From Myxococcaceae bacterium (GTDB lineage Bacteria; Myxococcota; Myxococcia; Myxococcales; UBA5297), in the NCBI GenBank assembly GCA_017500825.1, contig JAFVYB010000002.1, positions 1 through 64,000 of the forward strand: 64,000 nt of DNA. Reading direction: 5' to 3'. Positions 1-64,000 of the stretch are shown piece after piece. The translations under genes and the position numbers were made by a program. Within the stretch, counting starts at the first letter, position 1, and the number at the start of each line of letters is the position of its first letter. The notes under the pieces were generated by a model. It was not told the DNA's origin, searched no databases, and saw only the letters and a list, made by a program, of their open reading frames with translations.

Positions 1-345
1 CCTCCATCACCTCCCGCCCCGTTAAAATACACGTTGGCCAAATTAAAATCAGCGAATCATTCGGGGGAGCCCGTTTGGGGGGTGTGTTGGGAGGAATTTC
101 GTGGAGAATTGAACAAACGCCGGGCGGTGAAGCGCGAAAATCAACAATTGCTCCGCGCTGAAGCGGTTTGAGGTTGGCGCGCGCGTCAAGCGCATTGTTT
201 TGCGTCGCGCCTGAGTGGAAGCGCGTTTTTTTAAAATGCCGCGCGCTCAAGCGCATTGTTTTGCGCTGCGCCCGAGCGGAAACGCGTCTTTTGAATTGCC
301 GTGTGCTCAAGCACAAAAAAACAATAAGTTGGGGCGCAGAAAAAA
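1..345. other. Gene-free low-GC stretch at the window edge
   Basis: No credible gene is seen here. Bases 1-120 have AT-rich patches but no clear promoter or RNA gene. The second half is the tandem hairpin repeat listed separately. The short open frames have no recognisable protein features and lie across the repeats. Confidence 0.5.
121..330. repeat. Tandem ~60-bp repeat with covarying small hairpins
   Basis: About two and a half related units of roughly 60 bp lie here in AT-richer DNA. Each contains a short inverted repeat around TCAA: GCGC-GTCAA-GCGC at 181-193, GCGC-TCAA-GCGC at 243-254, and GTGC-TCAA-GCAC at 303-314. The third differs from the second by paired C-to-T and G-to-A changes that keep the stem. 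The flanks are also shared: GCGCCTGAGTGGAAGCGCG near 208 against GCGCCCGAGCGGAAACGCG near 269. A related sequence lies at 35341-35545. No coding frame fits. This looks like a structured intergenic repeat; its function is unknown. Confidence 0.6.
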
Positions 346-1578
346 TTATCTTTTCGTGAGAAGAACTCGCTGCAACAGGGGTTGTGCCTGGTCGATGACA
401 TCCGCGGCGGGGGAAACGAGGCAGAATTGGAAATTTCTCTCTTCGCAATAGATGGTCAAATAGCTGGTGACGTTGTCCGGAGACACGGTCTGGCCGGGTT
501 CGGCGGCATTCATGATGGTGCCGCGATCGATTTTGAGTTCGCTGTATTTGAAGGACTGAATAAAATCGTCGTCCTTGGAGAACTGCGCGAGGCAATCCGG
601 CAGAAAGATCAGTTTGCCGCACCAAATATCGATCTGCCAGACATTGAAATTACAGTGAACCGCGGATGAGCTGAGCGAAAAGGGAATCGGGCTCTCGTTT
701 TGCAGGACATAGGGCGATTGTTTGACATGAATTTTTGAATTGTTTTTGAACATGGCCTTGCCAAAGAGGGCGATGTTTTCCTGGCGGCCGATGAGCGTGG
801 GCGAGGATTGGTCGTATTCAAGGCAGAGCGGCTTGGGAGGAGGCATTGGTTGCGGCACGGAGATGTTTGCGGAGATGTTTTGGAGAAAATAGGCGCATCC
901 GCCGATCATGGCGAGGACGCTAACGCCAAAAGCAATATAATCAAGGGGCGTTGGGAAGAATTGGCTTAAATATATACAAGTTGGCGGAATCAGGAGCGTC
1001 AGGGTGAAGACCTTTTGTGGATTGGCGGAGGACTCTGCCGAGCGAACTGGCTTTTTGATGACTTCGAGCGCGTCGAAAATATCGTGGACAAAGTGCACCG
1101 TGTCTTTGCGCAATAATTGATAGGTCGTCTCGCCCACCGCTTCGCTGATGAGAATCCGGGGATCGCGCGGCATATAGCGCTGATTGAAAATGTATTCCAT
1201 GTCCGCCGAATGGCGCCGCGGACGATCGGTGTTTGAGAATAAAACGCCGACATTTTCCGAGGCTTCGCCGGGCAAGGTTCGACGAACGCCGGAAGGCGAA
1301 AACTCTGAGTTATCTTTGTCTTGATTTTTCTTTGTGGCGCGGCTGGCTTTAAAGTCGCCAAGAAATTCGCTGACAGACGTTCCGGCGGCGTCGAGAAACA
1401 CCAATATCAGCATGATCAATATACCGACAAAGATACCAATCGACCAGATCTTGCCGGTATATCTCGACGGCGCAAAATGAAGAAGAATCGCCATAACAGA
1501 ACCAACAATGGCGTAAGCGCCAAAGACAATGAAAAAATCCTTTTTTGTAGGTTTTTTGCCGTTCATATTGACATACAT
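346..1578 (-). CDS. Unknown four-helix membrane protein, lower GC
   Basis: A protein of about 410 residues that I do not recognise. Two hydrophobic segments lie near the N-terminus (about residues 15-34 and 44-64) and two more near 191-207 and 214-232. A charged region of about 125 residues separates the pairs, and a soluble C-terminal domain of about 180 residues follows. The ATG at 1578 is preferred because GGAG lies nine bases upstream; an in-frame TTG at 1596 is the alternative. Codon use is clearly more AT-rich than in most neighbours (many AAA, AAT, ATT), as in the small lipoprotein at 21563. It stands alone, downstream of the MCM gene on the same strand. No function can be assigned. 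Confidence 0.7.
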   Translation of the reverse strand: MYVNMNGKKPTKKDFFIVFGAYAIVGSVMAILLHFAPSRYTGKIWSIGIFVGILIMLILVFLDAAGTSVSEFLGDFKASRATKKNQDKDNSEFSPSGVRRTLPGEASENVGVLFSNTDRPRRHSADMEYIFNQRYMPRDPRILISEAVGETTYQLLRKDTVHFVHDIFDALEVIKKPVRSAESSANPQKVFTLTLLIPPTCIYLSQFFPTPLDYIAFGVSVLAMIGGCAYFLQNISANISVPQPMPPPKPLCLEYDQSSPTLIGRQENIALFGKAMFKNNSKIHVKQSPYVLQNESPIPFSLSSSAVHCNFNVWQIDIWCGKLIFLPDCLAQFSKDDDFIQSFKYSELKIDRGTIMNAAEPGQTVSPDNVTSYLTIYCEERNFQFCLVSPAADVIDQAQPLLQRVLLTKR

Positions 1579-1631
1579 GTCATTATTCTCCGACAAAATA
1601 ATTTAAAAATTAAAATCGCGTTTATACGCGT

Positions 1632-3287
<1,656 letters not shown>

Positions 3288-3372
3288 GGCGGTGCTCCTT
3301 CTTGGGCGCGAGGCGGGGCGCGAAACTGTGGGCGCGACGGCGATTCAGCGGGCGGGGCGCGCGGATCGAGAA

Positions 3373-4263
3373 TCAGTGGCGGCGGTCGATCATGGCGCCA
3401 GCCAGTCCCATCAGCGCCTGGGCCCGGGGCATCCACGGCTCGATGAGAGAACGCGCTTCGGCGATCTTCTGGCGGGCGGCGGCGCGCGTCGCGTCGAGTC
3501 CGATGAGGCCGGGGTAGGTGAGCTTGCCCTGCTGCGCGTCGTTGCCAGCAGCTTTGCCCATCAGCGCGGGATCGCCCTCGACATCGAGCACGTCGTCCCA
3601 CTGCTGGAAGGCGTGGCCCATGAGGTAGCCGACGCGCTGGAGCGACTCGATGCGGCCCTGGTCAACGCCAACGGCACAGCCCCCGGCGGCGGCGGAGAGC
3701 GCCAACAGATCGCCCGTCTTGCGGCGGTTGACGCGGTCGAGAAAGTCCACGCTGTCCTCGCGCTCAGAGGTGGTGTCGTCGACTTGGCCGCCCACCATGC
3801 CGCGCGCGCCGGAGTGCAGGGCAAAGAGGGCGCACAGATCCTTGCGGCAGGGCTCGCTGCCCCGGGTCAGGACGGCGAAGACCTCTGTCAACAGCGCGTC
3901 GCCAGCCAGGATGGCCATGGCCTCGCCAAATTTGCGGTGACTCGTCGGCAGACCGCGCCTGAAGTCGTCGTTGTCCATGGCCGGCAGGTCGTCGTGGATG
4001 AGCGAGTAGGTGTGGACCATCTCGATGGCGATGGCCGCGTCCATGACAGCGGGATTGTCGCGCGAGGCGGCACCGGCAAAGGCCTCGGCGGCGGCCAGAA
4101 CGACGAGGGGGCGCAGGCGCTTGCCACCGGCCAGAAGGCTGTAGCGCATGGCCTCGTTCAACTGCTCCGGGAGCTCGCCGAGATAGGCGTCGAGCGTCTG
4201 ACTGAGCGCCGCCTCAACCTCTTCGCGGGCGCGCTCCATCCAAGTTCGCAAATCAAAAGACAT
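3373..4263 (-). CDS. ispA: Polyprenyl (farnesyl/geranylgeranyl) diphosphate synthase
   Basis: Trans-prenyltransferase that condenses isopentenyl diphosphate with allylic diphosphates to give short-chain prenyl diphosphates for quinone, undecaprenyl-type lipid or carotenoid synthesis. Both Asp-rich Mg-binding motifs are visible, DDLPAMDND and QWDDVLDVEGD, together with GGKRLRP near the N-terminus and GEAMAILAGDALL. The length of 296 residues is normal for the IspA family. The start at 4263 (MSFDLRTW) is chosen because the frame upstream looks non-coding and AAGG lies just before it. It sits downstream of xseB, the common xseB-ispA arrangement, but a response-regulator gene lies between the two. 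Exact chain length cannot be read here. Confidence 0.92.
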   Translation of the reverse strand: MSFDLRTWMERAREEVEAALSQTLDAYLGELPEQLNEAMRYSLLAGGKRLRPLVVLAAAEAFAGAASRDNPAVMDAAIAIEMVHTYSLIHDDLPAMDNDDFRRGLPTSHRKFGEAMAILAGDALLTEVFAVLTRGSEPCRKDLCALFALHSGARGMVGGQVDDTTSEREDSVDFLDRVNRRKTGDLLALSAAAGGCAVGVDQGRIESLQRVGYLMGHAFQQWDDVLDVEGDPALMGKAAGNDAQQGKLTYPGLIGLDATRAAARQKIAEARSLIEPWMPRAQALMGLAGAMIDRRH

Positions 4264-4373
4264 GGGGTGACCTTGTGACCGGCTGGTCCGTGGAGGTGAG
4301 ACACGTGGCAAGGCTCGCGAGGCGCCGGATTCTGGACCCGACATCGCCAATTCGAGACGCGGCCATTCGGGGC

Positions 4374-4814
4374 TCAGCTTTTGGGGCAATCCTCGCCCCT
4401 GGGCGACATGGGGTCTGTTGCGGCGGCGCGTTCGACCAACTCGCGGATGCGCGCGCGCAGCACTTCGAGATCGACCGGCTTGGTGAAGTAGTCGTCGGCG
4501 CCGGCGGCCAGTCCCTCGCGGATTTCCTGCTCCGAACGGCATCCGGAGACGAAGACGATGGGGATGCGGCACAGGTCCGGGTTGCGCTTGATGGAGCGGC
4601 ACAGCTCAAAGCCGTCGATCCAGGACATCTGAACGTCGAGGAGGACGAGCGCGGGGCGGTCCACCTGCAGGATGCCCACCAGGCGCAGCCCGTTTGAGGC
4701 CACGGCGACCTGATAGCCATCGAGCTCCAGCGCCAGGGTCAGCATCTCGCGCGTCGCCAGATCGTCGTCGACGATCAGGATTTTGCGGGGGGTCTTGGAG
4801 GGTTGCTTCGTCAT
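4374..4814 (-). CDS. Single-domain response regulator (CheY-like receiver)
   Basis: A 146-residue receiver domain. It has the acidic cluster DDD at residues 16-18, a probable phospho-acceptor Asp at position 60 in LLLDVQM, the conserved Ser in FVSG and the Lys in FTKPVD. A short tail of about 20 residues follows and there is no output domain, so it acts by protein contact like CheY or Spo0F-type proteins. No histidine kinase is in the window. It lies between xseB and ispA in the same direction (41 and 110 base gaps), an unusual insertion into a housekeeping operon. Confidence 0.9.
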   Translation of the reverse strand: MTKQPSKTPRKILIVDDDLATREMLTLALELDGYQVAVASNGLRLVGILQVDRPALVLLDVQMSWIDGFELCRSIKRNPDLCRIPIVFVSGCRSEQEIREGLAAGADDYFTKPVDLEVLRARIRELVERAAATDPMSPRGEDCPKS

Positions 4815-4855
4815 GGCCGGATGACTCGCGCGGTCTTGGGAGCGGGAGAGCTGTT

Positions 4856-5134
4856 TCACGGCGACTGTTTCCCTTCGTCGTCGCGCGCCGTCTCGGGCAG
4901 GTCGACCACTGTCTGCCCATCGGGACCGGCCAGGAGCTGTTCGACCTTCTTTTCCGCCTCGTCCAGACGCGCCTCGCCCGCCCGCACCAGACCGACGCCT
5001 TCCTCGAAAGCCGCCAGCGACTCCTCCAAGGAGAGGCCACCGCCCTCCAGCCTGTCGACGACTTCTTCGAGCCGGGCCATCAGCGCCTCGTAACTCTGCT
5101 TGTTCGCGGATTTTTTCGCTGTCTCGCGGGCCAA
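4856..5134 (-). CDS. xseB: Exodeoxyribonuclease VII small subunit
   Basis: A 92-residue protein with the XseB family core: SYEALMARLEEVVDRLEGG, then LSLEESLAAFEEGVGL and a long helix with spaced Leu/Val. XseB subunits form a coiled-coil bundle that binds XseA to make exonuclease VII, which degrades single-stranded DNA to oligonucleotides. The C-terminal 20 residues extend past the usual core. It is the first gene of the leftward set xseB - response regulator - ispA - MCM. xseA is not in the window. Confidence 0.92.
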   Translation of the reverse strand: MARETAKKSANKQSYEALMARLEEVVDRLEGGGLSLEESLAAFEEGVGLVRAGEARLDEAEKKVEQLLAGPDGQTVVDLPETARDDEGKQSP

Positions 5135-5181
5135 GGTTTCCTCGCTTGCGTGACGTGCCGTCTGAACGGCGCGGGACCATG

Positions 5182-5210
5182 AAAAAAGGGGCGCGGGAGA
5201 GCCCGGCCCC
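5182..5210 (-). terminator. Rho-independent terminator of the 5255-6091 gene
   Basis: Read on the minus strand, a GC-rich hairpin with GGGGC/GCCCC outer pairs (plus-strand arms 5188-5192 and 5206-5210) is followed by six T residues (A run at 5182-5187). It lies about 45 bases past the stop codon of the secreted-protein gene. Confidence 0.7.
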
Positions 5211-5254
5211 TGGTTTGCGATTGTGGGCAGAAGGTCTGATTCAGCCTCCGGGGA

Positions 5255-6091
5255 TCAGCGCCTGCGACGCCTGAGGGCACCGAGCGCCAGCGCCAGAGCG
5301 CCTGGCAGACACGCCGCCGAAGATGCCGCCGCGCTGCAACCCATGCCCTTGTCCGGTTGACCATAGTCGGCGAGCTGAACGGGCGCCGCAGCCGCGCTCT
5401 CCTGCATCTTGCGACGCGCTTCCGCCGCCGCCGCGCGCTTGGCCGCCGCCTCCGCCTCCGCCGCTTCCGCCGCCTTGCGCGCCGCCTCGCGGTTCTTCCG
5501 GTCGACCTCCATCTTCTTAACGGCCTCGTCGATGTCCGCCTCGATGGCGACGAAGTCCTCGGCCTGCTTCAGCGGCGGGTTTTTCCAGGCGTAGTCCTTG
5601 ATGGCGATCTTCATCTGGACATCGCAGGGCAGCTTGCCGTCGTCCTCGGTCTCCCAGCCCCAGACCTTCTTCGCCAGGTCCTTGTCCATGACCTTGGAAA
5701 TGATGAAGCAGGCGTCGTCCGACTGAACCACCTCGAAGAAGATGGTGTTTTCGAAGATGTCGGCCGGCTTCTCCTCGTCATCCGATTTGGCCTTGGGGAT
5801 TTGGCCAAACACGATGTCCGACGCCATCTGGTAGCCGTATTCCTCCAAGCGCTTGAAGATCGCCGACGAATGGTCGCGCGCCACCTGGTTGTCGCTCATC
5901 TGCAGGCGCATCTCGTAGGTCTTGGCCGTGGGTTTGGCGGGCTCCGCCTTGGGCTCTTCCTTCTTTGGCTGCGGTTTGGGCTTCCGCTTGGGCTTTGGCT
6001 TGTTGACCTCGATGATGGTGCTCGCCTCGGCCGGGGCGAGCGGTGCCAAAAGCATCAGCGCACTCAATGTCGCACAGAGGGGAAAACGCAT
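5255..6091 (-). CDS. Secreted protein of unknown function with MYXO-CTERM-like C-terminal tail
   Basis: A 278-residue exported protein. The N-terminus is a signal peptide (MRFPLCATLSALMLLAPLAP, cleavage likely after AEA). A Lys/Pro-rich linker (about residues 33-55) follows, then a domain of about 130 residues that I do not recognise, then an Ala/Glu/Lys/Arg-rich helix with repeated AAEAEAA-like units. The last 29 residues have a Gly-Cys pair, a short hydrophobic stretch (LPGALALALGAL) and RRRRR at the very end. This tripartite layout matches the MYXO-CTERM sorting signal of Myxococcota, in which the Cys is modified and the tail removed by a myxosortase. An AAGGAG site precedes the ATG and a terminator follows the gene. 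Confidence 0.8.
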   Translation of the reverse strand: MRFPLCATLSALMLLAPLAPAEASTIIEVNKPKPKRKPKPQPKKEEPKAEPAKPTAKTYEMRLQMSDNQVARDHSSAIFKRLEEYGYQMASDIVFGQIPKAKSDDEEKPADIFENTIFFEVVQSDDACFIISKVMDKDLAKKVWGWETEDDGKLPCDVQMKIAIKDYAWKNPPLKQAEDFVAIEADIDEAVKKMEVDRKNREAARKAAEAAEAEAAAKRAAAAEARRKMQESAAAAPVQLADYGQPDKGMGCSAAASSAACLPGALALALGALRRRRR

Positions 6092-6410
6092 GGTCGCTCC
6101 TTAAGAAAAAACGGCGGTTTGTCAGACGGGGCCAAAATTGGGCGGCGTCTTCTTGGGCAGTTCCCCAAAAATTGCAAGACACCCGGTGGAGCGAGTTATT
6201 TAAAAAAACAATTAATTGACGCGCGATAATTCAAACAATCGATTTGTTTAAATTGAAATAATTTTAAATAATTAAATTAAATAATTAAACGCGCGCTATA
6301 ATTGTTTTCGCCAATTAAAAACAATTCATTCCTGTTGGTCGCGGCATTGATTTGAAACCGCCGGGAAAGCGCTTTCGCCGCCCCAGACGTTCATCTAGAG
6401 GCGCGGCGCC
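6092..6410. other. AT-rich divergent intergenic region before gluQ
   Basis: No gene is seen. Bases 6190-6330 are strongly AT-rich for this genome, with runs of TAAAT/AATTA and two GCGCG boxes (6221-6225 and 6291-6295). A perfect TATAAT lies at 6297-6302 but has no good -35 box at 16-18 bp, and in such DNA it may be chance. It separates the leftward secreted-protein gene from the rightward gluQ. The composition resembles the AT-rich islands at 1-345 and 35240-35579, though the hairpin repeat itself is not obvious here. Confidence 0.45.
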
Positions 6411-7397
6411 ATGTTCGACGCGGATTCTCCCTCGCCTGTGACCACCCCGCGCTGCCGCTACGCGCCCAGTCCCACCGGTTCTCTCCACCTGGGCAACGCC
6501 CGCACGGCGCTGCTCGCGTTTCTTCAGGCGCGGCGCATGGGCGCGCGGTTCATCCTGCGCATCGAGGACATCGATCGGCCGCGAACTGTCCCTGGCGCCA
6601 CCGAGGCCATTCTCGACGACCTGCGCTGGCTGGGCATCGACTGGGACGAGGGGCCGGACAAGGGCGGCGACGCGGGGCCCTATCTGCAGAGCGAACGGCT
6701 GGCGATTTACGCGCGGGCGCTCGACGCGCTGCGGGAGCGGGGACGGGTGTTTGAGTGCTTTTGCAGTCGCGCCGACATCCTGCGCGCGTCCTCGGCGCCA
6801 CAGATTGGGGAGGAAGGGCCGCGCTATCCGGGCACGTGTCGCGACCTGACGGACGCGGAAAAAAGGGAGAGGGCCGCGCGCCATCCGAATCGCCAAAGCG
6901 CCCTGCGCCTCGCCGTCGAGCCCGGTCAGATCGCCTTTGAGGACGAGATCCTGGGGCCGCGCGCCTTTGACCTGAGCGCGACGTGTGGCGACTTTGTCCT
7001 GCGGCGCGCCGACGGGCTCTTCGCCTACCAGCTGGCCACGGCGGTGGACGACGGGCTGATGGGGATCACGCATGTCCTGCGCGGTGACGACCTCGTCTCG
7101 TCCACCCCGCGTCAGATCGCCCTCCTGCGGCTGCTCGGCCTGAAGGTGCCCAGTTACGCCCACGTGCCGCTGCTCCTCGATGGCGGCGGCGAAAAGCTCT
7201 CCAAGCGCTTGGGCTCGGCGACGATTTCGGCGCTGCGCGCGCGGGGGGTGAGGCCAGAGCGGGTGGTGGCGGCGCTGGCGCGGAGCGCGGGGCTCACAGA
7301 GCGGCTGGCAATCGAGGCAGGAGAGCTCGTCGACGGGTTTGCGCTCGATCGGATCGACCGCAGGGCCAGGGCGGTTGATCCCGTGGACTTTGATTGA
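6411..7397 (+). CDS. gluQ: Glutamyl-Q tRNA(Asp) synthetase
   Basis: A truncated glutamyl-tRNA-synthetase paralogue that attaches glutamate to queuosine at position 34 of tRNA(Asp), with no role in charging the acceptor end. The class I signature appears as HLGN (residues 26-29) within RYAPSPTGSLHLGNA, and the KMSKS loop as EKLSKRLG. The zinc site typical of GluQ-RS is present: C116-x-C118 and Y139-x3-C143. The length of 328 residues lacks the anticodon-binding domain of full GluRS, which fits GluQ. No queuosine genes are nearby. A TAGAGG box lies nine bases before the ATG and could be either a -10 element or a ribosome site. Confidence 0.93.
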   Translation: MFDADSPSPVTTPRCRYAPSPTGSLHLGNARTALLAFLQARRMGARFILRIEDIDRPRTVPGATEAILDDLRWLGIDWDEGPDKGGDAGPYLQSERLAIYARALDALRERGRVFECFCSRADILRASSAPQIGEEGPRYPGTCRDLTDAEKRERAARHPNRQSALRLAVEPGQIAFEDEILGPRAFDLSATCGDFVLRRADGLFAYQLATAVDDGLMGITHVLRGDDLVSSTPRQIALLRLLGLKVPSYAHVPLLLDGGGEKLSKRLGSATISALRARGVRPERVVAALARSAGLTERLAIEAGELVDGFALDRIDRRARAVDPVDFD

Positions 7398-7408
7398 GGG
7401 CCAGGCGG

Positions 7409-7514
7409 GCGACGCTCACCCGATCGTCGCCGTGGGGATTGAGGGCGCCTGTGCGCCCAAGTCGCCAGTTCCCTTCACTGAAGATGAATCCGCGACGCTC
7501 ACCCGATCGTCGCC
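7409..7514. repeat. 23-bp direct repeat of the argF 3' end
   Basis: The 23 bases at 7409-7431 are repeated exactly at 7492-7514. The second copy covers the last codons and stop of argF (minus strand, ...ATIG-stop). The first lies 83 bp away, between argF and gluQ. It looks like a small local duplication. Confidence 0.7.
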
Positions 7515-8461
7515 ACCATGACGGCTTTGATCGTGTGGAGGCGGTTTTCGGCCTGATCGAAGACTTTGGAGGCGGGCGACTCGAACACCTCTTCGCTGAC
7601 CTCCATGTCGTGGACGCCGTCGGTGTGATGCGCGGGCAGGCAGTGGAGGAAGATCGTCTCGCGCTTGCCGGTAGCGGCCATCAGCGCCGCGTTGACCTGG
7701 TAGGGCCTGAGCGCCTCGACGCGTTCGGCCACGCCGGGCCTGTCCTCCTCGCCCATCGAGACCCAGACGTCGGTGTAGATGGCGTCGGCGCCGCGCACGG
7801 CTTGACCCGGGTCAGTGTCGAGTTCGAGCCTCGCGCCCGTCTCGGCCCCGACTTCGCGCGCCCAGGATTGCAGGTCGGCCGAGGGCATCAGCGACTCGGG
7901 CGCGGCCACCGCGTAGGTCAGGCCCATCTTCATGCAGGCGAAGAGCAGCGCGTTCGACACGTTGTTCCGACCGTCGCCGACGTAGGTGAGCTTGAGGCCC
8001 CGCAGGTGGCCGAAATTTTCCTGAAGCGTGAGGAGGTCGGCGAGCGCCTGCGTCGGATGGTCCTCGTCGGTCAGGCCGTTCCAGACCGGCACGCCGGCAA
8101 ATCGCGCGAGCTCCTCGCAGACCCTCTGGCTGAAGCCGCGAAACTCGATGGCGTCGAACATGCGGCCGAGCACGCGCGCGGTGTCGGCGACCGATTCCTT
8201 CCGGCCCATCTGCAGATCGCCCTTGCCCAGGTATTCGCAGTGCGCGCCCTCGTCGTTGCCGGCGGTGACAAAGGCGCAGCGCGTCCGGGTCGAGGGCTTT
8301 TCGAAGACGAGGGCGATGTTTTTGCCGGCGAGGCGGCGGGGAAAGACGCCCGCGCGCTTGAGTCGCTTGAGGTCTGCGGCGAGGTCGAGAAGGTGGGCGA
8401 TGTCGGCGGGCGCGTAGTCGCGCAGGGTGAGCAGGCTTCTTCCGCGAAGGTTGACGGACAT
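7499..8461 (-). CDS. argF: Ornithine carbamoyltransferase
   Basis: Catalyses carbamoyl phosphate + L-ornithine to L-citrulline + phosphate in cytoplasmic arginine synthesis. The carbamoyl-phosphate motif STRT is at residues 57-60 (FEKPSTRTRCAF), and the catalytic HCLPAH loop lies near residue 272. The 320-residue length is normal for anabolic OTCases. It is downstream of, and in the same direction as, the cDPG-synthetase-like gene, but a terminator-like hairpin lies between them. No other arginine gene is in the window. Confidence 0.95.
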   Translation of the reverse strand: MSVNLRGRSLLTLRDYAPADIAHLLDLAADLKRLKRAGVFPRRLAGKNIALVFEKPSTRTRCAFVTAGNDEGAHCEYLGKGDLQMGRKESVADTARVLGRMFDAIEFRGFSQRVCEELARFAGVPVWNGLTDEDHPTQALADLLTLQENFGHLRGLKLTYVGDGRNNVSNALLFACMKMGLTYAVAAPESLMPSADLQSWAREVGAETGARLELDTDPGQAVRGADAIYTDVWVSMGEEDRPGVAERVEALRPYQVNAALMAATGKRETIFLHCLPAHHTDGVHDMEVSEEVFESPASKVFDQAENRLHTIKAVMVATIG

Positions 8462-8539
8462 GGGGCGGCTCCCTGGACAAGGTGCGTTCGAGGCGCGCGC
8501 GACGTGTGGCCAGGCGCATGGGCCAACGCCGAGGCGACC

Positions 8540-8575
8540 AAAAAAACGCCGTCCCGACGCGGGTGGATCGACGGC
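8540..8575 (-). terminator. Terminator-like hairpin after the cDPG-synthetase-like gene
   Basis: On the minus strand GCCGTC pairs with GACGGC across a 16-base loop (plus-strand arms 8548-8553 and 8570-8575). A G and a run of at least seven T follow (A run 8540-8546). It lies between the 8608-9933 gene and argF, so argF may need its own promoter. Confidence 0.55.
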
Positions 8576-8607
8576 AGGGACAGCGCGGGCGTCAGAGGGG
8601 GATGGCG

Positions 8608-9933
8608 TCAGCCGGGCAGCTTGAGCCGCCGCTTCAATTCGTCGGCGAGCGTCGGTGCGCCCATGTCAACGAGCTCGTAGCCCACCTTGGCCGTGGGCTT
8701 GTCGATGCGGACGAGTCGTCCCAGGTCGAACGGCGTGCCGATCAGAACCACGTCGGCGTCAGAGGCGTTGATCGTCTCTTCCAGCTCTCGCACCTGCTCC
8801 GGGTAGTAGCCCATGGCTGGCAGGAGCGCGCCGATGTGCGGGTGTTTCTCGTAGGTCGCGCGGATGGAGCCCCTGGCAAAGGGGCGAGCGTCGACGAGCG
8901 CGGCGGCGCCGAATTTGTCTGCCGCGACCTTGCCCGCGCCGTAGGGCATGCCGCCGTGGGTGATGGTCGGGCCGTCTTCGATGACGAGGACGCGCCTGCC
9001 GCCGATGAGCGCAGGCCTGTCGACGACCACCTCGGACGCAGCGAGGATCACGGTCGCCTTTGGGTTGAGTTCGCGCGCGTTGGCGATGACCGACTCGACA
9101 TCCTCGGGGCGGGCCGTGTTGGCCTTGTTGACGACGACGATGTCGGCGGCGCGGAAATTGACCTCGCCGGGGAAGTAACTCGCCTCGTGACCGGCGCGCA
9201 GCGGGTCGGCCACGGTGATCCACAGGTCGGGCGCGTAGAAGGGCGTGTCGTTGTTGCCGCCGTCCCAGAGGATGATGTCGGCCTCCTTCTCGGCCTGGCG
9301 CAGGATGGCCTCGTAATCGACGCCGGCGAAGACGACCGTGCCCTCGTCGATGTGCGACTCGTATTCCTCGCGCTCCTCGATCGTGCAGTCGCTGGCGGCC
9401 AGGTCTTCATAGGTGGCCAGTCGCTGGACGCGCTGTTTGGTGAGATCGCCGTAGGGCATCGGATGGCGCACGGCCACGACCTTCTTGCCCGCCGCCTTGA
9501 GCAGTCGCGCCACGTAACGCGTCGTCTGACTCTTGCCGCAGCCGGTGCGCACCGCGCAGACCGCCACCACGGGTTTGGTCGACTTGAGCGCTGTCCGGTT
9601 GAGGCCCATCAGCGAGTAGTCGGCGCCAGCGGCCAGCACGCGCGCGCCGAGGTGCATCACCTGTTCGTGGGAGAGGTCGCTGTAGGCGAAGACCGCGCGG
9701 TCGACCTTGAGATCGCGGATCAGCCGCTCCAGCTCGGCCTCCGGATAGATGTCGATGCCCTCGGGATAGAGCGCGCCGGAGAGCTCTTTGGGGTAGCGGC
9801 GGCCGTCGATTCCGGGAATCTGCGCCGCAGTGAAGCCGACGACCTCGAAGTCGGCGTTGTCGCGAAAGAAGACGTTGAAGTTGTGAAAGTCGCGCCCAGC
9901 GGCGCCCAGAATCAGGATTCGTTCGCGATGCAT
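8608..9933 (-). CDS. Cyclic 2,3-diphosphoglycerate synthetase-like NTPase
   Basis: A 441-residue protein resembling cyclic 2,3-diphosphoglycerate synthetases first studied in thermophilic methanogens, a family also widespread in bacteria and often labelled simply GTPase. The start ILILGAAGRDFHNFN resembles a nucleotide-binding fold. A P-loop VRTGCGKSQ is at residues 128-136, with later acidic stretches ILWDGGNNDTPF and VVNKANTARPED. A GGAGG site precedes the ATG. Its neighbour downstream is argF. Production of cyclic DPG in this mesophile-like genome is doubtful; a role linked to carbamoyl phosphate or arginine metabolism is a guess from context alone. Confidence 0.75.
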   Translation of the reverse strand: MHRERILILGAAGRDFHNFNVFFRDNADFEVVGFTAAQIPGIDGRRYPKELSGALYPEGIDIYPEAELERLIRDLKVDRAVFAYSDLSHEQVMHLGARVLAAGADYSLMGLNRTALKSTKPVVAVCAVRTGCGKSQTTRYVARLLKAAGKKVVAVRHPMPYGDLTKQRVQRLATYEDLAASDCTIEEREEYESHIDEGTVVFAGVDYEAILRQAEKEADIILWDGGNNDTPFYAPDLWITVADPLRAGHEASYFPGEVNFRAADIVVVNKANTARPEDVESVIANARELNPKATVILAASEVVVDRPALIGGRRVLVIEDGPTITHGGMPYGAGKVAADKFGAAALVDARPFARGSIRATYEKHPHIGALLPAMGYYPEQVRELEETINASDADVVLIGTPFDLGRLVRIDKPTAKVGYELVDMGAPTLADELKRRLKLPG

Positions 9934-10077
9934 GAGGCCTCCAACGGTGACTGTTCAAAGAAAAACACTAGTAATTTCGTGCACATACGCTCCACACGCG
10001 CCGCATATGCTTGTGCATAAGACGCCGATCGGGAAGGCCCCGCGAGCGCCGGGACGCCAGCGCGAGGGCCGCGCGCG

Positions 10078-11553
10078 ATGAGTCTGAGCCAAAGGGAAAT
10101 CGGTCTGGCGACGCGGGCCCTGGGCGAGTTGGCGGGCGGCGTTGTCCAAAAGATCCAGCTCTGCGCGCCACTGCGGCTGTTCATCGAGCTCCGGCGACCG
10201 GGCCAAAGCGATCGACTCTTCGTCTGCGGCGAAAGCGGGGCGACGCGTCTGCACCTGAGCTGGGACAAGGAATCGAGTCCCGCGCGGCCGTTGGCCTTTC
10301 AGGGGCTTTTGCGCGCGCATCTGACCGGGACGCGGCTCACGGAGATCGAGCAGTTGGTCGATGAACGCGCCGTCACGCTCACGTTTCAGGGGCGGGACTG
10401 CGCGCGGCGCCTCGTCGCCGAGCTGACTGGACGCCACGGCAACTTTTTCCTTCTCGACGACGCGGGAAAGATCCTCGGACTGGCCACGCCCTCCGCCTCC
10501 ACCAGGCGCGATTTGCGCGTCGGGGCGACGTATCAGCCGCCGCTTCCCGTGACGCGGGGCGAGGGGACAGAGAGGCCGGCGCGATTCGAGGGACTGCGGG
10601 GCGCCGAGGCAATCTCGCGGGCGATCGAGGCCACCTATCGGGCGATCGAGGCAGATTCGCGGCGCGAGGCGGAGAGACAGGCGCGGCTCAAACCCCTGCG
10701 CGCGGAACTCAAGCGGACAGAGCGGGCCATCGAGCGGGCGCGCGGGGACCTCCAACGCTGCGGCGCGGCAGAGGACGAACTCAGGCGCGGCAACCTGCTC
10801 AAGGCCAACCAGCACCTCATCGCGCGGGGACAACGGGAGGCGCGGCTCGTCGAATACACGCCCGAGGGCGCGCGGGAGGTGACGCTCCAGCTCGATCCGG
10901 CGCTCACGCCACAACAGGAAATCGAGGCGGCGTTTCGGCGCTATCGGCGCTGGACGAGCGGGCGAGAGAAGGCGGCGGCGCGGATCGCGGTTCTGGAGGA
11001 GAGGCTGCGGGCGATCGAGGCGCGACTGGCCGCAGTCGAGGCCGTGGACGCCAAAGGCGAGGCGGCGGGCGTGGACCTGGATGTGGAAGGCATGGCGGGC
11101 GGGCGACATCGACCGAAGCCGACGGCGCCTGGCGATCGCGAGGCCAGGACAAGGGGGGCACTTCCCTTTCGCGAGTTCATGTCCGCGGCCGGACAACGCG
11201 TCTGGGTCGGGCGTTCGGCCAGGCACAACGACGCGCTCACCTTCAAATGCGCCAAGGGCAACGATCTGTGGCTGCACGTGCGCGGTCTGAGCGGTTCGCA
11301 TGTCGTCATCCCGCTGAAGCGCGGCGAAGAGGCGAGTGAAGAGACGCTGCGCGACGCCTGTCAGCTCGCCCGGCACTTTTCGAGCGCGCGCGACGAGGCG
11401 GCGGAGGTGTCGTGGACGCGGGTCAAGTTCGTCCGTCGGCAAAAGGACGGCGCTCCCGGTGCTGTCACCTATTCGCAGGAGCGGACGCGGCTCATCCGGC
11501 CCGACAAAAAACGGCTCTCCAGGCTGCTCGGCGAGCCATTTGCCGATGCCTAA
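10078..11553 (+). CDS. rqcH: RqcH/NFACT family ribosome-associated quality control protein
   Basis: A homologue of bacterial RqcH (FbpA/NEMF/Tae2 family), which binds 50S subunits carrying stalled peptidyl-tRNA and directs C-terminal alanine tailing. An NFACT-N-like region opens with LGELAGGVVQKIQ, a coiled-coil-like Arg/Glu-rich stretch occupies roughly residues 180-300, and an NFACT-R (DUF814) domain lies in the last 130 residues: FMSAAGQRVWVGRSARHND, then NDLWLHVRG and GSHVVIPL. At 491 residues it is shorter than Gram-positive RqcH (about 570). The segment LTEIEQLVDERAVTLTF aligns with the place of the functional Asp-Arg pair, which here reads Glu-Arg. The gene stands alone, divergent from the cDPG-synthetase-like gene. 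Confidence 0.85.
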   Translation: MSLSQREIGLATRALGELAGGVVQKIQLCAPLRLFIELRRPGQSDRLFVCGESGATRLHLSWDKESSPARPLAFQGLLRAHLTGTRLTEIEQLVDERAVTLTFQGRDCARRLVAELTGRHGNFFLLDDAGKILGLATPSASTRRDLRVGATYQPPLPVTRGEGTERPARFEGLRGAEAISRAIEATYRAIEADSRREAERQARLKPLRAELKRTERAIERARGDLQRCGAAEDELRRGNLLKANQHLIARGQREARLVEYTPEGAREVTLQLDPALTPQQEIEAAFRRYRRWTSGREKAAARIAVLEERLRAIEARLAAVEAVDAKGEAAGVDLDVEGMAGGRHRPKPTAPGDREARTRGALPFREFMSAAGQRVWVGRSARHNDALTFKCAKGNDLWLHVRGLSGSHVVIPLKRGEEASEETLRDACQLARHFSSARDEAAEVSWTRVKFVRRQKDGAPGAVTYSQERTRLIRPDKKRLSRLLGEPFADA

Positions 11554-11757
11554 AACCAGCGTTGACCCTCTCTGGGCGCGCTCCTAAGAGACCGCCGCTT
11601 TTTCGCGGCCCCTCTCGGCAGCGCTCTCGCCCCATCCACCTCATTTCAGACAGGGAAATTTCATGCGCGCCTCGCACTCACACGTCCTCACCGCGACGCG
11701 ACCCGCCGGCGAACAGCCGCGACGGCTCTGTGAACAACGACTTCTGGAGGTCGCGCG

Positions 11758-13032
11758 ATGACTGCGGGCGACGCACGGCTGGATGGCTTCTACCTGGTGA
11801 TCGACAAGGTCCAGGTCGGCCCCCTGAGCGAGGCCCAGATCCGGGCGCAGCTGGCGTCGGGCAAGCTCCACCCCGGGACCTTTGTCTGGCGCAGCGGCAT
11901 GGGCGAGTGGCGTCGGGCAGAGGACGTGAAGGCGTTTCAGGCGCTCTTCGACGAACCGCCGCCCCCGCCGCCGACAGAGGACGCGCCCCCCGCAAAGAAG
12001 GCCAAGCGCGCGAAGCCCAAGGCCGAGACGGTGGAAGACCCATGGTTTCAGGCCTCTTCAGCGCCATCGCCGTCGTCGGAAAAGAATGTCGACGACGATC
12101 CCTTTGCCGCGCTCAGCGCCCAGGCCGACGAAGCGGCGCCTTCGCAAAACAACAGCGCCTTCGAGGTGGGCGAGCAGACGCGCTTCTTCATGATTCAGGC
12201 GGGGATGACGCAGAAGCAGCGCAACCCGCCTTGGAAGATCGCCCTCTTCATCGCTCTCTTCATCGGCGTGCCGGCTGGCGCGCTGTTCGCGATGTCGCAG
12301 ATCACGGTCAAACAGACCGTCTTCAACGAGGAGACGGGCCAGGACGAGGTCGTCGAGGTGACGATGCTCTCCGAGGTCTCGGACGGCATCTCTGATCTGC
12401 GCAACACGTTGCTCGGCATCGGCAAGGAGAAGCCGGAGAAGGAGCAGGCGGCCAAGCGACGCAAGCGCGTCAAAAAGCCCGCCAAGGAAGCCTCGCTCGC
12501 GCCCCCGACGGCACTGAACATCCCGGCCGACGTGGCGCCGCCATCCTCTCCCGACGAAGCGCTCAACCAGCGCATCGCCCTCGGCCCGGAGGTTTCGAAG
12601 ACCGATTTCGACTTCAAAGCCGCGCAGTCGGATAGCGCCCGCGCGCTCGCGCTCTACCAGAGTGGGGACAAGGTCCTGACCGGCCCTATTGGCCGCAAGG
12701 ACAAGTCGAGCGGTGGACCTGGACTCGATGGCGCGCCGGCGCTGGCGCCCGAGGTGATGGCCGAGGTGATTGGCCGCAACCAGAAGGCTTTTCAGCGCTG
12801 CACGGAGAACGAGCTCAGGCGCAACCCGCGCTTCAAGGGCGGCAAGATCAACCTGACCTTGACGATCGGCAGCTCGGGCATGGTGACGCAGGCCAAGATC
12901 GATCGCGCCGACATTGGCGAGGCAGAGATCGGCACCTGCCTCAAGCAGAGCGCCCGCCGCATCGTCTTCCCCTCCTTCGAAGGCGAGCCCTTCGATCTGG
13001 AGGTTCCGCTCGTGCTGACGGCCGGTTTTTGA
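11758..13032 (+). CDS. GYF_2 domain protein with AgmX/PglI-type C-terminal domain
   Basis: A 424-residue cell-envelope protein of a kind common in Myxococcota. Residues about 8-65 form a GYF_2 (DUF4339) module: GFYLVIDKVQVGPLSEAQIR ending in WRSGMGEWRRAEDV. A Pro/Lys-rich linker and one membrane segment (about 157-180, ALFIALFIGVPAGALFAMSQ) follow, then a charged linker. From about residue 340 there is a TonB-like AgmX/PglI C-terminal domain with ALAPEVMAEVIGRNQKAFQR, INLTLTIGSSGMV and IVFPSF. Family members include gliding-motility proteins of Myxococcus. Topology suggests a cytoplasmic GYF_2 module and a periplasmic C-terminus, so it may link an inner-membrane machine to the outer layers. 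Partners are not visible. Confidence 0.85.
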   Translation: MTAGDARLDGFYLVIDKVQVGPLSEAQIRAQLASGKLHPGTFVWRSGMGEWRRAEDVKAFQALFDEPPPPPPTEDAPPAKKAKRAKPKAETVEDPWFQASSAPSPSSEKNVDDDPFAALSAQADEAAPSQNNSAFEVGEQTRFFMIQAGMTQKQRNPPWKIALFIALFIGVPAGALFAMSQITVKQTVFNEETGQDEVVEVTMLSEVSDGISDLRNTLLGIGKEKPEKEQAAKRRKRVKKPAKEASLAPPTALNIPADVAPPSSPDEALNQRIALGPEVSKTDFDFKAAQSDSARALALYQSGDKVLTGPIGRKDKSSGGPGLDGAPALAPEVMAEVIGRNQKAFQRCTENELRRNPRFKGGKINLTLTIGSSGMVTQAKIDRADIGEAEIGTCLKQSARRIVFPSFEGEPFDLEVPLVLTAGF

Positions 13033-13081
13033 GGGCGTTGACAGGCTTGGTGAGCGCCCTGGCGGGTGGGCTTTTGGCGCC

Positions 13082-13110
13082 TTGACCCCAGCAGTTGGCC
13101 GGGCTAGTCG
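13082..13110 (+). promoter_or_regulatory. Candidate promoter giving a near-leaderless ptsN transcript
   Basis: TTGACC (13082-13087), a 17-bp spacer and TAGTCG (13105-13110). The ptsN ATG begins nine bases after the -10 box and has no Shine-Dalgarno sequence. A similar arrangement precedes the gene at 44682. Confidence 0.45.
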
Positions 13111-13119
13111 CCCGCCGCC

Positions 13120-13581
13120 ATGAAAATCACCGAGTTTCTCGCGCCCGAATCGATCGTCAGTTCGTTGAGCGCCACGGACAAGCCAGCCGTGGTCGCCGAG
13201 CTGTGTGGCGTCCTCGAAAAGCGCGTCTGTGCGGTGAACGGCAAAGACCTCCCGGCCATCCTGCTCGATCGAGAGCACCTCTCCTCGACCGGTATCGGCG
13301 AAGGCGTGGCCATCCCTCACGGCAAGGTCGCGGGACTCTCCTGTCTCGTCGCCGCCTTTGGCGTCTCGCGCCGCGGGGTCGACTTCAACGCCATCGACGG
13401 CAAGCCGACCCACCTCTTCTTCGCCCTGCTCGCGCCAGAAAACTCGGCGGGCATCCACCTCAAGGCGTTGGCGCGCATCAGCCGCATCTTCAAAAACCCC
13501 GCCTTCCGCCGCTCCATCCTCGACGCGCCCGACGCGCAGGCCATCTACGACATCATCTCGGCCGAAGACGCGCGGGTCTAA
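13120..13581 (+). CDS. ptsN: PTS IIA component, nitrogen-regulatory (PtsN/EIIA-Ntr) type
   Basis: A 153-residue EIIA domain of the fructose/mannitol fold. The phospho-accepting His is H67 in GEGVAIPHGK, and HLKALARISRIF matches the family. Proteins of this type receive phosphate from an HPr-like protein and act as regulators rather than transporters. hprK starts 33 bases downstream, which suggests a PTS-derived regulatory unit. HPr, enzyme I and any sugar permease are absent from the window. No ribosome site is visible; a candidate promoter lies immediately upstream. Confidence 0.93.
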   Translation: MKITEFLAPESIVSSLSATDKPAVVAELCGVLEKRVCAVNGKDLPAILLDREHLSSTGIGEGVAIPHGKVAGLSCLVAAFGVSRRGVDFNAIDGKPTHLFFALLAPENSAGIHLKALARISRIFKNPAFRRSILDAPDAQAIYDIISAEDARV

Positions 13582-13614
13582 AGGCGACGTGGGCGGCGAG
13601 GTAGCGACAGAGCG

Positions 13615-14577
<963 letters not shown>

Positions 14578-14619
14578 GCGCCGCGTCGCGCCCGCCTTTC
14601 ACCTCACAGAGGAACCACC

Positions 14620-14964
14620 ATGAGCGACTGCCTGTTTTGCCGCATCCGCGACGGCCTCATCCCTTCGCCCAAGCTCTACGAGGACGAGCTCTGTTTCGCG
14701 ATTGCCGACATCTCGCCGCAGGCGCCGACGCACCTTCTAATCCTGCCCAAAAAGCACATCGCCTCGCTCGACGCGCTGACCGACGATGACGCGCCCATCG
14801 TGGGACATCTCATCGCGGTGGCCGCGCGCCTGGCACGGGACAAGGGCTTTGCCGAGGACGGCTATCGGGTGGCGATCAATTGCAACGCGCACGGTTGTCA
14901 GACCGTTTTCCACCTGCACGTCCACCTGCTCGGCGGTCGGCAGATGGGTTGGCCGCCAGGCTGA
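14620..14964 (+). CDS. HIT family (HinT-like) nucleotide hydrolase
   Basis: A 114-residue histidine-triad protein, probably a purine nucleoside phosphoramidase. The triad HLHVHLL is at residues 98-104, and CLFCRI at the start gives the CxxC pair found in zinc-binding members. GAGG precedes the ATG. It follows hprK by 42 bases, and the next gene starts directly after its stop codon, so it is likely co-transcribed with both. Confidence 0.93.
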   Translation: MSDCLFCRIRDGLIPSPKLYEDELCFAIADISPQAPTHLLILPKKHIASLDALTDDDAPIVGHLIAVAARLARDKGFAEDGYRVAINCNAHGCQTVFHLHVHLLGGRQMGWPPG

Positions 14965-15897
14965 ATGCGCCGCGCGCCGATTCTCGCCCTGGGCGTTTCT
15001 CTCGGGGTTCACGCCCTCGTCCTGATGGCCGTCCTCTGGCTGCCCCGGCCAACGCCTCTGGCTGTGACGCCGTCGCACGCTGTGTCGTCGCGCGCGCCGT
15101 CGATTGTCGGCTTCGAGGTGGTGGCCCAACCGACAGCGCCGTCGTTTTCCCAAGGCGGGACATCGGCTGACGTGTCTGGGATCGCGCCTCTCGCGCCTGT
15201 CGCCTCGCCAAAAATAAAAAAGCGCGAGGTCCAGCGCCCCGCGCCGCGTCGGATGAAACCGCCCCGGAAAGCCGCCCCTGAAGCGTCTCCCCCGCCTTTC
15301 CCTCTCAGGTCAGTGGCGTCCGAGCCGTCGCCAGAGCGCGCGCCCAACGCGTCCAAAACGTCCGAGGCAGCTGTCGCGCATGTCGGGAAGACGGCGGTTT
15401 GGGCGGCGAGCGATTCACTGTCCAGCGAGGAAGTCGCGACGCGGGCTTCAGGGGTGGACGCCGCGACTGACGCGCCGGTTGCCGTCGAAGGCGACGCGCC
15501 TGTTCCCGACTTGTCCGCGACGACTTCGATGAACGCGGTGAACTCGGCGGATTCGGCGACCGCGGGCCCGATCGCCTCGACCGAAACGGCCTTCAAGTCT
15601 GGGCAGAGTCAAAGCGTCGGCGCCGAAGTCCTGCGCGCCATCACCGATCGCCTGGCTGATGCGGCCTCTGTCTGCTACCCGCGCGCGTCTCAAAGGCGCG
15701 GTCACGAAGGCGTGGCCCAGATGCGCTTTTGCCTCGATGAAAACGGCGCTCCCCACCAGATCGCCCTCGTCCACTCGTCCGGCCGCCCGCAACTCGACGC
15801 CGCCGCCCGCTGCGCCATCGAACGCGCCGCGCCCTTTCCGTCTCTGCCGGGCCAGTGTCTGACCGTTCCCATCCGCTTCGCCCTGCGCCGTCGATGA
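14965..15897 (+). CDS. TonB family protein
   Basis: A 310-residue protein built like TonB. It has a short cytoplasmic N-terminus, one membrane anchor (about residues 7-27), a long Pro/Ala/Ser-rich periplasmic stretch, and a C-terminal TonB domain from about residue 225 with GVAQMRFCLDENGAPHQIAL, PQLDAAARCAIERAAPF and VPIRFALRRR at the end. Four Cys in the last 90 residues could form disulfides. The ATG directly follows the stop codon of the HIT gene, implying translational coupling. No ExbB, ExbD or TonB-dependent receptor is in the window, so the energised partner is unknown. Confidence 0.82.
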   Translation: MRRAPILALGVSLGVHALVLMAVLWLPRPTPLAVTPSHAVSSRAPSIVGFEVVAQPTAPSFSQGGTSADVSGIAPLAPVASPKIKKREVQRPAPRRMKPPRKAAPEASPPPFPLRSVASEPSPERAPNASKTSEAAVAHVGKTAVWAASDSLSSEEVATRASGVDAATDAPVAVEGDAPVPDLSATTSMNAVNSADSATAGPIASTETAFKSGQSQSVGAEVLRAITDRLADAASVCYPRASQRRGHEGVAQMRFCLDENGAPHQIALVHSSGRPQLDAAARCAIERAAPFPSLPGQCLTVPIRFALRRR

Positions 15898-15994
15898 GTC
15901 CCACCGTTGTCCACCACCGCCGCTGACCGCGCGCTTTCGTTGGCGACAAACGGCCGGGACGAAAAAAACGCGCGGCTTTTTGCAAGCGACCGCC

Positions 15995-17128
15995 ATGAAC
16001 ACCTCTCAAACGCCCTCTCTCGAACACCTCCTCGGCCAGCGGCGAATCGTCGTCTGCTGCGGCGCGGGGGGCGTGGGCAAGACGACGACCTCGGCGGCAC
16101 TGGGACTGGCGGCGGCGCGACTTGGCAGGCGTTCGCTCGTCCTCACCATCGATCCGGCGCGGCGACTGGCGCAGGCCATGGGGCTTCCAGACTGCGCGCG
16201 CGAACCCACCGCGATCGACGGCGAACGGCTCCATCCACTCGGCATCGAGGAGGGGCTCTTGCACGCCTGGACACTGCTGCCGGAAGTCGTCTTCGAGCAG
16301 ATGGTGCTGGAACTCGCGCCCACGCCCGACGCCGCCCGACGCGTCCTCGACAACCGCATCTGCCGCCTGCTCTCGCGCATGACCGCCGGGATGCAGGAAT
16401 ACACGGCGGCCGAAGCCGTCCACCGCCTGGCCACCTCGGGCGACTACGACCTCGTGGTCCTCGACACGCCGCCCTCGCGCAACGCCCTCGACTTCCTCGT
16501 CGCGCCGGGACGCATCGCCAGCTTTCTCGACGAGCGCATCGTCTCTCTCTTTCTCTCCGGAGGCAGGCGGCGCGGGATGATCGCGCGCAAGGCCCGGGAG
16601 GTCATCGACGCCGTCTTTGTCCGCGTCTTTGGCAAGGGCTTTCACGAGGAGCTCTTCGACTTCATCGACGCCTTTTCCGGCATGTTCTCGTCGATGCGCG
16701 CCCACGCCGACGGGGTGAAGGCCCATCTGGAGTCGGAGGAGGCCGCCTTTCTCGTCATCACGGCACAGGGCACGACCATCACCCAGGAGTCGCTGTTCAT
16801 GCGCGACCGCATCCGACAGATGCGCTTCCCGTTTCGCGGCTTCATCCTCAACCGCAGCCTCGCCGGCGGCGACGAACCCCTCTCGCCAGAGTCGCTGACC
16901 CTGCCTTCGTCCGCCATCGAATCAGGCCTGAGCGCGGACGACCTCCACGCCCTCGCCGAGGTGGAGCGCTGGCAGGCGCGGCTGGATCGAGAGCACCTCG
17001 AGCTTTTGCGACGAGAGGCGGCAGAAGGTGCCTTCGCATTGGCGGCACCGCATTTGGGCAGCGCCATCGAAGATCTCGCCGGGCTCGATTTGCTGGCGCA
17101 GGGCCTGATCGCGGCGCGCGCGGATTGA
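15995..17128 (+). CDS. ArsA/Get3-like ATPase
   Basis: A 377-residue P-loop ATPase of the ArsA/Get3 branch of the SIMIBI class. The deviant Walker A CCGAGGVGKTTTSAA occurs near residue 30, and VLTIDPARRLAQAMG and DLVVLDTPPSRNALDFL follow as in the family. ArsA energises arsenite export, but many bacterial single-domain members have no arsenic context. None of arsR, arsB or arsC is here, so the substrate is unknown. The ATG at 15995 is chosen over one 15 bases upstream because family similarity begins after it. It converges on the Rsm22-like gene. Confidence 0.85.
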   Translation: MNTSQTPSLEHLLGQRRIVVCCGAGGVGKTTTSAALGLAAARLGRRSLVLTIDPARRLAQAMGLPDCAREPTAIDGERLHPLGIEEGLLHAWTLLPEVVFEQMVLELAPTPDAARRVLDNRICRLLSRMTAGMQEYTAAEAVHRLATSGDYDLVVLDTPPSRNALDFLVAPGRIASFLDERIVSLFLSGGRRRGMIARKAREVIDAVFVRVFGKGFHEELFDFIDAFSGMFSSMRAHADGVKAHLESEEAAFLVITAQGTTITQESLFMRDRIRQMRFPFRGFILNRSLAGGDEPLSPESLTLPSSAIESGLSADDLHALAEVERWQARLDREHLELLRREAAEGAFALAAPHLGSAIEDLAGLDLLAQGLIAARAD

Positions 17129-17173
17129 GAAGCGACGCCTGAGCGCCGACCGTTGGCCGTGGATTCGCCGTTC

Positions 17174-18295
17174 TCAGGTCTTGGCGAACTCGACGCGGCT
17201 GTCCGGTCCCAGCGACAGGCCATCGCCCTTCTCTTCGCAGCCCTCGACGCGCACGAGATCGCCGCGCTGCAGCCGGGCAAAGCGCCTGTTGGCGTCGCTG
17301 AGGTGCTTGGTCTGCAGAGAGAGCCCCACGCGCCCGCGCGGACCGCATCCCATGAAGCGCTGGCGGCCCTTGGAGGCGAGCGGCTCGGAGACGATGCGGA
17401 AGAGCGCCGGATCTTCGGGACAGGCTGGCGACTCGGCGACGCGCCCAAAGACCATGGCCGTCATCTTCAGCGATTCCTTGTGCAGGCCTGCCGCGCGCGC
17501 CAGCGAGGCGATGAACTCGGGGGGCTCCCAGGGGATTTCGGCGTGGCACCAGTCGCTCGCCTTGACGAGTGCCGGACACGACGCGCGGTAGAGGCAGGGG
17601 CTGAGCGGGACGATGCCGCGCGTCAGGAGCAGGTTGCGCACTGCGAGCATGGCCCGCGAGGTTTCGCGCAGCGCAGGTTCGAGGATGAGCACGCGTCCAC
17701 CGGGCGCCACGCGTTCAAAGGCGCGTTCGACAAGTCCGGCGCGACGAGGCGTGGCGTCGGGTTGGCCGCTCCACAGCTCGTTGAGGAGATGGCCCGCCAT
17801 GACGAGATCGAAGCTGCCCTCCGGGACCGGTTGGTTGGCCGCCTTCCACACGCGGATGGAGAGCGACTCCCCACGGCGGACCGCGATTTGGCGGGCGATT
17901 TCCAGCGCGGCCTCGCTGCGATCGGCGGCGGTGACTGTGCGGACGCCATGATCGAGCGCGGCGAAGGCCATCGGGCCTGGTCCACTGCCCAAATCGAGCG
18001 CGCTGCGCGGACGCGTCGGGAGGGAGCGCAGGGCGTGGCGCGCCTGGGCGTAGGAGATGGGCCAATAGAAGAGCAGGTAGGCGCCGAGGAGCGACGGCTC
18101 GTCCATGTAGCGGCTGCCAGCGAGATCGCGCGCGCCGGTCAGACCGCGGGAGAGTTTGCGCACGCCAGAAGCGACTTCGCGCAGTTCGCCAGGCAGCAGC
18201 CGATCGTCCGGTCCGGAGCCGCGCCTGTGGGCGTCGCGCCAAACGTCGAGGAGGGTGGGAATCCAGCGGGAAAGATCGCGGGCGATGGGGTCCAT
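17174..18295 (-). CDS. Rsm22/METTL17-like methyltransferase with four-cysteine region
   Basis: A 373-residue protein resembling the mitochondrial small-subunit assembly factor Rsm22/METTL17 and its bacterial relatives. The SAM-binding motif is DLGSGPGPMAF at residues 101-111; before it lies YLLFYWPISYAQARHAL and after it GHLLNELW. Cysteines at 234 (SPC), 240 (ASC), 250 (DWC) and 317 (MGCG) are placed much like the four that hold a [4Fe-4S] cluster in METTL17. A basic C-terminal part follows. The ATG at 18295 is chosen over one 66 bases upstream because the extra residues are low-complexity Arg-rich. It lies opposite the ylxP-rbfA-truB cluster, fitting a ribosome-assembly role. Confidence 0.8.
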   Translation of the reverse strand: MDPIARDLSRWIPTLLDVWRDAHRRGSGPDDRLLPGELREVASGVRKLSRGLTGARDLAGSRYMDEPSLLGAYLLFYWPISYAQARHALRSLPTRPRSALDLGSGPGPMAFAALDHGVRTVTAADRSEAALEIARQIAVRRGESLSIRVWKAANQPVPEGSFDLVMAGHLLNELWSGQPDATPRRAGLVERAFERVAPGGRVLILEPALRETSRAMLAVRNLLLTRGIVPLSPCLYRASCPALVKASDWCHAEIPWEPPEFIASLARAAGLHKESLKMTAMVFGRVAESPACPEDPALFRIVSEPLASKGRQRFMGCGPRGRVGLSLQTKHLSDANRRFARLQRGDLVRVEGCEEKGDGLSLGPDSRVEFAKT

Positions 18296-18612
18296 GGTGT
18301 CGGAAGGCTTTCTTCGGGCAGGGCTCCGCCAACGGAATCGCCGCGTCGGGGAAGCGCTCACACCGCGTTCGGGTTCGGGAGAGAGGCGTGCGCGCGCGCC
18401 CGGGGCGACTTTGGGGCGGGGCGAGAGGGCGGCGCTCCTTGCGCTGAAAAGGCGGCAGGGTCAACCGGCGCGCTCTGGACGTTCGAGGGAAAGCGAGTTG
18501 AGGCGCCGCGCGGGGCTGAAGTAGAAGGCGCGCCCTTTTTTCCGGCCCCCTGGCGGGCACTTCCGCCGCCATCCCCCTCTTTTCTCCGCCCTTTTCCCAG
18601 CGAGTCACCGCC

Positions 18613-19218
18613 ATGTTCGTCGCCGTCGCCCGCATCGCGATCGCCCTTCCCGAGGCGCGTTCCCTCAAGGGCAAGCGCCAGGTCGTCCACCGCATCGTCG
18701 AGCGCGTGCGCGCCCAGTTCAACGCCAGCATCGCCGAGGTGGAGGACAACGATGTCTGGCAGCGCGCCATCATCGGCATCGCCGTGGTCGGCAACGAGCA
18801 GGGCTTCGTCCAGTCGTGCATCGACAAAATCCTGGGCTTCATCGAGGCGCTCTACGTGGCGCCCATCGTCTCGCGCGCCGTCGAAGTCGTGCCGCTGGGA
18901 TCGTCGCTCTTTGCCCGCCCTGAATGGGAAAAGCTGGAGGCCAAGATCGAGCAGGACCTGGCCGACGAGCGGGATCGTGACGCGAAGGCCAACCCCGCCC
19001 CCGAGGCAGACCCCCAGGAGCGCGAGACCTGGCCCGGCGTGCGCACGCTGGCCGATGTCGAGGGCACCGACGATCCGGAGATGGCGACCTTCCGCGCGCC
19101 CGCGCCCAAGAGCAAACGCGGCGGACGCGCCAAGTCGATCAAGGAGATGAGCGAGGCGGAACGCGCTCAGGCGCTCGACGCGCTGCGGGCCCAGATGAAG
19201 CGGCCCAAGGATTCCTAG
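18613..19218 (+). CDS. YlxP-like (DUF503) protein
   Basis: The first 95 residues match the DUF503/YlxP family found beside rbfA and infB in many bacteria: LPEARSLKGKRQVVHRIVER, VAEVEDND-like IAEVEDNDVWQRA and IGIAVVGNE. The 201-residue length is about twice the usual, because a charged tail with ETWPGVRTLADVEGTDDPE and a basic SKRGGRAKSI stretch is added. The function is unknown; gene order ties it to translation or ribosome maturation. rbfA begins 60 bases downstream. Confidence 0.85.
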   Translation: MFVAVARIAIALPEARSLKGKRQVVHRIVERVRAQFNASIAEVEDNDVWQRAIIGIAVVGNEQGFVQSCIDKILGFIEALYVAPIVSRAVEVVPLGSSLFARPEWEKLEAKIEQDLADERDRDAKANPAPEADPQERETWPGVRTLADVEGTDDPEMATFRAPAPKSKRGGRAKSIKEMSEAERAQALDALRAQMKRPKDS

Positions 19219-19278
19219 ATTTTTCCCGTCTGACGGCGCGGCAAAGGACGCCGACCGGGAAGAGAGGTTGAACACGTC

Positions 19279-19710
19279 ATGGCAACACACTCGCGGACAG
19301 AGCGCGTCGCGGCGCTGATCCAGGAGGAATTGGGGCGCATCTTCGCGCGTGGGCTCAAGGATCCGCGCGTCGGTTTCATCACCCTCACAGGCGCCAAGGT
19401 GTCGCCCGACCTGCGCGAAGCCTGGGTCTACTACACGGTCCATGGCGGCGAAGCGGAGCGGACGCGGACCGCCCAGGGACTCATGGCGGCGCGCGGCTAT
19501 CTCAGGCGCGAACTCGGCGCCAACCTCTCGCTGCGCGTGACCCCCGACCTGCACTTCGTCATCGACAAGGCCATCGACCACGGCGCGCGCATCGACGAGC
19601 TCATCCAGCAGGTCCACCAGGCGGACGCGGCGCGCGCGGCGGAAGGCGAGGCCTTTGCGGCAGAGGGCGAACTCCCAGTGGCTCGAAATGCGGACGGCGA
19701 CGACGAGTGA
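19279..19710 (+). CDS. rbfA: 30S ribosome-binding factor A
   Basis: RbfA binds immature 30S subunits near 16S helix 1 and is needed for late maturation and cold adaptation. The 143-residue product shows the family pattern: SRTERVAALIQEELGRIF, DPRVGFITLTGAKVSPDLR, AWVYYTV, RGYLRRELGANLSLR and PDLHFVIDKAIDHGARID. The C-terminal 25 residues are an acidic extension. truB follows by five bases, the normal pairing. Confidence 0.95.
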   Translation: MATHSRTERVAALIQEELGRIFARGLKDPRVGFITLTGAKVSPDLREAWVYYTVHGGEAERTRTAQGLMAARGYLRRELGANLSLRVTPDLHFVIDKAIDHGARIDELIQQVHQADAARAAEGEAFAAEGELPVARNADGDDE

Positions 19711-19714
19711 GCGG

Positions 19715-20608
19715 ATGAACGGCGTCATCGTCATCGACAAGCCCGAGGGATTGACCTCGTTCGATGTGGTCGCCCGCGCCAGGCGGCGCTTCGGCACCCG
19801 TCGCATCGGCCATACCGGCACGCTCGATCCCATGGCCACCGGCGTCCTGCCCCTGTGCGTCGGCGAGGCGACTCGAATCGCGCAGTTTCTGACCTGCGAC
19901 GACAAAGCCTACGAGGCCGAGCTGGCCCTGGGCGCGTCCACCGACACGCAGGATCGGACCGGGCAAATTATCGCGACTGCGCCTGTCCCCAGCCTGGGTA
20001 AGGCCGATCTCGAACGCGCGCTCGACGCCTTTCGCGGCGAAATCGACCAGGTGCCGCCGATGTTTTCCGCCATCCGCGTCAACGGCGAGCGCCTCCACAC
20101 GCTGGCCCGTCGTGGCGAGTCCATCGAACGCCCCGCCCGCCGCGTCACCATCCACGGCCTCGACCTCCTCGAACACGACGGCGCGCGCCTGCGCCTGCGC
20201 ATCGCCTGTTCCAAGGGCACTTACGTCCGCGCTCTGGTCCACGACCTGGGCGAAAGCCTCGGCTGCCACGCCCACCTCACCGCCTTGCGACGCCTGCGCG
20301 CCGGACACTTCGCCATCGAAGACGCCACGCCGCTGGCAACCTTGGAGTCCCTGACAGACGAAGCGCTGGCCGAACGCCTGATCAGCGAGAGAGACGCCCT
20401 CGCGACGCAGCCCGAAATCCTGCTCGACGAGGCCACCGCGCGCCGCGTGCGTCACGGACAAAAACTCCTGTTCGCCGACATCAGCACCGACAGCGCGATC
20501 CCGAGCGGCCATCCCCTGCGCCTGACAGACCGTTGCACAGAGCGCCTGCTGGCCATCGCGGAACGTCGCGGCGCATCGCTGCGCTACCTGCGCGTCCTCG
20601 CGGACTGA
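19715..20608 (+). CDS. truB: tRNA pseudouridine(55) synthase
   Basis: Makes pseudouridine at U55 of the T-arm of tRNAs. The 297-residue product has the TruB start NGVIVIDKPEGLTSFDVV, the catalytic region HTGTLDPMATGVLPLC with the nucleophilic Asp, and later PPMFSAIRVNGERLHTLAR and CSKGTYVRALVHDLG. The ATG at 19715 begins four bases after the rbfA stop; an ATG 60 bases earlier inside rbfA gives no family sequence. It is the last gene of the ylxP-rbfA-truB unit. Confidence 0.96.
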   Translation: MNGVIVIDKPEGLTSFDVVARARRRFGTRRIGHTGTLDPMATGVLPLCVGEATRIAQFLTCDDKAYEAELALGASTDTQDRTGQIIATAPVPSLGKADLERALDAFRGEIDQVPPMFSAIRVNGERLHTLARRGESIERPARRVTIHGLDLLEHDGARLRLRIACSKGTYVRALVHDLGESLGCHAHLTALRRLRAGHFAIEDATPLATLESLTDEALAERLISERDALATQPEILLDEATARRVRHGQKLLFADISTDSAIPSGHPLRLTDRCTERLLAIAERRGASLRYLRVLAD

Positions 20609-20654
20609 ACGCCCCTCCCCTCGGCGAGGCCTGGCAGTCTGGGAGTTTTCTCCC

Positions 20655-20684
20655 TTGACACTTGAAAGCGGGCGCCCCTATCTG
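20655..20684 (+). promoter_or_regulatory. Candidate sigma-70-type promoter before the sigma-4-like gene
   Basis: A perfect TTGACA at 20655-20660 is followed after 17-18 bp by CTATCTG (20678-20684), giving either CTATCT or TATCTG as the -10. A small GGGAG-TTTT-CTCCC hairpin (20641-20654) abuts the -35 box. Confidence 0.5.
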
Positions 20685-20695
20685 CGCGCCGCCTG

Positions 20696-20717
20696 TTGTC
20701 AAATTTTTTGACGACAA
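20696..20717. promoter_or_regulatory. AT-rich inverted repeat in the leader of the sigma-4-like gene
   Basis: GTCAAA-TTT-TTTGAC (20698-20712) is a perfect inverted repeat, flanked by TT and GACAA and followed by a T run. It lies just past the predicted transcription start, where an operator or a weak attenuator could sit. It contrasts with the GC-rich DNA around it. Confidence 0.35.
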
Positions 20718-20875
20718 TTTTTTTGGGCGTGTTTCAGGTGTGATTCGGACGTTGCGTCCGAAGAAGGATGTTCTCTCCAGGGTTCCGCTTGCCTCGTCGA
20801 CGCGGCGCACTGGGAAGAAACCGGCAGGGACGGCTTGGCCGTGAAAAAATCGGGTCGAAGGAAGTCGATGCGGAG

Positions 20876-21409
20876 ATGCGGGGAATGAACGAACCCAAGC
20901 ACGAGGGCACCGCGACAGAGCGCTCCCAGGAAGAGGAGACGCCGTCGCGCCAGGGGTGGCGGGCAGGGACGATGCGCTCCAAGACGATGTCGCGCAAAGA
21001 GATGGCGCGCGAGATGCGCCGCCGTCGAATGCTCGGAATCGTCGAGGAAGAGGACGAAGAGCTCCTTCGGGCCATCGAAGCGTGCCGTCCGCGTTGTCGC
21101 GCCGATTGTGCCGCCAGCACGCGCCCGTGCCTTTTCATCTCCTGCAAGCACCACCTCTATCTCGACGTGAACCCGGAGACGGGCTCCATCAAGCTGAACT
21201 TTCCCGACAAAGAGGTCTGGGAGCTCGAAGAAACCTGCGCGCTGGACGTGGCGGACAAGGGCGGCATCACTCTCGAAGAGGTGGGAGCCATCATGAACCT
21301 GACGCGCGAGCGCATCCGCCAGGTCGAGACGCGTGGTCTGCTCAAACTGCGCGAGGCGGCCGAAGAGGAGCTCGATCCGGAAGATCCCAAGCGCACCGAA
21401 AGGCGCTGA
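20876..21409 (+). CDS. Sigma-70 region-4-like DNA-binding protein with cysteine-rich segment
   Basis: The C-terminal 60 residues are a sigma-70 region-4 helix-turn-helix ([20 protein letters not shown] followed by [10 protein letters not shown]), but there is no region 2, so this is not a full sigma factor. Before it lies a Cys-rich stretch, [16 protein letters not shown] then [11 protein letters not shown], which could bind metal. Similar orphan proteins occur in Myxococcota. The N-terminal 70 residues are charged. The start is uncertain: ATG 20876 is given, with 20768 and 20885 also possible. A good promoter and an inverted repeat lie upstream. The role is probably transcriptional regulation; the target is unknown. 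Confidence 0.75.
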
Positions 21410-21562
21410 CGCGCGTGGAGATGGCTTTGGTGGCGCCCGCTGGCGACGTATTGTTTCCCGCAGGCGCCATTTAATTGTTTCCGCGCTCTTTGTTTCGTCA
21501 TTCCTTTGACGACGCGCCGAAACAAGCTCGGTTTAATTTTAAATATAACGAGGGAGGAGTTG

Positions 21563-22012
21563 ATGAGTCACAAGATGAATCACAAATGGTGGATTGTCCT
21601 CATGGCCGCGATGCTCTTCATTCTCCCGGGCTGCGGCGGCGCCAAAAAGAGCTGTAAAAAATCGGCAGAGGCTTATTTTGATTATCTTTCGGGAAACAGC
21701 TGGGGTTCGATTTACAACATGCTGACCAAAGAACACCAAAAGATGATCGGTTCCAAAAAGCGCCTCGCCTTTTTGATGGAAGAAGTTTTTGAATACAAAG
21801 GTTCTAAAAAATTCAAGCTGAAGTCGCTGGTCGCCTATCCGGGCAAGGATTCCTGCAATGTCCAGATTGTCTACGACTACGCGGTCAGATTGCGCGGAGA
21901 AAACGAAAAGCCATATACCGATATTTCCGAAACATTAATCTTCAAACGCTCGCCGGAAGATAAAAAATGGTATCTTGAAATTCCGGGCGGCAGCGAATTG
22001 TCTGGATTCTAA
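21563..22012 (+). CDS. Small lipoprotein of unknown function, low GC
   Basis: A 149-residue lipoprotein. The signal peptide ends in FILPGC, giving a lipidated Cys near residue 24. The mature part ([31 protein letters not shown]) resembles proteins with a DUF4878/NTF2-like fold, but I cannot confirm this. AGGGAGGAG lies directly before the ATG. Codon use is AT-rich (many AAA, TTT, GAA), unlike the genes on either side. A strong terminator follows at 22041. Confidence 0.78.
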
Positions 22013-22040
22013 ACAGAATAACAAGCTGAAGGCATAGATG

Positions 22041-22073
22041 AGGGCGCGCGGGTTGGGCGCCCTTCTTGTTTTT
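22041..22073 (+). terminator. Rho-independent terminator after the small lipoprotein gene
   Basis: AGGGCGC (22041-22047) pairs with GCGCCCT (22057-22063), followed by TCTTGTTTTT. It is 28 bases past the stop codon. Confidence 0.75.
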
Positions 22074-22165
22074 CAAACAGCGTCGGAATTGTTTTTAAAT
22101 GGCAGTTTGACCGTGGCGGCAGATTTGAACGAATTTGTCTGTGAATGGAGGGATGGGAGATTGTC

Positions 22166-22879
22166 ATGAGCGATCACAAAAAAGAAATAGAGCAAATGAC
22201 GGAAAACAAAACCGCTCGAAATCCAGAAAATGAAATCGAGCAAATGTCGCACAAAGAAACAGCGCCATCGACTCAAGCCAAAACAACCGCGCAGGCCCCG
22301 CAACACGAGGCGCCTTTCTCGGAAATGAACGTTCCGACACCGCAGGCGGCAGAACGCCGTCGGGCTCCGGGGCTGGCCATTGCCCTGTATTGCCTTTTGG
22401 CGATCTCGGCCGCCGTTGCCCTGCTCGGACGCAGCAGTCAGATCGTGCCCGAGATGGCGCGGGTGGCGGCGCCCATCGCCTTTGCCGCGTTTTTTGTCCT
22501 CTTTGCCGTCTATCGATTCGCGCTGATCCGCGCGCGCCGCTATTCGCCGGGCAAGGCCTTTGTCCAATTGGGCATTGGTTCGCTGTTTTTGCTGATGCTC
22601 GCGCCCGGGGTCCTTCAGACGAATGCCGCGCAGGCGCCGCTGGAGCCTGTCGAGCGCATGTTGCGCCACTCGGATCCGTCGGTGCGCGCCCTCGCCTGCG
22701 ACGCCTTTCTCCTGCTCCCCGACGATGAGGCGCAAAGGGCTCTGCCCGCGCTGAAAGCGCTCGACAAAGACCCGCACCCCGCTGTGCGCGAACGTGCCCG
22801 ACGCGCCCAAGAGCGCCATCTCCAGACGGATCGCGCCGCCATACCGTCGCCTCAGCCTGCCGCGCCGCTGAAGCCTTGA
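22166..22879 (+). CDS. Membrane protein with C-terminal HEAT-like repeats
   Basis: A 237-residue protein. The first 65 residues are hydrophilic and Glu/Gln/Thr-rich, with the motif EIEQM occurring twice. Three hydrophobic helices follow (about 70-86, 97-117 and 132-149), then two HEAT-like units, MLRHSDPSVRALACDAFLLL and LKALDKDPHPAVRERARRAQ. The tail is Pro/Ala-rich. GGAGGGATGGGAGA precedes the ATG at 22166. The 5' part of the gene is AT-rich and the rest GC-rich. Function unknown; HEAT units suggest protein binding. Confidence 0.72.
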   Translation: MSDHKKEIEQMTENKTARNPENEIEQMSHKETAPSTQAKTTAQAPQHEAPFSEMNVPTPQAAERRRAPGLAIALYCLLAISAAVALLGRSSQIVPEMARVAAPIAFAAFFVLFAVYRFALIRARRYSPGKAFVQLGIGSLFLLMLAPGVLQTNAAQAPLEPVERMLRHSDPSVRALACDAFLLLPDDEAQRALPALKALDKDPHPAVRERARRAQERHLQTDRAAIPSPQPAAPLKP

Positions 22880-23112
22880 TCGCGACTGAAGGGGAAGAAA
22901 ACAACGCCTGGCGCGCTCACGTTGCCGCGCGCTGTCGAGGTGCCATCGAGGTGGTTTGGCGCCGCTCGCGAACGCGGGTCAGGCCGGGCGACATCGAGGG
23001 GACGTGGCGCGTCGATCGCGTGAAGGAGGACGATTCGGGTGCCCTCGACCCTTTTCTTGACCCTCGCGCACACCGCTGCCAAGTTGCGCCGCCTTTTGCT
23101 AGGGGTGAGTCT

Positions 23113-24375
23113 TTGTCCCACATAGTACTACAAAAAATAATCGCCGGACTCGCGATTTTGGGCCTGAGCGCAGGGTGCGCGCAGGAGGACGCGGGGACGC
23201 CACCGCCGACCGACGCCTTTCACTATCCCGTCTCGTTGGCGCTGCATCCGGCTGAAGGCGTGGCTCAGACGCTCTACGTGGCTAGCTCCAACTTCGACCT
23301 GCTCTACAACCGCGGCACGGTGCTGGCCGTCGATCTGACGGCGCTCGATTTGGACGCCACAAACGAGTCGCAGCCCCTCGCCTCGCTCATCGATCAGGAG
23401 AGCGGTTACGCCACCATCGACAGCTTCGCCGGGATGATGCTGCTCAACGATGGCGCGCGCCTGTTCGTGCCCACGCGCTCCAACCATCGGCTCTTCGCTC
23501 TCGACGTGAACGGCCCAGCGCTGCGCTGCGTGAGCGACGCGGATTCGGGAAAGCCGCAGGACTGCGCCGGCGTCTCGCTCTCCAAGGACGGCACCGAGGC
23601 CACCGACCCCTACGCCCTGGCCATGCACGAAGGCGCGCTCTACGTGACGCACGGCACGCGGCCTTCGACGGGCGACAGCTACGAGAACTCGATGCTGGCC
23701 CGGCTCGATCCGGAGACGCTGGGCGATTTGAGCTTTATCGACATCGGGCCGGCGCCCTCCGAGGGCATCCTCGACACGCCGAGCGGGCTCTATTTCACCG
23801 GAAGGGCGGTCCTCAACGCGTCCGAGGCGCTGCGCTCTCTCGTGGACGACCAGGTCTTTGACGCCGGGGTAACGCTGGCGACCGGCATTCAGGAAGGGCG
23901 CGGGTTGGGGCTGTCGAGCGACGGGACGCGCCTCTATGTGCTGACGCGCGGCACGCGAAACTCCTCGAACGTCCCCTCGATCGGTCCGGACGGGCTGCTC
24001 GTCGTCGACATCTCGCCCGACGAAAGCACGGGGCTCGCGCGCAACCAGGTGCTGGCCTTCAGCGAGCTGCCCGAGGGCGCCAGCCAGATGGCGGTGATCC
24101 CGCGCGAGGACAAACGCGACCTCATCGCCGTCTCCTGCACCGACTCGGATTTTGTCGTCCTCTATGACGACGAGCTGGGCGTGACGACCGCGGCCATCAT
24201 TGTCGACTCGCCCTACGGCATCGCCTGGTCGGCCATGGGCGAGGGTGGAAGCGGGGCGCGGCTCTTTGTCGCCAGCTTTGCCGGCCAGAGTGTCGAGATC
24301 ATCGACGTGCCCGATCTGAACGCGCCGCAGATTTGGAAAAAGCGCCGCAGCCTCAAGGGGCCGTCGCAGGAGTGA
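23113..24375 (+). CDS. Beta-propeller lipoprotein (YVTN/NHL-like), first of a pair
   Basis: A 420-residue predicted lipoprotein. I place the start at TTG 23113: AGGGG lies seven bases before it, and it gives a good lipoprotein signal (IVLQKIIAGLAILGLSAGC). The longer frame upstream has no signal. The mature protein has repeated blades typical of a YVTN-like propeller, such as TLYVASSNFDLLYNRGTVLA, ARLFVPTRSNHRLFALDVN, ALYVTHGTRP and TRLYVLTRGTRNSSN. Such proteins are usually surface-bound with unknown ligands. A second propeller-like lipoprotein follows 122 bases downstream. Confidence 0.75.
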   Translation: MSHIVLQKIIAGLAILGLSAGCAQEDAGTPPPTDAFHYPVSLALHPAEGVAQTLYVASSNFDLLYNRGTVLAVDLTALDLDATNESQPLASLIDQESGYATIDSFAGMMLLNDGARLFVPTRSNHRLFALDVNGPALRCVSDADSGKPQDCAGVSLSKDGTEATDPYALAMHEGALYVTHGTRPSTGDSYENSMLARLDPETLGDLSFIDIGPAPSEGILDTPSGLYFTGRAVLNASEALRSLVDDQVFDAGVTLATGIQEGRGLGLSSDGTRLYVLTRGTRNSSNVPSIGPDGLLVVDISPDESTGLARNQVLAFSELPEGASQMAVIPREDKRDLIAVSCTDSDFVVLYDDELGVTTAAIIVDSPYGIAWSAMGEGGSGARLFVASFAGQSVEIIDVPDLNAPQIWKKRRSLKGPSQE

Positions 24376-24497
24376 TCCCGCCGCGTCCACGGCATCTGCC
24401 GCGATGGCGCGAACGGACCGGAGACACTGGGAAAGGGGACCGCCGCCCTGGCGCCAGCCCGCACCGCGCTTGGGGACGAGCGCGCACCGGAGAAGCC

Positions 24498-26459
24498 GTG
24501 AACACCTTTCGCAAGACAACGCTGCCCTGCCTCCTCCTTCTCGCCGCGCTCGCCGGGACCGGCTGTGCCGACGACGCCTTGAGCGCCCAGGCCGACTTTG
24601 GGGCGCCGCGTTCCCTCGCGCTCAGTGGCCAGAATCTCTTCGTCGCCGCGACGGACGCGCCGCGCCTCAGGGTCATCAATCTCGACTCGCAACGCGTCGT
24701 GCGCGCGCCCAACCCGCTCTTTTCGCTCTCGGTGCCGACGGTGGCCCTGCCGCGCGCCGTGGCCTCCTGGCGCTCTGTGGATGGCGCCCTCTCCTCGCCC
24801 TTTGTCTTCACCCTCTCGACGGTCGAGCCGCGCGTCTCCATCGCATCGGCACAGCGGCGACTGCTCATCGGCCAGCTGGTGACGCCTGAAATCCCGCTCG
24901 ACATCGCCGTGACGGCGCTCGCCGACGCGGCTGACGACACCGTGGCCTACATCTCCGCCATGGTCGACGGCGCGGGCGCGCTCTTCTCCTTCTCCCTGCC
25001 CGCCGAACTGGCCGAGTCCTCGATTGAGACCGATCTCGTCGAGCTGACGCGAGAGGATGGCATCGACCTCGCGGGCACCATCCCGCAGCGGATCGTGGCC
25101 TCGCCGACCGATCCATCGCTCCTCGCCATCGCCAACCGCGCGCGGGGCGATGCCGGGGTGCTCCTCGTCAATGTGGCGGACCAGACAGTGACGCCCGTCG
25201 ACGTGGGGGGACCGGCCTCGACGCTCGCCTTTGATCCGACGGGAACGCGGCTCTTTGGACTCATCGACAGCGAAGCCTGCCTCCTGGCGCAGTCGGCCGC
25301 CTCCGAAGGCGCGACAGACGGCGCGGCGACAGGCGATGGCGCGACGGGCGATTCGACTGGCGACACCTCTGGCGACACGCAGGGCGGCGATGAGGTGGAG
25401 AGCGACGGCAGTGTGGACGCGGCCTCGGCGCCGACCCGTTCGAGCTCGACCGTCGTTCCCGGATCGCAAGGGCCAAAATCAGGAGAGGGCCTGGGCGACT
25501 GCAGCGGCCTGTTCGCGATCGACGTGGAAACAGCGGCGCCCATCGAGTCGTCCCCTCTGCGCGTGCCCGGCGTGTTGCGCGGCGTGGCGGCGGCGGGCGC
25601 GGTGACGCTGAAACTGCCGGACGACACCAAGCGCGACATCGATCCGCTGGTCCTCGTCACCTCCAGCGAAGGCGCGCTCTACCCGGTGGACGGCGCGACG
25701 CTGACGCTCATCAACGCCCAGGAGGAGGAATCCGGCTTTGAGCTGACGCACGTCGAACCCAACGGCCGCAGCTCCTACAACGAGACAGCGCCGAGCGAGA
25801 TCGCCATCACCGAGGGACGCGCCGCGAGTCAGACCGTCTCCATCCTTTACGAGGGGCTTTTGCCCGCGCTGAACGAGAAGCACGGCGTTTTGGGCCCGGA
25901 TGGACTGTCGAGCGCGGGGACCGATTTCGCGGCGCTGGGCGTCGAAGTTGGCGACCGCGTGGAAATCGAGGACGCAGAAGACGCCTGCGAGTCGTTCACC
26001 GTCACCGCCGTGGCCGTTGGCCTGCTCTCGCTCGAAGGCGTTCCCGACGCCTGCCAGGGCGGCGTCACTTACGGGGTCCGCGCGGGCGGCGCCTATCTCG
26101 TCAGCGGCGAGGTGAGCGGCCTGATGGGGCGTGTAGCCGAGGGAGAGACCTTCGAGTTCATGGGCGAGGCGCTCTACGAGCTCGGTCTGGAGGTGCCCGA
26201 AACGCCAGCGCTCTCCTTTGTGATGACCGGCAGCGATCCACGCGTCGACGCGGGCTGGACCATCGAGATCGAGGGTGGCGTCGAACCGTTCGTGGTGCCT
26301 CTCTCGTCGATCATCATGCCGGGGGCCATCGTCAGCGACCCGGCGACGAACGACTTTTACGTGGCCTACCAGGGTGGCAGCGCCATTCTGCGCGTCGTCC
26401 CCTCCAAGCTGGAGCACGAGAGCGTTTCAACCTCGGATGGCCTGAGCGTTTTCCGCTGA
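24498..26459 (+). CDS. Large beta-propeller-like lipoprotein, second of a pair
   Basis: A 653-residue predicted lipoprotein starting at GTG 24498, whose signal peptide ends LLLAALAGTGC. The N-terminal part resembles the preceding lipoprotein (SLALSGQNLFVAATDAPRLR and repeated values of Val/Asp/Pro). A linker near residues 270-310 is Gly/Asp/Thr/Ser-rich (GATDGAATGDGATGDSTGD) and is followed by a Ser/Pro-rich region. The C-terminal half has further beta-rich units. The two genes are probably co-transcribed and their products may work together. No catalytic motif is visible. Confidence 0.75.
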   Translation: MNTFRKTTLPCLLLLAALAGTGCADDALSAQADFGAPRSLALSGQNLFVAATDAPRLRVINLDSQRVVRAPNPLFSLSVPTVALPRAVASWRSVDGALSSPFVFTLSTVEPRVSIASAQRRLLIGQLVTPEIPLDIAVTALADAADDTVAYISAMVDGAGALFSFSLPAELAESSIETDLVELTREDGIDLAGTIPQRIVASPTDPSLLAIANRARGDAGVLLVNVADQTVTPVDVGGPASTLAFDPTGTRLFGLIDSEACLLAQSAASEGATDGAATGDGATGDSTGDTSGDTQGGDEVESDGSVDAASAPTRSSSTVVPGSQGPKSGEGLGDCSGLFAIDVETAAPIESSPLRVPGVLRGVAAAGAVTLKLPDDTKRDIDPLVLVTSSEGALYPVDGATLTLINAQEEESGFELTHVEPNGRSSYNETAPSEIAITEGRAASQTVSILYEGLLPALNEKHGVLGPDGLSSAGTDFAALGVEVGDRVEIEDAEDACESFTVTAVAVGLLSLEGVPDACQGGVTYGVRAGGAYLVSGEVSGLMGRVAEGETFEFMGEALYELGLEVPETPALSFVMTGSDPRVDAGWTIEIEGGVEPFVVPLSSIIMPGAIVSDPATNDFYVAYQGGSAILRVVPSKLEHESVSTSDGLSVFR

Positions 26460-26630
26460 AAAAAGTTTCGACATTGCAGAGTGACCGATGGGAAAGACGC
26501 CCGCCCTCGCGCCAGGCAGCCGCCCGTCGACACCTCACGCGCGCCGCGGCGCGATGAACCCAAGAGACGCCATCAATCCCCAATCACTCCACGCGGCCCC
26601 TCGGTCGCATCTCATTTGAGGCTTCACCGC

Positions 26631-27740
26631 ATGAAAACTTCGAAACACGCCAAGAGCGCCCACGAGATCCAGATCGTCGACACCATCTGGGACGCCTTCG
26701 AGCAGATGGCCGACGAGATGGGCACCGACCGCGAAGGGCTCGTCAACCAGGCCATGTTCATGTTCGCCCGGCTGAACGGGTTCCTCATGCCGGTCGCCGC
26801 TGCCGGAGCCGTCGCACAGACGCCCGCCACCTCGGCGCCGATGAGCGAGACAGCCGCCCCTGTCGAAGAGAGTGAGCCCGCGGTCCCGGCCGCCGTCAGA
26901 GTCTCCGCCAAACCAGAGGCCAAGCCCGCCGCCGCCAAGGCCCCCGAAGTGGACGACGAGTTCGCTGACGACAGCAACGCCGAGGAAGAGGCCTTCCAGT
27001 CAGAGTTCGACGACGACTTCGACGCTGTCGAGCCGGATCCGGAACCTGAGCCTGAGCCCGAACCTGAACCCGAGCCGGAACCGGAACCTGAGCCAGAAGA
27101 GCCTGAGGACGCGGGCGACTTCTTCAAAGAGGACACCCCGCCGCCGCCGCCGCGCCGTTCCATGGCCCCTCCGCGCCGTGGCGCTGGTTCGTCGCTGCCG
27201 CCGCCGCCGCGCAGCCGTCGCTTCCCCAAGGCCGAGCCCGCGCCCGAGCCGGAACCTGAGCCCGCAGAGGACTTCCCGCAGGCTGTGGACGAGGAGGACG
27301 ATCGCAAGGCGGTCGCCGAGCGCGTGCTGGAGACGGCCGCCGAGCTCGAACGCCTGATCAAGGGCAAGAGCGCCGATGACGACGAAGACGCCACGCCCTT
27401 CGCGCCCGAGCCGACACCGCCTGTGGGACGCCGCGCCGCCAAACCCCGCGCGAGCGCCACCTTGGAGCTCTACTTGGTCGACGAAGAAGGCGAGCTCGAA
27501 CCGATCAAGAAGGCCCGCTACATCATCGGCCGCGGCAAGCACTGCGACATGGTCATCAACAGCGGCAAGGTCAGCCGCGAACACGCCGTCATCACCAAGG
27601 AAAACGGCGCCTTCTTCATCGAGGACCTCGGCTCGTCGAACGGCACCTGGTTCAAGAAGCAGCGCATCAAGAAGCAGCAGATCGAGGACGGTGACGAGTT
27701 CTACATCTGCGCGGACAAGGTGAAGTTCGCCCTCCGCTGA
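26631..27740 (+). CDS. FHA-domain protein with helical N-terminal domain and Glu-Pro repeat
   Basis: A 369-residue cytoplasmic protein. The C-terminal 90 residues are an FHA domain, which binds phosphothreonine: YIIGRGKHCDMVINSGKVSR, EHAVITKENGAFFIEDLGSS and NGTWFKKQRIK. The N-terminus (HEIQIVDTIWDAFEQMADEM, then DREGLVNQAMFMFARLNGFL) looks like a small helical or ribbon-helix-helix-like module. Between them lie acidic Pro-rich stretches, including about twelve Glu-Pro dipeptides (27024-27105) and Pro/Arg blocks. GAGG precedes the ATG and a terminator follows. FHA proteins act with Ser/Thr kinases, common in Myxococcota; none is in this window. Confidence 0.85.
   Translation: MKTSKHAKSAHEIQIVDTIWDAFEQMADEMGTDREGLVNQAMFMFARLNGFLMPVAAAGAVAQTPATSAPMSETAAPVEESEPAVPAAVRVSAKPEAKPAAAKAPEVDDEFADDSNAEEEAFQSEFDDDFDAVEPDPEPEPEPEPEPEPEPEPEPEEPEDAGDFFKEDTPPPPPRRSMAPPRRGAGSSLPPPPRSRRFPKAEPAPEPEPEPAEDFPQAVDEEDDRKAVAERVLETAAELERLIKGKSADDDEDATPFAPEPTPPVGRRAAKPRASATLELYLVDEEGELEPIKKARYIIGRGKHCDMVINSGKVSREHAVITKENGAFFIEDLGSSNGTWFKKQRIKKQQIEDGDEFYICADKVKFALR
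27024..27105 (+). repeat. In-frame Glu-Pro codon repeat
   Basis: A run of alternating GAG/GAA/GAC and CCN codons, about twelve Glu-Pro units, lies inside the FHA-protein gene. Synonymous codons vary, so this is protein-level repetition and not simple sequence slippage alone. Confidence 0.7.
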
Positions 27741-27764
27741 GTTGTCCCGACACCGCGTTTTTCT

Positions 27765-27802
27765 GGGCCGTCGCTGATTCGTCTGCGGCGGCCCGTTGTT
27801 TT
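27765..27802 (+). terminator. Rho-independent terminator after the FHA gene
   Basis: GGGCCGTCGC (27765-27774) pairs with GCGGCGGCCC (27785-27794) with one G-T wobble, followed by GTTGTTTT. It separates the FHA gene from lptD. Confidence 0.7.
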
Positions 27803-27851
27803 GTGACGCGGCCGATTGAACGCGCCGTCATCGGCGATGCCTGAGCCCTGA

Positions 27852-30767
27852 ATGGTTGTCCTCTCGATCATGACCGCGTTCGCGTTGTCCGCGGGTCTGC
27901 CCGCGCCGTCGCTCGCGGAGCCGGGGCCGACGATTGCCGTGCGCGCGGATCGCGGCGAGGTCTCCCAAGCCGGCACATCGATCCGGGCGGAGGGGGGCGT
28001 TGTCCTGCAGAGTGGCGATCTGTGGCTGCGGGCCGACGAGCTGCAGTTCGATCAGGCGACAGGGCAGGTCAGCGCGCGGGGCAACCTCGGGTTGGTGGAC
28101 GGCAACCTGGTGTTGGAAGGGCAGGCCGCCTCGCTCAACCTGAGCGACCCGGACACGCTGAAATTCGAAGGCGCGACGCTGTTTCAGAAGGAGTCGCCTG
28201 TCTCGCCGAAGAACTTCGCCGACTGCGCGCGGACAGAGGGGCGAGGCGCCGCGCCGACCGAATCAACGACCGCCCCAACAGCACCGCCTGACGCGCCGAC
28301 ATCCGTCCTAGCAACCTCTGCAGAGACCGCCTCCGGCGCCACTCTACCGCCCCCCTGTGACATCCCTGCCAACAGCGCCCCCGGACAAAACATAGCGCCT
28401 GACTATGACATCGCTGTCGACCGGGCGCCGACCGAAGAAGGCGCGCCGGATGTCTCTGAACAGGCGTCTGTCAACGCGGCGTCCGCGCCTGAGTCCGAGA
28501 CCGCGCCTGAGCCCAAGGTCACTTCCGAGGCCGAAAATCAGGGCGAATCCGGAAACGCGCCGATCAGCGCCGAAGAAGCGTCGACCCAAGCCCCTGCCGA
28601 CAGCGCCTCGGCGGACGCAGCCCCTGTGGATGAAGCGCCCGCCGAACAGGGAACGACCGACGCCGCGCTCCCGTCTCTGGCGCCCGAAGCCGCGTCCGGC
28701 GTCGCCTTTTCCGAGGAGGAGCGCCGCGCCTGGCGTGAGGCCGACGACTTTGCCGCCTGTCAGCCGGGCGATCTGGAGCGGTTGGGCCAAAACGCGCTGC
28801 GTCTCGACGCCGAATCCATCGAGCGCCGTGGCAACGCCTTTCACGCCCGTTCGCTCAAGCTCACCTCTTGCTCCTGCGCCGGTTCGGATTGTCCCGCCTG
28901 GTCTCTGGGCGCCTCAACGGCCAGCGTCGAACCGGGCGAGGGCGCGCTCCTGTGGTGGCCCACCTTCCGCATCCGCGACGTGCCGGTCCTCATCTTCCCG
29001 GCGCTCTACATTCCGCTCTCGACACGCCGCACCGGCCTGCTCTTCCCCAAGGTCGAGTTCGCCAGCGGCGGCGGCCTTGGCGTGGACCTGCCGTTCTTCC
29101 TCACGCTCGGCCAGAGCTACGATTTGACCTTCACGTTGGGCTTTCTCACCAAGCCGCTCCTCTCGCTCTCCAGCGTCGACACGCCGCGCGAGCACGCCTG
29201 GGGACCACGTGGATCCATCGAATTTCGCTATGCGCCCACGACCTCGACCTCGGGCCGCGTCAAGCTCTCCATGCTCCTCGATCGCGGCTTTGAGACAGCG
29301 GACGCAGAACGCGAGCGCCGGGGGCCGCGCGGGGAGCTCGTGGCGCGCCATCGTTCGCGATTTGCCCATGGGCTCGGCCTGTTTGCCGACATCGCGGCGG
29401 TGAGTGACGCGCGTTACCTCACGGACCTCTCGGACAACCTGCTGGCGGGCGCCACGCCCTACCTCCAGTCCAGCCTGCGCGGCTTTTGGCGTCAGAGCGA
29501 TTTCGAGCTGACCTTGGCGACGGGGTGGTTCCAGGATCTGATCGCGGCCAGAAGCGCCTTTTTCCCCAGCGAGAGCCCGCTCATCGGTCCGAACTCGCCC
29601 GCCTCGTATCAGCGCCCGGCGCTTTTCCTCGCCCAGATGCCGCTGCGCCGCCTCGTCGGCCGCCTGCAAATCGGCGCCGATCTCCTCGTCAGCCACCTGC
29701 GCCCCATCGCCCTCGGCGGTTCGCTGACTCGGTCGCGCCTCATGGCCTCGATTCGCTCCAGCGCGCCCGCCGACTTCTTCGCGCTCACCCGCGTCGACCT
29801 CGCCCCCCGCCTCTACCTGCCCCTCCTCAGGCGCGGTCCTCTGCGCGCGGAATTGACAGCTGGCGCCCGTGGAGACTTCAGCGCCTACACGCCCGTTCTC
29901 TCTGGCGAAGGCGAAACCTGGACCGATCTCTGGGCGCGCGCCTATGCCGACCTGCGCCTGTCCACCGAGCTCTCGCGCGTCTTCAACGCCGACTCGGACG
30001 AGCGCGCGTTGCGCCACACCATCTCCCCCAGCCTGCAGTTGCGCGCCTCGACGCGGGAATTCGGCACGCGCGACGACGAACTCGACCTCGACGACGCCCT
30101 CGATGCCATCGACGCCCTCGTCATCCCCCTGGATGAGCTCGATGCCACCAGCCGCGCCGCCTCGCCGCGCCAATTGCAGGGCGTGGCCGCCGTCCGAACG
30201 CGCCTTTCACGACGCAATGGCCAGGAACTCGTCGCCCTCACCTTGGGCCAGGGCTTCGACTTCACGCGCATGAAGTGGTCCGAGAGCTTTGCCCAGGTGC
30301 GGACCGGATTTCGCTGGGTCACGGCCAGCGTGGGCGCGCGTTTCGATCCCGAACTCAGGGCGCTGTCGCTGATTCAGGGCAAGCTGCGGTTGATGGACCC
30401 GCGCGGCGACTACCTGTCGGTCTCCTACGACCTGTTGCGCGGCAGCGGCACGAGCCTGATGCGCTCCGGACTCGACGATTTGCTGGGCGAACTCGCCAAT
30501 CCGGCGAACGACGCGCAGTTCCAGCAGATCAACGTCGGCGTGGGCGTCGTCATCGTGCGCGGCTTTGCCCTGGGCTACGGGATCCGCATCGACCCCGTGG
30601 CCGCCGACAGCGCCGACCGCGTTCTGCTGCACAGCGCCAGCATCCGCCTCAAGGGATCGTGCGACTGCTGGGGCCTCGACCTCGGCGCGGAGTGGGCGCC
30701 GGTCTCCGAGCGCTGGAGCGGCAAAATCCTCTTCACGCTCAAAAACCTCGGCTCGTTCGGCAACTGA
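27852..30767 (+). CDS. lptD: LPS-assembly outer-membrane protein LptD
   Basis: LptD, with LptE, inserts lipopolysaccharide into the outer leaflet. A signal peptide (about 22 residues) is followed by an OstA/LptA-like beta-jellyroll: VRADRGEVSQAGTSIRAEGG, WLRADELQFDQATGQVSARG. The C-terminal barrel begins about residue 350 with WWPTFRIRDVPVLIFPALYI, P-rich LSTRRTGLLFPKVEF and later LFFVxLGQ-like strands, and ends in an aromatic-poor FGN. Unusually, about 170 residues of Ala/Glu/Pro/Thr-rich low-complexity sequence (about 117-285) split the jellyroll region. Cysteines cluster in SCSCAGSDC just before the barrel. At 971 residues it is larger than typical LptD (about 780). No lptE is recognised nearby. 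Confidence 0.85.
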   Translation: MVVLSIMTAFALSAGLPAPSLAEPGPTIAVRADRGEVSQAGTSIRAEGGVVLQSGDLWLRADELQFDQATGQVSARGNLGLVDGNLVLEGQAASLNLSDPDTLKFEGATLFQKESPVSPKNFADCARTEGRGAAPTESTTAPTAPPDAPTSVLATSAETASGATLPPPCDIPANSAPGQNIAPDYDIAVDRAPTEEGAPDVSEQASVNAASAPESETAPEPKVTSEAENQGESGNAPISAEEASTQAPADSASADAAPVDEAPAEQGTTDAALPSLAPEAASGVAFSEEERRAWREADDFAACQPGDLERLGQNALRLDAESIERRGNAFHARSLKLTSCSCAGSDCPAWSLGASTASVEPGEGALLWWPTFRIRDVPVLIFPALYIPLSTRRTGLLFPKVEFASGGGLGVDLPFFLTLGQSYDLTFTLGFLTKPLLSLSSVDTPREHAWGPRGSIEFRYAPTTSTSGRVKLSMLLDRGFETADAERERRGPRGELVARHRSRFAHGLGLFADIAAVSDARYLTDLSDNLLAGATPYLQSSLRGFWRQSDFELTLATGWFQDLIAARSAFFPSESPLIGPNSPASYQRPALFLAQMPLRRLVGRLQIGADLLVSHLRPIALGGSLTRSRLMASIRSSAPADFFALTRVDLAPRLYLPLLRRGPLRAELTAGARGDFSAYTPVLSGEGETWTDLWARAYADLRLSTELSRVFNADSDERALRHTISPSLQLRASTREFGTRDDELDLDDALDAIDALVIPLDELDATSRAASPRQLQGVAAVRTRLSRRNGQELVALTLGQGFDFTRMKWSESFAQVRTGFRWVTASVGARFDPELRALSLIQGKLRLMDPRGDYLSVSYDLLRGSGTSLMRSGLDDLLGELANPANDAQFQQINVGVGVVIVRGFALGYGIRIDPVAADSADRVLLHSASIRLKGSCDCWGLDLGAEWAPVSERWSGKILFTLKNLGSFGN

Positions 30768-31068
30768 ACGCCGTCTGCCAGTCAGATCCGATGGCGTTTG
30801 ACGCGCCGTGTCGCGAGGCTGGTCGCGCGTCGTTCGCGCAGTGCGTCCGGGAGAACCGCTCCGCTCCGTGAAATCCGCGCGACATGGTGGTGGCGACAGC
30901 GAAGGGCGCCTGTGGAACTTATCAGCGGGGCCGCCGCGGCGCGTCGGGCGCCTTTGTCGACGCAAAAAAGCGCCCTCTCCGCGGGGGGAAAGGGCGCTGG
31001 TTAAAGTGACGACCGCGTTGTCAGGACGACAGCTGACGCCGCTCCGCTTTGTTCTCAGGCGACAGTGG
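30768..31068. other. Intergenic region between convergent lptD and HEAT lipoprotein genes
   Basis: No gene is seen. The only recognisable element is the minus-strand terminator at 30964-30998; I see no plus-strand terminator for lptD. Confidence 0.5.
30964..30998 (-). terminator. Rho-independent terminator of the HEAT lipoprotein gene
   Basis: On the minus strand an 8-bp perfect stem (AGCGCCCT/AGGGCGCT, plus-strand 30969-30976 and 30991-30998) is followed by six T (A run 30964-30969). Confidence 0.75.
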
Positions 31069-32730
31069 TCAGAACGCCTCTGACTGCCCGCGTTCCAGCT
31101 TGACGATCAGACGCGAGATGTCCTCGGCCGCCGGCTGCGAGAGCTGCTTCTTTTTCTCGGTCTCGATCTGCTCCTTGAGCTTGGGGATGGCGGCGCGCGC
31201 CTTGTTCTTGGCGTCGGCGTTGTCGCGCGTGGCCCAGTCCAGACCGATGACAGCGGCAAAGCGCGGGGCCAGGTCCGTGGCGGTCTTCAGCGGGCGATGG
31301 ATGGCCGAGAGGAGCGGTTCGACGACTTCCTCCCCACCCTTGCGGCCGAGCTCATAGGCGGCGCGCTCGCGGACACGCGGTTCCTCGTGATCGAGCGCCT
31401 TGGCGAGGCAATCCGTCTCCGACTGGCAGGCGCCGACGACCTCGATCGTGGTGCGGTAGCCCTTCATCCCCTTCATCATGACCTCGAAGTCCTTCTTGCC
31501 CTCGGTGGCGCAGTCGATGGCGCCGAAGATGCCGTAGTCGTTGCAGTCCTTCTCAAAGAGCTTCGGGGCGTTCTTCTCGTAGGCGTCGAAGAGGCGCGCG
31601 TCCTTGGCGGGCGAGAGCATGGCCAGGCCATACATGCACACGTCGCGCAGCAACCAATGGTCCTTGGCCGCGCAGTTCGTCAGCTTCGAGGCGGTGGACT
31701 TGTCGCCAATCAGGAAGAGGGCGCGGATGTAGGTCTGGCGCGCGGTCGTCTCCTCGTCACCGAGCATCGACTGCAGCGGCTTGATCGCCTCTTTGGCGCG
31801 CATCCGTCCCAACGCGTCGGCGGCGGCCATGCGGACGAAATACTCACCGGCCGGATTCTCCTCGTTCTTGTAGCGGAGCAGCTTGAGGAGGGCCGGAATG
31901 GCCTCGCGCGAGCCCAAATCGCCGAGCACCTGCGCCGTCTTCGAGACGATGGCCTCGCTGACGATTTTTTCTTCCTTGGCCTTGGCGAACAGCTCCTTGT
32001 CCTCGCCGCTGAGGACCGCGAGCAGCGGCTTCACCGACTTCTCGCCCAGGCGGAAGACGCCCATCGCGCTCTCGGCGAAGAACGACGTGCCGCGCCGCTC
32101 GTAGAAGAGCATCCAGATGAAGGTCGGCAGCGCCTTCTCGCTGTCGAACTCGGTCAGGGCGAGCAGCGCCTTCTTGTTGATGAAGGACTCCAGGCGGTCG
32201 TCCCTGGCTGTGTCGATCAAGACCTCGACGGCGTCCGGATCCTTGAAGATCGAGAGCGCGTTGATGGTGTCGATGCGCACGTAATTGTCGCTCGTCCGCT
32301 TGAGCAGCTTGATCAGCGTCGGGGCCGCGCGCGCGTCGCCGATGTCGCCAAGGGCGCGGGCGATTTCCTTGTTGGCCGTGTTGGCGTCCTGGGTGGCGCG
32401 ATCGCTGCCGCTGCTCACGGTCAGATCGACCGCCTCGCAGAGCGCCTCGACAGCGTCCTTGTTCTTGGTCTCGCCAAAGACTTTGGCCATGGCCGCGACC
32501 ACCTGCGACGAGGGCTTGGGCGTGGCCTTGAGCAAGTCGAGCATCCCCTTCATCGCCGCGTCGCTGCCGATCTTCTGGAGGTTTTCGACGGCTTTGACCT
32601 TCTGCCGATCGGATTTGGACTTCTTGAGGATGCCGATTTGGTCGCCAACGTCGTTGGGGTCGGGCGAGCAGGCCGGCAACGCGATGAGCGCGCTCAGCGC
32701 GAGGGCGGGGATGAGTCGAAGGGTAGGCAT
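31069..32730 (-). CDS. HEAT-repeat lipoprotein
   Basis: A 553-residue predicted lipoprotein with the signal peptide MPTLRLIPALALSALIALPA and Cys at 21. The mature protein is built of HEAT-like repeats of about 35-40 residues, for example EIARALGDIGDARAAPTLIK, TAQVLGDLGSREAIPALLKL, ADALGRMRAKEAIKPLQSML and AYELGRKGGEEVVEPLLSAI. Such solenoids bind proteins; with a lipid anchor it would act at the inner or outer membrane face. The M at 32730 is chosen because it starts the signal peptide. Five Cys in the C-terminal half may be paired. Ligand unknown. It lies downstream of tlyA in the same direction. Confidence 0.85.
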   Translation of the reverse strand: MPTLRLIPALALSALIALPACSPDPNDVGDQIGILKKSKSDRQKVKAVENLQKIGSDAAMKGMLDLLKATPKPSSQVVAAMAKVFGETKNKDAVEALCEAVDLTVSSGSDRATQDANTANKEIARALGDIGDARAAPTLIKLLKRTSDNYVRIDTINALSIFKDPDAVEVLIDTARDDRLESFINKKALLALTEFDSEKALPTFIWMLFYERRGTSFFAESAMGVFRLGEKSVKPLLAVLSGEDKELFAKAKEEKIVSEAIVSKTAQVLGDLGSREAIPALLKLLRYKNEENPAGEYFVRMAAADALGRMRAKEAIKPLQSMLGDEETTARQTYIRALFLIGDKSTASKLTNCAAKDHWLLRDVCMYGLAMLSPAKDARLFDAYEKNAPKLFEKDCNDYGIFGAIDCATEGKKDFEVMMKGMKGYRTTIEVVGACQSETDCLAKALDHEEPRVRERAAYELGRKGGEEVVEPLLSAIHRPLKTATDLAPRFAAVIGLDWATRDNADAKNKARAAIPKLKEQIETEKKKQLSQPAAEDISRLIVKLERGQSEAF

Positions 32731-32875
32731 GTCAACCTCGGGGAAAGGGTGGGTGCCGCCAGACGGCCTTGACGGCGGGTCTTTCAAGCGGGCGCGCCGC
32801 CTTAGCAGGTTTGACGGGCAATGCATCCATCCGCGTCCAGGGAACGCCGAGCGGGATGCCCGGGCCCATGGCCGC

Positions 32876-33625
32876 TCACGCGATTTCACGCCGCGCGTAG
32901 ATGAGCGCCTCGCGGTTGCCTTCGGGACCAGCGATGGGCGCGTCGATCCAGCCGATGAGAGAAAGCCCCAGCCCGCGCACGAGCTCGCAGATCGACTCGA
33001 TGGCCGCGCGCCGCCTGTTTTCGTCGCGCACCACGCCTTTTTTGCCCACGCCCGCGCGCCCCACTTCGAACTGCGGCTTGACGAGCGCCACAATCGCCCC
33101 GCCGGGACGCAAAAACGGCAGTGCCGCCGGCAGCACCAACCCCAGCGAGATGAACGAGACATCGGCGACGATCAGGTCCACCGGGCAGGGCACATCCTCA
33201 GGTGAGAGATCGCGGGCGTTGACCCTCTCTCGGACGACGACGCGCGGATCGGCCCGCAACTTGGGCGCCAGCTGCCCCCAGCCGACATCGATGGCGAACA
33301 CGCGCTCGGCGCCGCGCTGCAAAAGGCAGTCGGTGAAGCCTCCCGTCGAAGCCCCGAGGTCGAGCGCCGTCAGACCCGCCACGTCGATGGCGAAGTGCTC
33401 CAGCGCGCCCTCCAGCTTGAGTCCACCGCGCGAGACGTAGCGCAGCTGCTCGCCCACGATTTCGATCTCGGCGTTGGCGTCGACCATGGCCCCCGGCTTG
33501 TCGACAGGCCGCCCGCCGACGAAGACCCTCGCTTCCGCGTCCGTGAACAGCGCCTGCGCCCGTGCCCGCGAGGGCGCGAGCCCCCTGTCGACGAGGAGTT
33601 TGTCGAGGCGTGTTTTGACGATCAT
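32876..33625 (-). CDS. tlyA: TlyA family rRNA 2'-O-methyltransferase
   Basis: A 249-residue protein with an N-terminal S4 RNA-binding domain (TRLDKLLVDRGLAPSRARAQ, RVFVGGRPVDKPG) and an FtsJ-like methyltransferase domain (ALDLGASTGGFTDCLLQRGA, FAIDVGWGQL, DLIVADVSFISL, ALVKPQFE). TlyA of mycobacteria methylates 16S C1409 and 23S C1920; many organisms modify only one site. The older name hemolysin is misleading. GGAGAG precedes the ATG. It diverges from pfp. Confidence 0.92.
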   Translation of the reverse strand: MIVKTRLDKLLVDRGLAPSRARAQALFTDAEARVFVGGRPVDKPGAMVDANAEIEIVGEQLRYVSRGGLKLEGALEHFAIDVAGLTALDLGASTGGFTDCLLQRGAERVFAIDVGWGQLAPKLRADPRVVVRERVNARDLSPEDVPCPVDLIVADVSFISLGLVLPAALPFLRPGGAIVALVKPQFEVGRAGVGKKGVVRDENRRRAAIESICELVRGLGLSLIGWIDAPIAGPEGNREALIYARREIA

Positions 33626-34018
33626 GGGCTCTCTCCGGCTGAGTGTTTGAACAGTGGCCCGCCCCAGGGACCGCGCCCGGCGATTTTGGACGCGCGTCTA
33701 AAAACCTGGACAGCCTTGGTCCACTGGGCCGCCCGCGAAGGGCGAATGGCCGCGCGGGATGGACGCTCCACACGCCAAACGCAAGCGCCCGAGACGCCCT
33801 TTGACCGCCCCGTTTTGCCGCGCCCGACGAGCGTTTTCCCTCTGGCCGCGGGAAATTTTCACCGCTTACCGACGCGTTGCCCCAGGCCGGTCCTGCGCCG
33901 CCTTTTTCCTTGGAGCCCCCCTCTCTCCATGGCATGGCGCCCGCCTTTCGCCCGCGCCCCCTCGCCCGTCGAGCCGGCGCCCATCCCCAACAGCCCGTCA
34001 CACACGGAGGTTTCCCCA
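33626..34018. other. Divergent intergenic region tlyA-pfp
   Basis: No gene is seen in 393 bases. A perfect 10-bp palindrome GACGCGCGTC lies at 33689-33698, followed by TAAAAA, and could be an operator, but GC-rich palindromes are common by chance. The pfp ribosome site GGAGG is at its right end. I find no convincing -35/-10 pair for either gene. Confidence 0.4.
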
Positions 34019-35239
34019 ATGTCTCAGCTCAAAGGCAAAGCCCTCGTCGCTCAAGGCGGCGGACCAACCGCGGTCATCAACCAGAGCATGGTCGGCGTGG
34101 CCCTCGAAGCGCGCAAATACCCACAGATCGAGCGCGTCTACGGCGCCATCGGCGGCGTGCGCGGCATCCTCGACGAAAACCTCGTCGACCTCTCGCAGGA
34201 GACCACGCACAACCTCGAACTCGTGGCGGCCACCCCCTCCAGCGGCCTGTGCTCCACCCGCGACAAGCCCAACGCCGACTACTGCAAGTCACTCTTCAAG
34301 GTGATGCAGGCGCACGATGTCCGCTTCTTCTTCTACTGCGGCGGCAACGACTCGTCCGACACCGTGCGCATCGTCAACGAGGAGGCCAAAAAGTCCGGCT
34401 ACGAGATGCGCGCCATCCACGTGCCCAAGACGATCGACAACGATCTCGAGGTCAACGACCACTGCCCCGGCTTTGGCTCCGCCGCCCGCTTTGTCGCCAG
34501 CGCCATGGCCGGCGCCAACCTCGACAACCGCGCCCTGCCCGGCGTCTACATCGCCGTCGTCATGGGCCGCCACGCTGGCTTCCTCACCGCCTCGGCCGCC
34601 CTCGCCAAGACCTACCCGGACGACGGCCCGCACCTCGTCTACCTGCCCGAGCGCGCCTTCGACACCGACCGCTTCCTCGCCGACGTCGAGGCCACCTACG
34701 CCAAACACGGCCGCTGCGTGATCGCCGTCTCCGAAGGCATCCAGGACAAGGACGGCACCGCCATCATCACCACCCTGAGCGAGACCGTCGAAAAGGACGC
34801 CCACGGCAATGTCCAGCTCTCTGGCACCGGCGCCCTCGGCGATTTGCTCTGCAACCTCATCAAGAAGAAGACGAGCATCAAACGCGTGCGCGCCGACACC
34901 TACGGCTATCTGCAGCGCTCCTTCCTCGGCTGCGTCTCCGATGTGGACCAGCGCGAGGCCCGCGAAGTCGGTGAGCGCGCCGTTCAATTCGCCTGCCTGC
35001 ACGACCTCGACGGCTCGGTCACCATCCACCGCGTCGGCGATTACGCCGTCGACTACAAACTCTCACCGCTGGAAGCGATTGCCGCGCGCACCCGCCACAT
35101 GCCCGACGAATTCATCAACGCCGAAGGCAATGGCGTGACCGAAGCATTCCTGCGCTATTGCCGCCCCTTGATCGGCAGCGGTTTCGCCGGCGCCCACCGC
35201 ATTCGCGCGCCCAAAGTCGCCAGCATCCTCAAGAAATAA
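34019..35239 (+). CDS. pfp: 6-phosphofructokinase, probably pyrophosphate-dependent
   Basis: A phosphofructokinase of 406 residues that makes fructose 1,6-bisphosphate. GGGPTAVINQS opens the nucleotide/PPi region. GGNDSSDT replaces the GGxGS loop of ATP enzymes, and PKTIDNDLEVNDHCPGFGSA carries Lys before TIDND, the residue found in PPi-dependent enzymes where ATP enzymes have Gly. Later MGRHAGFLTA matches the substrate site. These features favour diphosphate as phosphoryl donor and hence a reversible step. The ATG at 34019 follows GGAGG by nine bases; the frame upstream is not protein-like. A strong terminator follows. Confidence 0.88.
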   Translation: MSQLKGKALVAQGGGPTAVINQSMVGVALEARKYPQIERVYGAIGGVRGILDENLVDLSQETTHNLELVAATPSSGLCSTRDKPNADYCKSLFKVMQAHDVRFFFYCGGNDSSDTVRIVNEEAKKSGYEMRAIHVPKTIDNDLEVNDHCPGFGSAARFVASAMAGANLDNRALPGVYIAVVMGRHAGFLTASAALAKTYPDDGPHLVYLPERAFDTDRFLADVEATYAKHGRCVIAVSEGIQDKDGTAIITTLSETVEKDAHGNVQLSGTGALGDLLCNLIKKKTSIKRVRADTYGYLQRSFLGCVSDVDQREAREVGERAVQFACLHDLDGSVTIHRVGDYAVDYKLSPLEAIAARTRHMPDEFINAEGNGVTEAFLRYCRPLIGSGFAGAHRIRAPKVASILKK

Positions 35240-35579
35240 TTCTTTTATTGGATGCTTTTGATTGCCTTCCTGGCGGACAATAACTGTGATTTTCCGCCAT
35301 CAAACGGCAAACAATTCCCAGGAAGCGAGGCCCTCACGGCTTCGCTTCTTTTTTATTCGCGCTTGAGCGCGCCTTTATCGCTTTTGCGTTTCCGCGCGCG
35401 GCAATTCAAAGATCGTTTCCGCGCGGAGCGATTATTGGTTTTCGCGCCGCGCCTGAACAGAAACGCGCTTCTTTAATCGGAAACGCGCCTTTGAATAACG
35501 CCGCTCGCCCAAGCACAAAAAAACAAACCAAAAAAACAAAGGCCCGCGCCGAGGCGCGAAAACAACAAGGAATTTATTT
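35240..35579. repeat. AT-rich intergenic island with copies of the hairpin repeat
   Basis: After the pfp terminator, bases 35341-35545 match the repeat at 121-330. GCGCTTGAGCGC at 35359-35370 is the exact inverse of the GCGCTCAAGCGC hairpin. GCCGCGCCTGAACAGAAACGCG (35447-35468) resembles the unit near 207. GAAACGCG at 35480-35487 onward, then CCCAAGCACAAAAAAACAA at 35508-35526, matches 278-285 and 307-325. A further inverted pair, CCCGCGCC/GGCGCG, lies near 35543. No coding frame fits. Confidence 0.6.
35322..35354 (+). terminator. Strong Rho-independent terminator after pfp
   Basis: An 11-bp stem (GAAGCGAGGCC at 35322-35332 with GGCTTCGCTTC at 35338-35348, one G-T pair) with a CTCAC loop, followed by six T residues. 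Confidence 0.85.
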
Positions 35580-38500
35580 TTAAAAAGTAAAATACGCCAA
35601 ATCCAAATTAAAAACCCATCCTTCGCCGCCCAGGCCATTGCCGGTGTCGATCAATCGGCCGAAATGGAATTGGAAGACGAGGTTTCCCAGCGAGGCGTCA
35701 ATGCCCAGCATGGCGCTCAGGCTGCGGCGCTGCCAGGCGTCGGGCCAGGCGTCGAACACGGTGCCGAAGTCGAGGCCGGCGACAGCGCTGATGGAGCTGA
35801 AGATCGGGCTTTGGAGGAGGAAGTCGAGCGGCAGACTGAGGCGCGCGTTGAGGACGCCGTAGTCGTCGCCGATGAGGCGGGCGTCGCCGAAGCGGAAGCC
35901 CTCCATGTTGCCGATGCTGGCGAGAAAGAACTGGGGGGAGAAGCGGCCGCCGGTGCTCAGGCCGAGGCTGGCGCGCAGGAAAAGGTTCATGCGCCCCACG
36001 AGGCGGAAGCGGTGCGAGGCGTCGATTTGAAGGCGCAAAAAGCCAAAGCGTCGCAGGGGGAGGGCGCCGGCGCTGAACGTGGCGCTGAGGACGCTGCCCT
36101 CGATGGGGCCATGGCCGATGTCGAAGACGAGCGTGTCGAGCGCGAACTGCAGGGAGGTGACGATCTCCGGCTCGATGCCGCGGTTGAGCGCGCGCCAGGC
36201 GTCCTGAAGCTCGCCGCTCTCGTCGGTGAAGTCGAAGCGGTCGACGCCGCGCGCCTGAAGTCCGGCCTCCAGGAAGCGAAAGCGGTCGAGGGGGTAGCGC
36301 ACAAAGCCCGCCGCGCCGAAGTGGCGTTCGGCGAAGTAGTTCTCGACCTCGGGGAAGGTCTTGTCGCGGCGTGACTCGAAGGTGTGGAAGACGCCGATAC
36401 CCCAGATCAGGCGGCGCGACTGGTTGACATACCAGGCGAGGGCCTCGGTCAGCTCGACGCGGCCGTAGATGGCCAGGTTGAGGAGGACGAGGTGGTCGCG
36501 CATCAGGTCGGTCACGACGAGGGAGGCGGAACCGGCGGAGACGCCACCGACGAGCGCGCCCACGCCAGCTTCGAGGCGCCAGTTTTCGCGGGCAAACGGC
36601 GCGTAGACCGGATCGCCTTCGGGAAGCGGCAGTTCTGGTGAGGGGTCGAGCGCGGGCAAAGGCGGAGGGGCCATGAAGGGCGAGAGCGATTCGTCGAAGA
36701 AGTGGCGCGGTGTGACGGCAAAGGCGCGCGTCTTTCCCCGCCAGTAGCCGAGGGCGACGAGGGTTCCGTTTTCACCGGGCGTCAGATCGATCAGCGCGAA
36801 GGGCAGTTCGGTCAGGCGGCGTTGCCTGCCCGCGCGCGACAGCCAGATTTCGGCGCGACCGTCCGCGGGGGTGGCGATGAAGAGGAGATCGCGGCGCTCG
36901 GGCCTGTCCTCGCAGGCGGCACTGTCCTCGCAGGCGGAGGGGGTGGCGACTGGCAGGGGGGCGCGCGGCAGCGTCGGGGTGGTGGCGACCAGGGTTCGCT
37001 GGCCGCTTTCGACGTCCAGGGCGAACAGGCCAAAGGGACCGCGCGCGGCCATGTCGGCGGCGAAAAAGAGCGAGGGGCCGTCCCAGGCAAGGTCGGATTC
37101 GGCGGCCACATCGGCGGTCAGGCGCCGCACCTCGCCACGGCGTTCGCCTTCGAGTTGCAGCACATAGAGGTCGCGGAAGCTGTCCGGGCCAACGCCGACA
37201 AAGGCCAGGCTTTGGGCGTCGGGCGACAGCGCGGGCGAGAGCATTTCCAGCACGCCGGGAACGGTGAAGCGCTCTGCCGCCTGGAGGGTGATCTCGTGGC
37301 GGGCGCGATCGTCGACGCGGCGCCTGTTGTCGGTGAAGCGGCGCACCCAGATCACGTCGCGCGGACCATCGCGGGCGATGAAGGCGATCTTGTCCCCCCG
37401 AATGGCGGCCACGCGGCGGTTGACGGGATGGAGTGACTCGACGCCGGGCTGGCCGTCGCGCGCGACCAGGACGCGGGAGCGGGGATCGCGCGGGGATTCC
37501 ACAAAAAGGCGGCCGCGGCCGGTGCCCCGTTCGACGCTTCGGTAGAGGAGGAGCGCGCCGTCGTCAGAGCTCGCCAGCGCGTCGGGATCGCCCTCAAGTC
37601 GGCTGAAGATCTCGAAGTCGGCGATGTCGTGCGCGGTCTCGAAGAAGTCGCGGAAATAGCGGCGCTTCATCCAGGTCCGGTAACGCGCCTCGATGACCTC
37701 TCTGGGCACGCCAACCACCCTGGCCACGTGTTCGGCGAACGTGCGCGGCGGACGCTTCGCCAAAGCCTGTGTCGGGTCGAGATCTTCGGACAGGCCGTCC
37801 TGAGACGACTCGCCTTCGGGCAGCGACTCTCGGAGTCTCTCGGCGATGTCCGGTTCGGCGTCGGCGCTGTCGCGGGGGGATTCGCGGCGCGTGTCAGGGG
37901 GCTCGGTGGCGGTCGGCGGCGTCTCGGCCCCCTTTTCGGCGAGGAGCTCAAAGACGCTGGCTGGCGCGCGTGACAGCTGCGGCGAGCGCTCCAGGATTTC
38001 GCGGATTTTGGCGGCGCCGAACGTCTCGGCGAGGAACGCCACCCGCGCCTGACCCAGCTTGTAGACACCGAGGTAGCCGCGCGCCCCATCGTCGAAAAAA
38101 TCGGGCAGCGCGTAGCCCTGAGTCGGGTCGGGATTGACGACGAGGTCGCGCAAAAAGGCGTCTGTCTCCGGGTCGATGCCCCCAAGCGATGCCCACTCGG
38201 CGATCCCCTCGATGAACCAGAGCGGCAAACGGCCGATGGGGTTGGGCGCGCCTACGTCCGCCGCCGCGTCGCGCACCTTCTGCACGGTGAACTGGTGCGC
38301 CATCTCGTGGGCCGACACGCGCGCGAAGGTCGGCAGGTCGCCAAAAAAGGGCATGGCCATGCGCAGATCGCCCGGATCGGTGACGCCCAGAGTCCCCTCG
38401 GCGAGCGCGAAAACCCGTGTGGCGAGAAATTCGGACTGCGTGGCGTAGAGCACGAACGGGACGCGCCTCGTCGGCAGGTAGTCGAACAGGCGCGAGAGCC

Positions 38501-38801
38501 GCAGGTAGGTGTCGCCGAGGACGGGAATGGCCAGGGACGCCGCCCGACGCGCGCGGCTGTCGAAGAAGAGTCGAATCCCCGCGCCGCCCACGCCGACGCC
38601 AAAGTCGTGCGTCCGCCAGTCGAAGCTCCAGTAGGCGACGTTGTTTTTGCCTGGCTCAGCCGGCTGCACGTGAATGGCCGGGTAGGGCGAGAGCGACAGG
38701 CGATCAGGGGCGAGGCGAAGGGCGCCGGGCAGGCCACGGGCGGACAATGGCCACAGGCCGAGGAGGGCGGCGAGGACGAGGCGAACGAGGGGCGCCGACA
38801 T
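35580..38801 (-). CDS. Secreted metalloprotease / beta-propeller / outer-membrane barrel fusion
   Basis: A 1073-residue protein with three parts. After a signal peptide (MSAPLVRLVLAALLGLWPLS) comes a gluzincin-like metallopeptidase domain with HEMAH at residues 165-169 and WFIEGIAEW about 30 residues later, the pattern of MA-clan peptidases. Residues about 290-400 are a Pro/Asp/Glu/Ser-rich linker. Residues about 450-740 look like a TolB/PD40 beta-propeller (LSPALSPDAQSLAFVGVG, AESDLAWDGPSLFFAADM). The last 280 residues resemble a BamA/Omp85-type barrel: GNMEGFRFGDARLIG, paired aromatic strands and terminal Phe (LAYFTF). The likely layout is a barrel in the outer membrane with protease and propeller exported or periplasmic. 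Start 38801 begins the signal peptide. The gene is monocistronic. Confidence 0.8.
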   Translation of the reverse strand: MSAPLVRLVLAALLGLWPLSARGLPGALRLAPDRLSLSPYPAIHVQPAEPGKNNVAYWSFDWRTHDFGVGVGGAGIRLFFDSRARRAASLAIPVLGDTYLRLSRLFDYLPTRRVPFVLYATQSEFLATRVFALAEGTLGVTDPGDLRMAMPFFGDLPTFARVSAHEMAHQFTVQKVRDAAADVGAPNPIGRLPLWFIEGIAEWASLGGIDPETDAFLRDLVVNPDPTQGYALPDFFDDGARGYLGVYKLGQARVAFLAETFGAAKIREILERSPQLSRAPASVFELLAEKGAETPPTATEPPDTRRESPRDSADAEPDIAERLRESLPEGESSQDGLSEDLDPTQALAKRPPRTFAEHVARVVGVPREVIEARYRTWMKRRYFRDFFETAHDIADFEIFSRLEGDPDALASSDDGALLLYRSVERGTGRGRLFVESPRDPRSRVLVARDGQPGVESLHPVNRRVAAIRGDKIAFIARDGPRDVIWVRRFTDNRRRVDDRARHEITLQAAERFTVPGVLEMLSPALSPDAQSLAFVGVGPDSFRDLYVLQLEGERRGEVRRLTADVAAESDLAWDGPSLFFAADMAARGPFGLFALDVESGQRTLVATTPTLPRAPLPVATPSACEDSAACEDRPERRDLLFIATPADGRAEIWLSRAGRQRRLTELPFALIDLTPGENGTLVALGYWRGKTRAFAVTPRHFFDESLSPFMAPPPLPALDPSPELPLPEGDPVYAPFARENWRLEAGVGALVGGVSAGSASLVVTDLMRDHLVLLNLAIYGRVELTEALAWYVNQSRRLIWGIGVFHTFESRRDKTFPEVENYFAERHFGAAGFVRYPLDRFRFLEAGLQARGVDRFDFTDESGELQDAWRALNRGIEPEIVTSLQFALDTLVFDIGHGPIEGSVLSATFSAGALPLRRFGFLRLQIDASHRFRLVGRMNLFLRASLGLSTGGRFSPQFFLASIGNMEGFRFGDARLIGDDYGVLNARLSLPLDFLLQSPIFSSISAVAGLDFGTVFDAWPDAWQRRSLSAMLGIDASLGNLVFQFHFGRLIDTGNGLGGEGWVFNLDLAYFTF

Positions 38802-39244
38802 GCCGACGCGCGCGGACAAACAGGGCAAGCGTCTCTTCCTCACACCGGCGCGATTGGGGCGTCGCATCGGGCAACTCGCCTTGTGGAGATCACGGACGCG
38901 AAAGGTGGACGGGCCCAGGCGATCGCGCAGGCGCTGATTTGGGCGCCTCCCCCAAGACACAGCGACGCGGGCCAAAAGAACGCTAACCCTTTGAAATCAA
39001 AGGGATTTTTGCCGTTCGGAACACTCCGGAGCGCCTGCTTGACAGCCCTGGGGGCACTCTCTAGAGAGCGCCGCCTTTTTGAGCCCCCCGCCCAGGGAAG
39101 CGCGACATCGGCACCCGGCGAGGGCCTTCTGCGCGGGCACGGCGAGAGGTCAGCTTGGCTGTTTTTGGCGAAGCGAACGCGGCGCCCGGCCATCCAAGGG
39201 CGCCCTTCGGCAGAACGCCCACACGCACGAGGTCTCAGGTCCGC
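38802..39244. other. Divergent intergenic region before iscS
   Basis: No gene is seen in 443 bases. A promoter-like TTGACA/TAGAGA pair at 39039-39067 points towards iscS and would leave a leader of about 170 bases. CTCTCTAGAGAG at 39057-39068, overlapping the -10, is a perfect 12-bp palindrome and could be a repressor site; iscR itself is not here. Confidence 0.45.
39039..39067 (+). promoter_or_regulatory. Candidate isc promoter with overlapping palindrome
   Basis: TTGACA (39039-39044), 17-bp spacer, TAGAGA (39062-39067). The -10 lies inside the palindrome CTCTCTAGAGAG (39057-39068), a place where a repressor could block transcription. Confidence 0.5.
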
Positions 39245-40468
39245 ATGACGCTCAAGCTGCCCATCTACTTCGATAATCAAGCAACCACGCCCGTCGACCC
39301 GCGCGTGCTCGAAGCCATGCTCCCCTATTTCACCGAGCACTTTGGCAACGCGGCGAGCCGCTCCCACGCCTTTGGCTGGGTCGCAGAAGAAGCGGTCGAG
39401 CGTGCCCGCGAGCAGGTGGCGAAGCTCATCGGCGCGAGGAATCCCAAGGACATCGTCTGGACCTCGGGCGCCACCGAAGCCACCAACCTGGCGATCAAGG
39501 GCGTGGCCGAGAGCTACCGGCAGAAGGGCGACCACTTCGTCACCCAGAAGACCGAGCACAAGGCGACGCTCGACACGATGAAGCACCTGGAGAAGCGGGG
39601 CTTTCGCGTCACCTATCTCGACGTGGACAGCGAGGGCCGCGTGAACCCCGAGGACGTGCGCGCCGCCATCACCGACAAGACGCTGCTCGTCTCGGTCATG
39701 CTGGCCAACAACGAGGTCGGCACGATTCAGCCGGTCGCCGACATCGGGCGCATTTGTCGCGAGAAGGGCGTGCTCTTCCACTGCGACGCGGTGCAGGGCG
39801 CGGGCAAAATCCCCTTCAACGTCGACGACGCCTGCGTCGACCTCGCCTCGCTCTCCGGCCACAAGATCTACGGCCCCAAGGGCGTGGGCGCGCTCTACGT
39901 CCGGCGCGACAAACCGCGCGTCCAAATCACCGCCCAGATCGACGGCGGCGGCCACGAACGGCGCATGCGATCGGGCACGCTCAACGTCCCGGGCATCGTC
40001 GGCTTCGGCAAGGCGTGCGAGCTGTGCGCCCAGGAGATGGACGAGGAATCGGCCCGCGTCGCCGCGCTGCGCGATCGCCTGGAAAAGGGCCTCTTCGAGA
40101 ACATCGACCTCTTGCATCTCAACGGCTGCCGCGCCCACCGCCTGCCGGGCAACCTCAACGTGTCGTTCCCCTACGTCGAAGGCGAGTCGCTGATGATGGC
40201 GCTCAAGGACGTGGCCGTCAGCTCTGGTTCGGCCTGCACCTCGGCCTCGCTCGAACCCTCCTACGTGCTCACGGCCATGGGGGTGACCGACGAGCTGGCC
40301 CACACCTCGATCCGATTCAGCCTGGGGCGGTTCAACACGGTCGAAGAAGTCGACCACGTCGTCCAGCTCGCCATCGAAAAGGTGCGCAAGCTGCGCGACC
40401 TGAGCCCGCTCTACGAGATGGCCAAAGAGGGCATCGACCTCTCGAAAATCGACTGGAACGAGAAGTGA
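39245..40468 (+). CDS. iscS: Cysteine desulfurase IscS
   Basis: A PLP enzyme that removes sulfur from L-cysteine and passes it as persulfide to IscU and other acceptors. The 407-residue product has the start [32 protein letters not shown], the PLP-binding Lys at 207 in [12 protein letters not shown], and the catalytic Cys331 in [17 protein letters not shown], typical of group I (IscS/NifS). The ATG at 39245 is chosen over one 90 bases upstream because family sequence begins there. It leads the iscS-iscU-iscA-hscB set. Confidence 0.96.
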
Positions 40469-40620
40469 CGACAGCGCCGGACGCGCCCGGAACGATGGCG
40501 GCGCGCGCGCTGTTTTCAGAGGGGACAGGGCCCATTTCGCGGCCGCGAGCACAGCCCCCGCAACCGAAGACACTGAAGGACCGATTCACAGGCGGCCCCT
40601 CAGCCGGAGAGTGAAAAGCC

Positions 40621-41058
40621 ATGGGTGCCTACAGCGACAAGGTGATCGACCACACGGAGAACCCCCGCAACACGGGCACGCTCGACAAGAGCGACCCCAA
40701 TGTCGGGACCGGCCTCGTCGGCGCGCCGGCCTGCGGCGACGTGATGCGGCTGCAGCTGAAGATCAACGACGAGGGCGTCATCGAAGACGCGCGCTTCAAG
40801 ACGTTTGGCTGCGGTTCGGCCATCGCCTCCAGCTCGCTGGTGACCGAGTGGGTCAAGGGCAAGTCGGTCGACGACGCGCTGAAGATCTCGAACAAGGCCA
40901 TCGCCGAGGAGCTCTCGCTGCCGCCGGTCAAGATCCACTGCTCGGTGCTGGCAGAGGACGCGATCAAGGCCGCGGTGGACGACTTCCGCAAAAAGCAGGC
41001 GCAACGCCGCGCCGCGCAGGCCGAAGCCCAAGCGAACGACAGCGACAAGAACGCCTGA
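40621..41058 (+). CDS. iscU: Fe-S cluster scaffold IscU
   Basis: The scaffold on which [2Fe-2S] and [4Fe-4S] clusters are built. The 145-residue protein keeps the key ligands C38 and D40 (ACGD), C64 (KTFGCGSAIAS) and H106-C107 (KIHCSVLAEDAI). The C-terminal 20 residues are a charged, Ala/Gln-rich extension. The LPPVK motif used by HscA is present (LPPVKIHC), although no hscA is in the window. The gap from iscS is 152 bases. Confidence 0.96.
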   Translation: MGAYSDKVIDHTENPRNTGTLDKSDPNVGTGLVGAPACGDVMRLQLKINDEGVIEDARFKTFGCGSAIASSSLVTEWVKGKSVDDALKISNKAIAEELSLPPVKIHCSVLAEDAIKAAVDDFRKKQAQRRAAQAEAQANDSDKNA

Positions 41059-41118
41059 AACCTTCCGCATCTCCCCGCTCGGACGCGCCGCACACCTCCT
41101 CAGGAAAGCCAATTCACA

Positions 41119-41577
41119 ATGGTCTGCCAGACACCGAAAAATCCGCCCCCGAGTGACGCCAAGCCCAAACCCATCGAATGGGTCGAGCCCAGCGCGCCCA
41201 CGCTCTGCGTCAGCGGTCCAGGAGAGGGCAAACACGCCATCCTCGGCAAGAGCGGCCTCAGCATCGCCGACTCGGCCCACGCGCGCCTCAGCCGCCTCCT
41301 CGCCGAACGCCCCTCCCGCGAAGCAGGCCTACGCGTGGCGGTCCAGGGCGGCGGCTGTTCGGGATTGGCCTACAAGCTGAGCTGGGACGAGGCGCCGCGC
41401 GACAGAGACCGCGTCTTCGAACGCGACGGCGTGCGCGTCTTCGTCGACCCCAAGAGCTACCTCTTCCTCGTCGGCGCGCTCATCGAATACCGCGAGGAGC
41501 TGTTGCAGGCCGGGTTCAAGATCACGAACCCCAAGGCGCGCGCCACCTGCGGCTGCGGCGAGAGCTTCTCGATTTGA
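41119..41577 (+). CDS. iscA: IscA/ErpA-type iron-sulfur carrier with N-terminal extension
   Basis: An A-type carrier that takes up Fe-S clusters or iron and delivers them to apo-enzymes. The three conserved Cys are C80 (GGGCSGLAY), C144 and C146 (TCGCGESFSI). At 152 residues it is about 45 longer than usual; the extra N-terminal part is Pro/Lys-rich with no recognised motif. The start may be downstream, but no better ribosome site is seen. It sits between iscU and hscB. Confidence 0.92.
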   Translation: MVCQTPKNPPPSDAKPKPIEWVEPSAPTLCVSGPGEGKHAILGKSGLSIADSAHARLSRLLAERPSREAGLRVAVQGGGCSGLAYKLSWDEAPRDRDRVFERDGVRVFVDPKSYLFLVGALIEYREELLQAGFKITNPKARATCGCGESFSI

Positions 41578-41656
41578 CGCGTTGACGAGGCCCACAGGCC
41601 GCGGATGACGGCGACGTGATCCGCTCTGGCGTTCTGGCCCGGCAAAGGTGTGACGA

Positions 41657-42310
41657 ATGACGTGTGAACATTGCGCGACGACTGGCGTTCGCGCCCCTGT
41701 CGAGCCCTTTTGCCCGCACTGCGAAGCGCTCCAACCGCTGCCCAAGGGCGCCGATCCGTTCGCTGTTCTCGGCCTCCAAGAGACCTTCGCCGTCGACGCG
41801 GCGGACCTGATCGCGCGTCACAGAAAGCTCAGTCGCCGTCTGCATCCGGATCGCTTTGTCCGCGCCAACGCCGGCGACAAATTGCGCGCGCTCGAATGGA
41901 CCACGGCGATCAACGACGCCCTGCGCGCCCTGCGCCTGCCCGAGGATCGCGCCGCCCTGATGCTGAAAAAGCGCGGCGTCGACTTTGCCGAAACCGGATC
42001 GGAGCTCTCGCCCGGACAGCTGCCACTCGACTTTTTGGAAGCGGTTTTGGAGGAGCGCGAAGCTTTGGCCGAGGCCATCGCTGCGGATGATCACGGCGCG
42101 GCAGAGGCGCTCGCGACACGGATCAGGGAGCGGTTGGCGAGTGAACGAACGGCGCTCTTTGACCTCTTCGCGCGCATTGAGGCGGCAGAGGCTGGCGGCG
42201 GCGAGGACCAAGCGGCGCTTCAGGAGGCCGCGGAAACGCTGGCCCGGCTGCGTTACGCCGCGCGCTTTTTGGAAGAGGCGGAGGCCTTTGAGCGCGAGGG
42301 GCTCGAATAG
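41657..42310 (+). CDS. hscB: HscB-type J-domain co-chaperone with N-terminal zinc-finger-like motif
   Basis: HscB delivers IscU to the Hsp70 HscA. The J domain starts near residue 32 (PFAVLGLQETFAVDAADLIA), with HPD at 63-65 in RRLHPDRFV. The C-terminal helical part (residues 110-217) is the IscU-binding domain; MLKKRGVDF is as in the family. The N-terminus carries two Cys pairs, C3/C6 and C19/C22 (CEHC, FCPHC), predicted to bind zinc as in eukaryotic HSC20. Most bacterial HscB lack this. hscA and fdx would normally follow, but here a leftward permease gene does. Confidence 0.9.
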   Translation: MTCEHCATTGVRAPVEPFCPHCEALQPLPKGADPFAVLGLQETFAVDAADLIARHRKLSRRLHPDRFVRANAGDKLRALEWTTAINDALRALRLPEDRAALMLKKRGVDFAETGSELSPGQLPLDFLEAVLEEREALAEAIAADDHGAAEALATRIRERLASERTALFDLFARIEAAEAGGGEDQAALQEAAETLARLRYAARFLEEAEAFEREGLE

Positions 42311-42367
42311 GGCGTCCACGACGCGGCGGCCAAAGGTCGAGACGCCCCGCCAGACAGCGCCCGAGGC

Positions 42368-43531
42368 TCAGCGCCCGTAGATGATCGACTCTTTGTGGAA
42401 GAGCCGTTCGACGACGAGGAGCGCCACCGCCGAGTAGGCCAGGCTCGTCAGCCAGGTGAGCGCCAGGGACGCGGGCGAGAGCGGCGTCAGTTTGACCACG
42501 TCGAGCACGAGCATCTGCTGCGAGAGCACCGGCACCGCGCTCATCCACAGCGCCGAGTCGAACGGATTGAGCAGCACGATCACCGCCGGCAGCGTCGGGG
42601 CCAGGTTGAAGAGGCTGAGGTAGGTCTGCGCCTCTTTGAACGAGTGGGCGAAGGTGGCCACCAGCATCTGCAGCGCGGCGCCGACAAAGGTGAGCGGGGT
42701 GAGGATGGCGAACATGGCGCCGATTCGTCCCCAGGTGAGGCGGAAGGGCACGCCCAGGCTGTCGAGCGGGGCCACAAGGAGCGCCACGGCAAAGCCGACG
42801 AGGCAGAGCGCGACGATGGCGATCGAGGCGACGACCGCCGCCGCCCATTTGCCGAGCACGATCGACAGTCGTGAGGCCGAGGTGAGGAGCAATGGTTCCA
42901 GCGATCCGCGCTCGCGCTCGCCCGCGGTCACGTCGATGACGAGATTCATGCCGCCGACAAAGGCCGCCATCATGAGGAAGAGTGGAATCATCGTCAGCAG
43001 CTGCGCCGCGCGCTGGGCCGGAGTCGCCACGTCCAGTTCGGAGATGGTCATCGGTTGCGCCACCGCCGGATCGACCCCCCGCGCGAAGAGCCTGAGCGCG
43101 CCGAGGCGCTGCGACCATGAGAGCAGAAGCACCTGCACGCGCTGGATGTCCTTGGCCGCCGCAGTGTTCGAGCGATCGACGACGAGCGTCAGCGCCGCGG
43201 GCTCACCAGAGCGAAAATGGGCGCCAAAATCCTCGTCCACGATGAGGCCCAGCTTGGACTGCCCCGACCTGACGCGCGATTCCGGGCTCTCGGTCTGAGG
43301 TTGGACGGTGACGCCCTCGCCTTCGAGGTAGCGCACGAGCTCAGGGGCGCGTTCGGCACCCTGCACCGGCAGCACGATCGGCGTCTCCCGCATCCAGCCG
43401 TCGAGCACAAAGAAGAGCAGGGCAAAGCAGAGCGGACCGCTGACGGGCAGGACAAGGGCGGCGAGGAGTGAGCGGCGATCGCGCAGGTGATCGCCGAGCT
43501 CCTTTTTCAGGACGGTGAGGGCGAATCGCAT
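42368..43531 (-). CDS. ABC-2 type permease, NatB-like
   Basis: A 387-residue membrane protein. One helix lies at the N-terminus (SLLAALVLPVSGPLCFALLF), then an extracytoplasmic domain of about 140 residues, then five or six helices in the C-terminal half. DVTAGERERGSLEPLLLTSA is the hallmark of ABC-2/NatB permeases. NatB proteins work with a NatA ATPase, for example in sodium export, but no ATPase gene is adjacent. Its start overlaps the end of the LpxL-like gene by 25 bases, so the two are translationally linked. Substrate unknown. Confidence 0.88.
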   Translation of the reverse strand: MRFALTVLKKELGDHLRDRRSLLAALVLPVSGPLCFALLFFVLDGWMRETPIVLPVQGAERAPELVRYLEGEGVTVQPQTESPESRVRSGQSKLGLIVDEDFGAHFRSGEPAALTLVVDRSNTAAAKDIQRVQVLLLSWSQRLGALRLFARGVDPAVAQPMTISELDVATPAQRAAQLLTMIPLFLMMAAFVGGMNLVIDVTAGERERGSLEPLLLTSASRLSIVLGKWAAAVVASIAIVALCLVGFAVALLVAPLDSLGVPFRLTWGRIGAMFAILTPLTFVGAALQMLVATFAHSFKEAQTYLSLFNLAPTLPAVIVLLNPFDSALWMSAVPVLSQQMLVLDVVKLTPLSPASLALTWLTSLAYSAVALLVVERLFHKESIIYGR

Positions 43532-44568
43532 GGAGGCTCCGAAGGGGCGTCGTGGGGCGTGACGGCAGATGGCGCGCCTGTGGGCGACCCGACGACGGCG
43601 GCTGAAGCTGATGTGGCAGCGACAGCTTCGCCTGAAGTGACGGCGGGCGGCGGCAGGTGCTTCCAGCGCTCGTGGAACCAGGGCCAGGCGCCCGGATCAC
43701 GGCGAATCGCCCGCTCCACCGAAAGCGTCAGCGTCTGCAGCAATTGGGCGACATCGCGCTCCCGATCACCCGTTCGCTCGACCGCGACGCGCTCGACGAC
43801 GACGACGTGCCCACCCTCTGGCTTGCGGTGGATGAAGGCAGTGATCACGGGACAGCCCCGCTCGATGGCGAGGTCGGCGATGCCGCGCTGCGTGTGAGCT
43901 GGCTTGCCGAAGAAATCGACGAACAGGCCGCGCCCTCTGGTGTCCTGATCGATGAGGAGGCCGATGGCCTCCCCCCTGTCGAGCGCCCGGTTGAGCCCGT
44001 CAAAGGCCGCGCCGCGCTCCCGACCGCGCCAGATGATGTTGTAGCCGCCACGCCGCCGCAGCCGGTCGATGAAGGCGGTCATGTGCGGGTCGCTCGACAC
44101 CTTGGCCACCACGCTCGCCGGATGCCCGATGAGGCCCAGACGGCGCGCCATCAGCTCGAAATTGCCGACATGCCCCGTGGCCAAAAGCACGCCCTGTCCC
44201 TCGGCGATGGCGCCCTCGTAGCGGGCCCGATCCTCGGGCGAGAGCTCGACGTAGCCCTCGATGTCGCGCGTGATCGCCTCGATGCGACAGACCTCGCCGA
44301 TAAAGTTGCCAAAGTGTTCGAAGCAGGCGCGCGCGATCCGTTCCCGTTCGCCGTCGCCCAGCTCGGGGTAGGCCGTCGCCAGATTGGCGAGCACCTTGCG
44401 CCGCAGCTTGGGGACACACATGCCCAGGCCGGCGATCGAGCGACCAAGCGCCATCGCCACGTTCAGGGGCAGGAGGCTGGCGGCCGCGTAGAGCGCGCGC
44501 AGAAGGCAGTAACGGGCAAAACGCCGGGCGCGTTTGAGGGCGGGGACGCGCTTGTCAGTCGAGGGCAT
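43507..44568 (-). CDS. LpxL/HtrB-like lipid A acyltransferase
   Basis: A 353-residue membrane-bound acyltransferase of the lysophospholipid acyltransferase superfamily that probably adds a secondary acyl chain to lipid A. One N-terminal membrane anchor is present (YCLLRALYAAASLLPLNVAM). The catalytic HX4E appears as HVGNFE in LLATGHVGNFELMARR. DQDTRGRGLFVDFFGKPAHT and ERGCPVITAFIHRKPEGGHV fit the family, as does DPGAWPWFHERWK. The last 40 residues are a low-complexity Ala/Ser/Pro tail. The permease gene overlaps its 3' end. Confidence 0.88.
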   Translation of the reverse strand: MPSTDKRVPALKRARRFARYCLLRALYAAASLLPLNVAMALGRSIAGLGMCVPKLRRKVLANLATAYPELGDGERERIARACFEHFGNFIGEVCRIEAITRDIEGYVELSPEDRARYEGAIAEGQGVLLATGHVGNFELMARRLGLIGHPASVVAKVSSDPHMTAFIDRLRRRGGYNIIWRGRERGAAFDGLNRALDRGEAIGLLIDQDTRGRGLFVDFFGKPAHTQRGIADLAIERGCPVITAFIHRKPEGGHVVVVERVAVERTGDRERDVAQLLQTLTLSVERAIRRDPGAWPWFHERWKHLPPPAVTSGEAVAATSASAAVVGSPTGAPSAVTPHDAPSEPPCDSPSPS

Positions 44569-44644
44569 GGCGGGCGGTGAAAAGGCGCGATCCGTCAGTG
44601 GGACAATGTGCGCCGCACGGACATCTGACCGATGTTCTTCGGCC

Positions 44645-44672
44645 TTGCGGAAAAGGGCGCCGTCCCTAGCAT
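44645..44672 (+). promoter_or_regulatory. Candidate promoter of a near-leaderless transcript
   Basis: TTGCGG (44645-44650), 16-bp spacer, TAGCAT (44667-44672). The ATG at 44682 starts nine bases later, with no ribosome-binding sequence between. Confidence 0.35.
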
Positions 44673-44681
44673 CCGCGCGCC

Positions 44682-45104
44682 ATGAAAACGCCCCTTTTCT
44701 TTGCCGCTCTCAGCCTGCCCGTCCCTGTCGCCGACCTCGATCGCCTCGTCGCCACGGCCCAGGAGCCCTCGATGATTGAACTCTTCGAGGAATACGTCGT
44801 CGTCCTCGCGCCGCTCCTGATCCTCGCGGTCGTCGGCATCGTCGCCTACGCCATCTTCGCCGCCTCGCGCGAAGAGACCATCGAGGGCGCCGCCAAGACC
44901 GAATGCAAACACGAGATCATGGTGGCCATGCGCAAGCACATCGCCGGACTCACGGTCCACGAAATCGCCCAAACGCTGAAGATCACCGAAGGCCAGGCGC
45001 TCTTCGTCCTCGAAGAGATGGCGGCCGACAATCAGGTCTACGAGGCCGAGCACCGAGGGCGGAAGGTCTATCGCCTGCGCGGCATCGGCGAAGGCGGCGT
45101 CTGA
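44682..45104 (+). CDS. Membrane-anchored winged-helix-like protein
   Basis: A 140-residue protein I do not recognise as a named family. One strong membrane helix lies at about residues 39-62 (VVVLAPLLILAVVGIVAYAI). After it comes a winged-helix-like domain, residues 76-133: HEIMVAMRKHIAGLTVHEIA, LKITEGQALFVLEEMAADNQ and the wing YEAEHRGRKVYRL. The N-terminus could be a signal peptide or a first weak helix. A membrane-tethered DNA- or protein-binding regulator is plausible. It diverges from the LpxL-like gene with a 113-base gap. Confidence 0.7.
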   Translation: MKTPLFFAALSLPVPVADLDRLVATAQEPSMIELFEEYVVVLAPLLILAVVGIVAYAIFAASREETIEGAAKTECKHEIMVAMRKHIAGLTVHEIAQTLKITEGQALFVLEEMAADNQVYEAEHRGRKVYRLRGIGEGGV

Positions 45105-45198
45105 ATCAGCCCAATTCTCAATCCCCAATTTCCACGCGCCCCGCGTCCACGTTGAAAAGCCCCTCGCGTCCCCAAAGACGGCGATCGAAGGCGGCTGC

Positions 45199-46032
45199 TC
45201 ACACAGGCGACGGGGCGTTTTCTTTGCTTCCGGCTGGTTCGGCGTCCCGCGCGGCTGCTTGCCCACATGGCGCGGCCTGGAGTCGACGCACCCCCCACAG
45301 GACACAAGCGGTGGCCAGGGCGCTGACAAGGGCCCAGAGAGCGAGGCCGGACTCCACATCGGCGGGCGCGGCGCTCTCAGGCATGGGCGCGAAGAAGAGG
45401 CAGGCGAGCCCGACGAGGTTGTGGACGGCGTGGGCGGCGACGGCGGGCCAGAGAGAGCGCGACCAGTGCGCCAAAAGGCCAAAGGCGACTCCCATTTCCA
45501 CGCGCGCGGCAAACCCGGCCACGTCCAGATGAATCGCCGCGTAAGCCAGCGCGGTGAGGAGGATGCCGAGCCGAGGCGCAAAACGGGCCACGAACAGGGG
45601 CTGCAGAGCGCGGCGAAAGGCGAATTCCTCGCATAGCGGCGCGGCCAGGCAGATGGCTGTCGCAAGTGCCCACGTTTCCAGGCGGGACTGACCGGCGAAG
45701 AGCGATTCTGGCTCAGGTGGCGCGAATCCCAGGGCGGCGAGCGGCAACGCCTGAAGCGCCAGCGCCACTCCATAGTTGAGGAGTCCAGTGAGCGCGCCGA
45801 GGGCGATGAGCGGGACGCGCGGACGCGTGATCGGAAACAGGCGATCGCGGCCCAACAAGAGGCAAGGCAGAACGACGAAGCTCAGCCCAAAGCAGAGGAT
45901 GCTGCCGACGCCGCGTCCAAGACCCTGCAAAAGCGGCCCTAGGGCGAGCATCGCCGACGCCATCGCCAAAAGCAGCGTCGGTCCGAGCGCGCCCTCAAGC
46001 TCCCGGGACCTCGCCCTCTGTTCGGCGCGCAT
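45199..46032 (-). CDS. CPBP family intramembrane protease
   Basis: A 277-residue, multi-helix membrane protein of the CPBP (Abi/CAAX-protease-like) glutamic protease family. The motifs are EEFAFRR (motif 1, about residue 135), AYAAIHLD (motif 2) and HAVHNLVG (motif 3). Family members cleave prenylated or lipid-linked tails, and the myxosortases that process MYXO-CTERM proteins belong to it. It lies 36 bases downstream of the TPR protein gene in the same direction, so the two likely form an operon. Its own substrate is unknown; a MYXO-CTERM-like protein occurs at 5255-6091. Confidence 0.88.
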   Translation of the reverse strand: MRAEQRARSRELEGALGPTLLLAMASAMLALGPLLQGLGRGVGSILCFGLSFVVLPCLLLGRDRLFPITRPRVPLIALGALTGLLNYGVALALQALPLAALGFAPPEPESLFAGQSRLETWALATAICLAAPLCEEFAFRRALQPLFVARFAPRLGILLTALAYAAIHLDVAGFAARVEMGVAFGLLAHWSRSLWPAVAAHAVHNLVGLACLFFAPMPESAAPADVESGLALWALVSALATACVLWGVRRLQAAPCGQAAARDAEPAGSKENAPSPV

Positions 46033-46068
46033 GCTTCCGATCTCCCGGACAGGCCTGCGACGAAGCCG

Positions 46069-46830
46069 TCACTGCGGGACGATCGCGCTCTCAGGCGCAC
46101 CGCTCTGCCGCAAATGCTCGGCAGCCTTGCGGCCAAAGAAGCACCCGGCTCGTGAAGCCTGTTCCAAGTGCTTTCTGGCGTTCGCTGTCTCGCCAAGGCG
46201 TTCCAAGATGAGCCCCATCATGTAGGCGCGCTCGCCGGGGTGCGGATCCTTGGGGTCAGGGTCGAGGGCGATGGACTTTTCGAGGAGCGCGCGGGCTTCT
46301 TCGTATCGCCCCTGCTTCAGGCGGATGAGCGAGAGGAAGGTGACGAAGTTGGCCTCTTCGGGCTGCGCGGTGAGGCTCGACTGAACAAGACGCTCCGCCT
46401 CGACCAAATCGCCACCTTGCTGCGCGAAGCAGTAGCCGGTGAGTCCATCGATGACGGCCTTGTAGGCGGCCTGCTCGCTCGTCACGACGATCGTGCGCAG
46501 GTTGGCGAGCGCGTTGGCGTAGTCGCCGCGGGCCATGTGGACAAAGGCCACGTTGAGCGCCGCTCGCTGCCGTGACTTGCGATCCATGGCCGCCTCGCGA
46601 ATGGCGAGCGCCAGAGTGAGCGCGCGATCGAAGCACCCCCGCTCTGTGTAGACCTCAAGGATCCAGTCCTGAAACGAGATCGTCAGCGGCCAATGCAGGA
46701 CAGCCAGCACAGTGACGGGAATGGCCACCTTGGCCCAGACCGGAACTTCCACAAAGAGCGCGCAGACGACGCCCACCACGAGCAGCGCCAGCGCGACGAT
46801 CGCGGCCTCGCGATTGAAAAAACGACCCAT
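46069..46830 (-). CDS. Membrane-anchored TPR-repeat protein
   Basis: A 253-residue protein with two hydrophobic helices near the N-terminus (about 9-26 and 30-49), followed by TPR-like helical pairs: RAALNVAFVHMARGDYANAL, GYCFAQQGGDLVEAERLVQS, SLIRLKQGRYEEARALLEKS and GLILERLGETANARKHLEQA. The ATG at 46830 is preceded by GAGGAG. It is upstream of and probably co-transcribed with the CPBP protease, so it could hold or present a substrate to it. Function unknown. Confidence 0.82.
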   Translation of the reverse strand: MGRFFNREAAIVALALLVVGVVCALFVEVPVWAKVAIPVTVLAVLHWPLTISFQDWILEVYTERGCFDRALTLALAIREAAMDRKSRQRAALNVAFVHMARGDYANALANLRTIVVTSEQAAYKAVIDGLTGYCFAQQGGDLVEAERLVQSSLTAQPEEANFVTFLSLIRLKQGRYEEARALLEKSIALDPDPKDPHPGERAYMMGLILERLGETANARKHLEQASRAGCFFGRKAAEHLRQSGAPESAIVPQ

Positions 46831-47369
46831 AGTCACACTCCTCTCGGTCTGGTGGCCTCGGCGCGGTCGGCACCTCTCTCGCGCCGAATCCTCGACAACT
46901 CGGCACTGCCTGGCGCTCCGTCTCAAGGGCGGCGCCTTCTGCTGTGGCGACATGTTTGAGTCAAGCGGCCGCGTGGTGCCCCTTCGACAGGTGCTCGCGC
47001 CACCGCAATTTTGACCGCGCCTGACCGTCTCCCCGCGTAGCGCCTCGTGCCTGGCTTCGCGGGTCCGCGCGCCAAAATTACACAGGCGACTAAAAACATC
47101 GTCGCCTTCCCCCCAAAACCGCCTCGCCAGGCCTCGTTTGAGAGCCCTCGCGCCCGTGTTGATTTCACAGGCGATTTCCGCTTTTGGGGCGCGCCGTTCG
47201 GGCCGGGGGCTTCGCCTGAAAATGAGCCCTCAGAAGGAAGACCTCACGCAGGACGCGGCACGGGTGCTCCGGTGAAAGGGTCGCGCGCCGCCGCTTTTCT
47301 CTGTTGTTCACGAATAAAGAGCCGTCGCAGGCCAGCGCGCAGGCAGCCCAGAGAGGAACCGCAAGAGAC
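46831..47369. other. 539-base divergent intergenic region before coaX
   Basis: No gene or RNA is recognised. A TTGACC at 47011-47016 has no -10 at a normal distance. GCGCGCCAAAA near 47068 and TTTTGGGGCGCGCC near 47182 form a widely spaced imperfect inverted repeat. A likely ribosome site GAGAGGAACC lies just before coaX. Confidence 0.4.
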
Positions 47370-48134
47370 ATGCTCCTGACGATCGACGTGGGAAACACCA
47401 ACACCGTCCTCGGCGTCTTTGACGGCCCCAGACTCGTCGAACATTGGCGCATCGAGACGACGACCAGGCGCACCTCAGACGAACACGGCATCCTCGTCTG
47501 CCAGCTCCTCGCCCACGCCCGCATCGACGCCGCGCGCGTTCGGGCCATCGCCGTCTCCTCGGTGGTGCCGCCGCTGCAGCGCGTGCTCCGCATCATGGGG
47601 CGTCGCTACTTCAGCTGCGAACCGCTCTTCGTCGGCCCCGGTATCCGCACCGGCATGCCCGTCCTCTATGACAACCCGGCAGAGGTCGGCGCCGATCGCA
47701 TCGTCAACGCCGTCGCAGCCCACGCGCGCTGGCCCATGCCGCTCGTCATCGTTGACTTTGGCACCGCCACCACCTTCGACGCCGTGTCGGCCCGGGGCGA
47801 ATACCTCGGCGGCGCCATCTGCCCCGGCATCACCATCAGCATGGAGGCGCTCTTCCAGTCGGCCTCCAAACTGCCGCGCGTCGACCTCACGCGCCCGGAG
47901 AACGTGCTCGGTCGCAACACCGTGGCCAGCATGCAGTCGGGCATCGTCTTCGGCTACGTCGGCCTGGTCGACGGCATCTGCTCGCGCATGGCGACCGCGC
48001 TCGGCGGCTCACCCAAGGTCGTCGCCACCGGCGGCCTCGCGCCCCTCATCGCCTCGGAGTCAAACGCCATCCACGAGGTCGACGAGTTCCTCACCCTCAA
48101 CGGACTGAGAATCCTCCATGAGCGAAACGCCTGA
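47370..48134 (+). CDS. coaX: Type III pantothenate kinase
   Basis: Phosphorylates pantothenate, the first step of coenzyme A synthesis. The 254-residue product has the ASKHA-fold start [42 protein letters not shown], and the phosphate/metal loop [20 protein letters not shown], then GGAICPGI. Type III enzymes are insensitive to CoA feedback. The ATG at 47370 opens the family sequence; a frame 66 bases upstream adds nothing. The next gene overlaps its 3' end by 17 bases. Confidence 0.95.
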
Positions 48135-49281
48135 CGCAGCCCTCCCCATCGATCGCCTCCCGGACGCCGCGCCCCTCACCGCCGAACGGCTGCCGCCCCA
48201 ATTCCGCAAGCACGTCGCCCCCAAGGCGCCCGCCCCACTGCGCGGCATGGCGGCCAAGGGACTCGTCCCGCTCAACCCGAGCGACATGGTCCACTGTCTG
48301 GCCATGCTTGTGGCCGACGTCGACCCCAAGGTGGCCGAGACCGCGCGCGCGACGATCGCCAAGTTGCCCAACCAGATCCTCTCGGTGGCGCTGCGCGACG
48401 ACTCGCTGAACCCACGCGTTTTCGACACGTTGATCGACTTCCTCGACCCCAACGCCGAGGCGCTCGAAGGCCTTCTGCTCAACCCCGCCGCGCACGACCT
48501 GACACTGACGCGACTCATCGAGCGGACCGGACAGGTGAAGTTCGTCGAGATCATCGCCGGCAACCAGCTGCGCCTGTTGCGCGAAGAGAAGCTCCTGCGC
48601 GCCCTGCTCGCCTCCCCGCTCCTCGCCAAATCGATCGCCGACTCGATCTGCGACTTCGCGCTGCGTTCGGGCGTCGCGATGTTCGACCTGCCGCAAATGG
48701 CCGAGGCGCATCTGCGCATCTACGGCAAACCCGCGCCCGGCCTGGAAACGCCCGCCGCCGAAGAGCAGCCAAAGGAGACCGCCGCGGATCTGATGCGCGA
48801 CCTTGAGACCCTCTCGTCCAAGGCCCCGCCCGCGAGCGCCCAGGCCAGCGCCGCCACCGAGGAAGAGCCTCAGGTCCGCATGAACCTGACCAAGCGCATC
48901 CTCAACATGTCGATCAGCGAGAAGATCAAGCTGGCCACCATGGGCAACATGGAGGCGCGGACCATCCTGCTGCGCGACCCCAACCGCCTGATCCAGAACG
49001 CCGTCATCAACAGCCCGCGCATCACCGAAAGCGAAGTCTTGAGCCTGGCGCAGTCGAAAAACACCTCGGACGAAATCCTGCGCATCATCATGAATCGCCG
49101 CGAGTGGACGCGCCAATACACGCTGCGTCTGGCGCTCGTTCAGAACCCGCGCACGCCACTGACCACGGCCGTCCGCTTCCTGACGACGCTGCGCGATCTC
49201 GATGTGAAGAAGATCGCCAAAAACAGGAACGTCCCCAGCGGGGTTCAGCTGCAGGCCAAGCGAATCGCCAAGATCAAGTGA
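48118..49281 (+). CDS. Conserved-looking helical repeat protein of unknown function
   Basis: A 387-residue cytoplasmic protein without signal or membrane segments. The N-terminal half (residues 55-205) and C-terminal half (255-387) look like helical solenoids resembling DUF2336 or LRV-type repeats: RFDTLIDFL-like [60 protein letters not shown]. An Ala/Glu/Pro linker (206-250) joins them. It overlaps coaX by 17 bases, so translation is likely coupled. I cannot name a function. Confidence 0.75.
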
Positions 49282-49290
49282 TCGCGCCTC

Positions 49291-49767
49291 TCAGCCCGCC
49301 GGCTGTGTTTCGACCGCGGCGCCACTGCCAGGGCCGCCTTCACCGCCCTTGAGCTCGACGCGCCAGCCGCCCTCTTCGCGCACCAGCAGCGTCGGATGGG
49401 GCATCCCGGCCAGCGTGACCTCGACCTCGACGCGTCGCGCGCCCTCGGGAAGCTGAATCGGCTCGACCTCCACCACGTCCCGACCCGCCAAATCTCGGCT
49501 GCGATAGAGCGAGAGGTCGCCTTGGCAGATCATGGCAGCAGCCTTGTCCGGCAGCGCGCCGCCACTCGCCACCGAGGCCTGATGGGCCCGCCGCGTCAGC
49601 TCGTCGCGCGTCTTTTGGCTCAAAAGCGACAGCGCCTTCTCGCCATCGCGCATGAGAAGCGCCCGGTGAAATTCCCAGGCGACCTTCTCCGGCCGCGGCT
49701 GACATCCGGTGAGCGCCGCGCACGCGAGCGCGAGGAGAAAAAGCCTGCCTGTCGTTCGTCGGTGCAT
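49291..49767 (-). CDS. Small lipoprotein of unknown function
   Basis: A 158-residue predicted lipoprotein: the signal MHRRTTGRLFLLALACAAL is followed by TGC, giving a lipidated Cys near 22. The mature part (VAWEFHRALLMRDGEKALSL, LLSQKTRDELTRRAH) resembles DUF4878-type NTF2-like periplasmic domains but is not certain. The start at 49767 is chosen because it begins the signal peptide. The gene ends nine bases from the end of the convergent repeat-protein gene. Confidence 0.75.
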   Translation of the reverse strand: MHRRTTGRLFLLALACAALTGCQPRPEKVAWEFHRALLMRDGEKALSLLSQKTRDELTRRAHQASVASGGALPDKAAAMICQGDLSLYRSRDLAGRDVVEVEPIQLPEGARRVEVEVTLAGMPHPTLLVREEGGWRVELKGGEGGPGSGAAVETQPAG

Positions 49768-49795
49768 CGCGATTTTTCCTCTCAAAAGTCGACGT

Positions 49796-49823
49796 TTGAT
49801 CCGTCGGCGAAACCCGCTAAGAG
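49796..49823 (+). promoter_or_regulatory. Candidate promoter for the periplasmic protein at 49948
   Basis: TTGATC (49796-49801), 16-bp spacer, TAAGAG (49818-49823), giving a leader of about 118 bases that ends in GAAGGAG. Confidence 0.35.
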
Positions 49824-49947
49824 CCCGCGCCTTCCGCGAGCGTGGGGACAAAAATTAAGTCGTCGAGCGGCCCTGTTTCCTCCCCCCGGGCCCTCGCGGC
49901 AGCCCTCCGACGCGAGCCACCTCTCAACCCAAACGAAGGAGATCAGG

Positions 49948-50409
49948 ATGCGCCAAATCATTCTTCTGACCGCCCTCTTGGCCCTCGCGTTCCCCTCTGT
50001 CGCCGCCGCTCAGGACGCCCAGAAATTCAACGCCTACCAGGAGGCGTTGCAGAAGGAAGTGGCGCCCCTGCCGATCTTCCAGCCCGAAAACAAAAAAGGC
50101 CGAAAGCTCGGCGCCGTCGACAACGAGGTCATCGTCTCCTTCGACGAGACGAGCAAGCGCTACCAGGCCGTCTATGTCGTCCTCGCCCCGGTCGAGACCG
50201 TGCTCGACTTCTACAAGGAGAAGCTCGGCTTCGCGGCCAAGAAGACCGGCTCCGAGGTGCTCGGCGACCTCCTCCACACCTTCCGCTTGCCCCTCAAAGA
50301 GGCGGACACCCACGTCCTCGAAGTTCAGGTGCGCCCCCTCTCGGCAAAGAAGGTCCAGATTTCCCTGATGAAGCGCGCGGCGACCTTCCTCGACCAACGG
50401 GAATTCTAA
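49948..50409 (+). CDS. Small periplasmic protein of unknown function
   Basis: A 153-residue exported protein. The signal peptide is MRQIILLTALLALAFPSVAA, cleaved before QDAQ. The mature protein (YQAVYVVLAPVETVLDFYKE, EVLGDLLHTFRLPLKEADTH, VLEVQVRPLSAKKVQISLMK) looks like a compact alpha/beta domain of 130 residues with no Cys. GAAGGAG lies eight bases before the ATG. The cytochrome gene starts 67 bases downstream and may be co-transcribed. No function is assigned. Confidence 0.75.
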   Translation: MRQIILLTALLALAFPSVAAAQDAQKFNAYQEALQKEVAPLPIFQPENKKGRKLGAVDNEVIVSFDETSKRYQAVYVVLAPVETVLDFYKEKLGFAAKKTGSEVLGDLLHTFRLPLKEADTHVLEVQVRPLSAKKVQISLMKRAATFLDQREF

Positions 50410-50476
50410 GCCAGCGACCTTTGACTGGCGGTGACCTCTCCCGGCCCGCCAGCAGCGACGCCACGCCACGACCGCC

Positions 50477-50965
50477 ATGAAGACTCGCAACCTCATTCTC
50501 TCCGCGCTCACCCTGTCCCTCGCCGCGCTCTTGCCGACGGGGGCTTTTGCTCAGGCCGCCGAATTCGTCGGTCCAGAAACCTGCAAGGCGTGCCACCCGC
50601 AGGCGCACGAGGCCTGGCAGCGCTCGACACACGCGCGCTCCACCCGATCGCTGACCGACAAACAATTGCAGCAACCCAGCTGCACCGCCTGCCACGCGCC
50701 CCAGCAGAGTAGGGGCGATCGGAGCGTCAGCTGCGAGAGTTGTCACGGCGCGGGCAGCCTCTACGCCAAGTCGCACGTGATGAAGGACAAGGAGCTTTCG
50801 CGGCTGGTTGGCCTGCAGATGCCGACGGAGAAGACCTGCGCTCAGTGCCACGACGCCCATGCGCCCTCGCTGACCCGATTCAACTTCGTCGAGCGCAAGG
50901 CGCGTATCGATCACGGCGACAAAGCGGCCTCGACCAACGCCGGAACGCGTGCCGACGCCAGGTGA
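50477..50965 (+). CDS. Four-heme periplasmic cytochrome c (c554-like)
   Basis: A 162-residue exported cytochrome: signal peptide MKTRNLILSALTLSLAALLP with cleavage near AFAQA, then four CxxCH heme sites, CKACH, CTACH, CESCH and CAQCH. The segment CHPQAHEAWQRSTHARSTRS is typical of the cytochrome c554 family. The roughly 40 C-terminal residues lack further heme motifs. It probably carries electrons in the periplasm; no oxidase, reductase or cytochrome maturation gene is nearby. The partner is unknown. Confidence 0.88.
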   Translation: MKTRNLILSALTLSLAALLPTGAFAQAAEFVGPETCKACHPQAHEAWQRSTHARSTRSLTDKQLQQPSCTACHAPQQSRGDRSVSCESCHGAGSLYAKSHVMKDKELSRLVGLQMPTEKTCAQCHDAHAPSLTRFNFVERKARIDHGDKAASTNAGTRADAR

Positions 50966-51006
50966 CGTGATCCTTTCCTTCCTCTCGAAACGGACAGCTC
51001 GTCGAC

Positions 51007-51951
51007 ATGGCCCTGCCCAAACTCATTTTCGTTCAGGGCCCCACGCGCCTGCCCAAACCGCCCTCAAGAGGAAGCGTCGCCGTTGTCGACGTGGCCTTTG
51101 CCTCCGCCGGACACTTCCAGGGCGTGACAGAGCCCTTCATCGAGGCGCTCGGCAATCGGCTCGTCCTCTGGTGCGATCACCACGAGCATCCTCTCGGCTG
51201 GGCGCGTTACCAGCGTGATCCGCGCTTCGTGCTGGTCCCCAATCGGCTGGCGCACGCCTGTCCCGAGCTGATCACGCCTGAACTCACGCGACGCGTCGGG
51301 CAGCCGGAAACGCTCTTTGTCCACGCCGATTTCGACGGTGTTCTGACGGCGGTGAAGCTCTTGCGCGCCGGTGTGCCGCCCTACCCCGAGGCGGACGAGG
51401 ACGCCCGCGCCGTCGACTCCCCAGGCCGTGGCCACGCGCTCTCCGACCAGGGGCTTCGCCTCTCGCAAGCCATCGACGAGGCGCTCGCCAACTTTCCCGG
51501 CAGTCAGCGACGGGCCTTTTTTCACGATCTGGTCGAGGCGCTCGTCGAGGAGCGGTTGTCGCCTGCGTTCGAAGAGCAAATCGAGCGCGCAGCGGCAGAG
51601 TCGCGCAAGGCTCAGGCGGAGGCGGAACTCATCGCCCGCAAGTCAGGGGCGAGTGAGCTGCCCGGCGTCTTCGTCGTCCGCGTGGACGGTCGCCGCCAGG
51701 GGCGAGAGCGCAAGACATTGCTGCGCATCGGCGAGGCCAACGCCCGCATCGGCGTCGTCATCGAGCGCGACGGCGATCACGTCTGGCTGACCGCCGCCAC
51801 CTTCGACGAATCGATCGATCTGAGCGACATCGCCGAGCTTTCGGGCGGTCGCAGCGACTTCCGCGGCTGCGAGAGCCTCCATGGCGAGGCCTCGCTTTTG
51901 CCCGTCCTGCACAAGCTCTCGGCGCTGGCCCGTTCGGAAGGCTGCCTCTAG
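51007..51951 (+). CDS. DHH-like phosphoesterase domain protein
   Basis: A 314-residue cytoplasmic protein that resembles divergent DHH-family phosphoesterases. An Asp (VVDVAFA), a DHH-like motif with an extra His (LWCDHHEHPLGW), HADFDGVLTAVKLL and DSPGRGHALSDQG supply candidate metal ligands. The C-terminal 90 residues (VRVDGRRQGRERKTLLRIGE, SGGRSDFRGCESLHG) could be the substrate-binding DHHA-like part. The substrate may be oligoribonucleotide, cyclic dinucleotide or phosphate ester; this is not resolvable by eye. Its stop codon shares the bases CTAG with the stop of the convergent acyl-CoA ligase gene. Confidence 0.72.
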   Translation: MALPKLIFVQGPTRLPKPPSRGSVAVVDVAFASAGHFQGVTEPFIEALGNRLVLWCDHHEHPLGWARYQRDPRFVLVPNRLAHACPELITPELTRRVGQPETLFVHADFDGVLTAVKLLRAGVPPYPEADEDARAVDSPGRGHALSDQGLRLSQAIDEALANFPGSQRRAFFHDLVEALVEERLSPAFEEQIERAAAESRKAQAEAELIARKSGASELPGVFVVRVDGRRQGRERKTLLRIGEANARIGVVIERDGDHVWLTAATFDESIDLSDIAELSGGRSDFRGCESLHGEASLLPVLHKLSALARSEGCL

Positions 51952-53849
51952 TCGTAGCGCTCGCCCTCATAAAAACCGTCGATCAGCTGGCGGTAGCGCT
52001 CTAGGACGACAGCACGTTTGACCTTGAGCGTCGGGGTAATCGCGCCGTCCTTCTGGGTCCACTCGTGGTCAAGAATCGCGAACTTCTTGATCGTCGCGTA
52101 GCTCGGCAGACGGGCGTTGAGCGCCTTGACCGCGAGCTCGACCTTCTTGTGGACCTCCGGCAGCCGCGAGAGCTCGGCAAAGTCACGCGAGGCGATGCCG
52201 TGGGCAGCCGCGAACTCCAGGAGCGCGTCCTCCGCCGGCGTGATCAGCGCCGAGACGAATTTGCGCCGGTCGCCGATGATCAGGACGTTGCCGATCAAGG
52301 GCTCGGTCTTCAGCCCGTTCTCCAGCTCCTGCGGCGCGATGTATTTGCCGCCTGAAGTCTTGAGCAGGTCCTTCTTGCGGTCGGTGATGGTCAGAAAACC
52401 GCGTTCGTCGACCTCGCCGATGTCGCCGGTGTGGAACCAGCCGTCCGGGTCGATGGCCGCCGCCGTCTCCTCGGGCAAGTTGAAGTAGCCCTTCATGATC
52501 TGCGGGCCCTTCATCAAAAGCTCGCCGTCCTCGGCGATGCGGACCTCGACGCCCTTCCACGGCAGCCCCACCGAGCCGATTTTCTTCCCCTCCGGGAAGG
52601 GCAGGTTGCAGTGGGTCGGCGCGCACGTCTCGGTCAGGCCATAGCCCTCGCAGATGTGGAAGCCGCACAGGTCGAAGAAGAAGGCGATCTTCTTGGAAAG
52701 CGGGGCGCCGCCGCTGACGAACTTGACCATCGTGCCGCCAAAGCGCGCGTGAATTTTGGCCTGGACCTGGGTGAAGACGAGCTTCTGCGCCAGCATCCAC
52801 TGCAGCGTGTTGTGCTCCTGTCCGGCGATGCGCGCGGCCACGTATTCGTCGAACTGCGTCATGGCCCAGCGGAAGAGCTGACCCTTGATGCCGGGCTGGG
52901 ACGAGCCGTCGCTGACGACCTTGTTGAAGGCCTTTTCCAAGACGCGCGGCACGAGCGTCATCAGCGTGGCGCGGCACTCGCCGGCGTTGGCGATGGCCCG
53001 GTCGATCGACTCCGCGTAGGCGATGGCGATGCCGAGGCCGAGGTGGGCCGCGGGGACGATCAGCGCGAAGGCGTGCGCCAGCGGCAGGAAAAGAAGCGGG
53101 ATGTCGTCCTCGGTGAGTAGGCCGTTCTGGGCCACGGTGCGGGCCTGCGAGGTCCAGTTGCCGTGGCTGAGCATGACGCCCTTGGGCTTGCCGGTCGTCC
53201 CGGACGTGTAGAGCAGGAAGGCCAAATCGTCGGGCGATGTGTCGCGCGCCGCGCTCACGAGCATGTCCTCGGAGCCGCTCTCCTGACCCAGCGCCTCGAC
53301 GCCGCACAGTATGAGCTCGTCGAACGTGACGAAGTCGTCTCCGGAGCAGGGCGCGTCGAAAAGGACGATGTGCTCCAGCGCCGGGACCTCGTCGCGAATC
53401 TGCCGCACGCGGGTCAGGCGGCCCTGCTGCTTGTGTTTGGTGTCGGCGGCGTCGTGGTCGATGACGATGGCGCGCGCCCCGCTGTTGGCGAGGATGTAGG
53501 CAATCTCCGCAGGTGTGTTCGAGCCGTAGATGGGGACAGCGGAGGCGCCGATGGCGAAGAGCCCGAAGGCGGCGAGCACCCACTCGTAACGGGTGTCGGC
53601 GAAGATGGCGACGCGATCGCCGCGGCCAATGCCCAGCTTGCGAAAACCAGCGCCAATGCGACGCACGCGTTCGAGCTCTTCCCCCCAGCTGACATCCACC
53701 CACTCGCCGCGAACCTTGTGTCGCGCGGCCAGGCGATCCGGCGTGCGGGCGCGGATGAGGAAGAGGTCGACCAGGTTGCGGGCGTCGTTCAGCGTCATCC
53801 CCGCCTTGTCACCCATCTCTTGAGAGTTCGCGTCCACAGAAGAATTCAT
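51948..53849 (-). CDS. Long-chain acyl-CoA synthetase (AMP-forming)
   Basis: A 633-residue ANL-family ligase that activates fatty acids to acyl-CoA through an acyl-AMP. The AMP-binding motif LLYTSGTTGKPKGVMLSHGN, EGYGLTETCAPTH, DGWFHTGDIGEVDERGFLTI and the hinge DRKKDLLKTSGGKYIAPQEL are complete, as is the C-terminal catalytic Lys region (EWTQKDGAITPTLKVKR). These match the FadD15/bubblegum-like long-chain group. The start at 53849 is preceded by GAGGTGG; longer frames upstream are not protein-like. Role in lipid turnover or membrane remodelling is inferred. Confidence 0.93.
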   Translation of the reverse strand: MNSSVDANSQEMGDKAGMTLNDARNLVDLFLIRARTPDRLAARHKVRGEWVDVSWGEELERVRRIGAGFRKLGIGRGDRVAIFADTRYEWVLAAFGLFAIGASAVPIYGSNTPAEIAYILANSGARAIVIDHDAADTKHKQQGRLTRVRQIRDEVPALEHIVLFDAPCSGDDFVTFDELILCGVEALGQESGSEDMLVSAARDTSPDDLAFLLYTSGTTGKPKGVMLSHGNWTSQARTVAQNGLLTEDDIPLLFLPLAHAFALIVPAAHLGLGIAIAYAESIDRAIANAGECRATLMTLVPRVLEKAFNKVVSDGSSQPGIKGQLFRWAMTQFDEYVAARIAGQEHNTLQWMLAQKLVFTQVQAKIHARFGGTMVKFVSGGAPLSKKIAFFFDLCGFHICEGYGLTETCAPTHCNLPFPEGKKIGSVGLPWKGVEVRIAEDGELLMKGPQIMKGYFNLPEETAAAIDPDGWFHTGDIGEVDERGFLTITDRKKDLLKTSGGKYIAPQELENGLKTEPLIGNVLIIGDRRKFVSALITPAEDALLEFAAAHGIASRDFAELSRLPEVHKKVELAVKALNARLPSYATIKKFAILDHEWTQKDGAITPTLKVKRAVVLERYRQLIDGFYEGERYD

Positions 53850-54345
53850 GAAGAAACCACCTCGTCCTGAAGTGCTTTCGCCACCCTCGACAGACGACTC
53901 GATCCTGGCGCGCACGTCGCGTCGCTGGAGACGGCAAAAAGTCGATGTCCTGACCTGTGACGCGCCGCGGCTGGTCTGTCGCCGCTGTCCTGCGCCGCGC
54001 GTCATGTTGGCCGGCAGTCGCCGCGCCATTGTCGTGGAGGATGTGTCGTCGCCTTCAGGAGCACCTTGCTTTCCGGCCCAATGAAACAGAGGTCCGGCCT
54101 TGGAACGGCCGAGCCGATCGCGGCATCCCCGGCGTGAAGCGGCTCAGGGGATCCGGTCTCGAAGCGCGCGCCTCATGATGCCTGACAGTCAAAAAGGCAA
54201 CCTTGGCCAGCGGTCGTGGCGCGTCTCGAATTGCTTCTTCAACGCGACACTGCTCCACAGCCGCCAGACAGACCTGGTTCCTCCGATGGCGATTTGCCTC
54301 TGAAATAGGGCATGCGGCGCGCCCCCTCCTCCTCCAGCGACTCCC
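53850..54345. other. Divergent intergenic region fadD-like / mlaF
   Basis: No gene, RNA or repeat is recognised in 496 bases. Open frames across it have no protein features. No convincing promoter is seen for mlaF. Confidence 0.4.
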
Positions 54346-55116
54346 ATGACTGACAGCGACACGAATGAAGCGCCCGCGCCGATGATCGAGGTTCGCGGCC
54401 TGCGCAAGGCCTTTGACGGGCGAGAGATCCTGCGCGGCGTCGACCTGAAGATGGCGAAGGGCTCGACGACGGTGATTCTCGGCGGCTCCGGCTCCGGCAA
54501 GACCGTGCTGATGAAGCACCTGATCGGCCTTTTGCGACCCGACGCGGGCGAAGTGATCGTCGAGGGCGAATCGATTGGGCGACTCGACGAGCGGGCGATG
54601 AACCGGCTGCGCCACAAGTTCGGCATGGTCTTTCAGGCGGCGGCTCTCTTCGACAGCATGACCGTCTTCGACAACGTCGCCTTCCCTCTGCGCGAGCACA
54701 CCAGGATGCCGCCAGCGGAGATCGCGCGCGTGGTCCACGACAAGCTCGACCTCGTCGGCCTGAGGGACATCGACGACAAGTTCCCGGCCGAGCTCTCCGG
54801 CGGCATGAAGAAGCGGGTGGGACTGGCGCGCGCCATCGCCCTCGAACCGAAGATCGTCCTCTACGACGAGCCGACGACCGGCCTCGACCCCATCACCACC
54901 GATTACGTGGACGAGATGATCCTCGATGCGCAGCAAAAGCTCGGCGTGACCAGCGTCGTCATCAGCCACGACATCGGATCGGCCATGAACATCGCCGACC
55001 ACATCGCCTTCCTCCACGAAGGCCGCATCTGCGCCGAGGGCGCGCCAGACGAGGTGCGGCGGAGCGAGCATCCGGCGGTGGCCAAATTCTTCGCCACATG
55101 GGGTGACAAGCGCTGA
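54346..55116 (+). CDS. mlaF: MlaF-like phospholipid-transport ABC ATPase
   Basis: A 256-residue ABC ATPase of the MlaF/Mkl group that powers lipid transport between inner and outer membranes. Walker A is GGSGSGKTVLMK, the Q-loop is FQAAALFDSMTVFDNVAFPL, the signature is LSGGMKKRVGLARA, Walker B is KIVLYDEPTTGLDP and the switch is VISHD. GGMKKR and FDSMTVFDNVAFPLRE are typical of MlaF. The permease (mlaE) and MCE-protein (mlaD) genes that usually accompany it are not adjacent on either side, so the complex must be encoded elsewhere. Confidence 0.92.
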   Translation: MTDSDTNEAPAPMIEVRGLRKAFDGREILRGVDLKMAKGSTTVILGGSGSGKTVLMKHLIGLLRPDAGEVIVEGESIGRLDERAMNRLRHKFGMVFQAAALFDSMTVFDNVAFPLREHTRMPPAEIARVVHDKLDLVGLRDIDDKFPAELSGGMKKRVGLARAIALEPKIVLYDEPTTGLDPITTDYVDEMILDAQQKLGVTSVVISHDIGSAMNIADHIAFLHEGRICAEGAPDEVRRSEHPAVAKFFATWGDKR

Positions 55117-55133
55117 CACTGTCCGCCAAAAAT

Positions 55134-55161
55134 CTACACGTCGCTTTTTTGACTACACGTC
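55134..55161. repeat. Paired CTACACGTC direct repeat upstream of the PilZ gene
   Basis: CTACACGTC at 55134-55142 and again at 55153-55161, 19 bp apart (nearly two helix turns), separated by a T run. The placement 50-75 bases before the PilZ-protein ATG would suit a regulator binding site. Only two copies are seen, so chance is possible. Confidence 0.4.
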
Positions 55162-55207
55162 ACGACAAAGCAGACTCCTGACACACTTCAACTCAGGAGG
55201 TCTCATC

Positions 55208-55618
55208 ATGACAGCGCAGCGCAAGGATCGTCGGCAGTCGTTCCGCTTCGACAAGGCATTCCCGGTCTATCTCTCCGGCGACGAGGGCGTGACGCGCGGC
55301 ATCGCCCGCAACATCTCGGAAGGCGGCATGTTCATCGAGACGAGCGATCCCTGGCACATCGGCGCGCGGCTTCAGGTGACGTTCGTCTCGCCGGTCACAG
55401 GCGTCGAAATCGCGATGAGCGCCCGCGTCCGCTACCAGTGCTTCCTCTCGTGCAAAGGCGCCTCGGGCGACTCGAACGTCCTGCGCGGCATGGGGTTGCG
55501 CTTTGTCGAACCGCTCTCGCTCGAAGAGGCCATGCCGGGATTGAGCCAGGCCGCCCAGGCCACGCCGTCCGCGCGACAGGCCACGACCTTCAACGCCACC
55601 AACCGCGTCCTTCACTGA
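55208..55618 (+). CDS. PilZ domain protein
   Basis: A 136-residue single PilZ domain that probably senses cyclic di-GMP. The RxxxR motif is in RKDRRQSFRFD near the N-terminus, and the second ligand motif is ARNISEGGMFIETSDP (NxSxxG). VRYQC and RGMGLRFVEPLS complete the barrel. AGGAGG lies ten bases before the ATG at 55208. No diguanylate cyclase is in the window. Myxobacterial PilZ proteins often act on motility or envelope functions; the target here is unknown. Confidence 0.88.
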   Translation: MTAQRKDRRQSFRFDKAFPVYLSGDEGVTRGIARNISEGGMFIETSDPWHIGARLQVTFVSPVTGVEIAMSARVRYQCFLSCKGASGDSNVLRGMGLRFVEPLSLEEAMPGLSQAAQATPSARQATTFNATNRVLH

Positions 55619-55719
55619 CCCCGCGCCACCGCTTGACCGCGTCGCCCGGCGCACATCGCCAACCGCTCCCCCCCCCCCAACCGGGCCGCCCCACCGCCGC
55701 GCAGAGGAGTTCCAACGCC

Positions 55720-56721
55720 ATGGACAAATTCGATCCCGCCCTGCCCACCGTGTTCGTCACGCGCGCCATCCCGCCAGAGGCGCTCGCCGCCATCCAAGGC
55801 AAGGCCAACATCCTCATGGGCCCCTGCGACCGCCCTTCGACGCGCGAGGAGCTCATCGAGGGATTTCGCCAGGCAGACGCCGTTGTCTCGATGCTCAACG
55901 ACCCCATCGACGCGGCGCTGCTCGAAGCGGCCGGGGAGCGCGTGCGACTGGTGGCCAACTACGCCGTGGGCTTCAACAACATCGACCTGGCGGCAGCGGA
56001 GCGGCTCGGCATCTGGGCCACGAACACGCCCGAGGCGACCACCGACTCGACCGCCGACCTCGCCATGGCGCTGATGCTCGCCTTTGGTCGCGGCCTCTTC
56101 CCCGCCGAACAGGAACTCAGGCGCGGCGACTTCAACGGCTGGTCGCCCACCACCCACCTCGGCCTCCTGTTGCGCGGCGCCCGACTCGGCATCGTCGGCA
56201 TGGGGCGCATCGGTCAGGCTGTGGCCCGGCGCGCGCGCGGATTCGGGATGCGCGTCGCCTACCATTCGCGGCGTGAGCTCGACCCGGCCCTGGCCCAGGA
56301 GCTTGGCGCCGAACGACTCGGCCTCGACGAACTGCTCGCCCAGAGCGACGTGGTCTCCATCCACTGTCCGCTGACGCCTCAGACGCGGCACCTGATCGAC
56401 AGCGCGGCCATCGCCCGCATGAAGTCGACGGCCATCCTCGTCAACACGGCGCGCGGTCCCATCGTCGACGAGGAAGCGCTGGCCCAGGCACTGATCGACG
56501 GACGCATCGGCGGCGCGGCGCTCGACGTTTACGAACGCGAACCCTTGGTCCACCCGCTGCTCCTCAAGGCCCCGCGCACCCTGCTCGTGCCCCACCTCGG
56601 CACCTCGACGCTGCAGACCCGCGTCGACATGGGCGACAAGGCCTTTGCCAACGTCCTCGCCGTGCTCGACGGCAAGGCGCCGCCCTTCCCGGTCAACCTC
56701 CCCCCGCGCCCCCGTTCATGA
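55720..56721 (+). CDS. D-2-hydroxyacid dehydrogenase (glyoxylate/hydroxypyruvate reductase type)
   Basis: A 333-residue NAD(P)-dependent dehydrogenase of the D-isomer-specific family. The Rossmann motif is GIVGMGRIGQAVARRARGFG. The catalytic Arg is in NTARGPIVDEEAL, the Glu in ALDVYEREPLVHP and the His in PHLGTSTLQTR. The pattern of N-terminal NYAVGFNNID and TPEATTDSTADLAMALML fits glycerate/glyoxylate reductases (GyaR-like) more than phosphoglycerate dehydrogenase. It is followed by a glycosyltransferase gene 12 bases downstream. Confidence 0.9.
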   Translation: MDKFDPALPTVFVTRAIPPEALAAIQGKANILMGPCDRPSTREELIEGFRQADAVVSMLNDPIDAALLEAAGERVRLVANYAVGFNNIDLAAAERLGIWATNTPEATTDSTADLAMALMLAFGRGLFPAEQELRRGDFNGWSPTTHLGLLLRGARLGIVGMGRIGQAVARRARGFGMRVAYHSRRELDPALAQELGAERLGLDELLAQSDVVSIHCPLTPQTRHLIDSAAIARMKSTAILVNTARGPIVDEEALAQALIDGRIGGAALDVYEREPLVHPLLLKAPRTLLVPHLGTSTLQTRVDMGDKAFANVLAVLDGKAPPFPVNLPPRPRS

Positions 56722-56733
56722 GGAGAAGCCGCC

Positions 56734-57900
56734 ATGCGCGTCGCCCTGGTCCATGACTGGCTCGTCTCGATGCGCGGCGGCGAGCGCGTGCTCGAAGCCT
56801 TCTGCGAGCTCTTTCCCGAGGCCACGATCCACACGCTCTTCCACCGCCCCGGCAGCACCTCGCCCACCATCGAGCGGATGAAAATCGAGTCGAGCTTCCT
56901 CAACCGCCTGCCCGCCGCGCGCGAACACCATCGCGCCTTCTGGCCGCTCTTCGCCCACGCCATCGAGAGCTTCGACTTCACCGGCTACGACCTCGTGCTC
57001 TCGTCGTCCTCCTGCGTGGCCAAGGGCGTCGTCACCCCGACCGGCGCCAGGCACGTCTGCTACTGCCACACGCCCATGCGCTACGTCTGGGACCTCTTCG
57101 GCGACTACTTCGGCCGGGGACGCGCCTCGATGCCGACACGCCTTTGCGCCCACGCCATCGCCCCCTTCTGGCGCCTGTGGGACGAATCGAGCGCCCAGCG
57201 CGTCGACAGCTTCATCGCCAACAGCCAGAACGTCGCCGCGCGCATCGCCAAACGCTATGGCCGCGACGCCCTCGTCATCCCACCGCCGGTGGACGCCTCG
57301 CGCTTCACCCCGAGACCCACGGACGAACTGAGCGACGCCTATCTGATGGTGACCGCCTTCGTGCCCTACAAGCGGGTCGATCTCGCCATCGAGGCCTTCG
57401 CGCGCATGGGCCGCCGCCTGCGCATCGTCGGGCACGGACCCGGGCGGGAGCACCTGGAAAAGCTGGCGCGGGGACACGCCAACATCGAGTTCATCGGCGA
57501 GGCGGGCGAGGCAGAGGTGACCCGCCTCTTCGAGACCTGTCGCGCGCTCGTCTTTCCCGGCGAGGAGGACGCGGGCATCACCCCCCTCGAAGCGCAGGCC
57601 GCCGGAAGACCCGTCGTCGCCTTTGGACGCGGCGGCGCGCTGGAGACGGTGCGCGGACTCGACGAAAGCGACGGCGACGGCACGGGCGCGACGGGCGTCT
57701 TCTTCCACGAGCAGACCCCGGAGGCGCTCATCGAGGCCATCGAACGCTTCGAAGCCAATATCGACCGCTTCGATCCCCAGGTGGCCCGCGCGGCGGCCGA
57801 ACAATTCGACAAGGCCGTCTTCAAAGAGCGCGTGTCCGAGTCCATCGACGCCATCCTGCGCCAACGCCGCCCGACCCGAGAGAGGAGCCGCGCCCCATGA
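56734..57900 (+). CDS. GT4 family glycosyltransferase
   Basis: A 388-residue glycosyltransferase of the GT-B fold, family GT4. The N-terminal domain has ALVHDWLVSMRGGERVLEAF, SSSCVAKG and CYCHTPMRYVWDLF. The C-terminal nucleotide-sugar domain has ADLIAF-like FIANSQNVAARIAKRYGRDA, PPPVDASRF, VTAFVPYKRVDLAIEAF and the family EX7E stretch FPGEEDAGITPLEAQAAGRP. It likely transfers a sugar such as mannose during polysaccharide or glycolipid synthesis. The stop codon overlaps the ATG of the next gene (ATGA), so they are translationally coupled. Confidence 0.9.
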   Translation: MRVALVHDWLVSMRGGERVLEAFCELFPEATIHTLFHRPGSTSPTIERMKIESSFLNRLPAAREHHRAFWPLFAHAIESFDFTGYDLVLSSSSCVAKGVVTPTGARHVCYCHTPMRYVWDLFGDYFGRGRASMPTRLCAHAIAPFWRLWDESSAQRVDSFIANSQNVAARIAKRYGRDALVIPPPVDASRFTPRPTDELSDAYLMVTAFVPYKRVDLAIEAFARMGRRLRIVGHGPGREHLEKLARGHANIEFIGEAGEAEVTRLFETCRALVFPGEEDAGITPLEAQAAGRPVVAFGRGGALETVRGLDESDGDGTGATGVFFHEQTPEALIEAIERFEANIDRFDPQVARAAAEQFDKAVFKERVSESIDAILRQRRPTRERSRAP

Positions 57901-58769
57901 CGACATCCCCGCCGCCGCCCATCGTCGACCACATCCGCGCGCGCACCTCCTGGCGCGCCTTCACCGGCGAAGCGCTCGAACTCGACACACTGAGTGCCCT
58001 GCGCGCCGCCATGGCCGAGGCCGAATCGCGCACCCCCTTCGGCAACCGTCCCCGATTCGAAATCATCACGCGCGCCGAGTCGGGCAACGTCGACCTGAGC
58101 GGCATGGTCACCTACGGCGTGATCAAAAACCCGCCCGCCTTCCTCGTCGGCGCCATCGCCCGCGGCCATCGCGACATCGAGGACTTCGGTTTCGCCTTCG
58201 AGTCGATCCTGCTCAAAGCCACCGAACTCGGCCTGGGCAGCTGCTGGCTGGGCGGCACCTTTTCGCGCAGCCGTTTCGCCCGCGCGATTCGACTCGGCGA
58301 CGACGAATCCATGCCCGCCATCTCGCCCATCGGTCGCCCCTCCGCCGCCCGCTCCCTGCGCGATCGCGCCATGCGGCTCTTCATCGGCGCCCCCCATCGC
58401 AAGCGCTTCGGCGAAGTCTTCTTCGACGAGAGCCTCGACCGCCCGCTCAGCGCGGACATGGTCGGCCCGGCGCACGCCCTCGCCCTGGAAATGGTCCGCC
58501 TCGCCCCTTCGGCCCGCAACCGACAGCCCTGGCGCATTGTCCGGCGCGACGAGGGCCAGCGCTTCGACCTCTACCTCTGCCGCGATTCGGGAATCGTCAG
58601 CGGCGTCAAACCGGGCGGCGTCGACATGGCGCGACTCGATGCGGGCATCGCCATGTGCCACTTCGAACTCACCGCCCGCGCCCTTGGCCTGAGCGGCGCC
58701 TGGCAAGAGAGCGAGGCAGGGGCTGCCACCACGCCGACAGGCTGCGAATTCATCGCCAGCTGGCGATGA
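57897..58769 (+). CDS. Nitroreductase family protein (TM1586-like)
   Basis: A 290-residue protein resembling the putative TM nitroreductase family, in which two nitroreductase halves are joined in one chain. Half one has ARTSWRAFTGEALELDTLSA and ESILLKATELGLGSCWLGGT. Half two has MVRLAPSARNRQPWRIVRRD and LDAGIAMCHFELTARALGLS. Flavin binding is expected but the substrate is unknown. The ATG overlaps the stop codon of the glycosyltransferase gene. A terminator lies 163 bases downstream. Confidence 0.82.
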   Translation: MTTSPPPPIVDHIRARTSWRAFTGEALELDTLSALRAAMAEAESRTPFGNRPRFEIITRAESGNVDLSGMVTYGVIKNPPAFLVGAIARGHRDIEDFGFAFESILLKATELGLGSCWLGGTFSRSRFARAIRLGDDESMPAISPIGRPSAARSLRDRAMRLFIGAPHRKRFGEVFFDESLDRPLSADMVGPAHALALEMVRLAPSARNRQPWRIVRRDEGQRFDLYLCRDSGIVSGVKPGGVDMARLDAGIAMCHFELTARALGLSGAWQESEAGAATTPTGCEFIASWR

Positions 58770-59174
58770 CCTGCGCCGTGCGCCCCCGTCCCCCTGAAGA
58801 CATCCCCGGCGCAAGCATCCCAGCCGCCACGCGCCCCACCGCCCAAGGCCATTGTCTGGCGACCACCCAACCCCGCGATTTTCAAATTCCGCGATTTTCC
58901 AAATCCAGCGCGCGCCCCGTCCCGAACAGTCAAAAGCCCGCGTCCTCGCGTGTGAGGGGCGGGCTTTTTGGTTGTGGCTCAAATCACTGGCGGCCACGAG
59001 CTGATCGCGGCGACGGAGAGGTCAGCGGGCGGCGTCGAGACAGGTGGCACACGGCACATCGGGCCTTCTGAGTGCCGCGACGCGTCTTGGCCTCGCGCGA
59101 TTGGGCGGCGAGAGCGCGCTGTCGGTGTCCTCCGTTCCAGTCGACCGCTCAGTGCCGGGTCACACGCGACGCGC
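58770..59174. other. Intergenic region between convergent genes
   Basis: No gene is seen in 405 bases. Contents are the terminator at 58932-58969 and otherwise unremarkable GC-rich sequence. No transcription start is needed on either side because the genes converge. Confidence 0.45.
58932..58969 (+). terminator. Rho-independent terminator
   Basis: AAAAGCCCG (58932-58940) pairs with CGGGCTTTT (58960-58968), followed by T-rich sequence. It can act on both strands, ending the rightward nitroreductase unit and leftward readthrough. Confidence 0.75.
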
Positions 59175-59921
59175 TCACTTTTTGGCGAGCTCCGCGTCGA
59201 TGATCGCCTTGAACTTCTCGACGGGCTGGGCGCCGTTGACGCGGATGCCGTTGACGAAAAACGCCGGCGTGCCGCGCACCCCGATCGCCTTGGCCAGACG
59301 CGCGTCAGAGGCGATGACCGCCGCGAACTTCTCCGAGTCGAGGGCCGCCCTGAAGCGCGCCATGTCGAGCCCGATCTCCTGCGCCAGCGCTTCCAGCCTT
59401 TCGCGCGTCAGCTTGATGCGCGAGCGCGTGCTCTCGAAGAGCCTGTCGTGCATCTGCCAGTATTTGCCCTGCTCCCCCGCCGCCAGCGCCGCCATGGCCG
59501 CCTGCCGCGCGTGCCTGTGAAACGAGAGCGGCAGCTGCTTCATCACGACGCGCACGTCGTTTGGGTATTGCGCCAACAGCTGCTTCATCACGTCGTTGCC
59601 GCGCACGCAGTAGGGGCACTCGTAGTCGCTGATCTCGACGATGGTGACCTTGGCCTTGGCCGCGCCGATGACCGGGCTGTCGCCAATCGGAAGTTGCGGG
59701 CGCGCGGCGTCGCCCTGGGAGCCGGCGCCCTGAGTCGCCACAGTTTTGGCCGCGGGTTGCGCGACGGGTTTGGCCGGCGCCTGGACGACGGCGTTGGCGG
59801 CGGTTTTTTCGGCAGTTTTGGCCGCGTCGGCGGGCCTGTCGGACGCCAGCGCGAGGGCGGGCGCGAGGGCGAAAATCAGGGCGGCGTTCATCGAGAGGGC
59901 GATTTTGCGGGCGAGGTTCAT
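59175..59921 (-). CDS. DsbA-family thioredoxin-like protein, exported
   Basis: A 248-residue exported thioredoxin-fold protein. A signal peptide (MNLARKIALSMNAALIFALA, cleaved near ALAS) leads to an Ala/Pro/Lys-rich linker (residues 30-78), then a DsbA-like domain with the active site CPYC at residues 102-105 (SDYECPYCVRG) and cis-Pro in RGTPAFFV. A helical insert lies between. Such proteins oxidise or isomerise disulfides. It resembles the first half of the tandem protein encoded next (shared QLPLSFHRHARQAAMAAL-like and AAGEQGKYWQMHDRLFEST segments), so the two are paralogues. Confidence 0.9.
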   Translation of the reverse strand: MNLARKIALSMNAALIFALAPALALASDRPADAAKTAEKTAANAVVQAPAKPVAQPAAKTVATQGAGSQGDAARPQLPIGDSPVIGAAKAKVTIVEISDYECPYCVRGNDVMKQLLAQYPNDVRVVMKQLPLSFHRHARQAAMAALAAGEQGKYWQMHDRLFESTRSRIKLTRERLEALAQEIGLDMARFRAALDSEKFAAVIASDARLAKAIGVRGTPAFFVNGIRVNGAQPVEKFKAIIDAELAKK

Positions 59922-60049
59922 CGGGAACTCCTTGGGGCCACGGCCTCCTGTCCGACGAGACAGACGCTCAATGGACGCCGCGGCGGTGAAAGGGCGCGTC
60001 GCCTTGGGCGCGTTGGCGGCATGGGAGGCGGCAGTGGGTGGCGACCTCT

Positions 60050-60083
60050 AAAAAAGCCCGCGCCCTCACAGGGAGGGGCGGGC
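60050..60083 (-). terminator. Rho-independent terminator of the tandem DsbA gene
   Basis: On the minus strand GCGGGC and GCCCGC arms (plus-strand 60078-60083 and 60056-60061) close a GC-rich hairpin followed by six T (A run 60050-60055), about 40 bases past the stop. Confidence 0.7.
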
Positions 60084-60123
60084 CCAAAAGGTGTGGCGCG
60101 TGTTCAGCGCTCAGTTCGTCGCG

Positions 60124-61794
60124 TCACTTGGCGGGGACAGGAGCGGGCGCTTTGTCAGCGGCGTTTTCCACCGCCTTGGCCGGGACAGGCTCAGCGGCCT
60201 TGCCATCCGCCTTCGCAGCCTTGGCCGCGTCTTCCGCTTTGGCCTCTGGCGCCGCGGGCTGATTCGCCTTGGCGAGGATCTCGTCGATCTTCGTGCGCAT
60301 AAATTCGAGGGGACGCGCGCCGACCAGCATCTGGCCATTGAGGAAGAACGTCGGCGTGCCTGTCGCGCCCAGCTTCCGCCCCTCTTCCATGTCGGCGTTC
60401 ACCAGCGCCTCGATCTCGGGGCTCTTCCACTCCTTCTTGAAGCGCTCCATGTCGAGACCGACCTCGGCGGCCAGCGCCTTGATCTTCTCCTCGGAGAGCG
60501 CGCGGAAGTTCTCGAAGAGCTTGGCCTCCATCTCCCAGAACTTGCCCTGGTTGTGCGCCGCCATCGAAGCCATCGCCGCCGACTTGGCGTTCTTGTGGAA
60601 GCTGAGCGGCTGGTGGCGGAACACGACGCGCAGATCGTTGGGATAGAGCTTGAGGAGCTCCATCGCGTTCTTGGCGCCGGTCGAGCAGTGCGGGCACTCG
60701 AAGTCGAGGAACTCGACGAGCGTCACCTTGGCGTCGGCGGGCCCCTTGGACGGGCTGGTCGCGGGGATGGGGACAACCTTGACCGGACCTGTGCCAGCGA
60801 AGGGATCGCTCGGCGGCTGAGCGCCGGGCAGGAAGACGGGCTTCTCCGAGCCGTCCTTGACGACGCCTCGATGCCAGGCAGCCTGGGCGAGCTCTGCAAG
60901 CAGGAAGACGGGCTTCTCCGAGCCGTCCTTGACGAGCTCCTCGTAGAGATTCTCGGCGGCGACACCCTTGGCGAGCACCGCGTTGGCCCTGACGAGTTCT
61001 TCTTCGACAAGCGCCTTGAACTTTTCGATGGGCTGGGCGCCCGAGAGCTTGCGACCGTTGATGAAGAAAGCGGGCGTGCCGCGCGCGCCGAGCGAAACCG
61101 CCATCTTCTGCTCATGGCTGATCTGCGCTTCGAACTTCTTCGAATCGAGCGCCTGGGCGAATTTCTCCATGTCGAGCCCGATCTCGCGCGCCAGCTCATC
61201 GAGGCGCTCGCGCGTCAGCTTGATGCGCGCCTTGGTGCTGGCGAAGAGCTTGTCGTGCATCTGCCAGTATTTGCCCTGCTCACCGGCCGCCAGCGCCGCC
61301 ATGGCCGCCGGACGCGCCGCCACGTGGAAGCTGAGCGGGTTCTGCTTCATCACGACGCGCACATCGTTCGGATACATCGCCAGCAGTTCCTTCACCCGCT
61401 CGTCGCCGCGCACGCAGAAGGGGCACTCGTAGTCGCTGACCTCGATGATGGTGATCTTGGCGTTCGCCGGACCCATGACCGGGCTGTTCTCGACGGGGAA
61501 CTTGTAGATGGCCTTGGGGTCCTCGACCGGACGCGCCTGGCGCTGCTGCTTGCCGTCGGCCATGCCGCGCTTGCCCTTGAAGCGATCCGCCTTGCGATCG
61601 CGCGGTCCACGCACGCCGTCCCGGTCAAGTCGCTTGAGGCGTTTGTCCTTGAGCGCGCCCTTGGCGGAGGAGTCCTGGGCGATGACGACCTGCCCCGTTC
61701 CCGACGAAGACGCGCTCCGCGTTCCGCCAATCCAGCCACCGGCAAAGCCGACCGCGACACCGGCGATCAGAGCGACAAAGACCTTTATTTTCAT
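60124..61794 (-). CDS. Tandem two-domain DsbA-family protein
   Basis: A 556-residue exported or membrane-anchored protein. The N-terminus (MKIKVFVALIAGVAVGFAGG) looks like an anchor. A basic linker (residues 45-90) precedes DsbA domain 1 with CPFC at 124-127 (SDYECPFCVRG) and RGTPAFFING. Domain 2 has CPHC near residue 366 (DFECPHCSTG) and TGTPTFFLNG. The domains differ in their dipeptides (Pro-Phe, Pro-His), so redox roles may differ. Between them KDGSEKPVFL occurs twice, 24 residues apart. The C-terminal 50 residues are Ala/Lys/Pro-rich. AAGGAG precedes the ATG. Confidence 0.9.
   Translation of the reverse strand: MKIKVFVALIAGVAVGFAGGWIGGTRSASSSGTGQVVIAQDSSAKGALKDKRLKRLDRDGVRGPRDRKADRFKGKRGMADGKQQRQARPVEDPKAIYKFPVENSPVMGPANAKITIIEVSDYECPFCVRGDERVKELLAMYPNDVRVVMKQNPLSFHVAARPAAMAALAAGEQGKYWQMHDKLFASTKARIKLTRERLDELAREIGLDMEKFAQALDSKKFEAQISHEQKMAVSLGARGTPAFFINGRKLSGAQPIEKFKALVEEELVRANAVLAKGVAAENLYEELVKDGSEKPVFLLAELAQAAWHRGVVKDGSEKPVFLPGAQPPSDPFAGTGPVKVVPIPATSPSKGPADAKVTLVEFLDFECPHCSTGAKNAMELLKLYPNDLRVVFRHQPLSFHKNAKSAAMASMAAHNQGKFWEMEAKLFENFRALSEEKIKALAAEVGLDMERFKKEWKSPEIEALVNADMEEGRKLGATGTPTFFLNGQMLVGARPLEFMRTKIDEILAKANQPAAPEAKAEDAAKAAKADGKAAEPVPAKAVENAADKAPAPVPAK
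60828..60935. repeat. 36-bp perfect direct repeat inside the tandem DsbA gene
   Basis: The 36 bases at 60828-60863 recur exactly at 60900-60935, with a period of 72 bp (24 codons, in frame). They encode the repeated KDGSEKPVFL peptide in the interdomain linker. Identity at synonymous positions implies a recent duplication or active gene conversion. Confidence 0.85.
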
Positions 61795-61896
61795 CGTTTT
61801 GCTCCTTCGTCAGGAAGAACGGCCGACTCGAAACGCCATTCTTCAAAAGAGTTGCGCGGGCCTCCTCCCCAGCTGCCCGCCAAAAAAAGGGGCGGC

Positions 61897-61926
61897 CCCT
61901 TAGCACCCGCTCTCAAAGCGGCGCAA
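61897..61926 (-). promoter_or_regulatory. Candidate promoter of the tandem DsbA gene
   Basis: On the minus strand TTGCGC (61926-61921), an 18-bp spacer and TGC-TAAGGG (-10 at 61902-61897) give an extended-type -10. The leader to the ATG at 61794 is about 95 bases. Confidence 0.4.
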
Positions 61927-62166
61927 GGCGGCTCAAACCGCTCGACGACGCGCCCATTCCCTTCCAACCGCGCGCCCTGAGACCGGCCCTCAAGCCGCCC
62001 CCAACCGCCCCTGAATCAGCCCGGCCACACCTTGGATGGAATCTCCCCTGGCAGGCGGCCGTTGGGCGTTTTTCGCATGACTTTTGGGGGCAGATGCCCT
62101 TTGAGCCGCCGCCCTTTTCGCCCCCCCCTCCTCGCCTCCCCCTGGCTCTTCATAGAAGGAACCCGC

Positions 62167-63138
62167 ATGCGCACATTCGGCCTCGCCCTCCTGGCGTCTC
62201 TCGCGCTCGCCAATTGCTCCAACGCCGCTTCCGAACCGCAGCCAGCCGCCGTCGCGCAGCCGGAACCGCCGCCGCCACCACCACCTCCGCCGCCATCGCC
62301 CATCCCCCCCGAGGTCGAAGAGCGCCTCCTCACCGTCTCTGTGGAGATTTCCGGCTCGCTGGAAGGCTCCTTGCGCCGCGTCCTCGCCGACGAAGTGGCC
62401 TCGCCCCTCTCCCAGGTCACGGCGCGAATGCTCGTCTGGTGGGTCGACGTGGCGCGCGATCTGCGCCGGGGCGACACCCTGGACATCGTCTACGAGCTGC
62501 CCCCAGGCAAAGAGCCGCTGCTCCACGCCGTGCGCTTCAACTCGGGCAAAAATGGCCGCGCCCACCGCGCCTACCGCTTCCAGCCAGAGGGCTCCCCCTA
62601 CGGTCGCTACTTCGACGAGAGCGGCACCGAGATCGAAAAGACGCTCAAGGACAGCCCCATCGACACCTACGAGCAGATCACCAGCGTCCTCAACGACGGC
62701 CGACGACATCGCGGCGTCGACTTCAAGGCCCCCACCGGCACCCCCGTGAAGATGCCCTTCGACGCCACGCTGACGCGCAAGAACTGGAAGTCGCGCGGCA
62801 ACGGCAATTGCCTCGAATTCAAAGACCGCCAGGGCCGCCGCATCATCTTCCTCCACCTCGACGAGCTGCCCCAGGACCTCAAGGTCGGCAAACTCTACAA
62901 GACGGGCGAGGTCGTCGCTCAGTCGGGCAACACAGGCCGCTCCTTCGCGCCGCACCTGCACTACCAACTGGAGACGGCGAAGGGGAAAATCCTCGACCCC
63001 TTCAAGGAGCATGAGACCTTCCGGCGCACGCTTCCCGACGGCGAGAAGGCCCGCTTCGACGCCACCGCCCAGCGCTACGACGAGCTTCTCTCCAAGGACG
63101 CCGCCCCCCAGCCGTCGACCGCCGCCAACGCGCCCTGA
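62167..63138 (+). CDS. M23 family peptidase lipoprotein
   Basis: A 323-residue predicted lipoprotein: the signal MRTFGLALLASLALAN precedes Cys17, then comes a Pro-rich segment with ten consecutive Pro. Residues 45-170 (SVEISGSLEGSLRRVLADEV, VARDLRRGDTLDIVYEL) resemble the inhibitory or LysM-like domain of MepM/NlpD relatives. The M23 domain carries HRGVDFKAPTGTPVKMPFDA (HxxxD) and HLHYQLETAKGKILDPF (HxH), plus NTGRSFAPHLH, so the zinc ligands are complete. It probably cuts peptidoglycan cross-bridges. The ATG at 62167 is chosen as the start of the signal. Confidence 0.92.
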   Translation: MRTFGLALLASLALANCSNAASEPQPAAVAQPEPPPPPPPPPPSPIPPEVEERLLTVSVEISGSLEGSLRRVLADEVASPLSQVTARMLVWWVDVARDLRRGDTLDIVYELPPGKEPLLHAVRFNSGKNGRAHRAYRFQPEGSPYGRYFDESGTEIEKTLKDSPIDTYEQITSVLNDGRRHRGVDFKAPTGTPVKMPFDATLTRKNWKSRGNGNCLEFKDRQGRRIIFLHLDELPQDLKVGKLYKTGEVVAQSGNTGRSFAPHLHYQLETAKGKILDPFKEHETFRRTLPDGEKARFDATAQRYDELLSKDAAPQPSTAANAP

Positions 63139-63147
63139 ACCGCGCCC

Positions 63148-64000
63148 TCATCCGCCCCTGTCACGCGCCGCCTGAGTGATTTGCGCCCGCTCCACTGACT
63201 CGCGCCCCCTCACGGCGGGCGCCCGCGCCAGACAGACAAAGCCGATCGGGGCGAGCACGAGCTGACGCAGGTTTTGCAACAGCGACAGCGCCACGCCGAG
63301 CGAGGGATCGAGCCCCAGCGCGGTGAACACGAGCGCGCCCGCGGCCGCCGCCACGCCAAGCTGACTGGGCACAAAGGCAAAGGCCACGCTCACGGCCAGC
63401 GGCACCGCCGAGATGATCAGCGCGTCCAGCGCCCCCGCCCGCGCGCCGAGCAAAAAGAGACCGATCCAGATCTCCAAACTCATGATCAGCCGGGCGGAGA
63501 CCTGGATTCCGAGCGCGCCGAGAACGCGCGTCGGGTGACGTTTCCAGAGCGAGCGCACCGTGGCGTCGACTTCGCGCGCCTTGTCGAGGCGTTCGGCTGA
63601 GCGCAGCCCAAGGAAACCAACGAGCCGAACGACCGGCACGGCCAGCCCCCGTTTGAAGGTGACGAGAATCAGCCCCGTCGAAATCGCCACCGCCAGCGCC
63701 AGCGCCAACGCCGCGTTTCTGAAGAGCGCCTCGGGCATCGCCAGCCCGGCAAAAGCGACGGTGGCGACGACGAACAGGTAGAGCGCGTCGGCGACGATGA
63801 CGAGCACGCGGTCGAGGATGAGCGCCGACATGCCCGCGCGACGCGACAGGCGCGGCAGCCACAACAGGCGCACCGGCTCACCGCCCACCCCCATGAGCGG
63901 CAACGTCTCATTGAGCACACTCGCCGCAAAGCGACTCTCCAAAGTGGCCCGCGCCGAAGGACGCGCCACAGGATCGAGGAGCGAACGCCAGCCAAAGGCG
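63148..64000 (-). CDS. Lysylphosphatidylglycerol-synthase-TM-like (flippase-like) membrane protein, partial
   Basis: The C-terminal 284 residues of a multi-helix membrane protein of the LPG_synthase_TM/YbhN-AglD2 type. The frame stays open to the window end, so the N-terminus is missing. Recognisable stretches are LNETLPLMGVGGEPVRLLWL, DRVLVIVADALYLFVVATVA, and PSQLGVAAAAGALVFTALGL near the C-terminus. At least six hydrophobic helices are seen. Such proteins flip or transport lipids or act with glycosyltransferases. It ends about ten bases from the M23 gene on the other strand. Confidence 0.8.
   Translation of the reverse strand, partial: AFGWRSLLDPVARPSARATLESRFAASVLNETLPLMGVGGEPVRLLWLPRLSRRAGMSALILDRVLVIVADALYLFVVATVAFAGLAMPEALFRNAALALALAVAISTGLILVTFKRGLAVPVVRLVGFLGLRSAERLDKAREVDATVRSLWKRHPTRVLGALGIQVSARLIMSLEIWIGLFLLGARAGALDALIISAVPLAVSVAFAFVPSQLGVAAAAGALVFTALGLDPSLGVALSLLQNLRQLVLAPIGFVCLARAPAVRGRESVERAQITQAARDRGG

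Follow-up and report, generated by a model that had tools for sequence, protein, structure and literature searches.

A probable outer-membrane-anchored zinc protease built on an Omp85-type barrel in a Myxococcaceae bacterium

We find that one gene in a 64,000-nucleotide stretch of Myxococcaceae DNA (the window) encodes a predicted zinc protease, a TolB-like β-propeller and an Omp85-type barrel on a single chain, and we regard the product as probably a periplasmic protease anchored in the outer membrane, whose most likely role would be to process envelope proteins or control their quality. A sequence-only reading of the same DNA had proposed these three parts, and the features it named (a signal peptide, HEMAH, WFIEGIAEW, a PD40-like middle, the stretch GNMEGFRFGDARLIG and a terminal Phe1073) are all present; Pfam matches of relatives, Foldseek and AlphaFold agree in placing protease, propeller and barrel in one chain. 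The protein is not an isolated oddity but belongs to a family spread over several phyla. We file it as a protease-bearing variant of WD40-Omp85, a class that is known but, as far as the available text of its defining paper goes, functionally uncharacterised. The coordinates of its features are collected in Table 1.

The gene runs on the minus strand from an ATG at 38801 to a stop codon at 35582-35580; the plus strand over 35580-38801 has internal stops and no through frame. Codon GC by position (0.70/0.50/0.84) is usual for a real gene here. Upstream of the ATG the same frame stays open to a TTG at 38975, and we prefer the ATG, with some uncertainty, because the putative signal peptide begins there and a homologue from the same genus (L001) opens with a similar one. 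The neighbouring genes, phosphofructokinase (33965-35236, plus strand) and a NifS-like class-V aminotransferase (39155-40465, plus strand), are convergent and divergent, respectively, so the gene is probably monocistronic. Searched alone, the protein has no significant match in Pfam, NCBIfam or PDB sequences and only two marginal ones in NCBIfam; its domain families come up once relatives are scanned with Pfam.

Table 1. Features of the 1073-residue protein and their positions in the window.
Feature	Residues	Position	Strand	Basis
Whole gene	1073 aa	35580..38801	-	Open reading frame; similar signal peptide in L001
Sec signal peptide (probable)	1-23	38733..38801	-	Sequence reading; helix 3-15 in model
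Gluzincin (Peptidase MA-like) domain, predicted	52-292	37926..38648	-	Peptidase_MA_2 in relatives; Foldseek M1, M9
HEMAH zinc-binding motif	165-169	38295..38309	-	H165, E166, H169 invariant 44/44
WFIEGIAEW, with E198 as putative third zinc ligand	195-203	38193..38219	-	E198, E202 invariant 44/44
Low-complexity linker, probably disordered	292-341	37779..37928	-	pLDDT below 50
TolB-like β-propeller	about 400-700	36702..37604	-	PD40 in relatives; TolB profile; Foldseek TolB
Omp85-type 16-strand barrel, terminal Phe1073	741-1073	35583..36581	-	AlphaFold; Foldseek; PF01103 in relatives
L6 loop; MEGF (966-969) replaces (V/L)RG(F/Y)	950-979	35865..35954	-	Alignment, model
Glu967; Arg in 40/40 sequences outside the clade	967	35901..35903	-	Alignment A1
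Arg987, strand β-12; Glu in 39/40 sequences outside the clade	987	35841..35843	-	Alignment A1
GLDFG, the (F/G)xDxG motif on strand β-13	1009-1013	35763..35777	-	D1011, G1013 invariant

The case for catalysis rests on an alignment (A1) of 44 near-complete homologues reaching down to about 20% identity, in all of which H165, E166, H169, E198 and E202 are unchanged. With an HExxH followed after 28 residues by E198, the domain has the signature of a gluzincin of clan MA(E), and its resemblance to M1 and M9 gluzincins suggests that E198 binds zinc as the third ligand. M1 aminopeptidases and M9 collagenases, both of clan MA, have in common with the window protein an HExxH and a later Glu in an EG-A motif, although by sequence the protein belongs to neither family. 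Among the 44 members Pfam matches Peptidase_MA_2 in 20, M61 in nine and M9 in two. When the domain was modelled separately (pTM 0.76), Foldseek returned M1 aminopeptidases and the peptidase domains of collagenases T and G (M9), at query-normalised TM-scores of only 0.3-0.4, and a profile comparison with M9 collagenases gave a weak match over the WxEGxAEY segment (E 0.14, not significant alone). According to these fold matches, HEMAH and the third Glu would sit in an M1/collagenase-like domain and not on a ligand-less helix. Since the zinc ligands and the general base are invariant in the 44 aligned sequences, the protein is likely an active protease, which bears out the earlier proposal of a gluzincin with its full set of ligands.

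For the propeller, PD40 is matched by Pfam in 41 of the 44 relatives, the family profile finds TolB at E 4e-23, and TolB is among the Foldseek matches of the full model. That model (pTM 0.82, mean pLDDT 83.5) places high-confidence strands, counted as 16, between residues 741 and 1070. A barrel had been predicted for the chain end, and the last ~330 residues are indeed modelled as one; a soluble fold was not seen there. Strands 11 and 12 are joined by a long loop, placed as L6 is in Omp85 proteins; the position and the Gly-Phe of its (V/I)RG(Y/F) motif are retained, with the near-universal Arg replaced by Glu in the clade of the window protein, and D1011 and G1013 are invariant across A1. The closest solved folds of the barrel in Foldseek are TamA, Sam50, Toc75 and BamA (TamA barrel 8us4, TMt 0.74), PF01103 is matched in 12 of the 44 relatives, and a profile over the barrel finds 9ccg, a POTRA-domain protein, at E 1e-9. 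On the grounds of the 16 strands, the TamA, Sam50 and BamA folds, the positions of L6 and GxDxG, and PF01103 in relatives, the modelled barrel belongs to the Omp85 superfamily. The predicted secondary structure shows no obvious POTRA-like segment where the propeller runs into the barrel; a POTRA domain is usual but not universal in the superfamily, which has recognised subfamilies of non-POTRA type (PMC4104836).

WD40-Omp85 was defined by Heinz and Lithgow in 2014 and, in the text available, likened to a fusion of BamA and BamB (PMC4104836). As described there, its members have a TolB-like propeller before an Omp85 barrel and lack POTRA domains, as does the window protein; the main text, in its available part, mentions no protease domain, and the 'Metallo' class it names is PF00149, another family. 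Our literature search, over the text accessible to it, found no description of the full three-domain architecture or of a gluzincin domain in WD40-Omp85, and it found no function reported for the class. The Omp85 proteins characterised so far mostly act in the assembly or secretion of other proteins, PlpD having lately been shown to differ, and the invariant protease active site gives WD40-Omp85 a biochemical activity that can be tested. PlpD (patatin-Omp85, 'type Vd') likewise joins an N-terminal enzyme to an Omp85 barrel on one chain, but with a lipase and one POTRA where the window protein has a protease and a propeller; assignment to type Vd was rejected because a gluzincin and a propeller stand in place of patatin and POTRA. 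Type Va autotransporters also carry passenger and barrel on one chain. Their barrel has twelve strands and the passenger is threaded outside; with 16 strands and Omp85 matches the window protein is not of type Va, and the kinship in layout to autotransporters suggested earlier gives way to an Omp85-type barrel resembling TamA, Sam50 and BamA. The zinc protease BepA (M48), taken together with BamA and BamB, assembles the same inventory at the outer membrane (periplasmic protease, propeller, Omp85 barrel), but as separate proteins and with a protease of another family, and would thus be a functional parallel only.

A pattern-based scan of genome contigs picked out 37 loci, two of them (L036 and L037) short, weak matches, in Myxococcota, Schekmanbacteria, Zixibacteria, KSB1, Delongbacteria, Chlorobiaceae, Ignavibacteria and others; those from Myxococcota include Anaeromyxobacter, Myxococcus and Nannocystineae. 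Even where identity falls to about 20%, the whole architecture is contained in open frames 920-1378 codons long. Matches to the window protein occur in 107 of 174 genomes of the phylum (a few weak and partial) and in 46 of 60 related genomes, a wide conservation in the order that suits a housekeeping role. A genome of the same genus (G002, about 89% complete) has no match, so the gene may not be essential. The outer-membrane proteome of M. xanthus includes a 'TolB protein', MXAN5756 (PMC3222651), which is a candidate orthologue. The genome of the window also encodes a very diverged paralogue of 1023 residues (P0002; G000 contig C63, L057:830-3901, plus strand), barely alignable to the window protein (P0001), in which HELTH, WVVEGFA, a PD40 propeller and an Omp85 barrel with LRGY can be read; it has strong matches in many of the 60 related genomes and some match in all 60, many of these weak and on the propeller only.

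Outside Myxococcota, in three phyla, the family member is followed immediately on its 3' side by a BamB-like gene; six loci show this, four in Zixibacteria, one in KSB1 and one in Chlorobiaceae (L019, L022, L024, L025, L026 and L033). Pfam matches PQQ_2 on three of the six proteins, one per phylum, the rest having been assigned by sequence similarity, and a lipobox-like Cys was read by eye in these neighbours. At two Zixibacteria loci (L019, L024) and the KSB1 locus (L022) the likely ATG of the BamB-like gene falls a few bases past the stop of the family gene. 'BamB' denotes a resemblance, PQQ_2 being a broad family. In Myxococcota we found no adjoining gene that is conserved across families, and a tblastn comparison of 10-20 kb in one same-genus and two same-family genomes did not find the window neighbours it covered (PFK, NifS, LptD, HEAT, TlyA and others) beside the orthologues.

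We favour a protease on the periplasmic side and not on the surface on the basis of Omp85 topology, in which L6, between strands 11 and 12, would lie within the barrel and both termini, with the N-terminal domains, would be periplasmic, and of the precedent of PlpD, the one Omp85-enzyme fusion that we found tested in vivo, whose enzyme domain stays in the periplasm (PMC11116518). The propeller, being closest to periplasmic TolB, argues the same way, and the BamB-like gene beside six loci, together with topology and PlpD, points to envelope maintenance. On this model Sec would export the protein and BAM would insert the C-terminal Omp85 barrel into the outer membrane, with the propeller and the zinc protease hanging from it into the periplasm. 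The protease, through HExxH and Glu198, would cleave polypeptides close to the periplasmic face of the outer membrane, while the propeller may dock or filter substrates or partners. The role would resemble that of BepA, but on the protein's own barrel; BepA, a metalloprotease of the envelope that acts on the assembly of outer-membrane proteins (PMC8423444), is a precedent. Counting against periplasmic quality control are the want of a cross-family neighbour found in Myxococcota and an LptD linkage not found in three relatives, one of the same genus, and a BepA-like role may already be filled, since an M48 protease and a PQQ_2 protein are encoded separately in the same genome.

Were the barrel or BAM to put propeller and protease outside the cell, as in a type Vd-like 'autotransporter', the protein would be a surface protease, which we think unlikely. 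Myxobacteria are predators with many secreted proteases, and the Omp85 relatives FhaC and CdiB translocate polypeptides, both of which speak for this reading. For PlpD, too, secretion of the enzyme domain was the original proposal (PMC11116518), but that domain turned out to be periplasmic. Furthermore, the barrel retains the long L6 and the GxDxG motif, which in solved Omp85 structures dock to form a lid (PMC4490367), folded domains of about 700 residues would need to get past this lid, and some of the phyla with family members are not known to be predatory. Of the barrel-anchored surface protease proposed from the sequence, then, the anchor stands, whereas Omp85 topology and the PlpD analogy favour the periplasm over the surface.

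It is similarly improbable, in our judgement, that the protein is an assembly or translocation factor in the first place, with a barrel that inserts or secretes proteins, a propeller standing in for BamB and a protease that trims or clears clients. TamA and BamA are among the best fold matches, a BamB-like gene is found next door in three phyla, and the available text of Heinz and Lithgow suggests an assembly role for WD40-Omp85 (PMC4104836); set against this are the lack of an evident POTRA-like segment and a genome that already has BamA, a TamA-like protein and another POTRA-Omp85. A non-catalytic scaffold that only binds zinc is very hard to reconcile with a catalytic Glu166 invariant in 44 of 44 sequences, to about 20% identity, as pseudo-enzymes usually lose this residue.

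The barrel of the probable periplasmic protease also has an unusual lid. Structures of Omp85 proteins show the L6-motif Arg paired with the strand-13 Asp of (F/G)xDxG (PMC4490367), and in CdiB a Glu on strand 12 is a further partner of this Arg (PMC7644211). We scanned A1 for charge reversals over the 40 columns in which one charge sign is held by at least 80% of the 40 non-clade sequences. In the four clade members the sign has flipped in just two of these columns, 967 (Arg to Glu) and 987 (Glu to Arg), and at 1044 the charge is lost (Arg to Gln). The swap is absent from the 40 other sequences of A1 and is confined, among those aligned, to the family of the window protein; its four bearers form one clade (support 100/100), so it counts as a single evolutionary event, not as four independent observations. 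On the basis of strand and motif, we infer that the Glu usual at position 987 is the counterpart of the strand-12 Glu of CdiB. Arg and Glu stand as usual at the lid-lock positions in the control sequences, namely four further Omp85 proteins encoded by this genome, judged by reading, and the second copy (L078) carried by G004, a genome from the same family. At the level of the alignment, the reciprocal L6/β-12 charge swap is a new detail of the window family. Tentatively, and with considerable doubt, the whole protein might be a single-chain outer-membrane quality-control machine, comprising protease, BamB/TolB-like sensor and Omp85 gate, with a polarity-reversed Glu967-Arg987 lid lock. If true, the swap is nature's own charge-reversal experiment on a contact that ranks among the best conserved in the Omp85 superfamily. 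It lends itself to a double-mutant cycle pairing the L6 Arg with the β-12 Glu: if R-to-E breaks BamA or FhaC and added E-to-R rescues it, the β-12 partner shares the lid lock with the β-13 Asp.

Elsewhere in the window, an LptD gene 5 kb away was considered as a functional clue and dropped, as it was not found beside the orthologue in three relatives. The LptD-like protein itself (27852-30764, plus strand; PF04453, 8e-11) includes an acidic stretch of roughly 160 inserted residues rich in Ala, Pro and Thr. A lipid A acyltransferase family protein (PF03279) is encoded at 43510-44568 on the minus strand, and the product of 26481-27740 (plus strand) has, by reading only, a long Pro-Glu repeat and an apparent C-terminal FHA domain.
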